Source: Candidatus Poseidoniaceae archaeon (GTDB lineage: Archaea > Thermoplasmatota > Poseidoniia > Poseidoniales > Poseidoniaceae). Taken from it: 64,000 nucleotides of DNA. This document shows positions 1-64,000 of the stretch, one piece after another. How positions within the stretch are numbered: the stretch's first letter is position 1; each line of letters opens with the position of its first letter. The notes beneath the pieces were generated by a model. That model was not told where the DNA came from, did no database searches, and saw only the letters and a program-made list of their open reading frames with translations. A program made the position numbers and the translations under genes. The stretch is from assembly GCA_028822845.1 (NCBI GenBank), contig JAPKCS010000005.1, positions 1 to 64,000 on the forward strand. Reading direction: 5' to 3'.

Positions 1-116
1 CCACTTGGAGGGCTGCTTGGAGGGCCCGATGGTGGATTGGAGGGTGGGCCACTTGGAGGGCTGCTTGGAGGGCCCGATGGTGGATTGGAGGGCGGGCCAC
101 TTGGAGGGCCCGATGG
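1..116. repeat. 48-bp tandem repeat (two full copies plus a partial copy)
   Basis: The unit cttggagggctgcttggagg... begins at 4 and again at 52, and the two copies match almost exactly over 48 bases. A partial third copy starts at 100. It encodes a 16-residue GPPSGPPSNPPS-type unit in the minus-strand partial gene, so the array is in-frame and probably varies in copy number by slippage. It continues past the left edge. Confidence 0.85.
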
Positions 117-392
117 ACCTGGTGGCGGTGTTTTGGAAACTTCTGGCTCTTCAGCAGGTTCCGCCTCTGGACCATCTTCTTCAACAGATTCCGAATCAGG
201 AATCTCAATTGGATCGGCCTCAGGAGTTTCGATCGGTTCTGGCTCAGCCGCAGGCTCAGGGGCTATTTCTTTCTCTTCAGGGGCAACTTGCAATCCCCCT
301 ACATCGCCAAATGCAGCATCGAGCATGTTGCCAACTTGTGCCAACTTCTCTTGTTCACGTGTCTGTTCTACAGAGGTTTTTTTTCCTGCCAT
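1..392 (-). CDS. Truncated acidic, Pro/Gly-rich protein (partial at window edge)
   Basis: The minus-strand reading frame opens at an ATG at 392 (MAGKKTSVEQTREQ) and runs off the left edge, so it is missing from the ORF track. About 130 residues are visible. A short charged start (residues 1-25) is followed by an acidic Pro/Glu-rich stretch (about 35-85) and then a run of GPPSGPPSNPPS-type repeats encoded by 48-bp tandem DNA repeats. A TATA-like element (TATTTAAG on the minus strand, about 426-433) lies 33 bases upstream of the ATG. No signal peptide is seen in the visible part, so it looks cytosolic or like the cytosolic tail of something longer. The frames on the plus strand (5-433 and 37-429) are shadows of this low-complexity gene. 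Its function is unknown. It resembles in style the collagen-like tail of the gene at 47151-48206. Confidence 0.7.
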   Translation of the reverse strand, partial: MAGKKTSVEQTREQEKLAQVGNMLDAAFGDVGGLQVAPEEKEIAPEPAAEPEPIETPEADPIEIPDSESVEEDGPEAEPAEEPEVSKTPPPGPSGPPSGPPSNPPSGPPSSPPSGPPSNPPSGPPSSPPS

Positions 393-425
393 GGACAACT
401 CCCCATTTGGGCCACACGGCGCGGC

Positions 426-433
426 TTAAATAG
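426..433 (-). promoter_or_regulatory. TATA-like box for the partial gene
   Basis: Reading the minus strand, CTATTTAAGCC lies 33 bases upstream of the ATG at 392. This is the spacing expected for an archaeal TATA box serving a short-leader or leaderless transcript. Confidence 0.5.
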
Positions 434-460
434 CCGTTCCGTACCGGAGGGATTGCATAA

Positions 461-535
461 GCCCGCTTGGTGTAGAGGTTATCATGCAGGATTGTCATTC
501 CTGCGACCCGGGTTCAATTCCCGGAGTGGGCGCCA
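461..535 (+). tRNA. tRNA-Asp (GTC)
   Basis: The acceptor arm GCCCGCT (461-467) pairs with AGTGGGC (525-531) with one G-U. The anticodon stem CAGGA/TCCTG encloses the loop TTGTCAT, giving anticodon GTC (Asp). The T arm contains GGGTTCAATTCCCG. The discriminator base is G, and CCA is encoded in the DNA (533-535). No intron is seen. Confidence 0.95.
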
Positions 536-589
536 CACTTCTCTTCCAGGTTCCTTGGTTTTGAACCTAAAAATTCGAAGAAAACAGTT

Positions 590-599
590 GTTCATATAC
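590..599 (+). promoter_or_regulatory. TATA-like box upstream of the DUF523 gene
   Basis: TTCATATACT lies about 22-31 bases before the ATG at 621. This fits an archaeal TATA element with a nearly leaderless transcript. Confidence 0.4.
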
Positions 600-620
600 T
601 GACGGGGACTTTTTTGATTC

Positions 621-1580
621 ATGCCCACCAGGCCAAAACTCGGAGTTTCGGCGTGCTTACTCGGCCAAAAGGTCCGTCACAACGGCGAACATGCAGAGGC
701 CCGGAACCTCACCGAATCGTGGTCCCGCCACTTGGACTTGGTCGGCGTTTGCCCAGAGGTTGGGATCGGCATGACCACCCCACGTGCAACCACCCGCCTT
801 GTCAAAAGGGACGGGCGAATCCATCTTCTTGACTCAAACAACAACACTGATCTTTCACAAGACATGATCGACTATGCAGAGTTGCAATCCGATGCGTTGA
901 CCAAAGCCGGCATTTGTGGATTCGTGTTCAAGAGCGGCTCTGCTAGCTGCGGCTTGGAACGCATAAAGGTCACCGAAGAGGGTCAGATCGAAGCAAGCAA
1001 TGACGGTACAGGCTTGTTTGCTCTTGTTTTCACGACGCTAAACCCTCACATCCCAGTCATCGAAGAAGTCAGCCTGAGCGATCCACTCCAAGCAGAGCAT
1101 TTCCTAGCTAGAGTCGAATTCTTTTCGCTGTGGCTCGAAGAGGCCCGTGGTGGTTGGACTGCAAATAAAATAGCGCAGTTCCACGACTCCAACAAATTGT
1201 TCTTCATCAGCCGTTCACCGAACGCAAAACGCAACTTGGGGCGTCTCATTGCTCAGGCCTTTGACCGCGGCGATCATCCAGAAAACGTGGCGTTCGAATA
1301 CATGGCGGCCGCCCAAAAGTCCCTCAACGTTCTCACCAAGCCAGGGCCAATCGCTCATGCCATGGAACGTGTGCTTGGCCGAATAAGCCCTAGCCTCTCG
1401 GGCGATGAACGCCAAGAATTGCTCGGAGTGATCAACGAATACCGCCGGGGGCTTCAGCCTCGGTCTGCCCCATTGACCTTGCTCCGCACCCATGTCCGAA
1501 ACTGTGGCATGGACAACGAAACCCACGCCCGCTTCATCACCCCAACCCCATTGCGCCTCGACTTGCTGGCAAATGTCTGA
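621..1580 (+). CDS. DUF523-DUF1722 (YbgA/TudS-like) protein
   Basis: The product of 319 residues joins an N-terminal DUF523 domain (about 5-150) to a C-terminal DUF1722 domain (about 190-310), the architecture known as YbgA-like. DUF523 relatives include thiouracil desulfurases that use a three-cysteine iron-sulfur cluster. The matching cysteines are present here: VSACLLG near residue 12, VGVCPE near 44 and SASCGLE near 111. The usual CRYDG after CLLG reads VRHNG, so that non-cluster cysteine is absent. A TATA-like box just upstream supports the ATG at 621. It is probably a soluble enzyme of sulfur or modified-nucleobase chemistry, but its substrate cannot be read from the sequence. The next gene has its own TATA-like box, so the two are probably separate transcripts. 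Confidence 0.85.
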   Translation: MPTRPKLGVSACLLGQKVRHNGEHAEARNLTESWSRHLDLVGVCPEVGIGMTTPRATTRLVKRDGRIHLLDSNNNTDLSQDMIDYAELQSDALTKAGICGFVFKSGSASCGLERIKVTEEGQIEASNDGTGLFALVFTTLNPHIPVIEEVSLSDPLQAEHFLARVEFFSLWLEEARGGWTANKIAQFHDSNKLFFISRSPNAKRNLGRLIAQAFDRGDHPENVAFEYMAAAQKSLNVLTKPGPIAHAMERVLGRISPSLSGDERQELLGVINEYRRGLQPRSAPLTLLRTHVRNCGMDNETHARFITPTPLRLDLLANV

Positions 1581-1600
1581 TTTTGAATCAAATTCAATTC

Positions 1601-1608
1601 TTTATACA
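1601..1608 (+). promoter_or_regulatory. TATA-like box upstream of the ubiquitin-like gene
   Basis: TTTATACA sits 36 bases before the ATG at 1644. A purine-rich GAGGAG (1631-1636), 7 bases before the ATG, can act as a ribosome binding site. Confidence 0.45.
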
Positions 1609-1643
1609 CTGTGAAATGTTTCTTCTCTCAGAGGAGATTACAC

Positions 1644-2081
1644 ATGAGTGAAATTTTGTATGAAGTGAAGATTGCAGATGCCTCGGGTCACACCGTCGCA
1701 CAAATGACCAAACCGGAGATTGTCGCCAAAGCGACTGCGTCCCCAGGAACATGGGTGTTCGTCAACGATCGCCTAGTTTCAGCCGCCGAACTCGAGCATA
1801 TGGAGCTCGATGCAGCGACTGAGTTCAAGCTGATGCCAGGCCTTGTCGGTGGCACAGACCAGATGTTCTCCGTTGAGATCGCTGACGCCAGCGGCCACAG
1901 CGTCGTTCAAATGACCCAAACAGAAATCGCCCAGAAAGCAAGCGAAAGCAACGCAGCATGGGTGTTTGTTGACAACACAATGGTTGCTGCCGACGACGTC
2001 GCAGCAATGGATTTCAGTGCAGTTCAGAAGATTCGCATGGTCCCGCCCCTTGTTGGCGGCATGGCCCAAGCGGAGCGCTGA
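1644..2081 (+). CDS. Tandem ubiquitin-like (beta-grasp) protein, two repeats each ending LVGG
   Basis: The ATG at 1644 is preferred over the ORF-track start at 1611 because GAGGAG lies 7 bases upstream and a TATA-like box precedes it. The 145-residue product consists of two gapless 65-residue repeats (about residues 5-69 and 75-139), with about 30 of 65 positions identical by eye. Each repeat has a beta hairpin-like start (VKIADASGHTV), a helix-like middle (KPEIVAKA) and a segment WVFVNDRLVSAAELEHMELDAATEFKLMP that can be laid over the ubiquitin segment IFAGKQLEDGRTLSDYNIQ. Each ends in LVGG, the position of the ubiquitin Gly-Gly. The second Gly-Gly is followed by MAQAER, so conjugation or sulfur transfer would need processing. 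It could be a ubiquitin-type modifier precursor, a ThiS/MoaD-like sulfur carrier, or a non-conjugating scaffold. No E1, E2 or JAMM gene is in this window. rpoP follows on the same strand. Confidence 0.7.
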   Translation: MSEILYEVKIADASGHTVAQMTKPEIVAKATASPGTWVFVNDRLVSAAELEHMELDAATEFKLMPGLVGGTDQMFSVEIADASGHSVVQMTQTEIAQKASESNAAWVFVDNTMVAADDVAAMDFSAVQKIRMVPPLVGGMAQAER

Positions 2082-2169
2082 ATTCCGAAACCCGCCTTGT
2101 TTCCCGATGTTCTCGCGACGGACAGGTTCAAGAGAGGGTGGTCGGTCGGAGGATTCGGAGTAGAACACT

Positions 2170-2319
2170 ATGGTTGAACTCGTTGATTACAAATGCGCAG
2201 TTTGTGGCAGTCTTGAATCGTTCCACCGCGAACGCAATGGTATCAGTTGCAAGGCATGTGGATCTCGTATCTTCATGAAACTCCGCCGCAACGGCACTAA
2301 GCGCCTCGTCGCAGAGTGA
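2170..2319 (+). CDS. rpoP: DNA-directed RNA polymerase subunit P (Rpo12)
   Basis: This 49-residue ORF is too short for the ORF track. It has the zinc ribbon CAVC...CKAC (residues 9-12 and 27-30) and a basic C-terminus (RIFMKLRRNGTKRLVAE) typical of archaeal subunit P/Rpo12, the counterpart of eukaryotic Rpb12. GGAGGATTCGGAG about 10-20 bases upstream of the ATG provides a ribosome binding site. It follows the ubiquitin-like gene after 88 bases with no obvious promoter between, so the two may share a transcript. In many archaea rpoP sits beside a ribosomal L37Ae gene, which is not seen here. Confidence 0.85.
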   Translation: MVELVDYKCAVCGSLESFHRERNGISCKACGSRIFMKLRRNGTKRLVAE

Positions 2320-2369
2320 ACCTCCTACACACGCAGGGTTGAAAGACCGCTGACGCTCAGTTGAATTCG

Positions 2370-3518
2370 ATGTCGAGTTGGCTTGTCACAAAAGCACCGG
2401 TTCGTTTTGACGAACTGTTGTATCCTGACGCACTTAAATCGACGATTGAAAGGACTTCAATCCAGGCGAATCCGCCTCACTTGCTTCTTTCCGGGCCGTC
2501 AGGTGTTGGAAAAACTGCCACATGGCGCCTCATTGCCCGCCAAGTATTGGGACCTTCGTGGCAAGCCCGCACACACGTTCTCCAAGCGAGGGATCTGGCC
2601 CGGACGTCCGGAGCCATGACGAAATTCGAAGAGTTTTTGCGTCCTGAAGGTGCTTCCTCCAACGATACGTTGGCCGGGCGAACAAGTTTGGACGCCTACG
2701 ATGCCTCGTTTTCCGGCATAGCTTCCACAAGCCCAGCGCCGGCGGGAAGAGAGTCGACACCAGAAACCAACAATGGCAGAGCTCCAGTATCACGCTTAAT
2801 CGTCATTGAAGACGCAGATTACCTTGGCACGATCCGCCAGTCCTACCTTCGCAGAATGATGGAAAGCGCAAGCGGCAGCGCCCGTTTTATTTTCACATCG
2901 CACACCCCATCAAGGGTGATCGAAGCCCTTCGTAGCCGAACCCAACATATTCGCCTCCCGCCACCTTCACGCAACGACATTGAAAAGCGTCTTGCAGCCC
3001 TTGTCACCGAGGAAGGGTTGACCACGACGCGTGGTATTTTGGGTGACATCGCCCACATCGCCGACGGCAACCTCCGAAAAGCCATCTTTGTCACTGAATT
3101 GCTCGGTCATCGAAGCATGCTCGATGATCGGAAAAACCTCCAATCACTCATGGCTGCGACTTCCGTTCGGGAGATGCAACATGTGCTTGAAGAAGCCTTG
3201 CGCAACCGCATTCACGACTGGCGTTGGGAAAAGCAGGGCGCCAAGAACTCAAGGGTGCTCAAAGGCGCCATGGGAGCCCTCGATTTGGTGATGGGCGAGA
3301 ACAACCTCGAACCAGAAGATGTTGTCGTGCACTTCCACCGCCTGCTCACGGCGGGCCGAATGCAACTCGAAGAACACATGCTCACCGAACTTCTCGTCGA
3401 ACTTGCAGAGTGCGATGTTGCGTTGCACAAGACGACTCAGGGACGCATTGAACTTGAACGATTTTTGCTCAAGGTGGCAAAAATCGGGGAAAGGCATGCC
3501 CATGCGAAAGCATCTTGA
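2370..3518 (+). CDS. RFC small-subunit-like clamp loader ATPase
   Basis: The product has 382 residues from the ATG at 2370 (the ORF-track start at 2361 is TTG). It is an AAA+ ATPase of clamp-loader type, expected to help load PCNA. Walker A is GPSGVGKT (about 42-49). The Walker B region reads LIVIEDADYL, where RFC proteins usually have DEAD. The sensor 1 region is FIFTSHTPS. The trans-acting arginine of the SRC motif is kept as LRSRTQ. An additional loop between Walker A and B (about 90-135) is rich in Ser, Ala and Pro. The C-terminal helical collar domain is present, and the length is near the 320-390 of the family. The swapped acidic pair in Walker B suggests altered ATP hydrolysis, as in non-catalytic RFC subunits. 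Which RFC subunit this is remains open. Confidence 0.8.
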   Translation: MSSWLVTKAPVRFDELLYPDALKSTIERTSIQANPPHLLLSGPSGVGKTATWRLIARQVLGPSWQARTHVLQARDLARTSGAMTKFEEFLRPEGASSNDTLAGRTSLDAYDASFSGIASTSPAPAGRESTPETNNGRAPVSRLIVIEDADYLGTIRQSYLRRMMESASGSARFIFTSHTPSRVIEALRSRTQHIRLPPPSRNDIEKRLAALVTEEGLTTTRGILGDIAHIADGNLRKAIFVTELLGHRSMLDDRKNLQSLMAATSVREMQHVLEEALRNRIHDWRWEKQGAKNSRVLKGAMGALDLVMGENNLEPEDVVVHFHRLLTAGRMQLEEHMLTELLVELAECDVALHKTTQGRIELERFLLKVAKIGERHAHAKAS

Positions 3519-3541
3519 TTGAAGGGCCAACCGCACAGATT

Positions 3542-3615
3542 GGGCGTGTAGCATAGCTGGATAATGCGTTGGCCTCCTAAGCCGAAGATCCCGGGTTCAA
3601 ATCCTGGCACGTCCG
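3542..3615 (+). tRNA. tRNA-Arg (CCT)
   Basis: The acceptor GGGCGTG pairs with CACGTCC with one wobble. The anticodon arm TTGGC-CTCCTAA-GCCGA gives anticodon CCT, reading AGG. The T loop GGTTCAAAT is canonical and the discriminator is G. CCA is not encoded, unlike the tRNA-Asp at 461. It lies between the RFC-like gene and a membrane protein gene. Confidence 0.93.
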
Positions 3616-3711
3616 CTCCCCTCTCTCGCAGCAGCATCGAAACTCGCGTTCGAGTCTCTTTTTGAAAGGCAAGAGCCAAATTCAACGACGGCCCGTCCGT
3701 GCATGAGGGCC

Positions 3712-5241
3712 ATGGTTGACAGCGACGCAAAAGGCCCAGGATTTGAGAAAATCCTCTCCCTGCCAGACCCTTACGGAGAAGGGTTTGAACACGCTGAAGA
3801 TCCTTTGGAGCACACCAAACGGCAGTGGATTATTCTTGAGAAGCGCCGCTTACTGGTCGGGCAACTCGCTCGAAAACCATCGCTCATGCTTTGGCGCTCC
3901 CTCAACGGATTTTTCCTTTCCCTTTTCGCCTTCATCAGTTTGCTTGAACCTTCGTTGATGGAATCGACGGGAGGGTGGATCTTTTTCCTCATCATTCCAG
4001 TTGTCGTTGCTGTTGCACCGAGTGTGATTGCTGGTGAAGCTGCTTGGCAAGCCATGCAAGCGAGGATATCACTTCGCGAACAAGGCGGCGTTGAAGCGGG
4101 CAAGAAACATGCTCTGCGTGCTCAGCCGGGCATGGACCGCATCCTCGAAAGTCTTCGTGATCAGCGAAGAAACAACCTCATGGCCAGCGTGTTGTCTGGC
4201 GTCACATTCGCACTTTTGATCTTGGCCTCAGTGTTTCAGCCGAGTTCACTGGCCTGGAATTTGGCGCTCTTGGTAGCGATGACTGGGGGAATTGCTCAAA
4301 CCTTTCACTCTGTGTTCTCTTATGATTTCGTCCGTCAGCAAGGCGACACGTTCCCTTCACTTGTGTTCCACGCTCCAACGCACCACCCCACTCAACTTGG
4401 CAGCGTGTTAGGCGATCTTCTCGAGGCCCACTTGGATCCCGACCTCTCCCTCGAGTGGGAGGAATGGCGAAGTTCATTCAAGAAAGCCTTGATTCCTGGC
4501 AACATTCCCAAGCAAGCCCTCGAACGTTTGCTGTACATTCTTCACCTTCACATGGAAGAAGAAATCGGAGTCGACATGGCCATTGAGGAATTCAAGGCCT
4601 TCATCCTTGCCGACCGGGTTCCAGCGTTGCTGTTGAATGATGACAACCGCTTCAATTGGCGCAGCCTTCAACGATTGATCGCTCACGCCCGGGGATGGCA
4701 ACCAGGCGCTTTCTTGCTCTTAGATCGCTTGCAATATGACTTGCTCTCCGGTGCCCCGCCGCTGCTGCGCGCAGAATGGCGAATGGATGTGGCATTGGAC
4801 GAAACATGCCACGGAGGCGCTGGCAACCTGTTCATCCTCCTCAACAATCAAACGTTCACAGAGCGCCATGTTCGCGTCGAGGTTCTGACGCCAAATGGTG
4901 AGCCAGAAACACGAGACCACCGCTTTGAATTGAGCCCATGCCCACCGCCTCGTCAAGCAGTTAGCCTTTCGCACCCATCTGAAGACGATGCTCTGGATTG
5001 GATCCCTCGTTACCTTGAACGAGGCGTCGTGCTTTGGATTGGCGTTGCCTGGCCAAAGCATTTCTCTGGCTCGGCAGATGTTCAGGTTATCCTCAGGAGC
5101 GATGATGGAATTGTTCTGGAATCCCAAGTCGTGCGGACTGAAGTTCGCCGGAGTGGAGGCAGTCAAAGCAAGGTTCGTACCCGGAATTTAGAAATCGCTC
5201 GGCGCAAGGGTGAGTTGCCTTTGCCAAAGGTTGTAACATGA
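3712..5241 (+). CDS. Membrane protein of unknown function with large soluble C-terminal region
   Basis: I do not recognise this family. The product is about 509 residues from the ATG at 3712 (an in-frame ATG at 3703 is an alternative). Four hydrophobic segments are visible: about 62-82 (LNGFFLSLFAFISLL), 90-110 (IFFLIIPVVVAVAPSVIAG), 155-172 (VLSGVTFALLILASVF) and 178-198 (NLALLVAMTGGIA). A charged loop separates the second and third. The remaining 300 residues are soluble, with helical character first and then a beta-rich end (about 350-480) containing FILLNNQTFTERHVRVEVLTPNG. No signal peptide is seen. It stands alone, with a T-run after its stop. Confidence 0.75.
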   Translation: MVDSDAKGPGFEKILSLPDPYGEGFEHAEDPLEHTKRQWIILEKRRLLVGQLARKPSLMLWRSLNGFFLSLFAFISLLEPSLMESTGGWIFFLIIPVVVAVAPSVIAGEAAWQAMQARISLREQGGVEAGKKHALRAQPGMDRILESLRDQRRNNLMASVLSGVTFALLILASVFQPSSLAWNLALLVAMTGGIAQTFHSVFSYDFVRQQGDTFPSLVFHAPTHHPTQLGSVLGDLLEAHLDPDLSLEWEEWRSSFKKALIPGNIPKQALERLLYILHLHMEEEIGVDMAIEEFKAFILADRVPALLLNDDNRFNWRSLQRLIAHARGWQPGAFLLLDRLQYDLLSGAPPLLRAEWRMDVALDETCHGGAGNLFILLNNQTFTERHVRVEVLTPNGEPETRDHRFELSPCPPPRQAVSLSHPSEDDALDWIPRYLERGVVLWIGVAWPKHFSGSADVQVILRSDDGIVLESQVVRTEVRRSGGSQSKVRTRNLEIARRKGELPLPKVVT

Positions 5242-5273
5242 GTTGCAAAACCATTGCCCACTCCCCAGTGACC

Positions 5274-5280
5274 TTTTTTT
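5274..5280 (+). terminator. T-run terminator candidate
   Basis: A run of seven T residues lies 33 bases after the stop of the upstream membrane protein gene, the kind of signal used for archaeal intrinsic termination. Confidence 0.4.
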
Positions 5281-5379
5281 ATTGCTGAACGACCCTTCAT
5301 CGTCAACTGCTGAGCAACCCGGCGAAGCGAGCACCTTATGGACAAGTCATGCTTGGGCAGGGTTACCGGTTGTGGGTTC

Positions 5380-7002
5380 ATGGAAGCATGGGACATCATA
5401 GTAGTAGGCGACGGACCAGCAGCACTTCGTGCGGCTGCAGCTGCTGCCAAGCAAGGGGCCTCAACGTTAATGATCGCAGTAAACGCTCTAGGCAGCGTCA
5501 CAGACGCTGGTCGAGACGGCCTCGCAGCACCAATCCAAGAATCCAACAACCGCGGTCATAGAGAAGATACAATCCGGAACGGTGCGTTCCTTTCGGATCA
5601 AGACATCGTGGCACAACGAACGGCAGACGCCATTCGCCAACTCGATCTTATGGAACGCTGGGGTGTCAACTTCCGACGCGACCCAACCGGTCTCCCCCAA
5701 GTTGCCAGAGCCATGGGCCATGGAAAGCCACGGGTTGCAGACGCAGGCGATGCAACAGGCCGAGAAATGCAAAAGACACTCGAAGAACAATGCATGCGCC
5801 ACGGCGTCGTTCGCCGCGGAGATCACCTTCCTCTTTCACTCATCCACTCGAACCACACCGTGCATGGTTTAACCGTCGCCGATATGATCAACGGAAGGAT
5901 CCTTTCAATTCAGGCAAAGGCCGTTATTTTGGCTGATGAAGGCTTTGAAGGCGTCATCAGCCATGGTGCCATCGGTCTTGGCATGGACCTTGCCCTTCGG
6001 GCAGGACTCTCGTTGCGAAACATGGAATTTATGAGTCATTCACCTCTTGGAGTAACGGACACCTCGATGGTGTTGTCAACTGGTCTCTTGAGCGCTGGTG
6101 CAACCCTCCACGACGCCAATGGCTCAGAACTGGACATTGGTGATGGGAGCGTCTCCTCTGTCTGCGCCGCAGTCGAAGGCGCAACACAAGCCGTTCTGGA
6201 TGCCCGCCACCTTGGCGATGCATCCTCATGGTGGTCTGGCGCCTTCCGCTTGGTCGCTCAACGCACCGGCATTGACATGTCAAAACAAACCATAGGCGTC
6301 GAAGTTCGACCAACCCTTTCGATTGGGGGCGTCGCTGTTGATGAACACGGTCGCGCTGTCAACGGTGTTTGGTCCCGATGGTTCACCGGTTTGTACGCTG
6401 CAGGCAATGCATCTTGCTCAGGCTTCCATGGCGCCATGGCTCTGCCAGGAAATCAACTCCTCGACGATCTTGGCGGCGGCAGTGCCGCAGGAGAACACGC
6501 TGGCGAATGGGTCCAAAACAGAAGCCATAGCGGCTCAGAAACATCGCTCGAAGAAGAAGCACGTGCGCAATCAGATTACAGTGCCATGAACGGCTTGGAT
6601 GCAGAAACCGTTGTTCGAGTAGGGTCGGTCGTGACCAAACTCCGCGAAGCTGCCAAAGAAGCACTTCTTGGCAAGCGAAACGCCCAGTCACTGACCAGCA
6701 GCATCGAATCTCTTGACGCGCTTAGCATCATGGCAGAAACCCTTCACCTCGATCAGTCTTCCTTGATTGCCAACACCAACCTCGTTGAAATCAGCCGCGT
6801 GCAAGCAGGCATCCGACTCGCCCTTGCAGCAGCACAATCAGCACTTGCTCGCGAAGAGAGCCGAGGCATGCACACCCGCAGCGATTTCCCAGAACAAGAT
6901 GAAGCGTTCTTGCACCACACACTGGTTGATCAAACCGGAAGCACATCCAGCCTTGGTTTGCGGAAGGGCAGCACAGGCAACTGGGTCCTTCCCCCACAAT
7001 GA
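5380..7002 (+). CDS. SdhA/FrdA-family flavoprotein with degenerate active-site motifs
   Basis: The start at 5380 gives MEAWDIIVVGDGPAALRAA, placing the FAD-binding dinucleotide motif at the N-terminus. The ORF-track start at 5338 adds 14 unlikely residues. The 540-residue length and motif order match the flavoprotein subunit of succinate dehydrogenase or fumarate reductase: GSVTDAGRDGL near residue 37, MSHSPLG near 220, YAAGNASCSGFHGAMALPGNQLLDD near 340, and ESRGMHTRSDFP near 500. Several hallmark residues look replaced. The covalent-FAD histidine of SHTVAAQGG is missing, the substrate arginine of HGANRLGGNSLLD reads alanine, and the histidine of HYTMGGI is not evident. It is probably a redox protein with a changed or lost reaction. 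No sdhB, sdhC or sdhD gene is adjacent, so membership of a canonical complex II is unlikely from context. Confidence 0.75.
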   Translation: MEAWDIIVVGDGPAALRAAAAAAKQGASTLMIAVNALGSVTDAGRDGLAAPIQESNNRGHREDTIRNGAFLSDQDIVAQRTADAIRQLDLMERWGVNFRRDPTGLPQVARAMGHGKPRVADAGDATGREMQKTLEEQCMRHGVVRRGDHLPLSLIHSNHTVHGLTVADMINGRILSIQAKAVILADEGFEGVISHGAIGLGMDLALRAGLSLRNMEFMSHSPLGVTDTSMVLSTGLLSAGATLHDANGSELDIGDGSVSSVCAAVEGATQAVLDARHLGDASSWWSGAFRLVAQRTGIDMSKQTIGVEVRPTLSIGGVAVDEHGRAVNGVWSRWFTGLYAAGNASCSGFHGAMALPGNQLLDDLGGGSAAGEHAGEWVQNRSHSGSETSLEEEARAQSDYSAMNGLDAETVVRVGSVVTKLREAAKEALLGKRNAQSLTSSIESLDALSIMAETLHLDQSSLIANTNLVEISRVQAGIRLALAAAQSALAREESRGMHTRSDFPEQDEAFLHHTLVDQTGSTSSLGLRKGSTGNWVLPPQ

Positions 7003-7059
7003 GCACAATTGCTGTGTTCGCCGGTGCATCACTGAAAAGGAGCAAGCGCTCGCACAACC

Positions 7060-7494
7060 ATGGGCCAGCCGACATTGTTCCAATCAATCGCAGCAGGCGA
7101 CACCCCTTCACACAAGGTTGCTGAAGGCGAATTGTGGTATGCTTTCTTGGATATTTTCCCTCGAACCCCAGGCCATACGCTGGTCGTCCCTCGGACCGGC
7201 AAACAACATCTTTCTGATCTCACAAAAGAAGAGCGAGATGCTTTGTTCGAGGGTGTTTCCATCGTACAGCTTCGACTTTCTGCCCTTTTCCAAACAGATG
7301 ACTTCACCGTTTGTGTTCATGATGGCCCACTTGCCGGCCAAGAAGTGCCACATGTCCACGTCCATGTTCTCCCTAGAATCCATTCTGATGGTGGAAAAAC
7401 TTTGCAAGCCATGTGGCCGCGAGCACCACCCATGGGGGGCGACTCAGACCATGTGGCCCTCGGGCAACTTGCCACAACCCTGAGAGGTGCGTAA
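7060..7494 (+). CDS. HIT-family nucleotide-binding hydrolase
   Basis: The product has 144 residues with the histidine triad HVHVHVLPR at about 105-113 and the upstream family motif IFPRTPGHTLVVPR near 33. Family members hydrolyse or transfer nucleotide phosphates (for example AMP-lysine or AMP-amine bonds, or dinucleoside polyphosphates), using the middle histidine as nucleophile. The ATG at 7060 gives a normal N-terminus for the family. The next gene starts within a few bases of the stop, so the two are probably cotranscribed. The substrate cannot be told from sequence. Confidence 0.9.
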   Translation: MGQPTLFQSIAAGDTPSHKVAEGELWYAFLDIFPRTPGHTLVVPRTGKQHLSDLTKEERDALFEGVSIVQLRLSALFQTDDFTVCVHDGPLAGQEVPHVHVHVLPRIHSDGGKTLQAMWPRAPPMGGDSDHVALGQLATTLRGA

Positions 7495-7495
7495 A

Positions 7496-9121
7496 ATGAT
7501 GCCATCACAAAGCACAGAGGACGGAGCAGTCGACCATCACGGGGAAGCGCTGACAGTGTTGTCAAAGTCGGCAACCAAGATGAAAATGAGCAAATTATTG
7601 TCCACACCCCTGCCGAATTACGACGGTTCAACACCCGGTTCTTTCTTCTGGACTCATGCAGCATGGTGGATTGCACGGCGAGTGCGAGCCGCACAATTCC
7701 GCACCAGGGAAGTGTCTGGGCGCAACACACTCCCACTCGACCGAGGGAACCTGTGCTGTGCTTGGCACACCAACGGTTTGCAAGATCCATTGGCCATCGC
7801 TCTGAACCATTCCCGCTTCTTCGTGCTCGGCGCCCGGCATGATTTGGTTACCCGCCCACTGCTCAGTTGGTGGACCCGTCGAATGGCTGTACAACCGGTT
7901 GTTCGTAAAGCAGAATTGCTACGCGGTGGATGTTCTGAAGAAGAAGCAACCCAAATCAACGGCCGTTCACTCCTCATGCTCGCCACGGGTATTTCACAAG
8001 GGTTTGGCTGCGTGTTGTTCCCTGAAGGAACGAGCCACAGCGACTCCTCCATGCTCCGTTTCCGCACCGGCCCAATGCGAACCGTTCTCGCTGCGGGAGC
8101 CATCGCCAAGTCGGAAGGTTTGCCGCTTCCAGCGGTCATACCAATCGGTTTGCATTTCCGTGATCGGGCGTTGTTCCGTACCGATGAGTGGGTCGAATAT
8201 GGTGCACCATTGCAGTTGACTGATGACGACATTCCAGATGAACTGGTCGAGGCCGTGAAGGGCGGCCAGTGGAGTGAACCACCGGCTGAAAAAGTCACAG
8301 CACTCCGCGACAAACTTCGGCTCGAACTCGTCCCATTGACGCCAAACACAGCTGATTGGGCTGAATACGATGCGTTGCATTTGATGGGCCATGTTGAAGC
8401 CCGTCGCCTAGGCCAGCCACTCAGATCATGGCGCGAAGAAGTCCTGTCTGCACGAGCGCTTCGCGACGCTGTGCAGCCTTCCGACCTTTCGTACATGAAC
8501 ACCGAAGTTCCAGCGATCGAACACCCTGTTCTCCCGCCAGCCAAAGCCGCTGCGACCCTGCTTGGTGATCGCGGTCTTGATGGTAGGGATTTGAATGCCA
8601 ACGGGACCGATATCCGTTCCTTCAATCCATTGAAGGCAATCAGCCCCCTGCTTCGACTCCCATTCTCTTTGCTGATGATACCGATGTGCCTGTATGCTCT
8701 CGGTGGTCAAATCATCATGGGACGCTTGCTTGGTGATTCGACCGATGAAGGTCAGGATGCTCGCACCTCCTATCACTTCCTTGCTGCCATGTTTGGTTCG
8801 CTTATGTTCTGGCCCGTTTTGTCAGCGTTTGCGGTGTGGCTGGCATGCTACAACGCCGAACCCCTCCACGATCTCATTGGTTTCGATTGGACCGTTGCCT
8901 TTGGAACAGGGGCCTTTTCACAGGCCCTAGCCACCACCGCCCTCGGCATTTCTATGCTTCCAGTGTTTTGGTTAAGCGGGCGCGTCGTCTCCAAATTCTG
9001 GGACGATTGGTCTGATTTGAAAAGGGTGATTGCCCGGCTGACAGTTCGGGGCGCTCAACGTCAAAACATCCGAGGAGCCCTCGCTACCTTGAACTCTGAA
9101 ATGAACAAAATGAGTCTTTGA
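7496..9121 (+). CDS. PlsC-like acyltransferase with C-terminal membrane segments
   Basis: The likely start is the ATG at 7496; the ORF-track start at 7487 is GTG, and the ATG at 7499 is also possible. Two motifs of glycerolipid acyltransferases are visible: AWHTNGLQDPL (near 90), an H-x5-D version of the usual H-x4-D catalytic motif, and LFPEGTSHSDSSMLRFRTGP (near 180), which matches the FPEGTRS substrate-binding motif. C-terminal hydrophobic stretches at about 380-400, 420-445 and 465-490 make it membrane-bound, and it is long (about 541 residues, against about 250 for plain PlsC). Enzymes of this family acylate glycerol-3-phosphate or lysophosphatidate. Their substrate in archaea, whose lipids are normally ethers, is uncertain. 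It overlaps nothing but abuts the HIT gene. Confidence 0.8.
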   Translation: MMPSQSTEDGAVDHHGEALTVLSKSATKMKMSKLLSTPLPNYDGSTPGSFFWTHAAWWIARRVRAAQFRTREVSGRNTLPLDRGNLCCAWHTNGLQDPLAIALNHSRFFVLGARHDLVTRPLLSWWTRRMAVQPVVRKAELLRGGCSEEEATQINGRSLLMLATGISQGFGCVLFPEGTSHSDSSMLRFRTGPMRTVLAAGAIAKSEGLPLPAVIPIGLHFRDRALFRTDEWVEYGAPLQLTDDDIPDELVEAVKGGQWSEPPAEKVTALRDKLRLELVPLTPNTADWAEYDALHLMGHVEARRLGQPLRSWREEVLSARALRDAVQPSDLSYMNTEVPAIEHPVLPPAKAAATLLGDRGLDGRDLNANGTDIRSFNPLKAISPLLRLPFSLLMIPMCLYALGGQIIMGRLLGDSTDEGQDARTSYHFLAAMFGSLMFWPVLSAFAVWLACYNAEPLHDLIGFDWTVAFGTGAFSQALATTALGISMLPVFWLSGRVVSKFWDDWSDLKRVIARLTVRGAQRQNIRGALATLNSEMNKMSL

Positions 9122-9162
9122 GAAAGGGTGCGGTTCAAACGAGAGAACTTCCTCCGCTAATC

Positions 9163-9810
9163 ATGAACCCCAGTGCTGTTGTCCAACAGATTCAATCTTG
9201 GATGAAGCAAGAGCGTCTTACGGTCAAAGAGCAACAAGACCCTCGCGCTGAAGCTCATTTCCTCATCAAATACCCCTCGGGAAACCAAGGCCATATGTTC
9301 GCAGTTGTCGTGCCAAAGGGACGCGACCTCGTCGCCATCTCAAGCATGACGCGGGTGGATGAAGGCCAACAAAAAGAGATGGCCAAACACATGGTCGAAG
9401 ACGGTGAAGAGTGGCTTGAGTGGATCCATGAAGGCAGGTTGCAACTCATCCGGTCGGCGGTCGACTGGGGCATACACATGGGGCACGATGGCAAAGAGAA
9501 ATCCGGGCCGTTACAAGCGTTTAACGTGAGCCTACCAATTTGGTTTGACGGCCTTACCAAGAACGAATTCATGCATGCACTGCGACGCCTTTGGCTGGCA
9601 AAACTCGGTGTGATCCACGAAATCAAATATTCATACGGCCCAGGCGTAGGCACGCCGGGACCAGTCGATGATTGGGCCAAAGCCAAAGGCGCAACTTCCA
9701 GTAAAAGTGCACCCTCGAGCGCGGCGAATGAATCCTCCACAGAACACGAAGTCGAATTCGATGAAAAGATGACATTTGGCTCCGGTTTCGACCCTTCAGA
9801 ATGGGCTTGA
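9163..9810 (+). CDS. DUF2299-like protein
   Basis: The ATG at 9163 (MNPSAVVQQIQSWMKQE) is preferred because the upstream start at 9118 is TTG and overlaps the previous gene. The 215-residue product resembles archaeal DUF2299 proteins, with an N-terminal helix, then a beta-rich region (HFLIKYPSGNQGHMFAVVVPKGRDLVAISSM) and a helix-strand arrangement reminiscent of type III secretion chaperone/YbjN folds. The last 45 residues are a Ser/Ala/Glu-rich tail, followed by a short hydrophobic end (MTFGSGFDPSEWA). No signal peptide or membrane segment is seen, and its role is unknown. Confidence 0.65.
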   Translation: MNPSAVVQQIQSWMKQERLTVKEQQDPRAEAHFLIKYPSGNQGHMFAVVVPKGRDLVAISSMTRVDEGQQKEMAKHMVEDGEEWLEWIHEGRLQLIRSAVDWGIHMGHDGKEKSGPLQAFNVSLPIWFDGLTKNEFMHALRRLWLAKLGVIHEIKYSYGPGVGTPGPVDDWAKAKGATSSKSAPSSAANESSTEHEVEFDEKMTFGSGFDPSEWA

Positions 9811-9866
9811 ACACCCCGTTTAGCGACCACCGCCCCGCAGGTCTGAAAATGACATGGGGCAGGCGC

Positions 9867-9877
9867 GGTTAAGTACC
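9867..9877 (+). promoter_or_regulatory. TATA-like box upstream of the giant surface protein
   Basis: GGTTAAGTACC lies 44 bases before the ATG at 9921. The same GGATTAAGTACC-like element occurs on the minus strand before top6B (20802-20813), suggesting a recurrent promoter element in this genome. Confidence 0.5.
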
Positions 9878-9920
9878 ATAACAGTGAGGAAAAGATGGTC
9901 TTACCACTGGATGTGTACAC

Positions 9921-12900
9921 ATGGGTCAAAAAATAAAGTCAATTAGCCTCGTATCAATCATGATGCTGTCAGTTCTGTCAACCTTGTTGATGGCAACCGT
10001 CACCGTCACTGCAAACACCGTCGTCATCACCGATGCCATCCAGGTCGTCGATGGTGGAACAGCCGCAGATCAACAAGCAGCTGTTTCTTCTGACAGCGAA
10101 GGAAACGTTCACGTGGTCTGGACTCGAAACAACCTCCACCTGTACTACTCCATGATTTCACCCCGTGGTGAAACACTCATTGACACAACCCAAATCACCA
10201 ACCCAGGACTTCACAAGATTTGGCATCCAGACATGGTTGTCGACGATCTCGACCGCCTTCACGTTGTATGGACTGACAAATCCAGCCAGCACAAGATTGT
10301 CTACACGGTGCTCAATCCATGGGCTACACCTATGGATGGCTCTGCAAGCGACGACGGTTCAATCAGTGCCATCGACGACCACGTCGTCTCCATGCGCTCC
10401 CAAAACCGCGACTGGCCAGCCATTGACCTCGACAGTCAAGGCAACGCCCACATCGTTTGGGAAGACTCCTATGACGAATTGTCCCGTTTCTTCAATCAAC
10501 CTCAAATCTACTACACCATGCTCCAACCCGATGCATCGACAGGATCTGTAGTGACTCTGTTTGATGACACCCTGTTGACCCCAATCATCGGCCACAAAGG
10601 CCACCCGGATGTTGTGGTCGATGCAAACGACTACGTCCAAATTGCGTGGGACGACACTCGCGGTGGAAAAGTCGAACTTGCTTTCATCGTTGACACCTCA
10701 GGTTCGATGTACTCCGAATGGGCCGACATCTGCACGGTCGTTTACGGCGGAAACTTTGCTTCTGGCGGTTACTTCCAAGGCATCAAACCAATGCTCGAAA
10801 CAGCAAACATGACCGTGTTTGAGACCATCTATGGACTCGGTACATCCCTCCCAGGCGCTGCAAGTTCCGGCAACTGCGCTGGATACAACCAAAACTCCGG
10901 TCCTCGAAACACAGCTCTTGGACAATTCGATGGTGACAACTCTGGTGGTATACGCACCCTCCCTGCAACCGTTTACAACGGCAACAGTTACTCTGGATTC
11001 TCCGGTGAAGACTGGGGCCCTGGATCGAACTGGGCTTGCCTTTCATGGAAGGATGCTTCCGGCTACGTCCCTGGAAATCCTCCAACTCAAGATGATCACA
11101 AGTGGAATCCAAACGCAACCAAGATCGTCATCCCTGTTTCCGATGAAGGACCAAAAGACGGCGACCCATCACAACAAGCCGATGACTTGACTTCAATCGA
11201 AGAAGCACACGACAACTGCCTCACTGCCGGTGTCATCCCTGTTGGATTGTACGGGCAAGGCTACGGTGGCGCTGGAAACATCCAATCTCACTTCATGGAT
11301 CTCGCTCAATGCCCGAACGGCGTTGTTTCAACTCAAACTCGCAACTGCCCAGGCAACACCCTCCGCTCTTCCGATGCTGGCGGTCAAGCCTACGAATTCC
11401 CATCCGGAAGCGGTGGCGCAAACGCAATGGCTCTCTTGGTCGAAGCGATGGTTTACATCTCAACCAACAACTCACGTGAGATCTACATGTCCGTCTTGGA
11501 CCCATACGGCAAGATGAACAACGATCCGACCTGGGTTCCTGGAGGCACTGGTCACTCCGTCATCCAAGGCGATTACTCAGAAGACACAGGACTTGGCTCC
11601 GAAGGCCACCTCGTCGTGGTCAACGACACCCGTGTCACCATTGATGACGCATACTCCTTCCACCCTGCAATCGGTGTTGACATGCAAGGCAACACCCACA
11701 TCGCCTGGATGGATGGACGCGATTACGGTTTCGAAAAGGCAGTCAACTACGAAGTCTACTACACCAAGCTGCGCTTGCAAGGTGCAGGTGTTTGGGACGG
11801 TGCAGATGAAGGTTTGTCCACCTACGCCATCAAGAAGATTCAAGACACGCCAATCTCCACAGTTGAAGGCCCTTCAGGGATCTCTGGAAACACCCCCTAT
11901 GGCGGGAATTCAGTGTTCCCAGCCCTCCTCACTGATGACCAAAACAACGTGCACATCGCATGGGTTGACTCTGGAAACACAACAGCGGGTGAAGAAGTCC
12001 TCTACACGCGCCTCAATTCAACCGATTTGACCGGGGAGGGCGAAGTCGCTTTGGATCCGTGGGAAATCGCAGCAATCACGACGTGGGCGAGCAACAAACT
12101 TGGTCCAAATGCAGGCAGTCAACCGAGCATCGGTATGCCACCCGCTTTCGCCAACGATCTTGGTAGCGGTGCACACGTCGCTTGGTCTGACACCAACAAG
12201 TGCAGCCAAGAAGCGAACAACAACCGGTTCACCATCTGTTACTCTCACGTTTTGACTGGACAAGTCGACGTTGAATTCCAAGACGGTGAAACCTTCTACC
12301 ACGTGATTGAACCAGGTGAACAAACCATCTACAACATGTCGATGAACAACTCCACGCCTGGTCCAAAGGACCTCGTAGCAGACACCTTTGGCCTCAACAT
12401 CTCCGGTGTACCTCAGAACTGGACAGCCACCTTGTTCTTCGCTGACAACCACACCTCAATCATGCCAGATACGCAAATCTTCCTTGAAGGTGGAGAAGAC
12501 ATCCGCTTCTACATCCGCGTTCGAGCCCCATCTGTCTATCAGGCAGATGGCGACCAACTCGCAGACATTCGAGTGACCGCTAAGTCTTACAAAGATCCAG
12601 CCATTCAGTCTGATTTGACCACGCGTACCCTGATGGACGTTGTCCACGGTATCAACCTCGATACGTCGCATAGCATGGCCGACATTGAGCAAGGTCAGAC
12701 GGCGATCTTCTCGATCACCATCACCAACACTGGAAACGTGTATGACCGGTTCATCTTCTGGGACCCTTACACCCTTGAAGGTCAACAAGAATGGTTGCTC
12801 CCATTCAACTGGGCTGTAAACTTCCCAATCAGCGTCGAACTCGACCCTGGTCAGTCGGTAACAAAGAACCTCGAGGTTCTCGTCCCGACATCTGAAGATC

Positions 12901-15014
12901 CGGGTGCGTTCGTGATTTACCTCAAAGGTTGGTCGGAAGGCGAACCGATCAAGTCGATTGAAAAAGGGACGTATGACGTCCTTGAACTGGGTATCTTCGT
13001 ATCCATCCGTTCCACAGGGAACATTGTGATGGAAATTTTCGATACCAGCGAATACGTTGACCCAGGTGAATGTGTGAGCTACCCGATTGATGTCACCAAG
13101 AACTTCGACTCCGGCAATCTTGTGTTCACCACTCCCGGTGCACCAGATATCAAGCCAGACACCATTTCTCTTGATGCATGGCGTCAGGACAACTGGGTTG
13201 TCAACATTGACTTCTCGAACGCTCCAGGCGGCAACAACATCGAACTGGACGCACCACGGGCCTGGAACATTCCTAACGGTGACGATTACGTCACCTACGA
13301 AGTTAGTGTAGAAGTGTGTGCACCAACCCTTGCATCAGCCGGTCTTGGACCTGCTGTTGTGTTGAAGGCGTACCTTGAAGGCTACCCGAGAATCTCTGCC
13401 TCAAAGATCCTCTCAACCAACGTCAACCACGTGTACTCTCTTGTAGCGGATGCTGACATCGATGACGACGACATGATGACCATTGGCGGACAAGATGTTG
13501 TTGCAGTCAACCCTGGCCAACAAATGTTCATTCCGACCACCGTTACCAACTACGGAAACGGTCCAGACCGCTATGATTTCCGCCTTGCTCGAGTCACAGA
13601 CCCTGCAGGCGTTGACGTCATTTGGGACATTGAAATCCCTCGTGAAAGTTTGACAGAGTTGTCCCGAGACACTGAACAATTGTTTGATATCGAAATCAAC
13701 GTGCCAGATCAGGTTGAAGCCGGTATTTACACCGTGGTCTTCCAAACCTTCTCTGAAGAAGCATATCCGGATGCCAGCGGTCGTTTGACCCGTCTGCGCT
13801 ACACTCAAGAGATCCCAATCTATGTGCAAGAGTTCTACGACATGAAAATCTCCATGGATGAAACTGTGGATAACGCAGTCAAGACTTCTGCTCCCGGCCG
13901 AATTGTTCGCTTTGAAGTGAACATCACCAACAACGGAAACGTCCCTGATTGGGCTCGCCTCGATAACCACACCTCGCAACGCGATGGTGAGGCACTGATT
14001 TGGTCCGAACTCCCAGGCATGGGTACATTGAGCGGCTGGAACGTTGAATGGCGCATGGTCAAGCAACTTGGTACCGACCTCACAACCGAAGAGTCGTGCC
14101 AAATCATCGAATCCGTTCCGACTGAAACTGGCAACGAAGATGCCATGCTCAACCCAGACGTTGTGTTTGCAGATGCCATTGACGACCAGTGCATCTACGT
14201 CACCTCCCTCGACAGTTACTACATGCCAAAGATGGCTCCATACACGACCCATCAGATGGTATCCATTGTGACCATTGCACCATCGGCGAAACTCGACACT
14301 CGAAGCCTCGGCCTCAAGGTTGTATCCAAGATGGGGAACATGAACGACGGCGGGGACCATGACGATTCACCTGCATGGGATGGCGATTCACTCGATTCAA
14401 ACGAGTTCATCCTCACCCTCCGCTTGCGAGCTCCAAACTTGGACATCACCGAAGTCAAGGCCTCGATCACTCAGGCTGCTGTTGGAGAAACCATTCCAAT
14501 CAAGGTCATCCTTGAGAACAATGGAAACACACATGCAACGGACATTGAAATCATCCTATGTGAGTACCCTAATGCACAGGATGCTGAAACAGAAGCCGAG
14601 ATCAAGAAGAACGGCTGTGACGAAGACCGCATCGTGATGCGTCAAGTGATTGGTGCTTTGCTTGCCCCAGATGCTTCTGAAGAATCGAAGTCGATTGAAT
14701 TGTACCTGCTCTACCCAGTGAGTGCAGGAAGCCACGGCATCTATGTCGTTGTTGATCCACTCAATGAAATCGTTGAAACCAGTGAGCGCGATAACGTGCA
14801 AGCTGTTTCGACCTCGTTGCAATCCGAAAATCCATTCATGGACGTCGCAGGTGAAGTGATCGGAAAGACCGCTTTGCCGTTTGCAGTGATTGTGCTTACA
14901 TTCGCCCTCCTTGGCGTTGTTTACCTGGTTGGTAAGGGCCGTCGAGATGATGTCAACAGGCGCTTGGCTGAACAATCATCCTTGATTTCCGTTCTCGGTA
15001 AGGACAACCTGTGA
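9921..15014 (+). CDS. Giant secreted, membrane-anchored surface protein with propeller-like repeats and a nested VWA domain
   Basis: The product has 1697 residues. Residues 1-32 form a signal peptide. Residues about 45-250 hold repeats of the HVVWTRNN...LYYSMI type found in beta-propeller or BNR-like folds. At about 250 a von Willebrand A-like domain begins, with the MIDAS sequence FIVDTSGSM and a later VIPVSDEGPKDGD. It extends to about 510, where the propeller-like pattern resumes (REIYMSVLDP, HIAWMDGRD, HIAWVDSGN). From about 790 onward there are repeated beta-sandwich modules with NTGNVYDRF, NYGNGPDRYDF, NNGNVPDW and NNGNTHATD, similar to NEW3/CARDB adhesion-type domains. A C-terminal membrane helix (about 1650-1672) is followed by a short basic tail. 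It is probably exposed on the cell surface for adhesion or polymer binding. Confidence 0.85.
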   Translation: MGQKIKSISLVSIMMLSVLSTLLMATVTVTANTVVITDAIQVVDGGTAADQQAAVSSDSEGNVHVVWTRNNLHLYYSMISPRGETLIDTTQITNPGLHKIWHPDMVVDDLDRLHVVWTDKSSQHKIVYTVLNPWATPMDGSASDDGSISAIDDHVVSMRSQNRDWPAIDLDSQGNAHIVWEDSYDELSRFFNQPQIYYTMLQPDASTGSVVTLFDDTLLTPIIGHKGHPDVVVDANDYVQIAWDDTRGGKVELAFIVDTSGSMYSEWADICTVVYGGNFASGGYFQGIKPMLETANMTVFETIYGLGTSLPGAASSGNCAGYNQNSGPRNTALGQFDGDNSGGIRTLPATVYNGNSYSGFSGEDWGPGSNWACLSWKDASGYVPGNPPTQDDHKWNPNATKIVIPVSDEGPKDGDPSQQADDLTSIEEAHDNCLTAGVIPVGLYGQGYGGAGNIQSHFMDLAQCPNGVVSTQTRNCPGNTLRSSDAGGQAYEFPSGSGGANAMALLVEAMVYISTNNSREIYMSVLDPYGKMNNDPTWVPGGTGHSVIQGDYSEDTGLGSEGHLVVVNDTRVTIDDAYSFHPAIGVDMQGNTHIAWMDGRDYGFEKAVNYEVYYTKLRLQGAGVWDGADEGLSTYAIKKIQDTPISTVEGPSGISGNTPYGGNSVFPALLTDDQNNVHIAWVDSGNTTAGEEVLYTRLNSTDLTGEGEVALDPWEIAAITTWASNKLGPNAGSQPSIGMPPAFANDLGSGAHVAWSDTNKCSQEANNNRFTICYSHVLTGQVDVEFQDGETFYHVIEPGEQTIYNMSMNNSTPGPKDLVADTFGLNISGVPQNWTATLFFADNHTSIMPDTQIFLEGGEDIRFYIRVRAPSVYQADGDQLADIRVTAKSYKDPAIQSDLTTRTLMDVVHGINLDTSHSMADIEQGQTAIFSITITNTGNVYDRFIFWDPYTLEGQQEWLLPFNWAVNFPISVELDPGQSVTKNLEVLVPTSEDPGAFVIYLKGWSEGEPIKSIEKGTYDVLELGIFVSIRSTGNIVMEIFDTSEYVDPGECVSYPIDVTKNFDSGNLVFTTPGAPDIKPDTISLDAWRQDNWVVNIDFSNAPGGNNIELDAPRAWNIPNGDDYVTYEVSVEVCAPTLASAGLGPAVVLKAYLEGYPRISASKILSTNVNHVYSLVADADIDDDDMMTIGGQDVVAVNPGQQMFIPTTVTNYGNGPDRYDFRLARVTDPAGVDVIWDIEIPRESLTELSRDTEQLFDIEINVPDQVEAGIYTVVFQTFSEEAYPDASGRLTRLRYTQEIPIYVQEFYDMKISMDETVDNAVKTSAPGRIVRFEVNITNNGNVPDWARLDNHTSQRDGEALIWSELPGMGTLSGWNVEWRMVKQLGTDLTTEESCQIIESVPTETGNEDAMLNPDVVFADAIDDQCIYVTSLDSYYMPKMAPYTTHQMVSIVTIAPSAKLDTRSLGLKVVSKMGNMNDGGDHDDSPAWDGDSLDSNEFILTLRLRAPNLDITEVKASITQAAVGETIPIKVILENNGNTHATDIEIILCEYPNAQDAETEAEIKKNGCDEDRIVMRQVIGALLAPDASEESKSIELYLLYPVSAGSHGIYVVVDPLNEIVETSERDNVQAVSTSLQSENPFMDVAGEVIGKTALPFAVIVLTFALLGVVYLVGKGRRDDVNRRLAEQSSLISVLGKDNL

Positions 15015-15028
15015 AGCGAAGGAACCAA

Positions 15029-15790
15029 TCAGCGTTTGCTGGATTTGGTGCCAAAGGCACCAAGCCAGTAGCGAAGGTTGGTGTTGGTAGGTGCCGCAAC
15101 GATGTGCCCTGCTCGTTCAGATAACTGACGTTCGAGTCGCACCTGGACTTCTTCCAATAAGGTCGACATTTGCGTCTTACCAAGTTGGAACTCCTGGCTT
15201 AAGGCAGCCAAGTCAATCCGAGTTTGTGGTGCTTCGATGAGGTTGTGAACCATGCTGCGTTGTTCATAATCTTCAAAATCAGAATCGACGCCAGCCGAAA
15301 CTCTGTTTCGGATGTGCTGATGCAAGGCAATCAAAGCATCGCGTTGTCGATCGAGGTTTTCGAGCACCTCACCAATTTGTTGAATGTGGGCTATGCCTTC
15401 ACCAACGGATATTTTCTTCCGCCCACTGATTGTGTTCACCACAGCATCCACGCCTTGTGGAAGACGGTTCGAGAGGCGCATAGGGCCACCAGCAGGCAGC
15501 GTTCGCTGTTCACAGTGAAACAAGTCTGGACCCAGATCAATTCGCAGCGACATGGACTGCTGAACGCTGTAAATCGTTCGGGGCGGTCCACCTTTTTCGC
15601 TTGGTACTTTCATCTTCATGACAAACTCACCTCGCTCCAATTCCTTCAGATGCTTGACAATGGCTTGCTGACTTACACCCAAGATTTCAGCCAATTGCAT
15701 TGGATAGTGAGGTTCCCGAACGAGGCGTTCGAGGATCTGCCGCCGGAGCTTGTTTTGGAGCAGGGTAAGGGCGGTGTCGACATCGGTCAT
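15029..15790 (-). CDS. Winged-helix transcriptional regulator (ArsR-like)
   Basis: The start at 15790 (MTDVDTALTLLQNKLRRQILERL) places the DNA-binding domain at the N-terminus. The ORF track extends 49 residues too far upstream into the neighbouring reading frame. The 253-residue product has a helix-turn-helix at about 25-60 (YPMQLAEILGVSQQAIVKHLKELERGEFV) and a wing with PPRTIYSV, as in ArsR-type archaeal regulators. The middle region is coiled (IGEVLENLDRQRDALIALHQHIRNRV). A second helix-turn-helix-like segment (RIDLAALSQEFQLGKTQMSTLLEEV) lies near 190. The signal it senses is not visible. The gene is convergent with the surface protein gene at 9921. Confidence 0.8.
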   Translation of the reverse strand: MTDVDTALTLLQNKLRRQILERLVREPHYPMQLAEILGVSQQAIVKHLKELERGEFVMKMKVPSEKGGPPRTIYSVQQSMSLRIDLGPDLFHCEQRTLPAGGPMRLSNRLPQGVDAVVNTISGRKKISVGEGIAHIQQIGEVLENLDRQRDALIALHQHIRNRVSAGVDSDFEDYEQRSMVHNLIEAPQTRIDLAALSQEFQLGKTQMSTLLEEVQVRLERQLSERAGHIVAAPTNTNLRYWLGAFGTKSSKR

Positions 15791-15875
15791 ATTGCTCAAC
15801 CTGAGGTTAACTAGACAAAGCCCCCATTTGAAGGCGTCGGCCCCATTGACGCCAAGGAAAACAGATGTTCGCCCT

Positions 15876-16466
15876 TCAGAAGAAATCGATAACGCGATCG
15901 AACACCCGTTGCCAACCAAGAACCGCTGCAAGACCAAACAGGACCCCAGCGATCACCAATGGCCATGCAGTTGTCTTTGGAAGTGAAGCCTCATATGTCC
16001 ATTCAACATCGAATTGTTGGAGTGTTTGAGCATCTTCGCCACCAGCGACAAACCGGTATTCACCGCTGTTTGCTTTCCATGTGAACTGTCCATCGGCACC
16101 TTCGCCACCAGCGATGAGGTTGACGGACGATTTTTCACATTCATAATAACCATCTTTTTCGGTGCATTTCGCAGCTTCGGAGGCTTCAGCAACACCGATC
16201 CATACACCACTCTTCACCCATGTAATCTCAACTGAAACATCAGCCAAATCGACTTCTGATGGGAGGTTAACAATTTCCATGGACATGCCCCAGTAGCACG
16301 TGACCTCATCGTCTTGGATCAATGGGATGCCTTGTTCAACGGTACAAGGCGGGAGCATGGCGCTCTCCACGCTGTCATCAGAGAGTCCTTCAGAGCCGAC
16401 AAAGGCGATGATTAGGAGCACAACTGCGATGATGGCACAAATGCAACGAGCAACGTTGTTCCACAT
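15876..16466 (-). CDS. Membrane protein with an ectodomain between two membrane helices
   Basis: The product has 196 residues. An N-terminal hydrophobic segment (about 8-25) and a C-terminal one (about 170-190) flank an extracytoplasmic domain of about 140 residues. That domain contains four cysteines (PPCTVEQG, VTCYWG, AKCTEK, YECEK), which could form disulfides. Only a short tail follows the second helix. I recognise no family. It lies just upstream of the winged-helix regulator and downstream of another two-helix membrane protein (16476-17513) with a similar plan, suggesting related roles. Confidence 0.7.
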   Translation of the reverse strand: MWNNVARCICAIIAVVLLIIAFVGSEGLSDDSVESAMLPPCTVEQGIPLIQDDEVTCYWGMSMEIVNLPSEVDLADVSVEITWVKSGVWIGVAEASEAAKCTEKDGYYECEKSSVNLIAGGEGADGQFTWKANSGEYRFVAGGEDAQTLQQFDVEWTYEASLPKTTAWPLVIAGVLFGLAAVLGWQRVFDRVIDFF

Positions 16467-16475
16467 GGCACACCC

Positions 16476-17513
16476 TCAAACTTCGTCCCATGACTTCCAA
16501 TCGTTGTTGGATTGTTCTTTTGACTCGGTGCGTTTCAATGATTGGATTTTTGGTCGCTGTTCTGTGGTTTCGGGTGCGGTCGATGATTCGCTCGCACCTT
16601 CATCCCACGAGGCGATGGTTTTGGTGTTTGGATTTTTGATTGGTGCAACGGTTTGAGGTTTGGTCGGGCTGTCTGCAAAAGGATCGCTCACAACTTTCGA
16701 AGCCTGGTCGACATCGCCTCTCATCAACGCATAGACCTGTTCTGTGGTCAACAGGTTTCCACGCATCACGCTTTCCTTCCCATCGATGAACTCTTCTGTC
16801 TCAGAAAGTTCAGCATCGGCAAATGGTGCGTCGACTTTCGGTTGGAGTGGGTTTTCTCCGCGAGCGAAGGCGGCCACCATTTCCGGCGTGATTTCCGCGG
16901 CTTGGGTCATGGTGCCGTCAGGATTCATCATCACGACTGAGGTCGTCTTGCGGCTTGCTCGAGTCAGTCCCAAGACCACTGCGGCCAAAGGTAAAACGAA
17001 CAAACCAAGGCAGCATGAAGCGAATCCGAGCAAGAGCCCGGGGTTTGAAAAGGCAGCGTATTGGTAACGATCTGTGTGGACGAGGTACACTGTTTCATCG
17101 GCACAATCGTGGCCATCTTGGCAGGTGCTGTCCAGGGCATATTCGCCCTCTTCAGTGACGGTCCAACCACTCGTGATGAGGAATTGTGTTTTGTCGGTCG
17201 CCATTGGAATCCAATCAGATTTGCAAATCTTGTTCTCAAGGGCAGCATCGACTCGAGCGGAGCCTTCGATTTTGGTCAGGTTGAGGTCGACGTGGTTCTC
17301 ACCTTGTTCAGTGATGGCAAAGTAGCACCCAGGTTCGAGCAACGCAACTTCGCTTCCCTGGCCGGTGGCTTCGAGCGTGGCAACTTGCCGAGCGTCGTAG
17401 GCTTCATCGATGGTGTTTCCTTGGGCGTTGAGCAAAAACGCAGCTAAGACCAGCAGGAGTGCACCAACAATGGCCAATCGCACGGGCCAAGGATTGCGGG
17501 TGGGTGCGACCAT
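16476..17513 (-). CDS. Two-helix membrane protein with long cytosolic tail
   Basis: The start at 17513 (MVAPTRNPWPVRLAIVGALLLVLAAFLL) gives a membrane helix at about 11-30; the ORF-track start would place 46 charged residues before it and overlaps top6A. The 345-residue product has an ectodomain with cysteines (GCYF, NKICKSD, STCQDGHDCAD), a second helix at about 160-185, and a cytosolic tail of about 160 residues. The tail holds the short motif VMMNPDGTMTQ, acidic segments and an end rich in Ser/Thr/Lys. No known domain is seen. It is probably a membrane sensor or scaffold. Confidence 0.7.
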   Translation of the reverse strand: MVAPTRNPWPVRLAIVGALLLVLAAFLLNAQGNTIDEAYDARQVATLEATGQGSEVALLEPGCYFAITEQGENHVDLNLTKIEGSARVDAALENKICKSDWIPMATDKTQFLITSGWTVTEEGEYALDSTCQDGHDCADETVYLVHTDRYQYAAFSNPGLLLGFASCCLGLFVLPLAAVVLGLTRASRKTTSVVMMNPDGTMTQAAEITPEMVAAFARGENPLQPKVDAPFADAELSETEEFIDGKESVMRGNLLTTEQVYALMRGDVDQASKVVSDPFADSPTKPQTVAPIKNPNTKTIASWDEGASESSTAPETTEQRPKIQSLKRTESKEQSNNDWKSWDEV

Positions 17514-17550
17514 GAAGCCACCTCCCACTCTTCCCCAATGAATCCTCGCT

Positions 17551-18648
17551 TCAAGCCAAACCGAGTTCAGAGAGCTTCTCCGGGAGGTATGTTTCGGTGA
17601 CGAAATCAAGTCCGTACTTCGCCAATGATTGTTGTTCAGCCTTCTTTCCAAGTTCCAACATCATGTTGATTTGTTCTTGCCACCAACCGTCAGCGAATCT
17701 TGGATCTGTAAGTTCAGCCTTCAGTGCCTCAATGTCCTTCTTCGACAGGTCATCGTTTGGCAGATCGTAGGCGACAATGTCGTCGGCGGTGATGCCAAGA
17801 TAGGTTGCACTCGGTGTGGCAAGGTACTCAGAAATGTGAGCGGTCTTGATGGCACCATAGGCGATGGAGGCGAAGATACGGAACGACCACGGATCACCGT
17901 CGAGGAAGACGACGACAGGTAAGTCCCATTCTTCGCTCATGCGTTTCATGATCCGTCGAGTTGATCGAGCAGGTTGCCCCTTGAGGTGAAGCAAACCACA
18001 GCGGTATTGTTCATCGAACCCATTCTCAATCAACCGGTCGAACATACCACCGGTCTCGATGGCCATGATGAAATCAATGTCATGTTCGAGCAATTCGATC
18101 TTCTCTGCTTCAACGTTGTAAGGCACGCCGTAGCCGGAATCGCCAACATCGTCGCGGGCGTTAATGCGCATCCATTCGCCCCTTCTGTTTCGCTCACGTA
18201 GGGTGAGGTTCCCAATCATTCGCGCACCGTCTTCTTCAGGACGCAACTTGAAATCCTCACGCAGGCACTTTGTGACAATTTCCAAATCTTCTGCAAGGTT
18301 GTTGGAGTCATTCTGGCTGCCGAACTTTCCGAGCCCCCATGCCTCTGAAATGTAGTACATTTCTCTCAGGGTTGAAGATTTACCAGCGACGAGCATTTCC
18401 TCGATGAATTCAACGACGTGGAGCGCTCTTAGCAACTGTTTGGCTGAACCAAGGCTTGTCGCATCTCGGATGGACTGCTTTTTCCCGTATTTGTAGACGC
18501 CTAACTTTTTGTCAAATGCGATGTTGTTTTTGGTTCGTACGGGCAGCGTCATTGTCGGTGGTTCCCCTTTCACCATTCGATCGTACATCTCTCCGACGAT
18601 CAGGTGCATGGCTGCTTTGGTCTCTTCAGGTGTGTGACGGCGCGTCAT
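17551..18648 (-). CDS. top6A: DNA topoisomerase VI subunit A
   Basis: The product has 365 residues from the ATG at 18648 (the TTG at 18651 is the ORF-track start). It is the DNA-cleaving subunit of topoisomerase VI, related to Spo11. The catalytic tyrosine lies in LREMYYISEAWG (near residue 97). The Toprim domain shows the glutamate in MAIETGGMFDRL (near 205) and the acidic pair in VVFLDGDPWSF (near 255). The length is usual for the family. The ATG overlaps the top6B stop by one base (TGATG), so translation is coupled and the subunits are made in equal amounts. The heterotetramer relaxes and decatenates DNA with ATP. Confidence 0.97.
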   Translation of the reverse strand: MTRRHTPEETKAAMHLIVGEMYDRMVKGEPPTMTLPVRTKNNIAFDKKLGVYKYGKKQSIRDATSLGSAKQLLRALHVVEFIEEMLVAGKSSTLREMYYISEAWGLGKFGSQNDSNNLAEDLEIVTKCLREDFKLRPEEDGARMIGNLTLRERNRRGEWMRINARDDVGDSGYGVPYNVEAEKIELLEHDIDFIMAIETGGMFDRLIENGFDEQYRCGLLHLKGQPARSTRRIMKRMSEEWDLPVVVFLDGDPWSFRIFASIAYGAIKTAHISEYLATPSATYLGITADDIVAYDLPNDDLSKKDIEALKAELTDPRFADGWWQEQINMMLELGKKAEQQSLAKYGLDFVTETYLPEKLSELGLA

Positions 18649-20726
18649 CAAGCCTCACCTCCAAACAAGGTGGTTTGGCCACTCGGAGGGGCCACTGCGG
18701 GTTCGCCAAGTGGTTCATTTGGTTCATACTCCTCTTCATCTTCATCCTCGTCTTCATCCTCATCTTCGGATGAATTGTGAGTGAGCACCTGTTCGAGGCG
18801 TCTGATTTCTTCGAGGAACTTTTCATCCATTTTGCTGGCTCCAATCACATCTTGTGAGCCGCGGAAGAAGATGTCAGTTTCCGTCCAATCGCCTCGTTCA
18901 AGGTTGCTAAGGCTGTAAGAGATGACTGTTTTCTCACCTGGCTGCAATGATTCAAGCTTCCACGCCCACACACCCGTTGCTTCCTTTCGCCCACCGGTGT
19001 CATTGTTGATCATGGTGCCTCCAGACTTTTCGGGCCATGTTGCAAGAATGGTGTAAGCCCTGACCCGGGTGGTGTAATTGAACAAGGTGATCGCAACATC
19101 GGTTTGTTTTGTTTCCTTATTCCACACGGTTTCCGTTTCAGAAATCACCGCTGACATGATTTTGGTGATGGAGCCAGACAAATCTGGAACCGGCTTTCCA
19201 AGAATATCGGCAGATTTCTTAGCGATGGCTGGAAGAATGTCGTTGATGAGTTCGAATTTTTCCTTGGTTTTTGCCATCTTTTTCTTCCTTTCCAAGTGCT
19301 TCCGCAAGCCTCTGCCCATCTCGAGCATTGCTTTGCGGGCTTCTTCGATCACTTCGGCGTTGTCAGCCAATGCTTCCTTTGCTTCTGAAGTGAATTGAAC
19401 GTTGGTGCTTGCAAGGTGAACCAAGATGGCAGCGGGGCCTTTTGGCACCCCTTTGGCACCAGGTTGGTCGAGGCCATATTGTCGCCAATCAACGCTTTCA
19501 ATCGCCTTTGTCAACAGGCAGCCGCCTTGTTGGTACATCAATGGGACGCGGTTTGCAAACCGTAGAATCTCAACCGGTTTGTCAGCAGGCATGTTGCCAC
19601 CAAAAATGAGGCCAACTTCAACTTGGTACGGGTTCCCTTGGGTCACTTCTGGTGCCCGTGTCAGCGTTGCTATGAACCGAGAGTCAATGGTTTTCGACAA
19701 TCCCTTTTTGATGAGCAGTTCTTCGATGGGAGAAAGGCAATTTGTAGGCGGATTAAGCAGTTTGACAGGCTTCCCATTGACCAAACGTTCTCCTTGGAAC
19801 GCTTCCAAGAGTGCGCGAATTTGATCGGGGTTCATCGATTTCGGTTTCGTCTTTTCATCAACGTCCGCGGCCACACAAAGTTCCTTGCTGGCTCTGGCAG
19901 AAACGCCTGAGAAGTTCATTCGCAAGAACACGGTCAAACGGGAATCTGTTGATTCAGAAGTCATGCGCTGAAGTTGCCCCAATTCAATGCCATGAGGATG
20001 TGGCTTGATGGCTTCAACCTTGGTTGGCAGTCGCTCAGTCACGCGAGGCCAATGATGCACTTCGCCATCAGGGTCGGTGAAGGTGATCTGGGCGTGAGGG
20101 TTGACGATGCTTGTCATTCGAAGGTATTGCCAAACGCTTTGCCGTCCTTTCTGATACTTCGCCTTCAACTGAGCCGTCACTTCAGTGCCGTGCTCTTTAG
20201 CGGAACCGTCAGCATTGTACCACATTTCACGCCCTTGGTTTGCTTTCGTAGCCTTGTTCTTTCGGGTGTCGAGGCCAATGTCAACGACAGCGGCTGTTGG
20301 CTCACTTGCAATCTTCGACCGAACATGCGTTGTTCGACCGGTTGTTAATTGACAGTACATGACGACCCCGGTGATTCCAATCCCCTGCTGCCCTCTCGAT
20401 TGTCGAATGGCGTGGAACCGAGAACCGAACAGCAACTGTCCAAACACCTTCTCGATGCTCTTCTGAGGAATGCCAGGCCCGTTGTCTTCGACGATGAGTT
20501 TGACGATGTCTTTCTTTACATCCATTTTTTCGATGGCCACGTTGATCGTTGGAAGAATACGCGCTTCTTCACAGGCATCCAGTGCGTTATCGACGGCTTC
20601 TTTCACTGCGGTGATGAGGGATCTGGCAAGGGAGTCGAATCCAAGAAAGTGCTTGTTTTTCTCGAAAAACTCAGAAATTGCAACTTGCTTTTGATTCGAT
20701 GCGAGTTTCTCTGCGATTCCAGTCAT
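18648..20726 (-). CDS. top6B: DNA topoisomerase VI subunit B
   Basis: The ATG at 20726 ([31 protein letters not shown]) matches the family N-terminus and is preceded by GGAGGA 8 bases upstream; the ORF track adds 17 residues. The product has 692 residues. The GHKL ATP-binding fold shows [14 protein letters not shown] (about 42-55), [10 protein letters not shown] (near 77) and GQQGIGITG (near 110). The H2TH and transducer regions follow, with the switch lysine probably in [15 protein letters not shown]. The last 60 residues hold a Glu/Asp-rich run and a Pro/Gly tail, beyond the usual domain. A promoter-like GGATTAAGTACC lies upstream. It pairs with top6A in one operon. Confidence 0.97.
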
Positions 20727-20801
20727 GAGGCCAATCCTCCACCACGGTCCTCCTTCGTCCGGATGACGAAGGGCCAATGATGTTCTCAGTGGTTCTCCGA
20801 C

Positions 20802-20813
20802 GGTACTTAATCC
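20802..20813 (-). promoter_or_regulatory. TATA-like box for top6BA
   Basis: On the minus strand GGATTAAGTACC precedes the top6B ATG (20726) by 75 bases, or an upstream in-frame ATG (20777) by 24 bases. The latter would fit a leaderless start. The ribosome binding site and homology favour 20726. Confidence 0.45.
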
Positions 20814-20952
20814 CTAAGATTGCTTGAGGTTGAACAATCCCCTTTCTCAAAGGGTTCCCGCTGACACGAACGGGTCGTCCAGCAGCTGGCCAAGGCGTGG
20901 AGAAAGAAAGGGCATGACAAATGGTTAAGAGAAACGGCGGTGTGCTGAAATC

Positions 20953-21408
20953 ATGGCAGAAATTTTTCCTACAATCACTGGAAAAAATTTGAACAAACAG
21001 GTCACAGCCATCCCCGATGATTTTTCAGAGCAACCGCTGATCGTGATTGCAGCCTTCCAGCGCTGGCATCAGAACCTTGTCGATGAATCAATGGAAAATC
21101 TTGACAAAATGAACATGAACGACACCCACACGGTCATCGAGTTGCCCGTGATAAAAAAATCCTCAATGCTTCAGAGGATGCGCTTGGACGGACTGATGCG
21201 GGCAGCAATTTCAGACTTCGGCGTTCGTCAACGCACCATCACGGTTTACCTTGACAAACAAGCGTTCAGGGACAGCCTCAACATCCCAAACGAAGATACA
21301 ATGTATTGGTTCGTGGTCGATCACACCACCAAAAGCATTCTTTTGAGAGGATCAGGCATTATGACTCCAGAGGACATACGTCAAATCAAAACTCGAACGG
21401 TTGCTTGA
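20953..21408 (+). CDS. Thioredoxin-fold-like protein lacking the CxxC motif
   Basis: The product has 151 residues. The start FPTITGKNLNKQVTAIPDDFSEQPLIVIAAFQRWHQNLVDE resembles thioredoxin-like proteins of the ATP10/AhpC-TSA neighbourhood: target segment, strand, then helix. The later IPNEDTMYWFVVDHTTKSILLRGSGIMTPEDIRQIK matches the end of such folds. There is no cysteine pair at the active site, so it is not a disulfide reductase. ATP10 relatives help assemble membrane ATP synthases. That role here is only a guess. A GGTTAAGAG element lies about 25 bases upstream of the ATG. Confidence 0.5.
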   Translation: MAEIFPTITGKNLNKQVTAIPDDFSEQPLIVIAAFQRWHQNLVDESMENLDKMNMNDTHTVIELPVIKKSSMLQRMRLDGLMRAAISDFGVRQRTITVYLDKQAFRDSLNIPNEDTMYWFVVDHTTKSILLRGSGIMTPEDIRQIKTRTVA

Positions 21409-21451
21409 TTGCTGCTCAAGTCTGTAAGAGCAGCGCCAAAAGCCCGTTTGC

Positions 21452-23440
21452 TCAAGCAAACAATCCAGTGCGCCACGAGGTAATCACGCCAGTGAACGCA
21501 GAAGCAGCCACAGTGAGTGGGCTAGCAAGGTACAGTTTACCCGGTCCTGAGCGGCCCTGGAAGTTTCGGTTGATTGCTGAAACGGTGACTTGTTCTGGGG
21601 TGATGGAGACGCCAGGGCCCGCACCAATGCAGGCGCCGCATCCCGGATCGATGAGGTTGACACCAACGCGACCGAACAAATCGTGCCATCCTTTGTCGAC
21701 GGCCAATTGCTTTACGGGGCCAGACCCGTATTGAATGAAGAATTCCACACCTTCCTTGACGACCAAGCCTGCGTCTTCCGCAGCTTGACAGACTTGTGCG
21801 TAGTAGGCAATGTCATCTTCTTTTCCAGCAGTGCACGACCCACCATAGGCGATGTCAATTTCGACCTGGCCAATATCGGCGATGTCCGCTCCATTTGTTG
21901 GATCGCTTGGAATACCTTCGTCAGGGTTGCCTGGGTGGGCGACCATTGGTTTGATCTCATCGAGGTTGATGACGTGGACCCCACCGGTGTACTCAGCGCC
22001 TTCATCAGGTGCGACAGCGAGTGCCTTTTGTTCTTCTCGAACGAGGTGAGGTTGCGCTTTAAGCATCCAATCGAACAGCGAATCATCAGCTTCGCAAATA
22101 CCAGTTCTGCCAGAGCATTCCGTGGCCATGTTGCACAGAGTGGCTCGCTCGTCGACCGACAGGCTTGCAAGTCCAGAGCCACCAAACTCCATGCTTCGGT
22201 TGAGGGTTAATTCCTCTCGAGCGTGATCTGCTAAGATAAACAAGATGACGTCCTTTGCCGTGCAGCCATCTCGGAGGTGACCAACGAGTTCAAACCGAAT
22301 TGATTCAGGGACCTTGACAAAGGTGAATCCAGCACTCACAAGGTTGGCGTACTCAGTGGCGCCAACACCCCAAGTGAGGGCATTGGAAGCCCCACCCATG
22401 CAGGTGTGCGAATCAGTGGCTTGGATGAAATCACCCACTTCGATGAATTCTTCACGGGCCACTTGGTGACAAATACCGGGTGAAACACCATTTTTAGCAG
22501 AGTAGTCTCGTACACCAGTGTGCTTCTGGAAGGCCACTTGTAAGTCGCGCAAGGTCTGAACCTTGTCCATAAACGGTACGAATTTTGGATTGTGGTGGGC
22601 GTAGAGCAAGTGGTCTTCAAACACAGCAAACTTGGCTGGGTTGAGCAAGGTGTATGCTTCGCCGTATTCTTCTCCGAGGAAGGTGTGAACCTGTGCAGTG
22701 GTGAACTCATGCGAGTACCCACCTTGGACTTGGGCGATGACTGGGTCATCAGGCTTGACGCACTGGCCTTCAGCTTGGCCAACGAGGTTCCGGGCGATGA
22801 TTTTCTCAGCCATGGTCATCGGGCGAGGCGGCGTGTCCATTGGCGGCAGGACGATCTCCTTGCTCTTGAGCGCCTTTGCAAAGGGAAACAAACCACCCTT
22901 CTCGAGGATGATCTGGGTGACTTCATCGTAGCGAGACGTGAATGCTTCCAGTTCGATGTGTTCACCGTTTTGCAAACGCTCGAGCATGGCATGGGTGCCC
23001 ATGAGTTGGCCGAGGTTGATGTTGTTGCGTTCGTGGATTGGGGCAAAAGACGCTGCAATCACGATGTTGATCCCTGCCCAACGTTCGCACTGGGCAGCGG
23101 TTTCCCGAGAGGAACCAGTCCCTTTTCGTTGGCCAGATACAATGACTTCGAAGTTGCCATTTTTGAGAGCGTTCTCGTTGAAGACGCGAAGGCCATTGTG
23201 CATGAGTCCTGCATAGGCATTTTTGGCAATCTCAGCCGGGTCGTGGTCGAAACAAACCCAAGCGGGCGTCATGACATCGGTGTTGATATCGTCTAACAAT
23301 TCCTCAACGGTCAAGTCCTCCATTCTCAAATCGAGGCCGTCATAGAGTTGACGCCTGATCAAATCGAGGTCCTTGGTAAGGAATAAAACCCGTTTCCCGG
23401 GCCCGAGGGCAACTTTTTCAGGGGGCCAATTTGTTCGCAT
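21452..23440 (-). CDS. Aconitase/isopropylmalate dehydratase family enzyme, swivel domain first
   Basis: The product has 662 residues and is a [4Fe-4S] hydro-lyase isomerase. The order of domains is unusual. The swivel (LeuD-like) domain comes first: VSGQRKGTGSSRETAAQCERWAGINIVIAASFAPIHERNNINLG (about 100-150). The catalytic LeuC-like core follows. Cluster cysteines are visible in ATDSHTCMGGA (near 345) and PGCGACIGAG (near 598), and the substrate region NRNFQGR (near 620) is intact. LeuC and LeuD are usually separate, and AcnA has the swivel last. AcnB has swivel before core but with an additional HEAT domain. It may isomerise citrate, isopropylmalate or homocitrate, and the related dehydrogenase is at 37707. 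GAGGGGGAAAG precedes the ATG at 23440. Confidence 0.9.
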   Translation of the reverse strand: MRTNWPPEKVALGPGKRVLFLTKDLDLIRRQLYDGLDLRMEDLTVEELLDDINTDVMTPAWVCFDHDPAEIAKNAYAGLMHNGLRVFNENALKNGNFEVIVSGQRKGTGSSRETAAQCERWAGINIVIAASFAPIHERNNINLGQLMGTHAMLERLQNGEHIELEAFTSRYDEVTQIILEKGGLFPFAKALKSKEIVLPPMDTPPRPMTMAEKIIARNLVGQAEGQCVKPDDPVIAQVQGGYSHEFTTAQVHTFLGEEYGEAYTLLNPAKFAVFEDHLLYAHHNPKFVPFMDKVQTLRDLQVAFQKHTGVRDYSAKNGVSPGICHQVAREEFIEVGDFIQATDSHTCMGGASNALTWGVGATEYANLVSAGFTFVKVPESIRFELVGHLRDGCTAKDVILFILADHAREELTLNRSMEFGGSGLASLSVDERATLCNMATECSGRTGICEADDSLFDWMLKAQPHLVREEQKALAVAPDEGAEYTGGVHVINLDEIKPMVAHPGNPDEGIPSDPTNGADIADIGQVEIDIAYGGSCTAGKEDDIAYYAQVCQAAEDAGLVVKEGVEFFIQYGSGPVKQLAVDKGWHDLFGRVGVNLIDPGCGACIGAGPGVSITPEQVTVSAINRNFQGRSGPGKLYLASPLTVAASAFTGVITSWRTGLFA

Positions 23441-23605
23441 CTTTCCCCCTCAATTAGAAACACAAGCCAAGCGGATATAATCGGTTCGGGCGCTTGCCAT
23501 GCCTGATAGTTCGGCGAATGGGACGCATATCGCGTATATGTGGCGCGATTATGACTGGATTCCGCAGTTTACTCCCGTTTTACGGAGGTCTGTTCTGGCT
23601 CAATG

Positions 23606-23613
23606 TTTAAATA
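23606..23613 (+). promoter_or_regulatory. TATA box of the TFB gene
   Basis: TTTAAATA lies 80 bases before the tfb ATG at 23693. It is immediately followed by an inverted repeat (23615-23633), suggesting a regulated promoter with a leader of about 50-55 bases. Confidence 0.55.
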
Positions 23614-23614
23614 C

Positions 23615-23633
23615 TATAGTCAAGGCGACTATA
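23615..23633. promoter_or_regulatory. Perfect inverted repeat TATAGTC-AAGGC-GACTATA, candidate operator
   Basis: The 7-base arms match exactly around a 5-base centre. It sits just downstream of the TATA box and near the expected transcription start, where a bound repressor would block initiation. Confidence 0.55.
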
Positions 23634-23692
23634 TCAAGGTTCTCCTAGCAAGTTGAGTTTTTGCTCGACAAGGAGGCGCATGAGGGATACAG

Positions 23693-24619
23693 ATGGATGA
23701 ACAGCAAGTAGAAGATATCGTGAAGTGCGGCGACTGCGGAAGTCGTAATTTAACCCGTGACGAAACCCGCGGTGAAGTGGTCTGTGAAGACTGCGGCCTG
23801 GTGCTGGAAGACAACGTTATCGATCAAGGCGCAGAATGGCGTGTGTTCTCCCCAGAACAAGGCGACCAAAGAGCCCGAACTGGTGCTCCAATGACCGTCA
23901 TGCTCCACGACAAAGGATTGTCCACGGACATCGACTGGCAGAACAAGGACTACTCTGGAAAGACCATCAATTCCCGATACCGATCTCAATTTTACCGCAT
24001 GAGGAAATGGCAGAAGCGAAGCCGTGTCAGCAATGCTACCGAACGAAACTTGGCCATGGCTTTGGCTGAACTCGATCGAATGGCAAGCCGTCTGGAACTT
24101 CCAAAGTCTGTTCGTGAAGCAGCAGCCGTGAATTACAAGAAAGCGGTCGACAAGCGTTTGATCCGTGGTCGTTCAATCGAAGGTGTCGCAGCAGCATCTC
24201 TGTACGCAGCTTGCCGCCAATGTGGTGTACCACGTACACTCGATGAAATCGGACAAGCCTCGAGAACCGGGCGCAAGGAAATCGGACGTACCTACCGTTT
24301 CATGGTCCGAGAACTCAAGATGAAAATCATGCCAACAGGGCCTGAAGACTACATCTCCCGATTCTGTTCAGGCTTAGGCTTGGATGCTGAAGTGGAAGCA
24401 AAAGCCTACGAATTGATCAAGGCAGCTCAAGAAAAGGAATTGACGAGCGGCCGTGGACCAACAGGAATTGCAGCCTCGATCATCTACATCGCTTCCGTGC
24501 TCTGTGGCAAGCGCCGCACTCAACGAGAAGTCGCAGAAGTTGCAGGTGTCACAGAAGTGACCATCCGAAATCGATACAAGGAACTGATTCAGAACCTGAA
24601 CATCGAACTCGATATTTGA
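23693..24619 (+). CDS. tfb: Transcription initiation factor IIB (TFB)
   Basis: The product has 308 residues. The N-terminal zinc ribbon is CGDCGSRN...CEDCG (about residues 11-32), followed by the B-finger/linker segment ([30 protein letters not shown]). The two cyclin-like repeats (about 110-200 and 205-300) contain [19 protein letters not shown] and [38 protein letters not shown], the latter with the promoter-contacting helix-turn-helix. It recruits RNA polymerase to TBP-bound promoters. The AAGGAGG ribosome site (23670) is 16 bases from this ATG but close to another ATG at 23680, which opens a 6-codon ORF ending in the overlapping GATGGATGA. Confidence 0.97.
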
Positions 24620-24655
24620 GCAGTATGCACACCGCTCTAAACTGGAGGGTAGGGT

Positions 24656-26119
24656 ATGAGTAAACCACGCAATAAATTGTCTGAAGTTACGTTTGAAGCG
24701 GTTGCCCGAGGGCTGACTGCAGCGCTTGAGCGTGGCACACAATCATGGCCATTGCCTGCACCTCCGATTTCCGATCCCGACTTCCCACCTCTCCCACCCA
24801 AGTCTCCTCAATCATTGATTGATCAGGCCACAGGACTGCTTCAGGTCGACCGAGGCATGTTTGAACGCAACCTCAACACGGTCGTCGACTTGATTGTCCC
24901 TCACCGGATGAACCTCAGCGACGACCCATACGAAGTCCATGAACGGTGGTTGAAAAAGCGCGTTCCGCAAGTTGCAGAACGCCTTCTGTTCGCCATCGCC
25001 ACCGATTGGCTTTCTCAAGCCTTCGATCAGCAAGCACCCAACGTCGATCGCTGGTGGCTCGCTGTTGCTCTGGTCAACGGTCTTTCGACAGTGCCGAGAG
25101 GACAATCAGTTCACCAAGGCTACCACTTGGTGGAATCAATCGCCCTCGCTGAGCGCCCCGGTACCTGGCACACACAACCAGACACCGGCCCTCATCAAAT
25201 GGAATGGAATCCCCATGCATTCCTCCCTCGCCAAGGTGGAGTTGTTGCACATGATGTTGGTGTTGAAGCCGCAGTGTGGCTGCTCACTCGATTGGAGAAT
25301 GGTCCGCTTGAACGCCGCCTTCTGCTCATGGAGTGGACGCGCCTTCTGCTCCAACGTCCGAACCTCATCGAACCGCTTGGTATCGATCAAATTCTCATGC
25401 GTCGCGCCCTTGATCCGGAAGCAGAAGTTGCTTCCAGAGTGTGCCTCTGCCTGGCCAAGGCCATCGAGTATGACCGCGATGTCGGGCTTGCTCTTGCCCA
25501 ACGCCTTCACACCAGAACCGAGATTTTGATTCGCCGAGGTATGGCAGATGTTCTCACCCGTTTGTTCCGAAGACTCACTTGGGATGCAGTGCCATTTTTG
25601 GATGCCATGCTCAAGGATGAAGACGAAGGCGTTCTTGCTGCAGCGAGTTCCACAGTGGGCGATTTGCGGTTCCTCGATGTTGAAAAGTGGGCTGATACGA
25701 TGGCGGAATTATCCAAGCATCCACTGCCTGTTGTTCGTCGAAACCTCGTGCCTTTCCTGCGCGATTACCTCGAGCAATTCTCAGATGATCAACGTGGAAT
25801 TCTCCCCATGCTTTGGGTTGACGGCGACGAAGTCGTTCGTTCCAGAATGCGTGAATTATTGATGCGAATGGAAGAGGTAGCACCCGATCATTTTGCAGCA
25901 CGCTTAACCGATTTCATACGCCAAGGTTGCGACCTTGAATCTCTTTGGGCTCCTTTGGCGGTTCGTCGACCTGAACGATGTGAGGCTTGGCAGGCTTTCC
26001 TCAAAGGCGAAGGCGAGCAACCCAAGCTCCCAGAACGTCCGCCACCAGCGGAAAATATTCTTGACGGCGACATTGCTGCAAACGGACAAGTCGATCAGGA
26101 ACTCGGTTTCTTAGATTGA
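24656..26119 (+). CDS. Helical-repeat (HEAT-like) protein of unknown function
   Basis: The product has 487 residues with no membrane segment. The ATG at 24656 has GGAGGGTAGGG just upstream and lies 36 bases after tfb, so cotranscription is possible. After a Pro-rich N-terminal part, residues about 200-440 show repeated amphipathic helices of HEAT type, for example LLTRLENGPLERRLLLMEWTRLLLQRP, EAEVASRVCLCLAKAIEYD and DEDEGVLAAASSTVGDLRFLD. Such solenoids bind proteins or nucleic acids. The N-terminal 200 residues also look helical. The last 40 residues are Pro-rich and acidic. I do not recognise the family. Confidence 0.7.
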   Translation: MSKPRNKLSEVTFEAVARGLTAALERGTQSWPLPAPPISDPDFPPLPPKSPQSLIDQATGLLQVDRGMFERNLNTVVDLIVPHRMNLSDDPYEVHERWLKKRVPQVAERLLFAIATDWLSQAFDQQAPNVDRWWLAVALVNGLSTVPRGQSVHQGYHLVESIALAERPGTWHTQPDTGPHQMEWNPHAFLPRQGGVVAHDVGVEAAVWLLTRLENGPLERRLLLMEWTRLLLQRPNLIEPLGIDQILMRRALDPEAEVASRVCLCLAKAIEYDRDVGLALAQRLHTRTEILIRRGMADVLTRLFRRLTWDAVPFLDAMLKDEDEGVLAAASSTVGDLRFLDVEKWADTMAELSKHPLPVVRRNLVPFLRDYLEQFSDDQRGILPMLWVDGDEVVRSRMRELLMRMEEVAPDHFAARLTDFIRQGCDLESLWAPLAVRRPERCEAWQAFLKGEGEQPKLPERPPPAENILDGDIAANGQVDQELGFLD

Positions 26120-26121
26120 AC

Positions 26122-26541
26122 CTATTCTTCTTCGTGAATGCGAAAAGGGCCTTGAACAACAAGTCCGACATAGACGCCGTTCAACACCACCAGGCATCCA
26201 ATCAGGGTCACCAGCAAGCCGGTTGGTTCAGGAAGATGAGCGTCGTATTCCAGCCAAGTGATGAGTTTGACTGCCAACAGGCAGGCAAGTCCGAACAACA
26301 CGACATTGATCCAGCTCTGTTGAGGGTCCTTCCATCGATCCATCGTTGGTGCAACACCGTTGAGGTCGAAGGTGTACCTGAACCAGGCGAGGTACAAGCA
26401 CACCAAACCGCACAAGCCGAACACGCCGCGGGAAAAAGAAGAGGAATCCCACGGGCCAGGCGGGGTAATGTCGGCAAAGCCCTGAGCGATGCCGAGCACA
26501 CCAAGTGCGGCGAGCCAACGCCACGGGTGAGTTCGCTCCAT
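26122..26541 (-). CDS. Small polytopic membrane protein
   Basis: The start at 26541 (MERTHPWRWLAALGVLGIAQGF) places a membrane segment at the N-terminus; the ORF-track start lies within the divergent gene. Of 139 residues, hydrophobic stretches at about 8-24, 38-58, 72-95 and 100-125 suggest four membrane helices. No motif is recognised. It is convergent with the helical-repeat gene and divergent from the uridylyltransferase gene (52 bases apart). Confidence 0.65.
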   Translation of the reverse strand: MERTHPWRWLAALGVLGIAQGFADITPPGPWDSSSFSRGVFGLCGLVCLYLAWFRYTFDLNGVAPTMDRWKDPQQSWINVVLFGLACLLAVKLITWLEYDAHLPEPTGLLVTLIGCLVVLNGVYVGLVVQGPFRIHEEE

Positions 26542-26594
26542 GACCTGACGAGGGAGGGCCACGCTTGAAAGCCTGTGCCATCCACCGTGTTGCC

Positions 26595-27458
26595 ATGGCG
26601 GCAATTCAAGACGCACTCTTGGTGGCTGGTGGTCTAGGCACTCGAATGCTTCCAACTAGCGCCTCTGTGCCGAAAGAAGCCCTGCCACTTGTTGATGTTC
26701 CAGCTCTGGTTCACCTCGCACGGGAAGCAAAGGCAGCAGGCGTTCAACGCTTGCACATTGTCACATCTCCGCGCAAGGACCTCTCGAACCTTCTTGCTGA
26801 CCATACGTGGCTAAGCGACAAACGTCCAGACCTCGACTCCACCTTGCTGGCGCCTTTTGCCGATGTTGAAGTTCATATCCATGTGCAGAAACATCCGCTT
26901 GGTCTTGGGAATGCCATTCAAAGCGCGCTCCATGCGATCGACGGCCCCTTCCTCGTTTTATTGGGCGATAATTTACTGATCGATACGCATTCCACACTGG
27001 AAGACTTTGTCCCATCTCAAGCCAGCGCTGCGTTGGTGGCATCCTTCGAACACCATGGTCGCCCATGCGCTGCTCTTTTGCCAGTCGGGGCTGATGAAGT
27101 GTGCAACTATGGCGTCGTCCGCCTTGAAGACTCAAAAATAATGGAAATCGTTGAGAAACCAAAGGTTGGCGAAGCGCCTTCAAACCTCGTGTTGTGCGGT
27201 CGATACGTGTTCACTGCAGACACATCAGCCTTGTTGGAACTCTACGATGTCGAAACACACGGTGAATTACAATCGATCGCTCTCCAACAACATTGGATGG
27301 CCAATGGTGGCATGTACGGGGTTGAATTGGATGGTTACCAATGGTATGATTCCGGTAAACCTCTTCCTTGGCTGAAGGCACAAGTCGATCATGCACTGCG
27401 CCGCAGTGATATGGAACCAGAATTCCGCTCTTGGCTGATTGAACGTCTCACGAAGTGA
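26595..27458 (+). CDS. UTP-glucose-1-phosphate uridylyltransferase-like (GalU-like)
   Basis: The ATG at 26595 (MAAIQDALLVAGGLGTRMLP) is chosen because it sets the nucleotide-binding loop at the usual distance. The 287-residue product shows GGLGTRMLPTSASVPKEALPLVDVP (about 12-36), the ring motif HPLGLGNAIQSALH (near 103), the metal-binding VLLGDNLL (near 125) and EIVEKPKVGEAPSNLVLCGRYVF (near 190). It makes UDP-glucose from UTP and glucose-1-phosphate, or a related nucleotide sugar. The length fits GalU (about 290). The sugar-nucleotide dehydrogenase at 33460 could use its product. Confidence 0.9.
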   Translation: MAAIQDALLVAGGLGTRMLPTSASVPKEALPLVDVPALVHLAREAKAAGVQRLHIVTSPRKDLSNLLADHTWLSDKRPDLDSTLLAPFADVEVHIHVQKHPLGLGNAIQSALHAIDGPFLVLLGDNLLIDTHSTLEDFVPSQASAALVASFEHHGRPCAALLPVGADEVCNYGVVRLEDSKIMEIVEKPKVGEAPSNLVLCGRYVFTADTSALLELYDVETHGELQSIALQQHWMANGGMYGVELDGYQWYDSGKPLPWLKAQVDHALRRSDMEPEFRSWLIERLTK

Positions 27459-28004
27459 TCAACGCTGGCCAGGTTTCCAGAACGACAAAGGCGCTGGGTT
27501 CTCATTGTTCGCTTTTCGCAATGCCAAATGGTCCGCTCGTTCATTCCAGCGATGGCCTCTGTGGGCTCGAACATGCTCCCAAGACAACGGACGAAGGGAA
27601 CTCACAGCGGTCCAGAGTTCCTGGACGTGGGCGACCAGTGCTCTGTTTGCTTTTGCTTTCCATGCTCCTGAGGCAAGGTTACCTGCGTATTGAGAATCGG
27701 CTCGGATGATTGCTTCATCACCACCACCTTCGGTGAGAAGCCATCGAAGTGCTTCGCCAATGGCGGTTAATTCGGCCGTGTTGTTTGAACCAACTTCAGC
27801 ACCGATGTAGTTTGGTTGATCGCTTTGAGTGATGACGTGGCCAGCGAACTCTTCGACCAATGACCCGGTTCCTCGACCGAGTCCAGTGTCACCGGTGATC
27901 ACGACGACGGCCCAAGCGGCCGGCGTATCGGCATCGACGTTTTGGTTGCCTAAGCATGATCCATCAACATAGATGGTCCACGGGGCAGAGGACAAGAGGT
28001 TCAC
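27459..28004 (-). CDS. rnhA: Ribonuclease HI
   Basis: The product has 181 residues from a GTG at 28004 that overlaps the gcvH stop (GTGA). The four catalytic acidic residues of type 1 RNase H are visible: IYVDGSCLGN (near 14), NNTAELTAIG (near 76), IIRADSQYAG (near 101), and HRGHRWNERADHLA (near 150). It cuts the RNA strand of RNA-DNA hybrids. An additional loop of about 25 residues follows the first strand. The GTG and the 4-base overlap indicate coupling to gcvH. Confidence 0.92.
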   Translation of the reverse strand: MNLLSSAPWTIYVDGSCLGNQNVDADTPAAWAVVVITGDTGLGRGTGSLVEEFAGHVITQSDQPNYIGAEVGSNNTAELTAIGEALRWLLTEGGGDEAIIRADSQYAGNLASGAWKAKANRALVAHVQELWTAVSSLRPLSWEHVRAHRGHRWNERADHLALRKANNENPAPLSFWKPGQR

Positions 28005-28384
28005 TCGCCGATTTCAGCCTTGTAATCTGCCGCGCTCATCATTCCTGTGATCGCTTCTGGCGTGTCTAATTTCATTCGAATGATCCAGCCTTCGCCGTAG
28101 GGATCGGTGTTCATCAATTCAGGTGCGTCTTCCAAAGCATCGTTCACAGCGACAATCTTTCCAGCAAGTGGAGCGAAAATTGGCGATGCGGATTTGACAG
28201 ATTCGACAATCGCAAATTCGTCCATTTCTTCCATGATTTCGTCTTCACCAGGCAGTTCGATGTAGACGATATCGGTGAGTGCATCTTGTGCGTGGTCGGT
28301 GATTCCGATGACAATTTCATCGCCTTCGACTCGCATCCATTCGTGTTCTTTCGTGTAATACAGTTCTTCAGGAATTAGACTCAT
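28001..28384 (-). CDS. gcvH: Glycine cleavage system H protein
   Basis: The ATG at 28384 (MSLIPEELYYTKEHEW) matches the family start; the ORF track adds 8 residues. The 127-residue product has the lipoylated lysine in FAIVESVKSASPIFAPLAG (near 60) and the flanking glycines and acidic residues of H proteins, with YGEGWIIRMKL toward the C-terminus. It carries the aminomethyl group between the P and T proteins. No gcvT, gcvP or lipoate ligase gene is in this window. It shares an operon with rnhA (4-base overlap). Confidence 0.95.
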   Translation of the reverse strand: MSLIPEELYYTKEHEWMRVEGDEIVIGITDHAQDALTDIVYIELPGEDEIMEEMDEFAIVESVKSASPIFAPLAGKIVAVNDALEDAPELMNTDPYGEGWIIRMKLDTPEAITGMMSAADYKAEIGE

Positions 28385-28471
28385 TGCTTTCGACCCGATT
28401 GGTTGCACGTGGTCGCCTTAGATGAAGGCACCGCTTATGGTGGACTACAGAAACCATCAGAGGGCCAAGTT

Positions 28472-28813
28472 TCATTCTTCTTCGGACAATTCGTCTTCCA
28501 AGATGTTTGCTTCAAGCACAGCCCAGGCAGAACCAACGCTCGCATCTTTGATCGAAGTGTTGATGTCATCCTTTACTCGAACCGCGAGTTCACTCGGTGT
28601 TTCATCGGGGAAGGCTGCAGAAAGAGGCCCATTCCCCTTCGTTAGGCTTTGAGCAAGCCCGAGAAGAATCAAACCAAGCAAGGCGAAAATCCAACCGATG
28701 TTGAGGTCATTGACGGTCATACGCCCCTCCATTAGGCCAAAGCCTGCAACGAGCAACAAGCCGACGCCAGTTCCAAACAACAGCTTGGTTGCAGCATCGG
28801 ATGGTTTAGCCAT
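28472..28813 (-). CDS. Small two-helix membrane protein
   Basis: The product has 113 residues, with two hydrophobic segments at about 11-28 (LLFGTGVGLLLVAGFGL) and 40-56 (IGWIFALLGLILLGLA). The acidic C-terminal half (SIKDASVGSAWAVLEANILEDELSEEE) should lie in the cytosol. It is unrecognised. It precedes gcvH on the same strand with a gap of 87 bases. Confidence 0.65.
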   Translation of the reverse strand: MAKPSDAATKLLFGTGVGLLLVAGFGLMEGRMTVNDLNIGWIFALLGLILLGLAQSLTKGNGPLSAAFPDETPSELAVRVKDDINTSIKDASVGSAWAVLEANILEDELSEEE

Positions 28814-28878
28814 GATGTATGCACGGAGGGTTCACGGATGAAACCAGCGGCTTGCTGAGAATGAGTTGAATGAAAACC

Positions 28879-29460
28879 TCAGTAGGTTTCTCGCATCAAC
28901 TTGTGAATCTTGTAAGGGAGCAAAGCTCGGTTGACCGGCGTCACTTCGAGGATTCGACCATCGTCACGCCGTCGAATGTCTTGCAGCAACGGGTGACGGC
29001 TCTTTTTGTGGAGGGTGAGCAAGGTAGGTTTGTCAATTTGGAGAGCGCTTCGTACAACGCTCACAAAGAGTTCACTTTCGACAGCAAACTTTCCAATTTC
29101 GTCGATCACGATGACTTCGCACTCATCTCGAGCGTACTCGATGGCAGGGATTGCAATGCGCTCCAATGCTTCGGTGTCAATGCCGTAACCAAGCACCCGG
29201 AGGCGTGAATCGATGTCTTTGTGAGCCATGATGGCTTCTTCCTTGGTGACAATGTTGATGACTTTGTAACCCATACGTTCGCTGCCTTCGAGGATCGGCA
29301 TGGTTTGCATGCCCCCGATGATTGGTGCGTCGGTCAAACTTCCACGAACGCGAATTTCTCGCTCGCGCTCGTCGACAAGCATTTTGAGGACTTTTTCCAT
29401 CACGGCAGATTTACCGCTGCGCGGCAAGCCGGTGATACCAATTTTTGGATGAACGCCCAC
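28879..29460 (-). CDS. THEP1-type NTPase
   Basis: The start is a GTG at 29460, with TGAGGTGATATT upstream as ribosome site. The 193-residue product has Walker A GLPRSGKS (about 10-17), a Walker B-like VIVIDEIGKFAVESELF (near 115) that is diagnostic for the family, and the end motif LLTLHKKSRHPL. THEP1 proteins hydrolyse nucleoside triphosphates, and their cellular role in archaea is unclear. The gene stands alone upstream of the small membrane protein. Confidence 0.88.
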   Translation of the reverse strand: MGVHPKIGITGLPRSGKSAVMEKVLKMLVDEREREIRVRGSLTDAPIIGGMQTMPILEGSERMGYKVINIVTKEEAIMAHKDIDSRLRVLGYGIDTEALERIAIPAIEYARDECEVIVIDEIGKFAVESELFVSVVRSALQIDKPTLLTLHKKSRHPLLQDIRRRDDGRILEVTPVNRALLPYKIHKLMRETY

Positions 29461-29582
29461 AATATCACCTCAGTTAAACCCTGATGGTCGCACCAGTGGC
29501 TTGTCATAGATAAACCATGTTCTTCATGTTCTCTGTATAACGCGCTTATAAATCCGGAGAAAAGACTCCAGAAAGGGACGGA

Positions 29583-31589
29583 TTAACGAATGAGGGGCAG
29601 TAATTCCGGAATTGTGTTGCCCAAATCAAGGGGTAACATTTCCAATTCGTAATTGTTGACGTTGTTATTAGCAGACCACGAACGAGCCCATTCATCGAGG
29701 TCTTCATCGTTCAATAATCGGCACATCCATTGGAGGGCGGTTTCCAACGAACCATGAATCGAGACAAGGCGTTCTTGAATATCAACGTGGAGTTCAATGT
29801 GGTTGACGCTGTTTCCGAGGACGCAACCAGCAGGGATCACTGCCCAGCGCAGACGTCGGTCTTGGTGAGCGTTGACAATTGCTTGGCATGCAAGACGAGG
29901 TCCGAACTTTGGATCAGCAGATCCGCACCACATTGCGAGTTGCCGCTCATTGGCTCGGGATGGAATATCTGTTCGGAACGCAGGGTGCCGGACAAACACG
30001 GCCCCGTCAGCGTCTTCGGAGAAGTGAACACCACGGATGAAAGGTCGAGAAGTTCGTCCCTTGACCCATGTTTCAATGCTCTTCGAATGTGCGGTTTGGT
30101 CGATTTCGCCAACACGAACACGAACGGTGTGGCCGTTGGTTGCCAGTGCATGCTGTTCGTCACCAAGGCGTGGGAGAAGCGCAAGGCGATCCAACACTGC
30201 GAGCGTCTGCTTTCGCTCCACTCGGTCCCTCGGCAAGCGTGGAATCGCCCAGGTATCCTTTGCCCATGCGACCCACCGTTCAGTGGTCATTTCGAACGCA
30301 GGTACACGGTTTGAGAGTCCATTTTGGTCGCGGCGCAAATCTGCGCGACTGATTGGTCCATGCATCAACAATTGCCCGACCGCTTCTTTGGCGGTGATGC
30401 CGAGGACAGCAACGCCTTGAGTCATTCCGGGGAAGAGGTGGTTTGCTTCTTCAATGGCCCAAATATCAGACCAGCCATGTTCCTCAACCAACAGGGTTCG
30501 CAGAGGGTGAGAGGATTGTTCCCGCAGGATGCTATCGGGGGCAATCAAGCGAAGTCGACCGCCCTTTTCGAGAATCTGGAGGCTTCGTTCAATGAATAAG
30601 CGGTAGAGGTTCACGTTTCCTCTCATGGTCGAGAAGCGAGGTTTCCCGTCATCGCTGAGGGCGCGCAGATGCTCACCCAATTCACGGCGAAGCTTACTTC
30701 CATCTTCCATGCCTCTAAACCGGTCCTTGATCCGGAGCCATGGAGGGTTGGTGACGACAAGTTGAGGTGCAACGTCCCAAGGCCACAGACCTTGGAGTGT
30801 GTCACCTTTTTGCACGGCTTGTTCGAGCAAGCGTTCTGCTTCTTTGCGGGGAAGGCAGCCAGGTTTGTCGGTTTTGAGACTGACCAACCCGAAGCGAATG
30901 CATTCGAGAAGCAAACGGCGACGTGTCGAAGCAACCACCAATTCATCGACATCCAAAAGTTGGAACGCTGTAAGCAACAAGCGTGTGTCTTTGATTCTGC
31001 GTTCTTCAGTGCTGTCTTCATGGTGTTCGGAATGGCGACGAATCAGGCGAGCATGGAAGATTCCGCCACCGCATGAAGTATCGGCGATGGGCAATGGAAT
31101 GCCACTCAATGTGCGTCGGCCTTCTTGGACCCGCTTCAATTCAATTTCATCATCGATCTCAGTCTCTTGACTGTGTTGAGGGAGGTTCAACTTCTCAATG
31201 TGCTGACGGAAGCCAGGGGGAAGGTTGCTGAGGTGCATGGTCGAGGACTTCACCGGTGTTTTAGGGCGGGTGAGGCTCTCTAACAATTCTGAGGCAATGA
31301 CTGCATCAGCCAAGCGGGGGGGTGTAGGATGGGCTCCACGAGGGGAGCGTCCATCAGTTTCAGCATCATGACGTGCGAGGAGGTGATCGAGAACATGACC
31401 GGGATCGGTCAACAAATTGGCTGGAAGGGTCGGCCAATCTTCGGGTAAAAGCGCCGCTATTGGTTGGTGAACACGAAGCGATTGCTCCCAGGCCTGAAGC
31501 CAGATTTCAATCTGTTCAGGACGGTTTTCAAGGCATCGGTCCAACCGAGCATACCAGCCACTTACTCCGCTTTGCACAACCCCACCCAT
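29583..31589 (-). CDS. N6-adenine DNA methyltransferase-like protein (solitary)
   Basis: The start at 31589 (MGGVVQSGVSGWYARLDRC) is the first ATG; the ORF-track start at 31652 is TTG. The 668-residue product shows the catalytic motif VVTNPPWLRIKDRF (near 285) of N6-adenine methyltransferases. The S-adenosylmethionine motif I is IADTSCGGGIFHARL (near 165), and a helical insertion separates it from the catalytic motif. The segment GGRLRLIAPDSILREQSSHPLR is a typical motif in Eco57I/type IIG-like enzymes. The C-terminal 250 residues look like a target-recognition domain. No nuclease domain or neighbouring endonuclease is seen, so it is a solitary methylase or a phage-defence remnant. Methylation of another target cannot be excluded. 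Confidence 0.75.
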   Translation of the reverse strand: MGGVVQSGVSGWYARLDRCLENRPEQIEIWLQAWEQSLRVHQPIAALLPEDWPTLPANLLTDPGHVLDHLLARHDAETDGRSPRGAHPTPPRLADAVIASELLESLTRPKTPVKSSTMHLSNLPPGFRQHIEKLNLPQHSQETEIDDEIELKRVQEGRRTLSGIPLPIADTSCGGGIFHARLIRRHSEHHEDSTEERRIKDTRLLLTAFQLLDVDELVVASTRRRLLLECIRFGLVSLKTDKPGCLPRKEAERLLEQAVQKGDTLQGLWPWDVAPQLVVTNPPWLRIKDRFRGMEDGSKLRRELGEHLRALSDDGKPRFSTMRGNVNLYRLFIERSLQILEKGGRLRLIAPDSILREQSSHPLRTLLVEEHGWSDIWAIEEANHLFPGMTQGVAVLGITAKEAVGQLLMHGPISRADLRRDQNGLSNRVPAFEMTTERWVAWAKDTWAIPRLPRDRVERKQTLAVLDRLALLPRLGDEQHALATNGHTVRVRVGEIDQTAHSKSIETWVKGRTSRPFIRGVHFSEDADGAVFVRHPAFRTDIPSRANERQLAMWCGSADPKFGPRLACQAIVNAHQDRRLRWAVIPAGCVLGNSVNHIELHVDIQERLVSIHGSLETALQWMCRLLNDEDLDEWARSWSANNNVNNYELEMLPLDLGNTIPELLPLIR

Positions 31590-31666
31590 CTTGGCCGGTT
31601 GGTCCAATTGTTTTGAATGTGACCCTTGGAAGAAGGGCCCAAAAAGGAGCAAATTAGCGGGTTAAA

Positions 31667-32092
31667 TCAAACCAATTTGAGGTGCCCAAAACTTTGCTTA
31701 TGCCATTCCCATCCTGCTTTGACCCACTCAAACAAAGCAGACAAGTCGGCTTTTTTAACACCAGCCGATTTCGCGATTTGCTTTAGAATCTTAATCTCCT
31801 CCGGATCGTATTCGCCATCGACGGCGGCCACAAGGATTGCATCGCGGAGGGCAGTTTTGAGCACGAGGGGTGAAAGTCGTTCCATCACCAAATTCAACTT
31901 TGGAGGATCTTCAAGCATGTTTCTCAAATCGACCCGCATTTCTGGATGCATCATGCACCGGCCCATGAGCGCTTCAATGATGGCCAGTTCTTCTTTGACC
32001 AAGGCACCGTCAGCCGATGCGACAATGATCATAATTTGTGCATACCCTTGCGCCTCATCGGGCGTGAAATCAACCGTGAGGTCGACGTACAC
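31667..32092 (-). CDS. TerB-like helical protein A
   Basis: The product has 141 residues from a GTG at 32092. It has an all-helical pattern with two TerB-type acidic segments, MIIVASADGALVKEELAII (near 21) and AILVAAVDGEYDPEEIKIL (near 88), each with DG-x-E spacing as in tellurite-resistance TerB proteins. TerB modules bind metal and associate with membrane stress systems; the function here is not known. It is the downstream partner of a paralogue (32099-32530), with a 6-base gap. Confidence 0.75.
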   Translation of the reverse strand: MYVDLTVDFTPDEAQGYAQIMIIVASADGALVKEELAIIEALMGRCMMHPEMRVDLRNMLEDPPKLNLVMERLSPLVLKTALRDAILVAAVDGEYDPEEIKILKQIAKSAGVKKADLSALFEWVKAGWEWHKQSFGHLKLV

Positions 32093-32098
32093 CTTGGT

Positions 32099-32530
32099 TC
32101 ACTCCGAGAGTGTGTTGAGCAGGTCGAAACCTTCCTGCATCCATAGGTTGCCCTTAACGGTCCAGTCAAGCAAGCGCTCAACTGAGTTTTCAGCCAACCC
32201 TAGGTGTTCGACAATCGTTTCCAACACAGCAAGCTCATCTTCATCGACCGTGCCATCTGCTGCGGCCATAAGTGTAGCATCTCGAAGTGCCAATCGGCCA
32301 GCTTCAGGCCCCAAGCCACTGAGGCATTCTTCCAACGAAGGGGGCGTCTTCAAAGCGGTTCGAATCATTTCACGCTGCTTTGGAGAAAGCAGAGCGGTAC
32401 CGAGTCGTTGCTCGAACATTGCCATTTCATCGATGGTGAGTTCGTTATCAACCCGTGCCATAAACGCAAGAAGGCGTGCGTAAGCATAGCGTTCTTCACG
32501 AGGGAGTTTGTGAACTGTATCGGGGAGCAT
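32099..32530 (-). CDS. TerB-like helical protein B
   Basis: The product has 143 residues from the ATG at 32530. Two acidic segments, LAFMARVDNELTIDEMAMF (near 20) and ATLMAAADGTVDEDELAVL (near 90), match its downstream neighbour. Both contain the alanine-rich helix and closing helices, so they are paralogues in tandem, probably from duplication. No other ter gene is seen nearby. Confidence 0.75.
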   Translation of the reverse strand: MLPDTVHKLPREERYAYARLLAFMARVDNELTIDEMAMFEQRLGTALLSPKQREMIRTALKTPPSLEECLSGLGPEAGRLALRDATLMAAADGTVDEDELAVLETIVEHLGLAENSVERLLDWTVKGNLWMQEGFDLLNTLSE

Positions 32531-32653
32531 GAACCTTCGGTTGGCGACCTTACCTTAGAACCCAACGCCGTCGCGAGCCACAATCATGTTTGTTTCCGAT
32601 TGCATCAACGCTTCGGACAAGCCTTCATCAGCAACAAGGTCCACCCTCGATTC

Positions 32654-33016
32654 ATGTACCCAAGCCTCAACGTGCTCGGCCAACCTCTTGACGACTGCTC
32701 TTGTGACCCTATGACGGGGTGGTACCGAGATGGTAAATGCAACACCGATGAGCAAGACAGGGGCAGCCATACGGTGTGCTGCGTGGTCACGGAAGGTTTC
32801 CTTGAATTTGCAAGCAGCCAAGGTAATGATTTGGTCACACCAGCGCCTCAGAATGGATTTCCCGGTCTGAAACCTGGCGATTCATGGTGTGTTTGTGCCC
32901 GAACTTGGCTCGCTGCAGTCAACGCTGGCTCAGCATGTCCATTGGACCTCGAAGCGACGCATGAAGCAGCGCTGGAAGTTGTTTCTCTTGCACTGATGGA
33001 AACCCATGCAGTGTGA
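32654..33016 (+). CDS. DUF2237 protein
   Basis: The ORF track lists 32204-33016, but only the part from the ATG at 32654 (MYPSLNVLGQPLDDCSCDPMTGWYRDGKCNT) matches the family. The upstream part is antisense to the TerB-like gene. The 120-residue product has conserved cysteines (DDCSCDP, GKCN, TVCCVV, WCVCA) and the family blocks FLEFASSQGNDL and GFPGLKPGDSWC. The family is found in bacteria and some eukaryotes, with no known reaction. It faces away from the TerB gene. Confidence 0.9.
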   Translation: MYPSLNVLGQPLDDCSCDPMTGWYRDGKCNTDEQDRGSHTVCCVVTEGFLEFASSQGNDLVTPAPQNGFPGLKPGDSWCVCARTWLAAVNAGSACPLDLEATHEAALEVVSLALMETHAV

Positions 33017-33460
33017 TCACTCTTCTTCAATTTTGGAGTATCCAAAGACAAACCATCGCATGCTGGCCCATGTGAAAAGGCCCCAAATCACGATGTTGGC
33101 CAAAAACAGCAACCTGATGGGAACTTCTTCGAGCAACACCAGCATCCCATCGAACGTCAAGGTTGACCCCATCATCCCTACAGCATAGACCGAAAGGGCA
33201 CCAAGGGCTGTTTTCTTGATGTTTCGCCGTCCATCGAAGGTAAAAATCCGGTGAACAAAATGAGCGAAAAAACTTGAGCAAACCCACGAAATCGACCAGA
33301 ACAGTGTTTCGTTTGATTCAGCATAAAGTGGGCTGATTCGTAAGAGTTCCCAGATGACCCAGAAAAGAAAGGTGTTGAAACCTCCAGCAATTCCAAACCG
33401 CTGAAGTGTACCACGTGGCAAGACTTCGGCTATGCTTGGTTTGGACATGGACTCCCTCAT
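33017..33460 (-). CDS. GtrA-like membrane protein
   Basis: The product has 147 residues from the ATG at 33460, which overlaps the stop of the upstream dehydrogenase by one base. A later ATG at 33448 is also possible. Four membrane segments (about 25-43, 55-72, 88-106 and 115-135) and the pattern RFGIAGGFNTFLFW...FSIS...FFAHFVHRIFTF...RWFVFG fit the GtrA family of small membrane proteins linked to transfer of lipid-linked sugars (polyprenyl-phosphate-glucose flippases). The position after a sugar-nucleotide dehydrogenase supports a role in surface polysaccharide or glycoprotein assembly. Confidence 0.88.
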   Translation of the reverse strand: MRESMSKPSIAEVLPRGTLQRFGIAGGFNTFLFWVIWELLRISPLYAESNETLFWSISWVCSSFFAHFVHRIFTFDGRRNIKKTALGALSVYAVGMMGSTLTFDGMLVLLEEVPIRLLFLANIVIWGLFTWASMRWFVFGYSKIEEE

Positions 33461-34284
33461 CAATCGTCGTTGGTGACTACGTCACTCGGCTTTCCAGTTA
33501 GAATTCCTCTCAGAGCAGCGTTATCGGCCTGAAGGGCATCGAGGAGGTTGTACTTCACGCCGTGTTCTTCTGCCAAAACTCCCAGGGCCATGGTGTCCTT
33601 TGGCAAACATTTGCCACCAAAGCCACGGTTGAGTCCAAAGATCGGATCGAGGTGTGAAGGTCCAATTGGCTGAGTTTGCTCGGCTGTGATCATGTCTCGA
33701 ATGGTGTACCAATCTTGGCCCATTGCTTCACAAAGGTCGTACATCTGGTTTGCAAAAATAACCTTCATGGCGTAAAATGTATTTTTGGTGTACTTGACCA
33801 ATTCCGCTTGAGTCGGCGTTACATGGAACAAATTTTCTTTGCGAATCACGCCTGCCTGCCTGTGTTGTTCGAAGACCCGCTCGGCCACATCAGCATGATG
33901 CGTTCCACAGACGAGTAAATCTTGATTTGCAAAATCTTCCATTCTTTGCCGTTCAACAAGGAACTCAGGAGCGTAAGCAATCTTGAGATGAGGATAGCGC
34001 TGATGGTATTCTTCTGTTGTTCCGGGTATCACGCTGGATTTGATCACTGCGGTGAAACCCTCGGGCAGGGCGTCTAAAACACCCTCGACAATTCGGGTAT
34101 CACATGCACCGGTTTCGGGGTGCGGTGGCGTTGGGACTGCGATGTAGGCGAAGTCGACATGATCGGTCACATCGCTCAATTCAGTTCCTCGGGCAGGGTC
34201 GTGAACAAACAGTTCATGCGCATGGGAAAAGCATTCTTCGATGGCCCCCCCCACCATCCCGGCTCCAATGATTCCGACCTTCAT
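33460..34284 (-). CDS. UDP-sugar dehydrogenase-like protein, short form
   Basis: The product has 274 residues. The N-terminal NAD-binding motif is [12 protein letters not shown] (about 3-14). Conserved family segments follow: [45 protein letters not shown] and the catalytic cysteine in [12 protein letters not shown] (near 230). Enzymes of this type oxidise UDP-glucose or GDP-mannose to the uronate in two NAD-dependent steps. The protein ends about 40 residues after the cysteine and so lacks the C-terminal nucleotide-sugar-binding domain of ordinary members (about 400-440 residues). A distinct short subfamily or a changed substrate is likely. Confidence 0.85.
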
Positions 34285-34326
34285 CGAGTTAAGCGAGGGG
34301 TTGGTTGGCTTTGTTAGTTGCCGTGA

Positions 34327-35076
34327 TTAGGTTCTGAAAGGGCGTGGATTCAACTTTCCTTCCTTCGCCATCACAGATGCTTGCAAGAGCGAATCTGGTG
34401 TGCCGCAATCGACCCATGTTTCCTCACCGACCGTAAGCAACCTTGCCGCTCCGTTCTGGACATAGGCGCTTGTCACATCGGAAATAGAGAACGTCTCCCC
34501 TTTTGCCGCCACACCAGCATCGACATGGGACCAGAAATGCTCATCGAACAGGTAAATACCACCTATGGCAAGGTTTGAAGGTGGTTTTTCTGGCTTTTCG
34601 ACCACATCGATCACGTTTCCTTTCTCATCGAGGACGGCGACGCCAAACGCCTCGGGGTTGTTCTCGTTACGAGCCAAGAGCACACACCCAGGTGCTTCTT
34701 TTGCCTGATAAAAGCGCGCAACTTCTGCTTCGAGTTCCATGGTTGTGATGTTGTCTGAAAAGTAGACGAGGAGCCTGCAATCTTCATTGTAGACCCTTGC
34801 TAAGTTCAGTGCGTCAGCAACGCCCGTCGGTTCTTCTTCGAGAACATAATGGATTCGTTCATCAGGAAAACCAGCTCCAACATGTTTCGTGATTTGACCG
34901 ATGAATTGGTTTGAAACGATGGTGATGTCTTTGATGCCTGCACGGCGGATGGTGCCGAGGGCGTAATCGATGACGGGCCGTTCATGGAGCGGCAAGAGCG
35001 TCTTTTGGGTGTATTTGGTGAAGGGATAGAGGTGACTGCCATGGCCGCCAGCAAGCAAAATCGCTTTGACCTTCAT
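34327..35076 (-). CDS. Glucose-1-phosphate thymidylyltransferase-like protein
   Basis: The product has 249 residues. The family pattern is clear: AILLAGGHGSHLYPFTKYTQKTLLPLHERPVIDYAL (about 5-42), VYFSDNI with the metal-binding aspartate (near 105), DVVEKPEKPPSNLAIGGIYLFD (near 158) and the C-terminal WVDCGTPDSLLQAS. Such proteins make dTDP-sugars or UDP-sugars. The canonical GGxGTRL is changed to GGHGSHL, so the catalytic arginine reads histidine. It lies 43 bases upstream of the dehydrogenase on the same strand, forming a nucleotide-sugar group with GtrA. Confidence 0.88.
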   Translation of the reverse strand: MKVKAILLAGGHGSHLYPFTKYTQKTLLPLHERPVIDYALGTIRRAGIKDITIVSNQFIGQITKHVGAGFPDERIHYVLEEEPTGVADALNLARVYNEDCRLLVYFSDNITTMELEAEVARFYQAKEAPGCVLLARNENNPEAFGVAVLDEKGNVIDVVEKPEKPPSNLAIGGIYLFDEHFWSHVDAGVAAKGETFSISDVTSAYVQNGAARLLTVGEETWVDCGTPDSLLQASVMAKEGKLNPRPFRT

Positions 35077-35092
35077 GATTTGTGGGGTGGCG

Positions 35093-35779
35093 TCATTCCT
35101 TTTGGCCTTGTCCCATTAGTTCGTCCAATGCCCCGTCCTTTGCATTTTTTTCCAACCAATCGGTGCGGACCAAATCTCCAAGACGTTCCACACCAGCCTC
35201 AATGAGGTCCAGATCCGCTTCCTCAGCCGCCTTCCAGCGTTCATTTGCGACCACTTCATACTGTGCGTTTGCTTCACCGACCAAGTGTTCTGATCGGCTC
35301 AATTCACCTTCTAAACCATCGTAGATGCCCTCTGATTCCTTTACATCTCGACGTGGTGCAATGCCACCATCAGCGTTCACCTCCACGCCCCCAGTGAATC
35401 CTTTTTCGTCATGACCACGGATGCTTCCGGTGTTTTTCTTGACTTGAACTTCATCAAACCGCCCTGTTTCAGCAGCCAGGGTTAACCGCTGACGAAAGTC
35501 TGCAGTCTCAAACAGATCAGGATCGACTTCGAGCAACCTGAGCAAGGCCTCTTCTCGACTTAGCGCTCGAGCATTCTGATTCATTCGAACCAGCATGACC
35601 GCCGAAAAAAGCACAAGGAAACCACCGCTGACACGAAGTGAGTCGAAGCCCAGATACAGTGCTCCTGCGACCCCAAGCCCCCCCATCGCCAACACGACCA
35701 CGATGAGGCGAGTCACGTTGCCCTGCCGAACTTCGTCTGATTCGACGAATTCGAGGTATTGGGCAGCGTCAGTTTGCAT
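35093..35779 (-). CDS. Membrane protein with charged cytosolic domain
   Basis: The product has 228 residues. Two hydrophobic segments (about 24-42 and 48-66) are followed by a 160-residue charged, mainly helical region containing a GRFDEVQVKKNTGS-like stretch and repeated acidic helices. No signal peptide or known domain is seen. It starts a run of three small minus-strand membrane or coiled-coil genes (35093-36753) with short gaps. Confidence 0.65.
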   Translation of the reverse strand: MQTDAAQYLEFVESDEVRQGNVTRLIVVVLAMGGLGVAGALYLGFDSLRVSGGFLVLFSAVMLVRMNQNARALSREEALLRLLEVDPDLFETADFRQRLTLAAETGRFDEVQVKKNTGSIRGHDEKGFTGGVEVNADGGIAPRRDVKESEGIYDGLEGELSRSEHLVGEANAQYEVVANERWKAAEEADLDLIEAGVERLGDLVRTDWLEKNAKDGALDELMGQGQKE

Positions 35780-35790
35780 TCCTCATCACA

Positions 35791-36099
35791 TCACGAAAGA
35801 ATTTTCTCAGCCTTGTGACGAAGGGCATCGTCTGTTTGGTCATCATCCGACCAACCGAGTATTTTGAGTGCTTCAAGGCGGCTTGCCTGAATGCTGTTGG
35901 ACATTCGTTCAAAGGCAAATTGAATCAATAAGAGAAACACTAGCACCGCAGCTATACCAAATTGCCATTGTGTGAACCAGGCAATAGCAACTGAAAGAAC
36001 GATTGCTTGAACGCCTGCCATCCATAACCGACGTTGAATTCGAGCACCAGAGTCAAGGCTGTCGATCAGCCGTTGAGCGCCTTCCTTCTTTGTCGCCAT
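35791..36099 (-). CDS. Small two-helix membrane protein
   Basis: The product has 102 residues. It begins with a basic cytosolic segment (MATKKEGAQRLIDSLDSGARIQRRL) and has hydrophobic stretches at about 28-44 and 48-66, followed by a charged helix with KILGWSDDDQTDDALRHKAEKIL. It is unrecognised. The gap to the next gene downstream is only 11 bases. Confidence 0.65.
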   Translation of the reverse strand: MATKKEGAQRLIDSLDSGARIQRRLWMAGVQAIVLSVAIAWFTQWQFGIAAVLVFLLLIQFAFERMSNSIQASRLEALKILGWSDDDQTDDALRHKAEKILS

Positions 36100-36138
36100 G
36101 GTGCCTCCAGTTTGTTTTCATTGGTCAATATGTCGGAA

Positions 36139-36753
36139 TCAGTCAAACAAATCAGTCAGCACTGCAGCGTTGAATTGTTCAGTTGCTTGCCGGCTCAACA
36201 TCTGCTGAGCCAGGTTGGAAGCGGGGGCGTCTTGAACGAGGACACTGTCCTGAAGCATCAATTTCTGCCTGGGCTCCATGGCTAATTTACGCACCACGTC
36301 AGTAAGGGTTTGCTGAATCCGAGAGGTCTGTTCTGATTGCATTACAAGCAACCGCTCAAGACTGTCAAGCAACGCTACGTTGCGGTCACTGCGGTCTTCG
36401 ATGGCTTTCGATTGGGCCTTCATCGCCATTTCCTGGCGATTCAACAATTCTCGAGCAGCGGGGCTCCCCACGGCGTCGCGCCGGTTGATTTCTTCAATCG
36501 CTTCATGCAATTCTAGGTTTGTCTTTTGGAGGTGAAACTGCAATTCGTCGATGTGCAGTGTTGATCGTTGAAGGTGTTGCTTTAACCCTCGACTTTGATC
36601 CATTAAACGATGTTGCCTCGCTCGGTGTTGAGCGGATTCAATCAAGAATGCTGTAGCAACAGCGCCCCCAAGCGCAAGTTCCTGATCCATTCGTAATTCC
36701 ATTAAAAAGATCCATGCTAACATTCCGAACACAAGTGAGCGTACGATTCCCAT
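36139..36753 (-). CDS. Membrane-anchored coiled-coil protein
   Basis: The product has 204 residues. One or two hydrophobic stretches (about 3-20 and 27-40) at the N-terminus are followed by a long helical region (about 45-165) rich in Gln, Glu, Arg and Leu, with heptad-like spacing (HLQRSTLHIDELQFHLQKTNLELHEAIEEINRRD and KAIEDRSDRNVALLDSLERLLVMQSEQTSRIQQTL). It resembles bacterial RmuC/phage scaffold-style rods only in general form. A structural or scaffolding role is inferred. Confidence 0.6.
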   Translation of the reverse strand: MGIVRSLVFGMLAWIFLMELRMDQELALGGAVATAFLIESAQHRARQHRLMDQSRGLKQHLQRSTLHIDELQFHLQKTNLELHEAIEEINRRDAVGSPAARELLNRQEMAMKAQSKAIEDRSDRNVALLDSLERLLVMQSEQTSRIQQTLTDVVRKLAMEPRQKLMLQDSVLVQDAPASNLAQQMLSRQATEQFNAAVLTDLFD

Positions 36754-36831
36754 AGTGAAACATAGGTTGGCACGGTATAACCAATTGTTGCTCGGGGGCC
36801 CTTGGGGCCCACATATTCCCTCTGTAAAACT

Positions 36832-37479
36832 TCAAGCTGATGGGACAAAACAATCATCATCAATCTCGAGCAATGACCCGATTGTAAGGAGATGGTCGAT
36901 CGCTTCGTCGATTTCTTCAGTGGAGACACCGTGTTCCTTCATGCCCTTGAACATCACATCGAGGGTGGCGTATGGTTCGCCTTTGCCCATTTCCGTTTCA
37001 ACGACCACGAGCAACATCTGACAGGCCACTGCAAGCAATGGGTCATCGCCCTCATCGTCGGGGAGGAGATCGAGGAAGGTCGCTGCAGGATGCATCGATT
37101 GATCAATCTGGCTTTGGGGTAAGGTTTCGGAAATAGGTTCGGCAGCGCGTGAGCCTAAGCGCTTCAACCCATCAACGATGTTGAGGTTGAAACAATCGAA
37201 AATATTGCGCTGCAATGGATCCAGTGCCTCATCCGCTTCTGGTTCGAGTCTGCGAGCGATGCTTTCCAAGCGGTGCAACCGTTGTTCCACAGCCATTCGT
37301 TCCCTTGCGAGGTCGAGGGAAACAAGGTCCAATGCCATTTTGGATTGTTCGACGAGCCAAGACTCCAGCCTCCAATTTGGGTCGACGCTTTGCATCATCT
37401 CTGCAAGTTTTTGCACCTCAAGCGGCAATGAATCCAGACGAATATGGCCTTCCGACACCTCGTTTTGCTTGTCGCTCAT
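36832..37479 (-). CDS. Helical cytosolic protein of unknown function
   Basis: The product has 215 residues. An N-terminal coiled coil (about 40-90, LVEQSKMALDLVSLDLARERMAVEQRLHRLESIARRLEPEADEAL) is followed by a compact helical C-terminal part ending ETEMGKGEPYATLDVMFKGMKEHGVSTEEIDEAIDHLLTIGSLLEIDDDCFVPSA, which has a winged-helix-like pattern. No motif is diagnostic. It could take part in DNA or nucleoid organisation, but that is only a guess. Confidence 0.6.
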   Translation of the reverse strand: MSDKQNEVSEGHIRLDSLPLEVQKLAEMMQSVDPNWRLESWLVEQSKMALDLVSLDLARERMAVEQRLHRLESIARRLEPEADEALDPLQRNIFDCFNLNIVDGLKRLGSRAAEPISETLPQSQIDQSMHPAATFLDLLPDDEGDDPLLAVACQMLLVVVETEMGKGEPYATLDVMFKGMKEHGVSTEEIDEAIDHLLTIGSLLEIDDDCFVPSA

Positions 37480-37484
37480 GTTCT

Positions 37485-37658
37485 CTACTCTCCCCCATGA
37501 CAGCCTATGAAGCCTTTCTCACTCAACCGACCATCGTTTCCATTCTGCAACCGGTTCACTGCGTTCATGCTTGCTCGAAGAAGAACTTCCACTGGACACA
37601 AACCTCTGTGCTTTGCCAAATGCAAAGCAAGCCCCTTGTTCTCTAAAAGTGACGCCAT
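37485..37658 (-). CDS. Possible small protein
   Basis: A 57-residue frame begins at an ATG at 37658 (MASLLENKGLALHLAKHRGLCPVEVLLRASMNAVNRLQ) and ends at 37485, just upstream of the next minus-strand gene. It fills a gap between that gene and the divergent dehydrogenase gene. The sequence is amphipathic but unrecognised, and coding potential is uncertain. Confidence 0.3.
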   Translation of the reverse strand: MASLLENKGLALHLAKHRGLCPVEVLLRASMNAVNRLQNGNDGRLSEKGFIGCHGGE

Positions 37659-37706
37659 AAATCCGAAGGGGTCGCGTTCATGTAGGGGTTGCCCTTGGCG
37701 GAAAGC

Positions 37707-38891
37707 ATGGGAAATTATCGGATTGGAGTTCTTCCCGGAGACGGCACTGGTCGCGAAGTTGCGCTTGAGGCTCAACGTATTCTCGACGCCATTGAGGCCA
37801 ACACCAACCATGGTTTTGAACAAACCGTCATTCAATGCGGTGGCCAACATTACCTCGAAACCGGTGAAGAATGGGCCGAAGGCTCCTTTGAATTCTGCCG
37901 CGATGAAGCCGATGCGATTTACCTCGGCGCAATTGGTTACCCCGGGGCTCTTTTGCCCAACGGCGACCTCGCCGGCGGATCGGTGATTCTTGGAATGCGA
38001 AGCGGCTTAGATCTCTATGCCAACCTCCGCCCAATCAAACTCTACGAAGGTGTCCCGCACAAGGTGCACGGCCGCTTCACTCAGATTTGGGAACCGGGCA
38101 TGGTCGACATGACGGTGCTCCGAGAAAACACAGAAGGTCTGTACCATTCCTTGCTACGACGCAGTGCAGATCGCGCCCAAGGGCGAGAACCTTACGAACC
38201 TCCATCCATGGAATTCCCAGGATTGAAGGGCGAAGTTGCTTACGACCCCCGTCCGATTTCAGAACACGGCAGTGAACGCTTGATTCGAATGGGCTTTGAA
38301 ATCGCAGAGACACGAAACGGTGCACCAGTTGATGGTGTGAAGCGCGTTTCATGCATCGACAAATCCAATGTCACTCGCGGCTGTCAACTGTTCCGCCGAA
38401 CCTTCGATAAGGTCGCCGACCAGTACCCAGGAACCGAGAAGGATTACGGCTACATCGACGCTTTCATGCAGTGGCTCACCCGCTCACCAGAATCCTACGA
38501 CGTCGTCGTTACTTCGAACATGTTCGGCGACATCGCAACCGATTTGGGCGCTGTTCTGCAGGGAGGAATGGGTATGGCCGCTTCAGGAAACATTGGCGAT
38601 CACCACGCTTTCTTCGAACCCGTCCACGGATCTGCTCCAAAGTACGCTGGCATGAACAAGGTCAACCCGATTGCAACGATCAACTCCATCCAGCTGATGA
38701 TGGATTGGTTGGGTCGCAGAAATGGTGAGGACGAACTCATTCAAATCGGCCGCCTAATCGATGAAAGCGTTGGCGACCATCTTCGTGAAGGCAAAGGCCT
38801 CACCTACGATCTTGGTGGCGATGCTTCGTGTTCCGCAGTTGGCCAAAGCATCTCTTCTCGTTTGGTCGCCAAACTCAGTGAAGAATTCTGA
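37707..38891 (+). CDS. Isocitrate/isopropylmalate dehydrogenase family enzyme
   Basis: The ATG at 37707 ([22 protein letters not shown]) matches the family start; the ORF track adds six residues. The 394-residue product has the Mg-isocitrate or isopropylmalate motifs: [11 protein letters not shown] (near 140), a catalytic lysine in IDKSNVT (near 222), [16 protein letters not shown] (near 268) and [12 protein letters not shown] (near 306). The enzyme oxidatively decarboxylates a 2-hydroxy acid with NAD(P). It could act in leucine biosynthesis or in another 2-oxoacid pathway, paired with the aconitase-family enzyme at 21452. The length of 394 is near that of NAD-dependent members. Confidence 0.92.
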
Positions 38892-38927
38892 TTTCAGAAC
38901 CGACACATCGGCCAACAGGGCTTTGTT

Positions 38928-39683
38928 TCAAACCTCAGGTGTGCCAAATTTAGTCGATATATGGCGCAATGCGTCGGTTAAAACCGCTTCATTATCATAG
39001 GCCAGTCCACCATTGTCATGAGTGGGTTGTGAAAGAAGTTCCAACATGTTCGTGACCACTCTGGTCAGTTCATCCACGATGGTGATGTTGCCCATTTTTG
39101 CTGAACGTGAAAGAGGATTGAGGTCGATGACAATCACGGTCTTTCCCATCGACACCAAGGCTTCGCATCGATCGCCGTCTTCCAAAGGAACCATGATGAC
39201 ATCCGAGTCGAGGATTCCTTCTTTGGTGCAGTTTGCGCGCGGCCCTTCCAAACCAGGGATTTTGGCGTTTGGTTTGGCTCCGAGGATTTTGACATCGATG
39301 CCCTCTGATGATCTGATGGCTTCGAGGTGGCTCAATAAGGCCTCCATCCGTTCGGGGGTACGGTAGAAAATATTGATTTCAACTGGGCATTCCAGCACTG
39401 CAGCGAGTTGAAGCATTTCCTTTCCAGCCAGAGCAACCACGTTTCCATTCAGGCTCAACACGGGATGAGATGCCCCTTTTAGGGCTGTGAGTGCTTCCTT
39501 TGTCGCATGCAAAGCACTTGGAATCGTTTGTTCGCCAAGCAGGTAATCGTATGCTTCACCGCGACCGTGGGCGATCATCGCACTTCCAGCGAGCATCCCC
39601 TTTTTTTCAGCTTCTTCCAACCGATGCCGGAGCAAGAGCGACTGGTACCGCGGGTGGCTCGGGTCTGCAGCAATTTCATCCAT
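38928..39683 (-). CDS. 4-phosphopantoate--beta-alanine ligase (archaeal phosphopantothenate synthetase)
   Basis: The product has 251 residues. The archaea-specific signature ADPSHPRYQSLLLRHRLEEAEKKGMLAGSAMIAHGRGEAYDYLLGE (near 6-50) is diagnostic for the enzyme that joins 4-phosphopantoate to beta-alanine with ATP, the archaeal route to coenzyme A. VIMVPLEDGDRCEAL and VIDLNPLSRSA (near 170-195) carry metal or nucleotide contacts. It lies 13 bases after nadC on the same strand, giving a cofactor-biosynthesis operon. Confidence 0.92.
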   Translation of the reverse strand: MDEIAADPSHPRYQSLLLRHRLEEAEKKGMLAGSAMIAHGRGEAYDYLLGEQTIPSALHATKEALTALKGASHPVLSLNGNVVALAGKEMLQLAAVLECPVEINIFYRTPERMEALLSHLEAIRSSEGIDVKILGAKPNAKIPGLEGPRANCTKEGILDSDVIMVPLEDGDRCEALVSMGKTVIVIDLNPLSRSAKMGNITIVDELTRVVTNMLELLSQPTHDNGGLAYDNEAVLTDALRHISTKFGTPEV

Positions 39684-39696
39684 TGAAGCACCCCGA

Positions 39697-40638
39697 TTAA
39701 GCGCTGGTGATCAACATCGAAACATCCAGTGGAGGGACGCCTCTGTTGATGGCACTGGTTGACAACACATCCAAACCGCATTCATGCCAGAGTTCGAGAT
39801 GTTCGAATTCGATGCCACCACTCGCTTCCAGCACGACATGTTCGCGCAGTCCCATTTCGGTGAGTTCCGCTGCAACTTCCTGGCAACGCTCAGGTCCAAA
39901 ATTATCGAGCATCACAACGAGTTTCTTGACGCCCTCTTCGCGTCGTTGAGCCCACACAGCAGCCGCAATGACCGCTTCCTTGTTCTCTCTAACTTCGATT
40001 TCGAGGAACGCTCCGGAGGTTGAAACATCAACTTCTTGTAAAAATTGAGCGATTCGGTTTGAATGCCCATCGATGTCTTGGAGCATTGAAGCAAGGTCGT
40101 TTTCTTTGATCATCAGTGCGTCGTTTTTTTGCAAACGGTGGGTTAAACCACCGCCAAGGTGCACTGCCCATTTATCCATCAAACCCCAGATGGTTTTGCG
40201 AGTGCATGCAATTTGACCAGGAGCGATGGCCGACCAGCGCTTTGCTTCTGTGGCAATGCCGGAGAGTTGACCAAGAACGTTGAGGATGCTCCGTTCCATT
40301 GCCAACAATGTGTCGCGATCACCAGAAAGCGATGCGATTTCATCGTCTTTTACAACCTTCTTTCCATCGCTGGCCTGCCAGGAGATTTTCAGAGAAGGCG
40401 CCCAAATTTGCAACATGTGATCGATGGCAGCGGTTCCAACAACGATGCCATCAGCGCGAGCAACAATCGTTGCTTCCACGGCGTCGTTTCCGCCCATGAA
40501 CGGCATATCGATACCGTCGTCAGCAAGCACAGCACCGACCCACCGGTCGAAACTCGCTTGAAGCATTCGCGTGGGGCCGTCTTCAGCAGACCACAGGAGG
40601 TGGCCACGGTCGTGTGGAGGTCGCCGTGCATCTGCCAT
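39697..40638 (-). CDS. nadC: Nicotinate-nucleotide pyrophosphorylase (carboxylating)
   Basis: The product has 313 residues. It makes nicotinate mononucleotide from quinolinate and phosphoribosyl pyrophosphate in NAD synthesis. The hallmark LNVLGQLSGIATEAKR (near 118), ACTRKTIWGLMDKWAVHLGGGLTHR (near 145) and EASGGIEFEHLELWHECGLDVLSTSAI (near 275) are all present. It shares an operon with the archaeal phosphopantothenate synthetase. No nadA or nadB gene is in the window. Confidence 0.95.
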   Translation of the reverse strand: MADARRPPHDRGHLLWSAEDGPTRMLQASFDRWVGAVLADDGIDMPFMGGNDAVEATIVARADGIVVGTAAIDHMLQIWAPSLKISWQASDGKKVVKDDEIASLSGDRDTLLAMERSILNVLGQLSGIATEAKRWSAIAPGQIACTRKTIWGLMDKWAVHLGGGLTHRLQKNDALMIKENDLASMLQDIDGHSNRIAQFLQEVDVSTSGAFLEIEVRENKEAVIAAAVWAQRREEGVKKLVVMLDNFGPERCQEVAAELTEMGLREHVVLEASGGIEFEHLELWHECGLDVLSTSAINRGVPPLDVSMLITSA

Positions 40639-40740
40639 GGACGGCCGTAGGGGTTCATCGACTTGAAACCAAGTGCTGGAGATAAAATCAGTTTCCGAAG
40701 CAGTACAAGTTTTGATAAGCCAAAAGGGAAGGAAGGGTCT

Positions 40741-41442
40741 ATGGACGCAGGAGGGAATTCATCACTTGCTCCTTTGCAACTGCAAGAACGTGTGGTCGCC
40801 AGCACTTCCATCCATATTTTTGGGGCAGGGTTGAATCAAGAGCGCCCTGCACATCAAGCCGTCAAGGAAGTGTCGCAGCGCGGTTGGGCTTGCAGCCCGA
40901 TCCATCCAAACGATGCCGGCGCGACGGTGGCAGGTTTCCCAATCCGCCCTTCCCTCGACGAAGGGCTGGTCCCCGAAATCGTTGTGCTCTTTTTGGCCCC
41001 TGAACGGGCAAGAGCTGTGGTCCGCGACTTGATCATGCGGCTCGATCATCAACACTTCCCTCTGGTCTGGTTTCAGCGCGGTGCCGAAGACCCTCCTTCA
41101 ATCGAGGCGCTTCAATCGATGGGTGCTGCTTTCGTTACCAACGATTGCATTGTCGAATACACAAACCGCTGTGACCTTCGATGTGCATCTTCATCTCTCC
41201 CTCAGATGTTCTGTCTGCAAACCGCCTCCGAGGATGGGGACGGGTGTTCCGTATGGACCGTCCATTCCACTTCAGACGCCGTGTTGGCCAAACCGACATA
41301 TGCCCTTGAGTGGGTCGGAACATTGGATGATTTAGAACATTCAAAGCACACCATCCCGCGATACATCCGATCCCTACAAACAACAAACGAATCTCTTGCT
41401 GCATTGGCACAGAGGTTGACGCAATCCGAGGAGACGGCATGA
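40741..41442 (+). CDS. CoA-binding domain protein
   Basis: The ATG at 40741 (MDAGGNSSLAPLQLQERV) is chosen; the ORF track adds 26 upstream residues that overlap the nadC promoter region. The 233-residue product has a Rossmann-like CoA_binding_2 domain at about 15-140 (ASTSIHIFGAGLNQERPAHQAVKEVSQRGW, SLDEGLVPEIVVLFLAPE, PLVWFQRGAEDPPS). Such domains occur in succinyl-CoA synthetase-like and acyl-CoA-dependent proteins. It has no enzyme partner here. The final 70 residues are Ser/Thr-rich and helical. Divergent from nadC. Confidence 0.8.
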   Translation: MDAGGNSSLAPLQLQERVVASTSIHIFGAGLNQERPAHQAVKEVSQRGWACSPIHPNDAGATVAGFPIRPSLDEGLVPEIVVLFLAPERARAVVRDLIMRLDHQHFPLVWFQRGAEDPPSIEALQSMGAAFVTNDCIVEYTNRCDLRCASSSLPQMFCLQTASEDGDGCSVWTVHSTSDAVLAKPTYALEWVGTLDDLEHSKHTIPRYIRSLQTTNESLAALAQRLTQSEETA

Positions 41443-41478
41443 TTCTCTATCGGCAGCGAACGAGGCAGGGGTAGCATT

Positions 41479-44400
41479 ATGACGGTACGGGCGGAGCAGA
41501 AATCAATGCGTGTCAAAGGGATGTGCCTCATGTTGCTTTGCTCCATGCTGATGCCCATGATTGGAACCGCTCTGGCAACACCACTCGAATCCGTTGAGCA
41601 AGGAGCCCCCCTCTCGTCATCAGAGCATCATCCAATCATCGATGGCTATTCAGCCACCATTCGCGCTTCAATTGCCTTCCACAGTGACCTCGGACAGTAC
41701 GATGATGACGATATGGCCACAGTTGAGAAGTGGGTCGTCTTTTCCAATCAAGCGATTGGCCAACCGGCCGAACACCTTGACGGCGCTCGCATTGTGGATT
41801 TGATGCCCAGTGAAGCATTTGAAACACTCCATGAATGGCAGACATCAGGGGTCATCGAAGCGGCTTACCCTCTTGTAGAACGGTCAATGGAGCCAAGATG
41901 GACCCCGAACGATCCCAAATTCGACGAACAATGGCATCTTGTCAACACCGGTCAAACCGGTGGCATCAGCGGCGAAGATGTCAACATCACAGGCGCATGG
42001 AACAGCTACAAGGGCGCAGGGGTTGTCATAGGCATTGTTGACGACGGACTCGACTGGAACCATCCAGATATCTTCACAGATTATGATTCCAGCCTCGATT
42101 ATGATTTTTGCAACGACGACGATGATCCCACGCCCACTTCGGGCAACGCTCACGGCACCGCTGCTGGCGGCGTAGCCGCCGCAACTGGCAACAATGGCGT
42201 TGGTGTAACCGGCGCTGCACCAGAAGCAACCCTTGTCGGGCTCCAACTCATCTCATGCAGCACCACAGACGTCCGTGAGGGCAATACCTTGGGCCATGAG
42301 CAACAAGACATTGATATTTATTCGAATTCGTGGGGCCCCAGTGATAATGGAATGACTCTTGAGGGGCCTGGTCCGTTGATGCTTGCAGCTCTTGAAGCAG
42401 GCGCGCTTCAAGGGAGAAATGGTCTGGGTAACATCATTACATGGGCAGCAGGAAACGGACTTGACGACGATGACAATTCGAATAAGGACGGCTATGCGAA
42501 CTTGCGGTACACCATTGCAGTTACCGCTGTGGATCACAAGGGCCAGCAATCATACTACGCTGAACCGGGCGCAAATGTGCTTGTCGCATCGCCCTCAAAC
42601 GGCGACGGGGAGAGCATCACCACCACTGACATCGAAGGATCAGGCGGTTACAGCAGCACCGACTACACCAGCACATTTGGCGGCACCTCCTCTGCAACAC
42701 CGCTCGTATCAGGCATCATCGCCTTGATGCTCGAAGCAAATGCGAACCTCACATGGCGAGATGTCCAACACATTCTGGTCGAAACTTCCAAACAAAACGA
42801 TCCAACTGACACTTCCTGGGCCACCAATGGAGCAGGCCACCTCGTGAGCCACAAGTACGGCTACGGCGTGATTGACGCTGGAGCAGCGGTCGCAGCGGCG
42901 GTCAATTGGGAAACCGCCGATGAAGAAATATCACTTTCTTCGGGGACCATTCAGACCGATCTCGATATTCCTGACCGGGACGAGGGGTACATCGAGGTCA
43001 ACACAACAGTGACAGAAGCGATTCAAATCGAAAACCTGGATGTCATCGTCGACATCCCGCATTCATTCCGTGGTGATCTGGCGCTCACGCTGACAAGCCC
43101 ATCGGGTCACCAAAGCATTCTTTCTGAAAGACACGATGACGAAAACAGCGACTACAACAATTGGCGCTTTGGCTCCGTTCAACACTGGGGCGAAGACAGC
43201 CGAGGCGTGTGGACCTTATCGGTTGAAGATCAAGGCTATGGCGACACGGGGATCCTCGAAGAATGGGAACTGATTCTCCACGGGACACAATTGAACCTCG
43301 ATTCAGACGGCGACAACCTCAGCGACGCCAATGAAACAGATGTCTACGGCACCGACCCCTACGACATTGACACGGACGATGATGAACTGAACGACGGCCT
43401 TGAGGTGCTCGTGTATGGGACAGACCCCCTCTCGGAAGACACCGATATGGACGGTCTTGACGACGGCACAGAAGTGCTCGTGAACGGGACAGACCCCCTT
43501 GACAACGACACGGACGACGACCTTCTTTCTGATGGCGATGAAGTGTACATCTATGGCACGAACCCGCTTGTTTTCGACGCTGACGGCGACTCCGATGGGT
43601 TCTATTGGTTCCAAGATTGCAACGATTCAAACCCAGATGTCTATCCGAATGCTCTCGAGGTGTTGAATGGCATCGATGACGACTGTAACGGCTCTTGGGA
43701 CGAAGGTTTCAACCTCACAGATGCCGATTCAGATGGCCTGTATGATTTTGAAGAGTACCATGGCTATGGCACGGATTGGCAAAACAGTGACACCGATGGC
43801 GACGGTCTTGAAGACGGTGCAGAAGTGGTAATTTACACGACTGACCCACTTGTCAAAGACAACGATTCGGACATGGACGGGTATTATTGGTTCGAAGACT
43901 GCGACGATACCAACGCTTCGATCAACCCCGGCATCGATGAAACATTGGATGGCTTGGACAACAACTGCAACGGAGAAATCGATGAAGACTTCCTCGATAC
44001 AGACTCGGATTTTGACGGGCTGTTGGATATGGAAGAATACCTGACACACGGCACCGATCCGTTTGATCCAGACACCGACGGTGACGGCTTACTTGACGGA
44101 ATCGAACTGCTCGCAACCAACACAGATCCATTGTACCCTGACCTCGACCGCGACGGCGACAGTTACCGCTGGTTCAACGACTGCGACGACAACAACAGCC
44201 TGATTTCACCGAGCGCAACAGAACGCTGGAACGGCATAGATGACGACTGCGATAACCAGATTGACGAAGACATCGACCGCTCCGCTTACATTTCGGCTTC
44301 ACCTCAATTTAGAAGCCTTACATTGAACGCTACCAACGACACCCTCCAACTCTCGCTTTCGATTTCCCTTGATAATCAAAGCCTCGATAGGATCGATCCG

Positions 44401-44916
44401 ACCATTCAGTGGTACAGGAACAACACGTTGATTGGGACAGGGCTCACCTTCGAAGAACAAGCCTTTGACTGTACGTTCCCGGCTTCGGAGTTTGGACGAT
44501 ACCTCTGCGACACCAACGGCACGGTTGGTCCAGAGTTCATCACCGCCACACTCATCGATGAGCGTGGACAAATCAGCGTCAGGTGGTCCATCACATACCT
44601 CGTTTGGAACCCTCCACCACCAGTGGAGCCTCCGGTGATTGAGGAAGATCAATCCAACGCCACAGAGGTGAGCGATTTGATTTCAACGCTCACTTCCAAT
44701 ACGCTGTTAGTGTTTTCAGGCGTGGTTTTTGTCATAGCATTGCTAGCGTTCATAGGAACGCGTAACTCCGGACCGAAGCAACCCAAAAAGAGCGCCTTCT
44801 CATCCCAGCCAACAGCCTACAGTCCCCCCCAATATGCAAACGTACCATCTGCACCTGATTTGTCAAATGCAGGAGCGCCCCCAGCGCCGGATTACAATCA
44901 AGACCGCTGGGGTTGA
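41479..44916 (+). CDS. Secreted, membrane-anchored subtilisin/kexin-like protease
   Basis: The product has 1145 residues. A signal peptide is visible (about residues 10-34; an in-frame ATG at 41506 is an alternative start). The catalytic triad is clear: D in VVIGIVDDGLDWNHPDI (near 190), H in GNAHGTAAGG (near 225) and S in FGGTSSATPLVSGI (near 400). A P (proprotein convertase) domain follows (about 490-595, HSFRGDLALTLTSPSG, GVWTLSVEDQGYGD). Then come calcium-binding-type repeats (DSDGDNLSDANETDVYGTDP; repeated YGTDPL) and three MopE-like DCND...NGIDDDCNG units to about 935. An Ig-like domain, a membrane helix (about 1075-1092) and a Pro-rich cytosolic tail complete it. It is likely to digest extracellular protein or process surface proteins. 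A propeptide probably lies at about 40-125. Confidence 0.93.
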   Translation: MTVRAEQKSMRVKGMCLMLLCSMLMPMIGTALATPLESVEQGAPLSSSEHHPIIDGYSATIRASIAFHSDLGQYDDDDMATVEKWVVFSNQAIGQPAEHLDGARIVDLMPSEAFETLHEWQTSGVIEAAYPLVERSMEPRWTPNDPKFDEQWHLVNTGQTGGISGEDVNITGAWNSYKGAGVVIGIVDDGLDWNHPDIFTDYDSSLDYDFCNDDDDPTPTSGNAHGTAAGGVAAATGNNGVGVTGAAPEATLVGLQLISCSTTDVREGNTLGHEQQDIDIYSNSWGPSDNGMTLEGPGPLMLAALEAGALQGRNGLGNIITWAAGNGLDDDDNSNKDGYANLRYTIAVTAVDHKGQQSYYAEPGANVLVASPSNGDGESITTTDIEGSGGYSSTDYTSTFGGTSSATPLVSGIIALMLEANANLTWRDVQHILVETSKQNDPTDTSWATNGAGHLVSHKYGYGVIDAGAAVAAAVNWETADEEISLSSGTIQTDLDIPDRDEGYIEVNTTVTEAIQIENLDVIVDIPHSFRGDLALTLTSPSGHQSILSERHDDENSDYNNWRFGSVQHWGEDSRGVWTLSVEDQGYGDTGILEEWELILHGTQLNLDSDGDNLSDANETDVYGTDPYDIDTDDDELNDGLEVLVYGTDPLSEDTDMDGLDDGTEVLVNGTDPLDNDTDDDLLSDGDEVYIYGTNPLVFDADGDSDGFYWFQDCNDSNPDVYPNALEVLNGIDDDCNGSWDEGFNLTDADSDGLYDFEEYHGYGTDWQNSDTDGDGLEDGAEVVIYTTDPLVKDNDSDMDGYYWFEDCDDTNASINPGIDETLDGLDNNCNGEIDEDFLDTDSDFDGLLDMEEYLTHGTDPFDPDTDGDGLLDGIELLATNTDPLYPDLDRDGDSYRWFNDCDDNNSLISPSATERWNGIDDDCDNQIDEDIDRSAYISASPQFRSLTLNATNDTLQLSLSISLDNQSLDRIDPTIQWYRNNTLIGTGLTFEEQAFDCTFPASEFGRYLCDTNGTVGPEFITATLIDERGQISVRWSITYLVWNPPPPVEPPVIEEDQSNATEVSDLISTLTSNTLLVFSGVVFVIALLAFIGTRNSGPKQPKKSAFSSQPTAYSPPQYANVPSAPDLSNAGAPPAPDYNQDRWG

Positions 44917-44919
44917 ACT

Positions 44920-47052
44920 TCACTGAGGGGATTGGATAAGACTCCATCCAAGCAGCCGGCCTTCATGTGCATCTGTGATTAAGTTCAGCTGGTTGCTCCA
45001 GCCATCGTTTCCATCCCATGTTCGTGACATGTCGATTGAAACAGCTCCGTCAGCATCGCTGGCAAGGTTGCTCAAGATCGAATTGATGTCACCACCTGGT
45101 ACAACTACCAAGTAACCAACTTGGACGTCATTTTGGTAGGCTCCGTTTGCAGTAAAGAAGAGACCATCGCCACTTAGTTGGTCGAACAGAACATCATTGG
45201 CAAGGCGTTGTTCCATGCTAGAAATATTCATTGTTTCAGGGATTGCTTCTCTGTTGAAAGCAACGCTGTCATCAAAGACGCCCTTTTCTGTGAACTCACA
45301 TGTGCTTTCACTCGGTGTTCCAGTGAGGTTGAACTTGACCCATCCAGCGCTTTCATCAGGGGCGACCCAGGACATGTTCCATTGGCTCCCTTGTTCGGGG
45401 TTTTTGGTCGTGGCTCGCCAAATGTATCCATTGTCATCAAGGGCGTTCGCAGCGCCACTTGCCGCTCCCTGGAAATGATCAAAGCACTGGATTGCTTGTT
45501 CGAAGGTGTGGGTTCGCATCTCACTTCCATCTGGCATGTGAAGGTCATTTGAACCCCATGCGACAAGTTCGGAATCATCGATTTGCAGTTGATTGGCCTG
45601 AGGCCTCGAAGTGTAGGAACGGCCGAGGTCCAACTGCTTTTGTCCCCGAGTGATGGAGGTTCTTTCGAAGACATGATGCAGTTCGAGTTCCCCTTCAGGA
45701 AGGACCAAATCATTGAGAATTTGCGAGGTTGCTGAGCAATCTTGTTGATTTGATTGTGAACTTGAGATGACCACATCGACCTTTTGTTTTGCAGCCCAGG
45801 GGTTGCCTTCCTCGATCCAGAGTTCCATGGTTGCAGAGCCGAGGCAGTAAGTTCGGATGTCTTGATGGGTTGCGACAACTTTCCACGCGGGGGTGTTGGA
45901 AAATTCATCGATGCCAATGACGCGCCATTCCCATCCATTGCCGCTCCCAGTTGCTCCGGCCTCAATCATGCTGTTGCCGAGTAAATCTTCAACTTCGATC
46001 GGTTGCAACATCATGGCAAAACCCGGTGCGAGTGATTCCAATCCACCGAGCAGGCCACCAACGCCGTAACTCACCGTCGTGCCCCGGTATTGTCCAATTG
46101 GTTCAGGCAAATCCACTTCCCAATCTGCATGGGTTGAAAGTGAGGCTTGTTCCCTTAATTCGGTGTATTGCTTCGTGACAATAGACGCACTGCCGTCAGC
46201 GCGAATGAAGGTCGAAGAACATCCATTGAAGGCGTTTGTTAAATGGCGTTGAACGGTGAAACTGTCGAGGGTATTGCTGTTGACGCTTTCCACAGCCAAC
46301 CATTGACCGCCCATGCCGCCCTTGGCGTTCACGGCACCTAAACGGTCCAACGAACCTTCTGCAAACAGCTGACTGCTGCCGCCTTCGGTGATTGAAAGGG
46401 CTCCATCGCCCTCAAACAACAACGAAATTTTACAAATTTCATCGTCGGTATCGAGTTGTTCGAGTGCTAATTCAACAAACCCCTCGGTCGCCAAGAAAGT
46501 TCCATCTTTGACCGTGTAGCGCATGTCGTCACCGTAGCGCAATTGGTCGGCAGTGAATGGGTCAAGTTGGTTGTTGATGAAGTAATATCCACCAGCACCC
46601 AAGATGATGATGGCCATCAGTGCGGCAGCGACCTGTGGGCGTTTGACGATTTCAACCAAGGTTGCTGGTTTCGCATTTTTGGCCGAAGCCTTGGGCGTTG
46701 ACACAACCTTTGTCTTGACCACGTCGGGAACCAAATCTGCATCGAGGATTTCTGCCTCAAGAACGCCATCATCCTCTTCTTCAGGTGTTGGGGCTTCCTC
46801 GAGCTCTTCTACCGGTTCAACTTCGGGCGTGAGGGTGTCCTCATCTTCCATTGAGAGAACAACTTCTTTCTCCGCTTTTTTGGCAGGTGCCACAGTTTTG
46901 ATTTCTTTGAGGCCGACTTCGCCACGGGACAAGCCAGATTCCAGCAACCGATCGACCAATAGACTCTTTTTTCCAGAGGCTGACAAATCGTTAATGATGC
47001 ACAGGGCCTTCAGTTTCGCAACCGTCAAGGTCGATGTGACATCATCGCTCAT
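44920..47052 (-). CDS. SAP-domain membrane protein with large extracytoplasmic region
   Basis: The product has 710 residues. Residues about 8-42 (LTVAKLKALCIINDLSASGKKSLLVDRLLESGL) match a SAP motif, a helix-extended-helix module that usually binds DNA. An acidic region (about 55-125) precedes a single membrane helix at about 140-158 (VAAALMAIIILGAGGYYFI). The remaining 550 residues lie outside the membrane and are rich in beta structure and Trp, with several cysteines, and have no recognised domain. The order places SAP in the cytosol and a long outer domain beyond. It is convergent with the protease gene, and the stops lie 3 bases apart. Confidence 0.7.
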   Translation of the reverse strand: MSDDVTSTLTVAKLKALCIINDLSASGKKSLLVDRLLESGLSRGEVGLKEIKTVAPAKKAEKEVVLSMEDEDTLTPEVEPVEELEEAPTPEEEDDGVLEAEILDADLVPDVVKTKVVSTPKASAKNAKPATLVEIVKRPQVAAALMAIIILGAGGYYFINNQLDPFTADQLRYGDDMRYTVKDGTFLATEGFVELALEQLDTDDEICKISLLFEGDGALSITEGGSSQLFAEGSLDRLGAVNAKGGMGGQWLAVESVNSNTLDSFTVQRHLTNAFNGCSSTFIRADGSASIVTKQYTELREQASLSTHADWEVDLPEPIGQYRGTTVSYGVGGLLGGLESLAPGFAMMLQPIEVEDLLGNSMIEAGATGSGNGWEWRVIGIDEFSNTPAWKVVATHQDIRTYCLGSATMELWIEEGNPWAAKQKVDVVISSSQSNQQDCSATSQILNDLVLPEGELELHHVFERTSITRGQKQLDLGRSYTSRPQANQLQIDDSELVAWGSNDLHMPDGSEMRTHTFEQAIQCFDHFQGAASGAANALDDNGYIWRATTKNPEQGSQWNMSWVAPDESAGWVKFNLTGTPSESTCEFTEKGVFDDSVAFNREAIPETMNISSMEQRLANDVLFDQLSGDGLFFTANGAYQNDVQVGYLVVVPGGDINSILSNLASDADGAVSIDMSRTWDGNDGWSNQLNLITDAHEGRLLGWSLIQSPQ

Positions 47053-47150
47053 GCTTGAACCCCAGCCATAGCGTGACGCCTATCCCTTTCAAGGGTGGCG
47101 CTCGATGAGCATCCTCAAAGTACGGTTTCTGTACCGCGAACATGGGGCGT

Positions 47151-48206
47151 TCATTCTTCATGCGGGGCGTAACTTCCATCTTCATTTTGAACATAGACGG
47201 TCTGTTCATACGATCCATCTGCTAATTTAGCAAAGAAGAAACCATTCTCAGTCGGCTCATAGGTCACGCCAGTTTCACCAACCGGGTCAACAGACACTGG
47301 TTGCTCCACGGCTGTTTCCTCCACGGCTGTTTCTTCCACCTTGTGTTCTTCTGGTGGTGAGGACGGCGTTGCTGCTTCAGGGGGGCCACTTGGGCCTGAT
47401 GCCCCTGGTGGGCCAGAGGGGCCAGAAGCACCTGGAGGTCCTGCTGGGCCAGCGGTAATTCGCTCGTTTGAAATCGATGCAAGCACCTTGGTTTCAGTGG
47501 TTTCAAGATCGCCTTCAAGAAGTTCCTTGACGGATCCACCGTGCCTTTGCGCTCCAATGAAGGCAAAAGCAGAGAGGCCTAGGCAAATGAGGCCAAGGAC
47601 TCCGGCAATGACTTGGTTTGGATAGACGGCGCCTTCGATGGCCATGCTCGTGCGGCTGTCTCCAATGTTAGCACCATTGCTATCGACGAATTGAACGATG
47701 ACGCAATAGTGGCCAGGATCCAGTTTGAAATCAAACGTGTATTCTCCACCCGCCACAGGTGTTTCTTCATGCAATTCGTATTGGTAACTGTGGTCTGCTC
47801 CACCTCGGGCAAGTTCAGTCTGGGTGCCCAAGTTCTGTGCGCAGTCTTTCTCTTCTAAGGCATAGGCTGCAAGATGAACATCGAGCGCCGCCGGTGGATT
47901 TTGCACCTTTGCGTCGACCGTCAATGGGACATCCATGAAGTCTTCACCTGGCAAGGAAGGCCCCCAGACAAGGCCGATGTCTTTCTCAGCCGAGTTTGTA
48001 AATCCATCATAGTTCTCATCAAATGACATTGGGAATAAAGCAAAGCCAAACATCAAAACAGCGATGCCCAGCCATAAAAAAACATTCCAACGTGACTGTT
48101 TCAAAGCCTCTTGGCGCTGTTCAAGGGTCATCGCTTCCGCTTGCACATCTTGGTCTACGTCAACAGCGGGCTCGGCCGCAGGGACCTCGACCTGTTCTTC
48201 TGACAT
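47151..48206 (-). CDS. Two-helix membrane protein with collagen-like tail
   Basis: The start at 48206 (MSEEQVEVPAAEP) is chosen over the ORF-track start because the latter overlaps the divergent ligase gene. The 351-residue product has a membrane helix at about 41-59 (VFLWLGIAVLMFGFALF), an ectodomain of about 140 residues with three cysteines, and a second helix at about 200-220. The cytosolic tail contains eight consecutive Gly-x-y triplets (GPAGPPGASGPSGPPGAS...) and a Pro/Glu-rich region. It ends with repeated DGSYEQTVYVQNEDGSYAPHEE. The plan matches the genes at 15876 and 16476. The function is unknown. Confidence 0.75.
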   Translation of the reverse strand: MSEEQVEVPAAEPAVDVDQDVQAEAMTLEQRQEALKQSRWNVFLWLGIAVLMFGFALFPMSFDENYDGFTNSAEKDIGLVWGPSLPGEDFMDVPLTVDAKVQNPPAALDVHLAAYALEEKDCAQNLGTQTELARGGADHSYQYELHEETPVAGGEYTFDFKLDPGHYCVIVQFVDSNGANIGDSRTSMAIEGAVYPNQVIAGVLGLICLGLSAFAFIGAQRHGGSVKELLEGDLETTETKVLASISNERITAGPAGPPGASGPSGPPGASGPSGPPEAATPSSPPEEHKVEETAVEETAVEQPVSVDPVGETGVTYEPTENGFFFAKLADGSYEQTVYVQNEDGSYAPHEE

Positions 48207-48261
48207 GAATCGCCCTGTTCCGGGCGAGCACTTGAAAGGCGCGTTCCTTCGTCGGCCGGAT

Positions 48262-49503
48262 ATGAGCATGGGTGACGGAGGTCATGACGCCAACGAAGCG
48301 TCAGATTCCGGACTCAGGCTGGCGATACTTTCCCGAGGGCCGCGATTGTACAGCACCCGGCGCTTGGTTGAGGAAGCTCGAAAGCGTGGACTGGACCCCT
48401 ATGTTGCGGACCCGATGAAGTTCTCGTTGTTTGTAGCCGATGGTCGAATTGATGTGTTGCACAACGGTGAACCGTTCAATTTCGACGCCGTCATTCCCCG
48501 CATTGGCCACTCGATCACCAAACACGGTGTTGCTGTTTTGCGCCACCTTGAGCAGTTGGGCATTTGGACGGCGAACAGCGGTGGCGGTATTCTACAGAGC
48601 CGCGATAAATTGCACGCATCACAAATTCTAGCACGGAACCGACTCCCTGTCCCAAGAACAACCTATATTCGGGACATCATCGATGTTGAAACAGCTGTTG
48701 ATTTCGTTGGTGGGCTTCCCGTTGTCATCAAGGTCACACAAGGCACACAGGGGCAAGGCGTGTTCTTGCGCCATACACTACGAGAGGCGATCAACCTCGT
48801 GCAAGGGCTGCTGCTTACCGGGCGTTCTGTGCTTGTCCAAGAGTACATTGCAGAATCCCATGGCAAAGATGTGCGAGCCTTGGTTGTCGGTGATCGCGTT
48901 GTTGCAAGCATGCGCCGCAAAGCACGTGGCCGGGAATTCCGTTCGAATTATCACTTGAATGGGACGGTCGAGAAGGTGGATTTAGCTCCCGATTTTGTCG
49001 AAGCAGCGTGCCGAGCAGCCCGTGTTCTCGGCCTCCATATTGCTGGTGTCGATCTGCTTGAATCAGAGGATGGACCGCTGGTGCTTGAGGTCAATTCCTC
49101 CCCAGGTCTCGAGGGCATTGAGAAAGCCAGTGGCGTCAACGTCGCCGGCGCAATCATCGATTATGTGATGAGCGAAACTGAATTTTCAGAAGTGGACCTC
49201 GACCAATTATTACGAACCGTTCCCGGTGCAGGCGTTCTCTCACTTCAAATTCGAAACCATCCAAACGTGGTCGGGAAACCGCTTGCAAGTTTGTTCAACT
49301 CAGAAGCCGAAATACCCGTCTTTGCCCTGTCAAGAGATAACAGCTTGATTTGGAACCCTCCGAATGAAATACAGTTGCGCTGGGATGACATACTGGTTTG
49401 CTATGGTGAACTCACAAAACTGAGAGCATCGCTTCGTCAAGCGATCCTCGATGTTTCATCCGATGCACTCAGCATTGACGGGCGCGAAGAGACCAACGCT
49501 TGA
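48262..49503 (+). CDS. RimK-like ATP-grasp ligase
   Basis: The start at 48262 (MSMGDGGHDANEASDSGLRLAILSRGP) leaves 55 bases of divergent promoter region; the ORF-track start at 48064 overlaps the neighbour. The 413-residue product has the RimK-like N-terminal domain (AILSRGPRLYSTRRLVEEARKRG), the ATP-grasp core with LPVVIKVTQGTQGQGVFL (near 150) and VDLLESEDGPLVLEVNSSPGLEGIE (near 265). The last 110 residues form a smaller domain that resembles TrkA-C (LQIRNHPNVVGKPLASL...DNSLIWNP). Relatives add glutamate or amino acids to proteins, coenzyme F420 or LysW. The substrate cannot be told. Confidence 0.88.
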   Translation: MSMGDGGHDANEASDSGLRLAILSRGPRLYSTRRLVEEARKRGLDPYVADPMKFSLFVADGRIDVLHNGEPFNFDAVIPRIGHSITKHGVAVLRHLEQLGIWTANSGGGILQSRDKLHASQILARNRLPVPRTTYIRDIIDVETAVDFVGGLPVVIKVTQGTQGQGVFLRHTLREAINLVQGLLLTGRSVLVQEYIAESHGKDVRALVVGDRVVASMRRKARGREFRSNYHLNGTVEKVDLAPDFVEAACRAARVLGLHIAGVDLLESEDGPLVLEVNSSPGLEGIEKASGVNVAGAIIDYVMSETEFSEVDLDQLLRTVPGAGVLSLQIRNHPNVVGKPLASLFNSEAEIPVFALSRDNSLIWNPPNEIQLRWDDILVCYGELTKLRASLRQAILDVSSDALSIDGREETNA

Positions 49504-49644
49504 CTCGGCGAAATTGAATCACTATCAAGGCGCTTTTGGCAACCGCAACATCGCGCGGTGGTTTGATATGGGACCATACGTTACTGAAATCGCTCTTCGG
49601 AGCACGGGATGCACGCTCGCTTCGGCGAGAGGCGGTGAACGCCA

Positions 49645-50754
49645 ATGGAAAAGCGGAGAACAGAACTGCGGCAACGCAAGGCACTGAGACCAAGCCAATC
49701 CAGGCTTGACGCGTCCAGCGTTGATCTCCCTCCTCGTTTGGTTCATCTCGCTGATCTTCCATGGGTGACATGTTACCGTCAAGCCCTGCGTGCTGAAAAT
49801 AAATCCAAAAACACTCAGAAGTCCTACGCAAGTGGTTTGCGTGCTCTGGTTGAAACCACGCTCCCTGGTGAGCAGGTCCTCGATCAAACGGCTTACGACA
49901 CCATGAGCGTTACAGAATTGGCTGACCGCATGGAACCGCTGAATGGGCGCCTTGACCGTTGGACCTTCTCCCTTTCCGAACTCAGACCGACGACCTACAA
50001 TGCTCGCCTCGCAGCAGCAAGGCACCTGCTCAAATGGCTTGGCCATCGCTGGCCAGATCATCTCGTTCGAGCTCGAACGGGTCGCCGTCTTCCTCGAACG
50101 CTCACTCGCCGAGAGATGTCGATGGTCCTCGAAGCCTCTGCTATCAGTGAAAACCCGGTTGCTTCGATCGTCGTCACAATGATGCTCGATACGGGCCTTC
50201 GTGTCAGTGAAGTGTGCAACCTCGACATCAACGACATCGATCTTGAAGATGGTTCAGCAAGGGTGTTTGGGGGCAAGGGCGACAAAGACCGACTGGTTTT
50301 GTTCACCCGCCGAACGCTTGAACGAATCCATGCGTGGATCCCAGTTCGGGAAGCTCGCCGCAAAGGCGACGACTACGCTTTCTTGCTTAATTCAGCAGGC
50401 CGTCGTCTTCAACCTCGCGGTGTTCAACGTCTTATGGATGACCTCGCCGTTGATGCAGCGCTCCCTAAAGGAAAACTCACACCTCACGTTCTTCGCCACA
50501 ACTTTGCGACAGGCCTCTTGGAGCGGGGGGCGGATCTTGTGACCATCCAGCGGTTGTTGGGCCACTCCAGCATAGCCACCACTCGCGTCTACCTCGAAAT
50601 TTCGGATCAAACACTCCGGGAAGTCTACCACCGAGCTCAAGCCACCAGGGAAACACTCGAAGCTGCAGCCGAAGCCAGTGAGAATGTGCACGCTGTCGAA
50701 GAGGTCACACCTTCCACAAGTGCTTACGGTGTTGAAGAATCACATTCGCTTTGA
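49645..50754 (+). CDS. XerA-type tyrosine recombinase
   Basis: The product has 369 residues. The N-terminal core-binding domain (about 40-140) is followed by the catalytic domain with DTGLRVSEVCNL (first arginine, near 190), the lysine in GGKGDKDR, HVLRHNFATGLLERGADL (H-x-x-R, near 284), LLGHSSIATTRVYLE (histidine and catalytic tyrosine, near 310). Such enzymes resolve chromosome dimers at a dif-like site. No partner gene or obvious att site is visible. Length and motifs suggest a chromosomal recombinase rather than a mobile-element integrase, though integration cannot be excluded. Confidence 0.9.
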   Translation: MEKRRTELRQRKALRPSQSRLDASSVDLPPRLVHLADLPWVTCYRQALRAENKSKNTQKSYASGLRALVETTLPGEQVLDQTAYDTMSVTELADRMEPLNGRLDRWTFSLSELRPTTYNARLAAARHLLKWLGHRWPDHLVRARTGRRLPRTLTRREMSMVLEASAISENPVASIVVTMMLDTGLRVSEVCNLDINDIDLEDGSARVFGGKGDKDRLVLFTRRTLERIHAWIPVREARRKGDDYAFLLNSAGRRLQPRGVQRLMDDLAVDAALPKGKLTPHVLRHNFATGLLERGADLVTIQRLLGHSSIATTRVYLEISDQTLREVYHRAQATRETLEAAAEASENVHAVEEVTPSTSAYGVEESHSL

Positions 50755-50786
50755 TGTGCGTTAAAGCACATCAAAGGGACCGAACA

Positions 50787-51305
50787 TCACTTCTTCGGCT
50801 TGAACCAAGGCATGTCACGAACGCTTCGTGGAACCTTGAGCGTCGATCCTTTTCGGTCGCTGCTCTTTTTGCTTGGAACGGTTTTGCTGCCAGCGCTCGT
50901 CGCCTTTGCAGCAGTTGCTTTTGCAGCAGACTTTGCTTTTGCAGCGGTCTTTTTGGTTGCTGAGGCCGCTTTCTTGGCGGTGGATGTGGCGACAGTTTTT
51001 GCTTTGGAAGTTGATTTTACAGCGACCGTCTTTGCCTTTGCAGCGGTCTTCTTGGTTGCTGAGGCCGCTTTCTTAGCGGTTGATTTGGTGGCCGTTGTGG
51101 CCTTTTGTGCTGCCTTTGCAGCCGAGCTGACCTTGGTAGCGATGGCAGCGCTCAAACCAGCGTCTTGAAGCTTCTTTGCGCCGGCACCAGCGATCTTACT
51201 CACGCTGTCCAATTTAGCAGCAATGAGTTTCTTTGCTGTTGCTGCACCAACACCGGGCAATGCAGTCAATGTTTCAATCTTAGAGGAACCCTTCTTCGCA
51301 GCCAT
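50787..51305 (-). CDS. Helix-hairpin-helix protein with histone H1-like tail
   Basis: The start at 51305 (MAAKKGSSKIETLTALPGVGAATAKKLIAA) is chosen; the ORF track adds 43 residues that overlap the next gene. The 172-residue product has one or two helix-hairpin-helix modules at about 9-60 (LPGVGAATAKKLIAAKL, AGAGAKKLQDAG). About 80 residues then repeat Lys and Ala in patterns such as AKKAASATKKTAAKAK, as in histone H1 and bacterial Hc1-like proteins. The end is KVPRSVRDMPWFKPKK. It should bind DNA and could act as a nucleoid protein. The tail is strongly biased in composition, so homology of the tail is not implied. Confidence 0.8.
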   Translation of the reverse strand: MAAKKGSSKIETLTALPGVGAATAKKLIAAKLDSVSKIAGAGAKKLQDAGLSAAIATKVSSAAKAAQKATTATKSTAKKAASATKKTAAKAKTVAVKSTSKAKTVATSTAKKAASATKKTAAKAKSAAKATAAKATSAGSKTVPSKKSSDRKGSTLKVPRSVRDMPWFKPKK

Positions 51306-51408
51306 TGTCTCACTTACCCGACCATAGGAGGCGACCCACTTCAATTCTTCTCCCACTCCCACTCGACAAAGGGGTCGCATTGATGGGTCGGTCGACCAAC
51401 CGACCACC

Positions 51409-52293
51409 ATGACAGAGGGGGGTTCAGCCAACATGACGACCCGAATTTTCGCCCAAGTCCTGCGCGCAAGTGCGAGTCATAAAGTGGAACAGGAAAGTCA
51501 ACTTCTGCGGCCAAAGGGATACACACTGCCAAGCAATGCAGTTTACCTTGGCGATGTGATGACTGCGCTTCTGGCAAACCTGTCCCAACCCGACACCCCT
51601 CATTTCCCTCAACCACCTGGGTTTAACGAGCAACGGTGGACCTTGACAACTCAAAGCGGCCCGCTCGGCCTTCGGGTAGAATCTCACGCCTACTGGGGCT
51701 TCGGTTTATTCAATTCTGGTTATCTGAACGTCATCGAACTGACTGGACCATACAGCCAACGAATGCGATTAATGTTTGACTTAAAAGCCTCGATAGGGCG
51801 GAATCCTTGGGAGTTTCAACACCGCAATGCTGCTCTGAAATGGCTTGCTAAGAACCACCCAACTTCAACCGTTGAGACCAATGAAGCACATTGGCGAGAA
51901 AGCTTGTCGGCTGCGCAACGGGAGTTTGAAGCTTCGATCGAAGTGATCGAACAACGTTCCAAAATTGTTGAGAAGCGAATGAATGCTGAGAAAAACAGCC
52001 AAGAGTGGGTGTTGGAAAAAGCGCAGGTCGCCTTTACCTCTGCCCAATGTGATCTGGACATCGCCCGCAACGCTCTGGCGGATGAGAACGCTCCGGGATT
52101 GGAACGAGCGCTTGCTCGCGTCGAGGCCGCTCTCATTGAAGCAGATCCGGGCACGGGACTTCTGTCCTCAGACTTTGACGCTTCAGCCCCAGAAGAACTG
52201 CGGCTGAGAACCAAAGCCAATGAAGCACATGCACCTTCTTTTTCTGACTTGGAAATCGTCGACCTCACCAGCCCGGGTGAGGAAGAAGAGTGA
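51409..52293 (+). CDS. Uncharacterised protein with C-terminal coiled coil
   Basis: The product has 294 residues (ATG at 51409, or 51433 giving MTTRIFAQVLRAS). The first 150 residues mix strands and helices (RWTLTTQSGPLGLRVESHAYWGFGLFNSGYLNVIELTGPYS). A charged helical part (about 160-235) has heptad-like spacing. The end is acidic (SPGEEEE). No membrane segment or motif is recognised. It is divergent from the HhH gene by about 100 bases. Confidence 0.65.
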   Translation: MTEGGSANMTTRIFAQVLRASASHKVEQESQLLRPKGYTLPSNAVYLGDVMTALLANLSQPDTPHFPQPPGFNEQRWTLTTQSGPLGLRVESHAYWGFGLFNSGYLNVIELTGPYSQRMRLMFDLKASIGRNPWEFQHRNAALKWLAKNHPTSTVETNEAHWRESLSAAQREFEASIEVIEQRSKIVEKRMNAEKNSQEWVLEKAQVAFTSAQCDLDIARNALADENAPGLERALARVEAALIEADPGTGLLSSDFDASAPEELRLRTKANEAHAPSFSDLEIVDLTSPGEEEE

Positions 52294-52360
52294 TTTTACA
52301 GCGGATTTAGTCGCCGCGTTGCGTTGATAAAGGGGAGCCGTCTCGCAGAGATTGATTCAC

Positions 52361-52552
52361 ATGGCTTCCAAGAAGAAATCCGACGGCAGTGGAATTCAAC
52401 AGGCTGCAGGTCTTATTCGATACTTCGATGAGGAATCTGAAGATGCTTGGAAGATTACACCAGGACAGGTTTACTTTGCCTGCATTGGACTTGCACTCTT
52501 CTTTTACCTCGTTAACCAAGGCGTCGTCGGCGCCATCATGGGCCTCTTCTGA
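52361..52552 (+). CDS. secG: Preprotein translocase subunit Sec61-beta (SecG)
   Basis: The product has 63 residues from the ATG at 52361 (MASKKKSDGSGIQQAAGLIRYFDEESEDAWKITPGQVYF). The basic start, the AGLIRYFDEE segment and a single C-terminal membrane helix (about 41-60) match archaeal Sec61-beta, the small third subunit of the protein-conducting channel. Length and order fit well. No secY or secE gene is in the window. Confidence 0.85.
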   Translation: MASKKKSDGSGIQQAAGLIRYFDEESEDAWKITPGQVYFACIGLALFFYLVNQGVVGAIMGLF

Positions 52553-52566
52553 GCCCCAAAACCGCT

Positions 52567-52923
52567 TCAGAGCGGTTGAATCATAACGATTCGGTGTTCT
52601 TTTATTGCCATGCACTTGGCAACTTTCATTGCAGTTTCCATATCGGTTGTTGCTCCAATGACTTTCTGACCATCCTCTTCGTGAAGAATGAGTTTGTGTG
52701 TAAGATTGTGAAGTGTACCTTCTTCGATTCGTTCAAAAACCCAGTGTTCGTTTTCGATTCGAACCATGGCTGGAATTTCGACCAATGGGCCCATGGCCTC
52801 ACCGATTCGTTCAGTCCGTGTCTTCAGGCCGCGCAGATCCCGCAGTGGACTCCAACTGCGTCGTCGTACGTTCGTTTTGACTCGTTTTTTCTGCTCAACG
52901 CCTTCTCTAAATGCTCGTGCCAT
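52567..52923 (-). CDS. Small basic protein of unknown function
   Basis: The start at 52923 (MARAFREGVEQKKRVKTNVRRRSWSPLRDLRG) follows the ORF-track start by 4 residues. The 118-residue product has a very basic first third, then strand-like segments (MVRIENEHWVFERIEEGTLHNLTHKLILHEEDGQKVIGAT) and a final helix (DMETAMKVAKCMAIKEHRIVMIQPL). The basic part suggests RNA or DNA binding. I know no close family. Confidence 0.6.
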   Translation of the reverse strand: MARAFREGVEQKKRVKTNVRRRSWSPLRDLRGLKTRTERIGEAMGPLVEIPAMVRIENEHWVFERIEEGTLHNLTHKLILHEEDGQKVIGATTDMETAMKVAKCMAIKEHRIVMIQPL

Positions 52924-53020
52924 TATGGGTCCCATCCCGTGAAATCCTGAGATTCCAGTCGGAAGGCTTCCTCAATTGCTAATAAGAAGCGCGACGGCGA
53001 ACAGGCCCAAGAACCCGTTT

Positions 53021-54394
53021 TCAAGAGGTCGCGTCATTTGCTATTGGTTTGTGCATCAAGAGCCCAATTGTAGCGATGCACAAAGGAGGGAATGCGAAAC
53101 AAATCGCCGCCAAAAGAGCATTGCTGGAAAGCAAAGGCAGCATCAGAGCGGCAAGCGTTGTCACAGTCATTGGAGCGATGATGAACCCTCGAGATGGTGA
53201 CCTGACGTCAGATTCAATCATCCAGGGCACAACCATGGTCCAAGCCAGTCCTAGCCAAACGCCTGGAAGAAGATACACGCCAAGCGGCGTCATGGCCATC
53301 ACAATCATGGGAGTGAACACGCCCATGGCTCGAAGCCACCATGTTTCCGGGCGTGGTGCAGCATCGAACCCAAGCGTCGGCATCAACTGAACAAGAAGCA
53401 TCGACCCAACGACGGCTGTGCTCAACCAGAAGCCATACAGATTGGCCCCTGCCGATTTGCTGAAGACAGGTGTCGTTTGGAGCAATGTGCACACGCTCAC
53501 CACCATGAGGACAGTGACGCATGCGAACGTAGCCAAGAGGGCAAAACTCCGCTGCTCCCCGTGCAAGAGGCGACTCTCGATTTTTCGTGAGGGTTGTAAA
53601 ACAAGCGAGAGCAGGACCGTTGCGTGCAGCACCATCAGCAACACCACGATGTGCGTTGGTGAAGTTGGATCATCAATCCAAGCCTGCCATGCCTCTGGAC
53701 CGCTCGCAATCCACGCCAGGCAAACCACGATCAGAACAACGCATTTGATCGAGGCTTTTTGTGCTAGGTTCGCAAGATCTACATCGATGGAATACACGCT
53801 TGATGCAGCGAATAATTCGCCACCAAACATCACCATGAGGGCGAAGAGCATTGGCAGCATTGCGTTGGAGAGCGATGGCAATCCAGCGATGCTTTGTTCG
53901 GGCAAAGGGCTCGAAGCAGTGTAGGCCTGATCGGGAAACAAGACACGTGCAGCAAGAAGCAAGCACAGGGCACAGTACATCATCATGCGTTGACGAACAG
54001 CGATTGAAGCATCTTCTCCCAGCGCCTTCACAGCCGGAAGACGGTGGGAACAGACTGCAAATGTAGCTGCGGCAAAGGCAGCAATTTCGATGCCACCTTG
54101 GCCGCCGAGCAGGAGGGTGATGCGCTCAAACAACGATGCGCTTTCTGGTAACGATTGAATCACTTCCATGTGAGTGGAATCAGCCAACAGAACCGCCAAT
54201 GCTCGGTGGAGAAACAGCCAAGCGAGCATGAAGGGGGGCGACCATCGAAGCAGAAGTGAGGGGAGGTCGCCTGAACTGCTTTGAACTTCGGAAGCCTTCT
54301 TTTCGATGGAGGCGATGACAATCCAAAGAGTGAGCAGGAGGGCGAGTACGGGGAAAAACCACGGCATGGTGTCTCCCAACATGATTTCGACCAC
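53021..54394 (-). CDS. Polytopic membrane protein of unknown function
   Basis: The product has 457 residues. A GTG at 54394 has AGGAG 9 bases upstream and is preferred; ATG alternatives occur at 54382 and 54367. About eleven hydrophobic segments are visible across the length, beginning MPWFFPVLALLLTLWIV near residue 10 and ending SNALLAAICFAFPPLCIATIGLL. A short acidic loop (SQSS-like) follows the first segment. No transporter signature is recognised. It is divergent from the RNA methyltransferase gene (about 60 bases). Confidence 0.7.
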   Translation of the reverse strand: MVEIMLGDTMPWFFPVLALLLTLWIVIASIEKKASEVQSSSGDLPSLLLRWSPPFMLAWLFLHRALAVLLADSTHMEVIQSLPESASLFERITLLLGGQGGIEIAAFAAATFAVCSHRLPAVKALGEDASIAVRQRMMMYCALCLLLAARVLFPDQAYTASSPLPEQSIAGLPSLSNAMLPMLFALMVMFGGELFAASSVYSIDVDLANLAQKASIKCVVLIVVCLAWIASGPEAWQAWIDDPTSPTHIVVLLMVLHATVLLSLVLQPSRKIESRLLHGEQRSFALLATFACVTVLMVVSVCTLLQTTPVFSKSAGANLYGFWLSTAVVGSMLLVQLMPTLGFDAAPRPETWWLRAMGVFTPMIVMAMTPLGVYLLPGVWLGLAWTMVVPWMIESDVRSPSRGFIIAPMTVTTLAALMLPLLSSNALLAAICFAFPPLCIATIGLLMHKPIANDATS

Positions 54395-54453
54395 AGGGGT
54401 TCACTCCTTGAGCATGGCGGAAGCAAGATAGTGAGGCGGCCGAACCCCGTTGC

Positions 54454-56238
54454 ATGTCGCGGGGTGAATGGCAAGACCAAGACCTGCTCGCTGTGGCACG
54501 AGATACGCCTCTGGCAAACCTCGCATTGAACCTTGGATTGGACCTCGATGCTTGGTTGGCTTCAGCGACAGAAAGTCTTCCTGAAACCCTCCGCATCACT
54601 CCAAATCGTTATGATCGCTCATGGACGGAAGCAACCCTGCGATCAATCGGCGGCGCTCCGCTCCCTTGGGCGGAAGACGACTTTGCATGGCAGATGCCCT
54701 TTGCTCGAGGCCAAGCGCCAGATGCGCGAGCAAAACACATCCTGGCGCTCATGCATGAATCTGGCCGCATCACGCGGCAAGAAGCAGCGAGCATGCTTCC
54801 TGTCCTCGTTCTCAATCCTTCTTCAGGAGAGTTGGTGCTCGATATGTGCGCAGCGCCCGGTTCCAAAGCGACTCAAATTGCAGAAGCAATTCACCCGGAA
54901 GGCGTTGTTGTCGCCAATGAACCAGTCTCGGGACGGGTCAACATGCTTGTGTCCAACCGCGGTCGTTTGGCCATTTCAAACATGCTCATCAACCAACAAG
55001 ACGGTCGCCATTTGGGGCGAATCCCCCCGCCTGGCTATGATGGAATTGTTGCAGATGTCCCGTGCACAGGTTCGGCAACAACCCGGAAGAACCGCAACGT
55101 GTGGTGGAAATGGTCGCCAAAAAATGGACGAAGCCTGTTCAACCTCCAAGTGGAGATTGCCTTCCGAGGTGCGACATTGTTGCGCCCGGACCACAACCTT
55201 GTCTATTCGACATGCAGCATGGACCCGTGTGAAAACGAAGCTGTTGTCGCTGAACTTCTAAGGCGAGCTCCATGGCTCGAACTTGTGCCAATCGACCGGG
55301 CCAACCTCGAGGGTTTGGTGCTTCACAATGGATTGAGTCAATGGGATATCCTTGACGAAGAAGGCCGACCTTGCGTCGGTCTCAAAGCCCTTGAAGTCCC
55401 TTCAATCCACGCCTCTCATTTTGCTCCAAAGCAACGCTGTTCAATGGCCGAGGCCCTCGGTATCGAAGTCGATGAAGCCTTAGAAACCACCATCGAAGCG
55501 ACGTTGCCCCACTGCCTACGCCTGTACCATCACGACAATGACACGGGTGGATTTTTCGTAGCCCAGTTGAGGCATAAACCCGAATCAACCCCCGGGAACG
55601 TCGCTCGAACCTTTGTTCCAAAGCGCTATCAAAATCCTGAATCTGGCTGGGTGCCAATGGTGCTCGATCAACCACGCCCCAACCGCCATTCGATCTACCC
55701 CGCTCCGCAGCCGATCGTCGAAGAGGTTCAGGAACGCTACGGGCTCAACGACAGCGATTGGTCATGGTGGCACCGTGGAAAACGTTTGAACATCGCACCG
55801 AAATTAGTCGAAGAGCGAATTTTCAGCCGCCAGTGCCCGAACAAAAAAGGAAACTTGTGGCCAGGAGGCACCTTCCATCCGCTGAAACTCATCCACGTCG
55901 GTCTGCCAGCATTCACTCAGAAGCGAAAGATCTGGCGTTCACGCCAAGAGTCGGTTCCAGCGTTGCGTCACCTTATCACCGCCTCAACACCCGCCATTTC
56001 TCCAGAAACACTCGAACGAATGCTTCGCGGCTGGGCACCGCTCATGGAAGATTACGCAGAAGCCTTTGGATCGATTGAGGAAGAAGGGCCAGTTCTGCTG
56101 TCGTGCGCTTTACCATGCGGTGAAGCACTGGTCTCAGGATGGGTTGGAGCCCGTCTCACGCTGATGATCGACCGAGTCGGACGAGATGTCTTACGAATGA
56201 AACTCGGTATGCCGACAGAAGCTGACGAGGAAGAATGA
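54454..56238 (+). CDS. NSUN-type RNA (cytosine-5) methyltransferase
   Basis: The product has 594 residues. The SAM-binding motif is VLDMCAAPGSKATQIAEAI (near 128). The two cysteines of the mechanism are visible: DVPCTGSATTRKNRNVWWKW (near 205) and STCSMDPCENEAVV (near 250), the second being the nucleophile in the TC motif. The TRKN pattern after the first cysteine resembles the eukaryotic NSUN2/Trm4 branch, which methylates tRNA. The C-terminal 300 residues contain further RNA-binding modules, probably PUA-like. It acts on tRNA or rRNA in the cytosol. Confidence 0.9.
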   Translation: MSRGEWQDQDLLAVARDTPLANLALNLGLDLDAWLASATESLPETLRITPNRYDRSWTEATLRSIGGAPLPWAEDDFAWQMPFARGQAPDARAKHILALMHESGRITRQEAASMLPVLVLNPSSGELVLDMCAAPGSKATQIAEAIHPEGVVVANEPVSGRVNMLVSNRGRLAISNMLINQQDGRHLGRIPPPGYDGIVADVPCTGSATTRKNRNVWWKWSPKNGRSLFNLQVEIAFRGATLLRPDHNLVYSTCSMDPCENEAVVAELLRRAPWLELVPIDRANLEGLVLHNGLSQWDILDEEGRPCVGLKALEVPSIHASHFAPKQRCSMAEALGIEVDEALETTIEATLPHCLRLYHHDNDTGGFFVAQLRHKPESTPGNVARTFVPKRYQNPESGWVPMVLDQPRPNRHSIYPAPQPIVEEVQERYGLNDSDWSWWHRGKRLNIAPKLVEERIFSRQCPNKKGNLWPGGTFHPLKLIHVGLPAFTQKRKIWRSRQESVPALRHLITASTPAISPETLERMLRGWAPLMEDYAEAFGSIEEEGPVLLSCALPCGEALVSGWVGARLTLMIDRVGRDVLRMKLGMPTEADEEE

Positions 56239-56247
56239 GGTTTTGCT

Positions 56248-57447
56248 ATGCGTGGCGTCTTGTTTTTGATCACATTTGTTGCGCTTCTCACCTCATGTGC
56301 AGCACCTCTGGCGCTGGCAGCAGAAGATTCACTAAGCACCGTTTCCAAGTCGATTCCTGCGCCTGAGGCTCAAAGCCAGATGCTCATTGAATCGTTTTTG
56401 CAGGACAACGGCGACGCCCCAATTGGCGCTGATGAAGGCGAAGGTATTCGCTTGTCGTGGTGGTCATGGAGCGATGAAACCGGATCGGATTGGCCAGACG
56501 ATGATGCCAAAGCTCGCTACGGCCAACTCGGGTTGGTCGGAGAACCAAAAACGGTGTACAATGGGCAGCCAGAGGCGTCCACGGCACGCAGTCTTCAACT
56601 CGAACAACCCTTGCTCGACCTTCAAGGCCAGATTGAATTGGTGCGCGACGAATCAGGAGGCATCGGCATTTCGCTGCCCGTTGCATTCACACCCAATGTC
56701 AACTTAAGCGACTCAACGGTGTTATCCATTTTCATCAGTGAAGACCGGGCTGTGGATCAGCACGGTCGTGTAGCCCACCACCTTGTTCGAGACATGATGC
56801 CTCAAGTTGGGTTTTCAATCCAAGCAAACAACACCACTGAAACAACGTGGACCGTTCCTTCCACGCATCTGCTTGCGGCAGGCATTGATTTCGATGAACA
56901 ACCCCACGGGTGGCACATCACCCTCGCGTTCTTCGGAGGGGTTGAAGGCGAAGAGGAAGAGCGCTTGATCAGCCTCCATCACACCTCGATGCCAACCTCG
57001 TGGGATGGCGTTTCTGCTGGTGATTTCTTCCTTCCGGGCTTTCTTTTGCTGCTTTGTGTGGTCATTGCTTCAGGGGCCGTCATGGGTTCATTCAAGCGGG
57101 AAAAAGGCATGCCGAAAATCGATGCACAGTGGACATCTTCTGACCCTCCATTGCTGCAATTTAGGATCCTCGCTGGTAGCCAACAAGTGACGCTCAATGG
57201 GTGCGCATGCATCGAGCCATGGGCGATTCGAGGCGGCTTCAAACGGGTCAAGATTTCAGCCGAGCACCATCACGAGTTCACCATTCGTTTCAAACGGGTC
57301 GAACCTCAAGATTGCCATCTTTCATTGAATGTGGAAGTGGATGAGTTGGGGTCATGGACGCAGTACCTTCGCCTTCCATCATCCCGCGATGGAGTCCGAA
57401 GCGTTGAAGACGATGGGCATGAAGCAACAGTCGGTGATGAAGTATGA
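56248..57447 (+). CDS. Secreted, membrane-anchored protein with cytosolic domain
   Basis: The product has 399 residues. The N-terminal signal peptide is MRGVLFLITFVALLTSCAAPLALA; LTSC is a possible lipobox but the usual signal cleavage at ALA is equally likely. An outer domain (about 25-255) with VNLSDSTVLSIF and HVTLAFFGGVEGE-like strands is followed by a membrane helix at about 262-282 (LPGFLLLLCVVIASGAV). A cytosolic domain of about 110 residues ends it. The family is unrecognised. Its stop overlaps the start of the Lrp-type regulator (ATGA), so a link in expression is clear. Confidence 0.7.
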   Translation: MRGVLFLITFVALLTSCAAPLALAAEDSLSTVSKSIPAPEAQSQMLIESFLQDNGDAPIGADEGEGIRLSWWSWSDETGSDWPDDDAKARYGQLGLVGEPKTVYNGQPEASTARSLQLEQPLLDLQGQIELVRDESGGIGISLPVAFTPNVNLSDSTVLSIFISEDRAVDQHGRVAHHLVRDMMPQVGFSIQANNTTETTWTVPSTHLLAAGIDFDEQPHGWHITLAFFGGVEGEEEERLISLHHTSMPTSWDGVSAGDFFLPGFLLLLCVVIASGAVMGSFKREKGMPKIDAQWTSSDPPLLQFRILAGSQQVTLNGCACIEPWAIRGGFKRVKISAEHHHEFTIRFKRVEPQDCHLSLNVEVDELGSWTQYLRLPSSRDGVRSVEDDGHEATVGDEV

Positions 57448-57899
57448 ACCTCGATGAGACCGACCGAGCCATCCTCGAAGTGTTGCTTGAGGACGCACGC
57501 ACCAGCCAACGTGCGCTCGCACGAAAAGTTGGCATCGCACAAGGCACCGTTCTCAACCGTCTTCGACGCCTCGAAGAAATGGGTGTCATCAAAGGGTACA
57601 GCGTGATGCTGGACCCCGGTGCAGTAGGATGGTCGATGACCATCATGGCTGGTTTACGAATCATGAAGGGTCAGATGATCGATGTCCAGACTCAAATCGC
57701 TGCCGACCCGCGCGTCTTTGCCGTTTACGATGTCACTGGCGATTGGGATTCGATGGTGCTGGCGCGCGTTAAGGACCGCGCTGATTTGGATGACTTGACC
57801 AAGACGGTGTTCACCCTTGACGGCGTCACTCGTTCCTACACCCACGTCGTTTTGAACACGGTGAAAGAAGACGGACTGCCTCGCCCTGTGTCGGAATGA
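57444..57899 (+). CDS. Lrp/AsnC family transcriptional regulator
   Basis: The product has 151 residues. The N-terminal helix-turn-helix (DRAILEVLLEDARTSQRALARKVGIAQGTVLNRLRRLEEMGVIKGY, about 6-51) is followed by the ligand-binding RAM domain (about 60-145) with VFAVYDVTGDWDSMVLARVKDR. It starts with the ATGA overlap of the preceding membrane protein gene. Its effector, possibly an amino acid, and its targets cannot be determined here. Confidence 0.95.
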   Translation: MNLDETDRAILEVLLEDARTSQRALARKVGIAQGTVLNRLRRLEEMGVIKGYSVMLDPGAVGWSMTIMAGLRIMKGQMIDVQTQIAADPRVFAVYDVTGDWDSMVLARVKDRADLDDLTKTVFTLDGVTRSYTHVVLNTVKEDGLPRPVSE

Positions 57900-57909
57900 A
57901 GCAGAAGTT

Positions 57910-58401
57910 CTACTTCGAGTTGTGATCATCGTATTCATCGATGAATGGTAGCAATTCATAGGCCATGCTTTTGAGCGATTCAACCACCCTTGTTTCCGGT
58001 TTAAGCGACTTCATCAGCACCGTACGAGCCTCTTCGGAGATCTTGACATCCATGCTTTCTAAGCGTCTGCGGAGTTCAGACTGAAGGCGTCCACCCGTGC
58101 GGTCCCAATCCATCAATATGCACAGGGACGGGCCGTTGTCAGCGGTGCGGCGAACGCCGTAAGTTTCGTACAAATAGGCGACGAGCCGCTCGATTGGCCA
58201 GCCGCGATTCAGCATTTCAATCGGCCCTGAAAAACCAAGCGCTGTGAGTGCCATTTTGTCTCGTTTCCCTTCGACAAGGATTGGCCAATCAAGCGTTCGA
58301 TTCAACATGCGTGCATTGGCCAACGCTTCACCAGCGAGGCGAAACCGCAGAGCTGCATCGCCCGAACCAAGCGGTGAGCGATGCTTCGAATCTCGGGTCA
58401 T
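57910..58401 (-). CDS. Toprim domain protein
   Basis: The product has 163 residues. The Toprim fold is visible in ILVEGKRDKMALTALGF (glutamate near 44) and SLCILMDWDRTGGRLQSELRRRLE (DxD near 98). The domain order and small size match the archaeal Toprim proteins related to RNase M5/DnaG (COG1658-like). It could cut or bind nucleic acid. Its ATG overlaps the stop of the DUF167 gene by 4 bases, so the two are coupled. Confidence 0.8.
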   Translation of the reverse strand: MTRDSKHRSPLGSGDAALRFRLAGEALANARMLNRTLDWPILVEGKRDKMALTALGFSGPIEMLNRGWPIERLVAYLYETYGVRRTADNGPSLCILMDWDRTGGRLQSELRRRLESMDVKISEEARTVLMKSLKPETRVVESLKSMAYELLPFIDEYDDHNSK

Positions 58402-58718
58402 CGATCCTCCATGGCGTGCTCAAGGGCAGTGAGTATGGTGGCGCATTCGCTGGCCTCAATTCGCACGGTTTTCTTCCTCGATGTAAGTCCATTCGTGATG
58501 CTGAGCGACGCCTTTGGCACCTTCAAGGTCCGACTTAGAAAGGCCAAAACCGCTTGGTTTGCCTGACTTTTTTGAGCAGGTTCAACCACCGCTATGCCGA
58601 GGCGAGACCGCCAAGGGTTGACTTCGAGCAATCGCTCAGTGTGGGCTCCAGGCTGAACTTCAACCGACAACAAGACCGCTCCGTCAAGCGTTGCTTGGAG
58701 GCAGGAATGCGTTGCCAT
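58398..58718 (-). CDS. DUF167 (YggU-like) protein
   Basis: The start at 58718 (MATHSCLQATLDGAVLLSVEVQPGAHTERLL) matches the family better than the ORF-track start. The 106-residue product has the family pattern SVEVQPGAHTERLLEVNPWRSRLGIAVVEPAQKSQANQAVLAFLSRTLKVPKASLSITNGLTSRKKTVRI. Known relatives are small, widespread and uncharacterised. It overlaps the Toprim gene, with which it forms an operon. Confidence 0.9.
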   Translation of the reverse strand: MATHSCLQATLDGAVLLSVEVQPGAHTERLLEVNPWRSRLGIAVVEPAQKSQANQAVLAFLSRTLKVPKASLSITNGLTSRKKTVRIEASECATILTALEHAMEDR

Positions 58719-58872
58719 GGCGTTCCATCCGGCCCGCCGTTTATCAACCTGACACGATGAAGTTGGCATCATAAAAGGAACCTAAAAAGCCACAAAAAGG
58801 CCCTAAAACGGGGTGGCTGAAACGCGCGACTCAAGCGGTGAAAGACAATGATGACGAAGGTGGGCTCGACAA

Positions 58873-58884
58873 GGGTTTAAGTCC
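58873..58884 (+). promoter_or_regulatory. TATA-like box of the cytochrome oxidase operon
   Basis: GGGTTTAAGTCC lies 33 bases before the ATG at 58917, with the TTTAAG core shared with other promoters in this window. Confidence 0.5.
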
Positions 58885-58916
58885 GGTCCCATCGGCCATG
58901 AGTTTGAGGATATACT

Positions 58917-59906
58917 ATGCCTGCTGAAGACACTGTTTTCAACGTCTTGTATGACAAGTTCATGTTTTGGAGTATCGTCGTGGGGATTTTCACCTTCGGC
59001 TGGATGTTCATCGCTATGCTGCGCTACCGCGACGGTGTCGAGCCCGTGGAGAACATGGACAAGTACCACATCGAGGTGGGGTCGTTTCCTGTCGACTCTC
59101 ACAACACAAAACTCGAAGTTTTGTTTTACGTGCTTCCAACCGTCATTGTCGTTTGGTTGACCATGATGGCCCTTGCTTCAAACACAGCGGTCTGGAGCGT
59201 CGATGAAAATGAACCAACCTACAACATCGACATCGTAGGCAAGCAGTGGTTCTGGGAATTCCATTACACAGAAGCCTTGACGTGGGAAGATCCGGGAACG
59301 GGCATCGACGTTGACTGGCAAGGCAACATGCTCATGGTCCATGCGCAAAACACCACTGGGGTCAATGTCACGGTGGCGATTGACGGCGTGGAAACCGATT
59401 ACCAACTCAACGCTTCAACGGGCATGTTTGCCCTTTCAGGCGTCATGTTTGACGTGGAACTTCATTCGAAGGTCACCGTCGTTGATGCTGATGAAAACCT
59501 GCTCCACACATGGGAACACCTGCCAGTTGGAACAATCCTCTCAAGCGCCGGCGGTCAACACCTGATTTTGCCCTGTGACAAGATCAGCATCCTTTCCCTT
59601 CACTCCCGCCCATCCGATGCTTCGAACCCGAACTACGTCGGTGTCCAGCACTCCTTCTGGCTCCCTGAATGGGGCGTCAAAGAAGACTTGGTCCCTGGAC
59701 TTGAAGCTGGTACAGTGATGTACGCTCAACCTGATGACTTGGGCACCTTCCCAATCCGATGTGCCGAATACTGTGGCATGGATCACTCCAAGATGCAAGG
59801 GAACGTCGACATCGTCGCAACTGAAGGCGAGACATGTGAAAAAGACACCGGGGTCAAGAAGCAATCCTCCCAAGACGGAGAAGCAGCAAACGGAGGTGGG
59901 TATTGA
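58917..59906 (+). CDS. coxB: Cytochrome c oxidase subunit II
   Basis: The product has 329 residues. Two membrane helices lie at about 15-38 and 60-85, after which comes the outer CuA domain. The electron entry site is PIRCAEYCGMDHSKMQG (near 283-297), with the histidine from VQHSFWLPEWG (near 246) completing the ligands. The WFWEFHY segment (near 107) is also typical. A long insertion lies between it and HSFW. The extra-membrane domain receives electrons and passes them to subunit I. It is the first gene of the coxB-A-C-D operon. The C-terminus is charged (GETCEKDTGVKKQSSQDGE). Confidence 0.95.
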   Translation: MPAEDTVFNVLYDKFMFWSIVVGIFTFGWMFIAMLRYRDGVEPVENMDKYHIEVGSFPVDSHNTKLEVLFYVLPTVIVVWLTMMALASNTAVWSVDENEPTYNIDIVGKQWFWEFHYTEALTWEDPGTGIDVDWQGNMLMVHAQNTTGVNVTVAIDGVETDYQLNASTGMFALSGVMFDVELHSKVTVVDADENLLHTWEHLPVGTILSSAGGQHLILPCDKISILSLHSRPSDASNPNYVGVQHSFWLPEWGVKEDLVPGLEAGTVMYAQPDDLGTFPIRCAEYCGMDHSKMQGNVDIVATEGETCEKDTGVKKQSSQDGEAANGGGY

Positions 59907-62236
59907 TGCGAACACGTGCACTCACACTCGTCGCCCTCATGCTCCTCATGCTTGCAGCCGCACCTCAATTTGAGGCAATGCCCACAGGTATTGGCTCAGC
60001 AGGTGACAACGGATGTACATGCCACGGTGGCGCATCAGCGGACACCTCGGTCATTGTCGAAGGACTCCCTGACAGTTTCAACGCCAGCGAGACCTACCCG
60101 TTCACCGTGACCGTCGTCAATGACGTCATGGAACTTCACAATGGTGGCAGCACCGAAGGAGCAGATCCGTGGAACGGTCACGCAGGCGGATTCCGAATCC
60201 TCACAACCTCAGGCATGGTCTCAACGGTCAATGAATCGTTAAGCCATGACATGGACGGCGGACTTACCCATACGGCTGATGCCAACGGTGTTCGCACCTG
60301 GGACTTTGAATGGGTCGCTCCAGGCGATGACGGCAAGGTCGTCGAAATCACCGTGTACGGCAACGCAGTCAACGGCGGCGCTGGACCTGGTGGCGATTAC
60401 TGGAACCAAGCAGACTTTTTCATTCCCGGTGCCAACGCTGGTGATATTGCACCAAGCGCTCGTGCTCTTGTTGTGCTGATTACCGCAATTGGCCTTGCTC
60501 TGGGCCTTGTTTTGCTCGGCGTTTTGTATGTGTTTTACGCACGCTCCCCGTCCACGTTCACCATCGAGCATTTCTGGTCGTACCTCAAGCCATGGCTCAC
60601 CACCACCGATCACAAGCAAGTTGGTATTCTCTACTTCTTGTATGGATTCACCTTCTTCTTGGTTGGTGGCGTGCTTGCCTTGCTGTTCCGTATCCAGCTG
60701 GCGCTGCCTGAGAACACCTTCCTCACCGAAACAGAATACAACTCCTTCTTCACCCTGCACGGCACAACCATGATTTTCTTGGCAGCCATGCCAATGATTG
60801 CTGGTTTCATGAACTATGTTCTTCCGCTCCAAATCGGTGCGAAGGATCTGGCATTCCCCCGCATCAACGCAATGGGTCTGTGGCTTCTTGTCTTCTCGAG
60901 CCCTCTGATCTACGCTGGAATCTGGTCTGGTGAGGGTGCTGACATCACATGGGTGATGTACCCTCCTTACTCCTCACTGACCGAATCAAACCTCGGTGCT
61001 GAACTGGCTCAATACGGTTCAAACATCGGTACAACAGCGTTCATCTCTGGAATCCTGATGCTCGGCGCCTCCTCGACGCTTGGTGGTGTCAACTTCATCA
61101 CCACCGTGTTCACAATGCGCGCCCCAGGTGTCGGCTTCATGAAGATGCCATTGTTCGCTTGGTCTGTCTTCGTCAGCGTCTTCATGCTCTACATGTCGCT
61201 GCCTGCCTTCATCATCGGTGTTGCTTTCTTGCTCTTCGACCACACGCTTGGAACCGTGTTCTTCACCGCAGGTGGGGACAGTTTACTGTTCCAACACCTG
61301 TTCTGGTTCTTCGGCCATCCTGAAGTCTACGTCGTCGTTGTGCCAGCGTTCGGTATCGTTTCAGAAGTGCTTGCAACCAGCGCCCGAAGATCGATCTTTG
61401 GTTACAAGTCAATGGTCTTCGCAATGGCTGGAATCGGTGTTGTTGGCTTCATCGTTTGGGGCCACCACATGCTGACTTCTGGAATGGATCCATTCTGGCG
61501 AGCAGCGTTCATGATCACCACGATGGCTGTTGCGATTCCGACAGGAGCAAAGGTGTTCAACTGGTTGGCAACCATCTGGGGCGGTAGCCTCGTCATGCGA
61601 ACCCACACCCTGTGGTCGCTTGGGTTCCTTGTCACCTTCACCCTTGGTGGCATCTCTGGTATGTTCTTCCCAGTGGCAGGTCTCGACGTCCACTTCCACG
61701 ATTCATACTTCGTTGTCGCTCACTTCCACTATGTGTTCATCGGCGGTACTGTCTTCGCATTGTTCTCCGGTGTCTACTACTGGTACCCCAAGGCAACAGG
61801 TCGAAAGCTCAACGAAACGCTTGGACTCTGGCACTTCTTGATTGGCTTTGCTTCCTACAACGCAACCTTCTGGCCCATGCACGCTCTTGGGATCATGGGT
61901 ATGCCTCGCCGAACCCACAGTTACACGACTGAAAGCGGATTTGCCGAGTACAACATGGCCATCAGCACATTCTCCTTCATCTTTGGATTAAGCCAACTCC
62001 TGTTGGTTTGGAACATCATCCGTTCCAACCGCCACGGAGAACCTGCAGGAAACGATCCATGGGGCGGCTGGTCCCTTGAATGGATGACCACATCGCCACC
62101 TCCAACACCTTCCTTCCATGACATCCCAACACAGGGAGACATGAACGAACTCTATGGCCACCACGGCACAGGCCAAAAGAAGGAAAGCCCGCTGAAGAAG
62201 TTGGCAACACCACTTGCAAAGGGGGTCGAAGAATGA
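59906..62236 (+). CDS. coxA: Cytochrome c oxidase subunit I with N-terminal secreted domain
   Basis: The ATG at 59906 overlaps the coxB stop by one base (TGATG). The 776-residue product begins with a signal peptide (about 1-24), then a domain of about 160 residues containing NGCTCHGGASA (near 37) and NGGAGPGGDYWNQADFFI (near 165), which resembles choice-of-anchor V/Reeler-type modules. A membrane helix follows (about 189-212). The oxidase core begins near 235 with TTTDHKQVGILYFLYG. The ligands are visible: HGTTMIFLAAMP, FWFFGHPEVYVVVVPAFG (CuB histidine, tyrosine and proton-channel glutamate), WGHHMLTSGMDP, and HFHYVFIGG. This makes it an A-type haem-copper oxidase that reduces oxygen and pumps protons. 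The fusion is the unusual feature. Confidence 0.95.
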   Translation: MRTRALTLVALMLLMLAAAPQFEAMPTGIGSAGDNGCTCHGGASADTSVIVEGLPDSFNASETYPFTVTVVNDVMELHNGGSTEGADPWNGHAGGFRILTTSGMVSTVNESLSHDMDGGLTHTADANGVRTWDFEWVAPGDDGKVVEITVYGNAVNGGAGPGGDYWNQADFFIPGANAGDIAPSARALVVLITAIGLALGLVLLGVLYVFYARSPSTFTIEHFWSYLKPWLTTTDHKQVGILYFLYGFTFFLVGGVLALLFRIQLALPENTFLTETEYNSFFTLHGTTMIFLAAMPMIAGFMNYVLPLQIGAKDLAFPRINAMGLWLLVFSSPLIYAGIWSGEGADITWVMYPPYSSLTESNLGAELAQYGSNIGTTAFISGILMLGASSTLGGVNFITTVFTMRAPGVGFMKMPLFAWSVFVSVFMLYMSLPAFIIGVAFLLFDHTLGTVFFTAGGDSLLFQHLFWFFGHPEVYVVVVPAFGIVSEVLATSARRSIFGYKSMVFAMAGIGVVGFIVWGHHMLTSGMDPFWRAAFMITTMAVAIPTGAKVFNWLATIWGGSLVMRTHTLWSLGFLVTFTLGGISGMFFPVAGLDVHFHDSYFVVAHFHYVFIGGTVFALFSGVYYWYPKATGRKLNETLGLWHFLIGFASYNATFWPMHALGIMGMPRRTHSYTTESGFAEYNMAISTFSFIFGLSQLLLVWNIIRSNRHGEPAGNDPWGGWSLEWMTTSPPPTPSFHDIPTQGDMNELYGHHGTGQKKESPLKKLATPLAKGVEE

Positions 62237-63609
62237 GCGGACATGGAAATGACGTTGCGAACAGTATCTGGCTGCGTGCAGTCATGATGGCTGGAATAAT
62301 CCTCACCGTTGGTGTGATTGGATTTGCTGTGCTTGGTGTTGCAATTGCAGGCCAAAAGCATCACACATGGGAAGAAGAACACCATCACTACGAAGATGCC
62401 AAAGAAGAATGGCAGACTGCAGTCGCAAACACAGATATCTCTGGCGACGATCACTCTGCAGAACTCTACATCGCAAAGGAAGAGGCGCACAACACCGAAG
62501 TTGCAGCTCACCTTTCCTACCTGACCTACCGTGTTGCGGGCATGACCATGCTGTTCCTCACCATCGCTTACACGTCCTTCATCGGTCTAGGTGGGTTCTT
62601 GAACGCAAGCAAACCAAAGGCAGGCGATCACGGTGACGATCACGGTGATGGCTATGGCGACGATCACCACGGCTCAGCCTCCCCGATCATCTTCGCGTTT
62701 GGTATCATGGTGTTCTTGACCGGTTTACCCGATTTCATCATCGCTTGCAAGGCCTTGCTCGATGAAACCGTCGCAGCAGAATTGGGCATGCTTGGCGTCA
62801 GCGTCTCAGGATTGCTGATCATCGTTGTCGCAGTGTCCAACTGGTGGTTCGAAGACCTGCCGTTTATTGGCCACGGTGAACAAATTGCGACCTCGTATCC
62901 GTTCGAAGGTGACCACATCCGTAAGGTGGGTCTCTGGGTGTTCATCATGTCTGAAATCATGGTGTTCGCAACCTTCTTTTCTTCCTACCTGAGAATGCGC
63001 ACTGAATGGTGCACAAAGTGGGCTTTCGAAAGCAGCGATGGCGGCTTTGAAGGCTGTGCTTCCCAAGACGATTGGGTCCTCACAGCATCGGATTACCTTC
63101 GACCAGGCGGTGCTAAACTCGATGGCCTTGGAGAATCCGTTGGTGACTTCTGGACGCTTTTACCTGGTGGAATCAACACCTTTGCCCTGATCATTTCCTC
63201 TTACACCATCGTCTTGGCGCTCAAGACGGCGAAGAACACGCATTGGGAACCATCGAACGGCATCATGGGCAAATTGATGCCATCAAAGAAAGTAGCGATT
63301 CGGAACTACCTCATCGCAACATTGCTTCTTGGTTCCCTGTTCATCATCCTCAAGCTTGTTGAATGGAGCCACCTGGTTGCAGAAGGCTTCACCATCGGTA
63401 CAGTGCAAGGTTCCATCTTCTACATCGCCACAGGCGCTCACGGTCTTCACGTGTTCGTTGGCTTGATCATCATGCTCTATCTCGTGTTCAAGGCCAATAC
63501 AATTGGCTTTGATGAGAAGAATGCACAGGGCATCGAGTACTTTGGTCTGTACTGGCACTTTGTTGACCTTGCTTGGGTGGTTATTTTCCCAGCGTTCTAT
63601 TTGTATTGA
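62233..63609 (+). CDS. coxC: Cytochrome c oxidase subunit III
   Basis: The product has 458 residues and overlaps the coxA stop by 4 bases (ATGA). The core of subunit III is the C-terminal part, with FVIMSEIMVFATFF and ATGAHGLHVFVGLIIMLYLVFKA. The N-terminal half has additional membrane helices and a His/Asp-rich loop (GDHGDDHGDGYGDDHHGS, near 140). The usual length of subunit III is about 200-270 residues, so about 190 are additional. The long N-terminal region could be a fusion with a separate small membrane module, perhaps one of copper handling, but that is inference. Confidence 0.9.
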   Translation: MSGHGNDVANSIWLRAVMMAGIILTVGVIGFAVLGVAIAGQKHHTWEEEHHHYEDAKEEWQTAVANTDISGDDHSAELYIAKEEAHNTEVAAHLSYLTYRVAGMTMLFLTIAYTSFIGLGGFLNASKPKAGDHGDDHGDGYGDDHHGSASPIIFAFGIMVFLTGLPDFIIACKALLDETVAAELGMLGVSVSGLLIIVVAVSNWWFEDLPFIGHGEQIATSYPFEGDHIRKVGLWVFIMSEIMVFATFFSSYLRMRTEWCTKWAFESSDGGFEGCASQDDWVLTASDYLRPGGAKLDGLGESVGDFWTLLPGGINTFALIISSYTIVLALKTAKNTHWEPSNGIMGKLMPSKKVAIRNYLIATLLLGSLFIILKLVEWSHLVAEGFTIGTVQGSIFYIATGAHGLHVFVGLIIMLYLVFKANTIGFDEKNAQGIEYFGLYWHFVDLAWVVIFPAFYLY

Positions 63610-63615
63610 GGTGAG

Positions 63616-63960
63616 ATGATGAGTGAACATGCAGAATTTATGGGCAAAGACGTCTACTTTTGGAACTTCATCGTTTTGATGTTTTTCACGCTGTTTGAAG
63701 TGGGTGCTGTTTTCTTCGAGCAGATCCCAAAGAACGCAGTATGGGGCATTCTCATCGTTGTCGGTCTCATCAAAGGCTTCGGTATCGCAGCCTTCTTTAT
63801 GCACTTGCGCGATGAACACAAGTGGTTCAACATCACGTTCATGTTCCCTTGGATCTTCGTAGCATTGATGATTTGGGGCATTGGGCTATCAAACCCTGAA
63901 GGTGTTTCAGGACTTCCAAGCTGGTGCACACCAGATTGGACTTACGCCACCGAACGTTGA
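63616..63960 (+). CDS. Cytochrome c oxidase subunit IV-like (CoxD/CyoD type)
   Basis: The product has 114 residues (ATG at 63616, or 63619 giving MSEHAEFMG). GAGGTGAG just upstream is a ribosome site. Three membrane segments (about 14-34, 40-60 and 72-92) fit prokaryotic subunit IV (COX4_pro) proteins. IKGFGIAAFFMHLRDEHKW is the family signature. It lies 6 bases after coxC as the last gene of the operon. The probable terminator hairpin follows it. Confidence 0.85.
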   Translation: MMSEHAEFMGKDVYFWNFIVLMFFTLFEVGAVFFEQIPKNAVWGILIVVGLIKGFGIAAFFMHLRDEHKWFNITFMFPWIFVALMIWGIGLSNPEGVSGLPSWCTPDWTYATER

Positions 63961-63982
63961 ACCGAGTAGGATAACATTCAAA

Positions 63983-63998
63983 CCCCTCGCCCGAGGGG
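63983..63998 (+). terminator. GC-rich hairpin after the oxidase operon
   Basis: CCCCTCG-CC-CGAGGGG has 7-base arms. It lies 22 bases after the last operon gene. No T-run is visible within the window, so a T-tract may lie past its end. Confidence 0.4.
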
Positions 63999-64000
63999 AT

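Follow-up and report, generated by a model that had tools for sequence, protein, structure and literature searches.

The window analysed here, a stretch of DNA of 64,000 nucleotides, was assigned through named relatives to Ca. Poseidoniaceae, marine group IIa (MGIIa). On its minus strand lies the ORF of a 710-aa single-pass membrane protein, in which a SAP domain is followed by an acidic linker, a membrane helix and an outer domain:

44920..47052 (-): ORF of the 710-aa single-pass membrane protein, with ATG at 47052 and stop at 44920
46939..47034 (-): SAP domain, residues 7–38 (PF02037, 26.7 bits, cut-off 23.9)
46708..46920 (-): acidic low-complexity linker, residues 45–115, from D/E-rich composition
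46732..46764 (-): linker motif VLEAEILDADL, residues 97–107, with A100 and E101 kept in at least 90% of 39 orthologues
46579..46635 (-): membrane helix, about residues 140–158, with K/R just before it, from hydropathy
44923..46578 (-): outer domain, residues 159–710 (552 aa), predicted to be beta-rich, with six invariant Cys

This confirms the layout proposed in a sequence-only reading of the same DNA, in which a SAP motif, an acidic linker and one membrane helix precede an outer domain of about 550 residues. The protein is conserved across the order Poseidoniales, whose members count among the most abundant archaea in the plankton of surface waters and are without cultured representatives (PMC6461757). 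Of 60 related genomes, 56 have an orthologue (E ≤ 0.01), and across 194 genomes sampled from the whole phylum the outer domain was matched in 46 Poseidoniales genomes, with two more matches in the Poseidoniales search being to SAP alone and no orthologue being found outside the order. The aligned set consists of 39 orthologues drawn from both Poseidoniales families. Those of the sister family (f2, presumably the former MGIIb, Ca. Thalassarchaeaceae, judging by order membership) are just 23–30% identical to the 710-aa protein. Orthologues with the same layout, which the sequence-only reading had proposed to look for, do exist; SAP is present in all 39 of those aligned, from both families.

The SAP domain was matched by Pfam PF02037 with E = 4.2e-6, above the curated cut-off, and Pfam found nothing besides SAP in the 710-aa protein up to E = 1. 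The match is more than chance, since all 39 orthologues match PF02037 individually (E ≤ 0.1; best E 3e-12), including those of the lowest identity, and SAP is present in every f2 orthologue read from its start. Residues L14, G27, K29 and R35 are invariant in the SAP of all 39 orthologues, and the latter three sit at the start and core of SAP helix 2. SAP is the best-conserved block between the two families: its mean identity is 40%, whereas the linker has 21% and the outer domain, taken in thirds, 24–31%. The best PDB profile matches of the 39-member profile are likewise the SAP domains of Tho1, MKL1, Hcc-1 and DEK. Structure modelling gave helices at residues 12–22 and 28–38 of the SAP region in a full-length AlphaFold model (shallow alignment, pLDDT 47.7), and at residues 4–24 and 31–38 in a short N-terminal model of low confidence (shallow alignment, pLDDT 60.9); Foldseek with this 54-residue model returned no match. 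The predicted SAP identity is thus supported by sequence profiles and by no structure model. No non-SAP fold was obtained, and on the strength of the profiles the earlier assignment of a SAP motif to the N-terminus holds. The 710-aa protein may accordingly be placed in the SAP domain family (PF02037; Tho1/SARNP, PIAS/SIZ1, DEK, MKL1), which it resembles in its match over the cut-off, its invariant G-K-R core and its PDB profile matches. Whilst these named members are soluble nuclear or regulatory proteins, SAP here forms the cytosolic end of an archaeal membrane protein. We infer that its ligand would be DNA.

Only one segment of the 710-aa protein exceeds the hydropathy threshold (about residues 135–158), and the mean peak hydropathy over the orthologues is 2.14 at the helix versus 1.35 in the outer part. 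This outer part contains 30 K/R, 79 D/E and 6 Cys. The cysteines, at positions 207, 278, 403, 439, 523 and 585, are present in 39/39 orthologues, with no further Cys column common to the outer parts of the 39, and all six lie beyond the membrane helix, a pattern that fits disulfides in a putatively exported domain. The positive-inside rule gives weak support to SAP being inside, with 20 orthologues for this orientation, 11 against and 8 equal. The stronger topology argument is the comparison across SAP membrane proteins. Because SAP recurs in Poseidoniales opposite unrelated outer domains (peptidase, Ephrin_rec_like), it is likely to be in the cytosol. An M28 peptidase in the window's own genome (L127) has an N-terminal SAP before its helix, and in an S8 subtilase (L161) and a protein with Ephrin_rec_like repeats (L091) SAP is C-terminal, after the helix; in all three, SAP and outer domain are on opposite sides of the helix. 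In two further proteins (L122, L105) SAP is found across the helix from domains without assignment. Between them, the cysteines and these unrelated proteins support the cytosolic placement of SAP given by the sequence-only reading, and no opposite topology was obtained.

Three of these proteins (L091, L122, L161) are a mirror image of the 710-aa protein, having a large N-terminal part, a membrane helix and a cytosolic tail that ends in or contains SAP; L122 has weak EF-hand matches too. As for the outer domain of the 710-aa protein, the full-length AlphaFold model is beta-rich there, at the low confidence already given for this shallow alignment. Profile searches of Pfam, NCBIfam and PDB found no relative of it, the matches being only to SAP or sub-threshold. 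The possibility of internal repeats, raised by three neighbouring Cys pairs, was rejected after hhalign of the three outer-domain thirds gave probabilities below 1%.

The linker is strongly acidic, with 20 D/E and 0 K/R in residues 66–110, and over the 39 orthologues it varies in length from 46 to 112 residues, with 36% D/E and 6% K/R. Within this fast-evolving region, A100 and E101 are kept in at least 90% of the orthologues, as part of a motif of the pattern [VI]LEAE[IV][LF][DE]A, or in a wider form [VI][LFM][DE]AE[IV][LFVM][DE]A. A strict DNA pattern for this motif gave ~55 matches in 50 genomes, versus 3 for the reversed (control) pattern, and most of these fall in orthologues of the 710-aa protein. 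Of the other matches that were examined, several belong to membrane proteins (a P-type ATPase, an M28 peptidase, one-helix proteins), in tails presumed to be cytosolic. This may plausibly point to one cytosolic partner common to these proteins. Matches in soluble enzymes (GcvPB-like, ThiF-like, epimerase-like) were treated as chance. The form [VI][LFM][DE]AE[IV]..[DE]A was seen to recur in unrelated membrane proteins of Poseidoniales, again in tails presumed to be cytosolic; among them are P-type ATPase, M28, S8 and others (L074, L075, L170, L184, L188, L161, L081, L129, L155).

On the 5' side of the 710-aa gene, the window contains the following:

47151..48269 (-): protein with a membrane segment and a collagen-like GPPGxSGP stretch, upstream on the same strand; collagen-like match below cut-off
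48265..49503 (+): RimK-family ATP-grasp ligase, divergent, start approximate (PF08443, 8.8e-52)
49645..50754 (+): Xer-type tyrosine recombinase (NF040815 XerA_Arch, 191.4 bits, below the cut-off of 220)

Both families show synteny on this side, over the RimK-like ligase, the Xer recombinase and other genes. The collagen-like protein is a conserved neighbour in Poseidoniaceae, with a similar protein in some sister-family genomes, and the ligase is syntenic in all Poseidoniaceae and at several sister-family loci. The Xer recombinase is conserved near the 710-aa gene in both families, and is divergent rather than co-oriented. Adjoining it at 50787–51434 (-) is a protein with a helix-hairpin-helix and a lysine/alanine-rich, histone-H1-like tail, possibly a chromatin protein.

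On the 3' side, many relatives carry a gene that the window does not have in this place. In 25/25 genomes where both genes were found, the next gene downstream, co-oriented and 11–178 bp away, encodes a ParA/Soj-type ATPase. These comprise 22 genomes of f2 and the Poseidoniaceae genomes G120, G153 and G169 (genera g14 and g15). The neighbouring ParA was matched by Pfam AAA_31 with 179 bits, and its best NCBIfam match, "ParA family partition ATPase", has 84.8 bits, below the cut-off of 180. Its N-terminal extension carries a string similar to the linker motif, PLVIDVEFTEVEEE or VVEAEFEEIE. Two matches to the string KGGV (L204, L205) were rejected as ParA: one of them is aminotransferase-like, and the other is a spurious reading frame on the strand opposite the 710-aa gene.

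The gene after ParA in f2 genera g5, g7 and g9 and in Poseidoniaceae genus g15 encodes a protein of 148–173 aa starting with KRGLGRGLDDLLAQHDTDLPFL or a close sequence, and the peptide of the small protein in g14 is GGRGLDHLM. Several other f2 genera have the GLGRGL peptide at the head of an EamA transporter. A peptide of the GLGRGL type is therefore found in the next gene of many, not all, ParA-bearing genomes, with no recognisable one in the gene after ParA in several of them. GLGRGLxxLL is presumably the ParA-stimulating motif of the ParB N-terminus. In bacteria, a short N-terminal ParB motif of aliphatic and positively charged residues suffices to stimulate ParA (PMC12462528). Pfam gave no match at all in the third gene of the cluster, and ParB_N had no match in the window genome and weak, scattered matches in 4/11 genomes. 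EamA-type transporters led by this ParB-N-terminus-like peptide were observed directly behind ParA at loci L197, L199, L212 and L219.

Poseidoniaceae genera g1, g11, g12, g13 and g16 have no close ParA, and only a distant one is left (E about 1e-30). The window genome has no adjacent ParA, and its distant ParA is encoded on a different contig, next to an IF2-like gene. Despite the loss of ParA, the small protein directly follows the 710-aa gene in several of these genera, for example in genomes G084, G107, G163, G166, G181, G208 and G093, and in the window's genus its gene has moved elsewhere. Where ParA is gone, the peptide of the small protein reads ERGLDHLM or QRDLDHLM, the complete GLGRGL form being seen only alongside a retained ParA. 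The simplest account would be an ancestral three-gene cluster from which ParA was lost in most Poseidoniaceae, with decay of the peptide. As most Poseidoniaceae have lost ParA, the window genome would represent an anchor without its ancestral motor, and since it is without an adjacent ParA the module is not obligate. In the place where relatives have ParA, the window has a subtilase at 41479–44916 (+). Besides its P-domain it carries repeats of the MopE copper-binding-like and TSP3 types; a membrane helix comes next, and then a tail rich in proline.

The explanation that we favour, tentatively and at somewhat less than even chances, is that the 710-aa protein serves as an envelope anchor for the nucleoid, ancestrally within a ParB-less ParA module. 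The cytosolic SAP would bind chromosomal DNA, probably with little sequence specificity, with the long acidic linker acting as a flexible arm to span the gap and its conserved EAE motif docking a cytosolic partner. The single helix would hold the anchor in the membrane, and the disulfide-braced outer domain would fix it to, or position it in, the cell surface. Its ancestral partners would have been the ParA-type ATPase encoded directly behind it and the ParB-like GLGRGL peptide, which may trigger ATP hydrolysis by ParA. Together with the GLGRGL activator, ATP-bound ParA could set up a gradient on the nucleoid. Moving there, and with no ParB clamp involved, ParA would spread or position either the sites anchored in the membrane with respect to the chromosome, or chromosomes with respect to the membrane. 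ParA would later have been lost, and the anchor kept, in the majority of Poseidoniaceae, among them the source of the window.

In favour of this anchoring role, SAP is found in every orthologue and is the part best conserved between the families, and ParA adjoins the gene in 25/25 genomes; the Xer recombinase as a conserved neighbour was also counted for it. Conservation of a neighbourhood can, however, reflect shared transcription only. Counted against it were the absence of any outer-domain relative from the searches above, the low-confidence models, the recombinase not being co-oriented, and the ParA-bearing genomes whose next gene shows no GLGRGL peptide. Chromosome tethering, one of the roles suggested in the sequence-only reading, is strengthened by the adjacent ParA gene of relatives and weakened by the window genome being without that ParA. 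DNA uptake, which was suggested as well, can be set aside, as no feature supporting it was found.

The soluble carriers of SAP in the class were also counted against an anchor to DNA. With E ≤ 1e-5 there are 4–8 SAP matches per genome in 21/21 sampled genomes of the class, versus 0–1 elsewhere in the phylum. SAP fusions in Poseidoniales involve eL32 and eS1 of the ribosome as well as Pus10 and an FKBP-type isomerase, and in family f3 of the same class, probably marine group III judging by its position, the carriers are eS1, uL24, HEAT-like and other soluble proteins. For Poseidoniia as a class, the observation of SAP on eL32, eS1, uL24, FKBP-type isomerase and Pus10 was made over loci L001, L002, L003, L005 and L130–L143. 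These fusions suggest RNA or ribosomes, and because SAP is fused to ribosomal proteins in this class, the ligand may be RNA. SAP might then be an RNA- or ribosome-binding tag by which mRNAs, or ribosomes in the act of translation, stay close to the membrane, or by which membrane insertion is coupled to translation; we regard this as possible but unlikely. Such a generic tag would be expected on membrane proteins with unrelated outer functions, as is observed, and Tho1, which is among the closest solved SAPs by profile, is a component of mRNP biogenesis (PMC5095910). The conserved ParA neighbour is left unexplained by it, however, as are the C-terminal SAPs, which are made last, and the ribosomal proteins could equally reach DNA via their SAP.

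The ParA neighbour can also be explained without chromosome segregation, if the nucleoid serves ParA in spacing the 710-aa protein along the cell, with SAP contributing no more than affinity for the nucleoid. ParA does adjoin the 710-aa gene with no ParB gene beside it, some genera have the GLGRGL peptide joined to EamA, a membrane transporter, and ParA-like ATPases are known to position non-DNA cargo, e.g., McdA, whose partner McdB has no relation to ParB (PMC9178275). The persistence of the 710-aa protein without that ParA in most Poseidoniaceae speaks against its being mere cargo, and we consider this explanation quite improbable.

Reception of a signal from outside is quite improbable as well. 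A one-component receptor of the ToxR/CadC kind, in which a ligand sensed by the outer domain makes the cytosolic part with its SAP switch its binding at promoters, would have the modular order seen here of cytoplasmic DNA-binding domain, linker, single helix and outer sensor (PMC6320335). SAP nevertheless takes the place of the OmpR-type winged helix, no winged-helix domain being found in the 710-aa protein or its 39 orthologues; the outer domain matches no sensor family in Pfam or NCBIfam, peptidases of the same topology carry SAP too, and the neighbour in relatives is ParA, with no target operon shown. SAP domains are, moreover, usually no promoter-specific readers.

Returning to the nucleoid anchor, among its closest counterparts in plan are the HeH/LEM proteins of the inner nuclear membrane (Src1/Heh1, MAN1, Lem2; PMC6240307), which likewise have an N-terminal helical module binding nucleic acid or chromatin, a long linker, a helix and a domain across the membrane. 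The 710-aa protein differs from these in its prokaryotic plasma membrane and unrelated outer domain, and the likeness is of layout alone, with no evidence of homology; membership was rejected, as no HeH, LEM or MSC match was found in the 39 orthologues (E ≤ 0.1). With ParABS, SegAB and McdAB the locus shares, in relatives, an adjoining ParA-type ATPase gene and a peptide like the ParB N-terminus in the following gene. It departs from ParABS in having no ParB domain at the locus, an added SAP membrane anchor, and the loss of ParA in the window's lineage. More speculatively, and unlikely to hold in full, the SAP anchor, ParA and the GLGRGL activator could together form a ParB-less chromosome-to-envelope system of Poseidoniales, tethering or segregating the nucleoid through a surface-reaching protein as a prokaryotic analogue of the HeH/LEM tether, with a single cytosolic hub to which the shared EAE motif brings ParA and further membrane proteins. 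Chromosome segregation and placement in archaea outside Sulfolobales are largely unknown, and the SAP membrane protein, ParA and GLGRGL protein are a concrete, order-wide gene set that can now be named.

No such combination was known in archaea to the sequence-only reading. This stands for the searchable literature, in which nothing was found that joins the SAP domain with Poseidoniales, and in which no paper, by title and abstract (SAP domain, transmembrane, archaea), has an archaeal SAP membrane protein as its subject. It does not stand within Poseidoniales, where the combination recurs and the order habitually equips surface proteins with a cytosolic SAP. None of the 14 SAP loci examined in f3 has a membrane helix, and SAP on membrane proteins looks like a Poseidoniales invention. 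Several small SAP proteins (L107, L115, L117) were also found to have multiple helices, some of them with a zinc ribbon.
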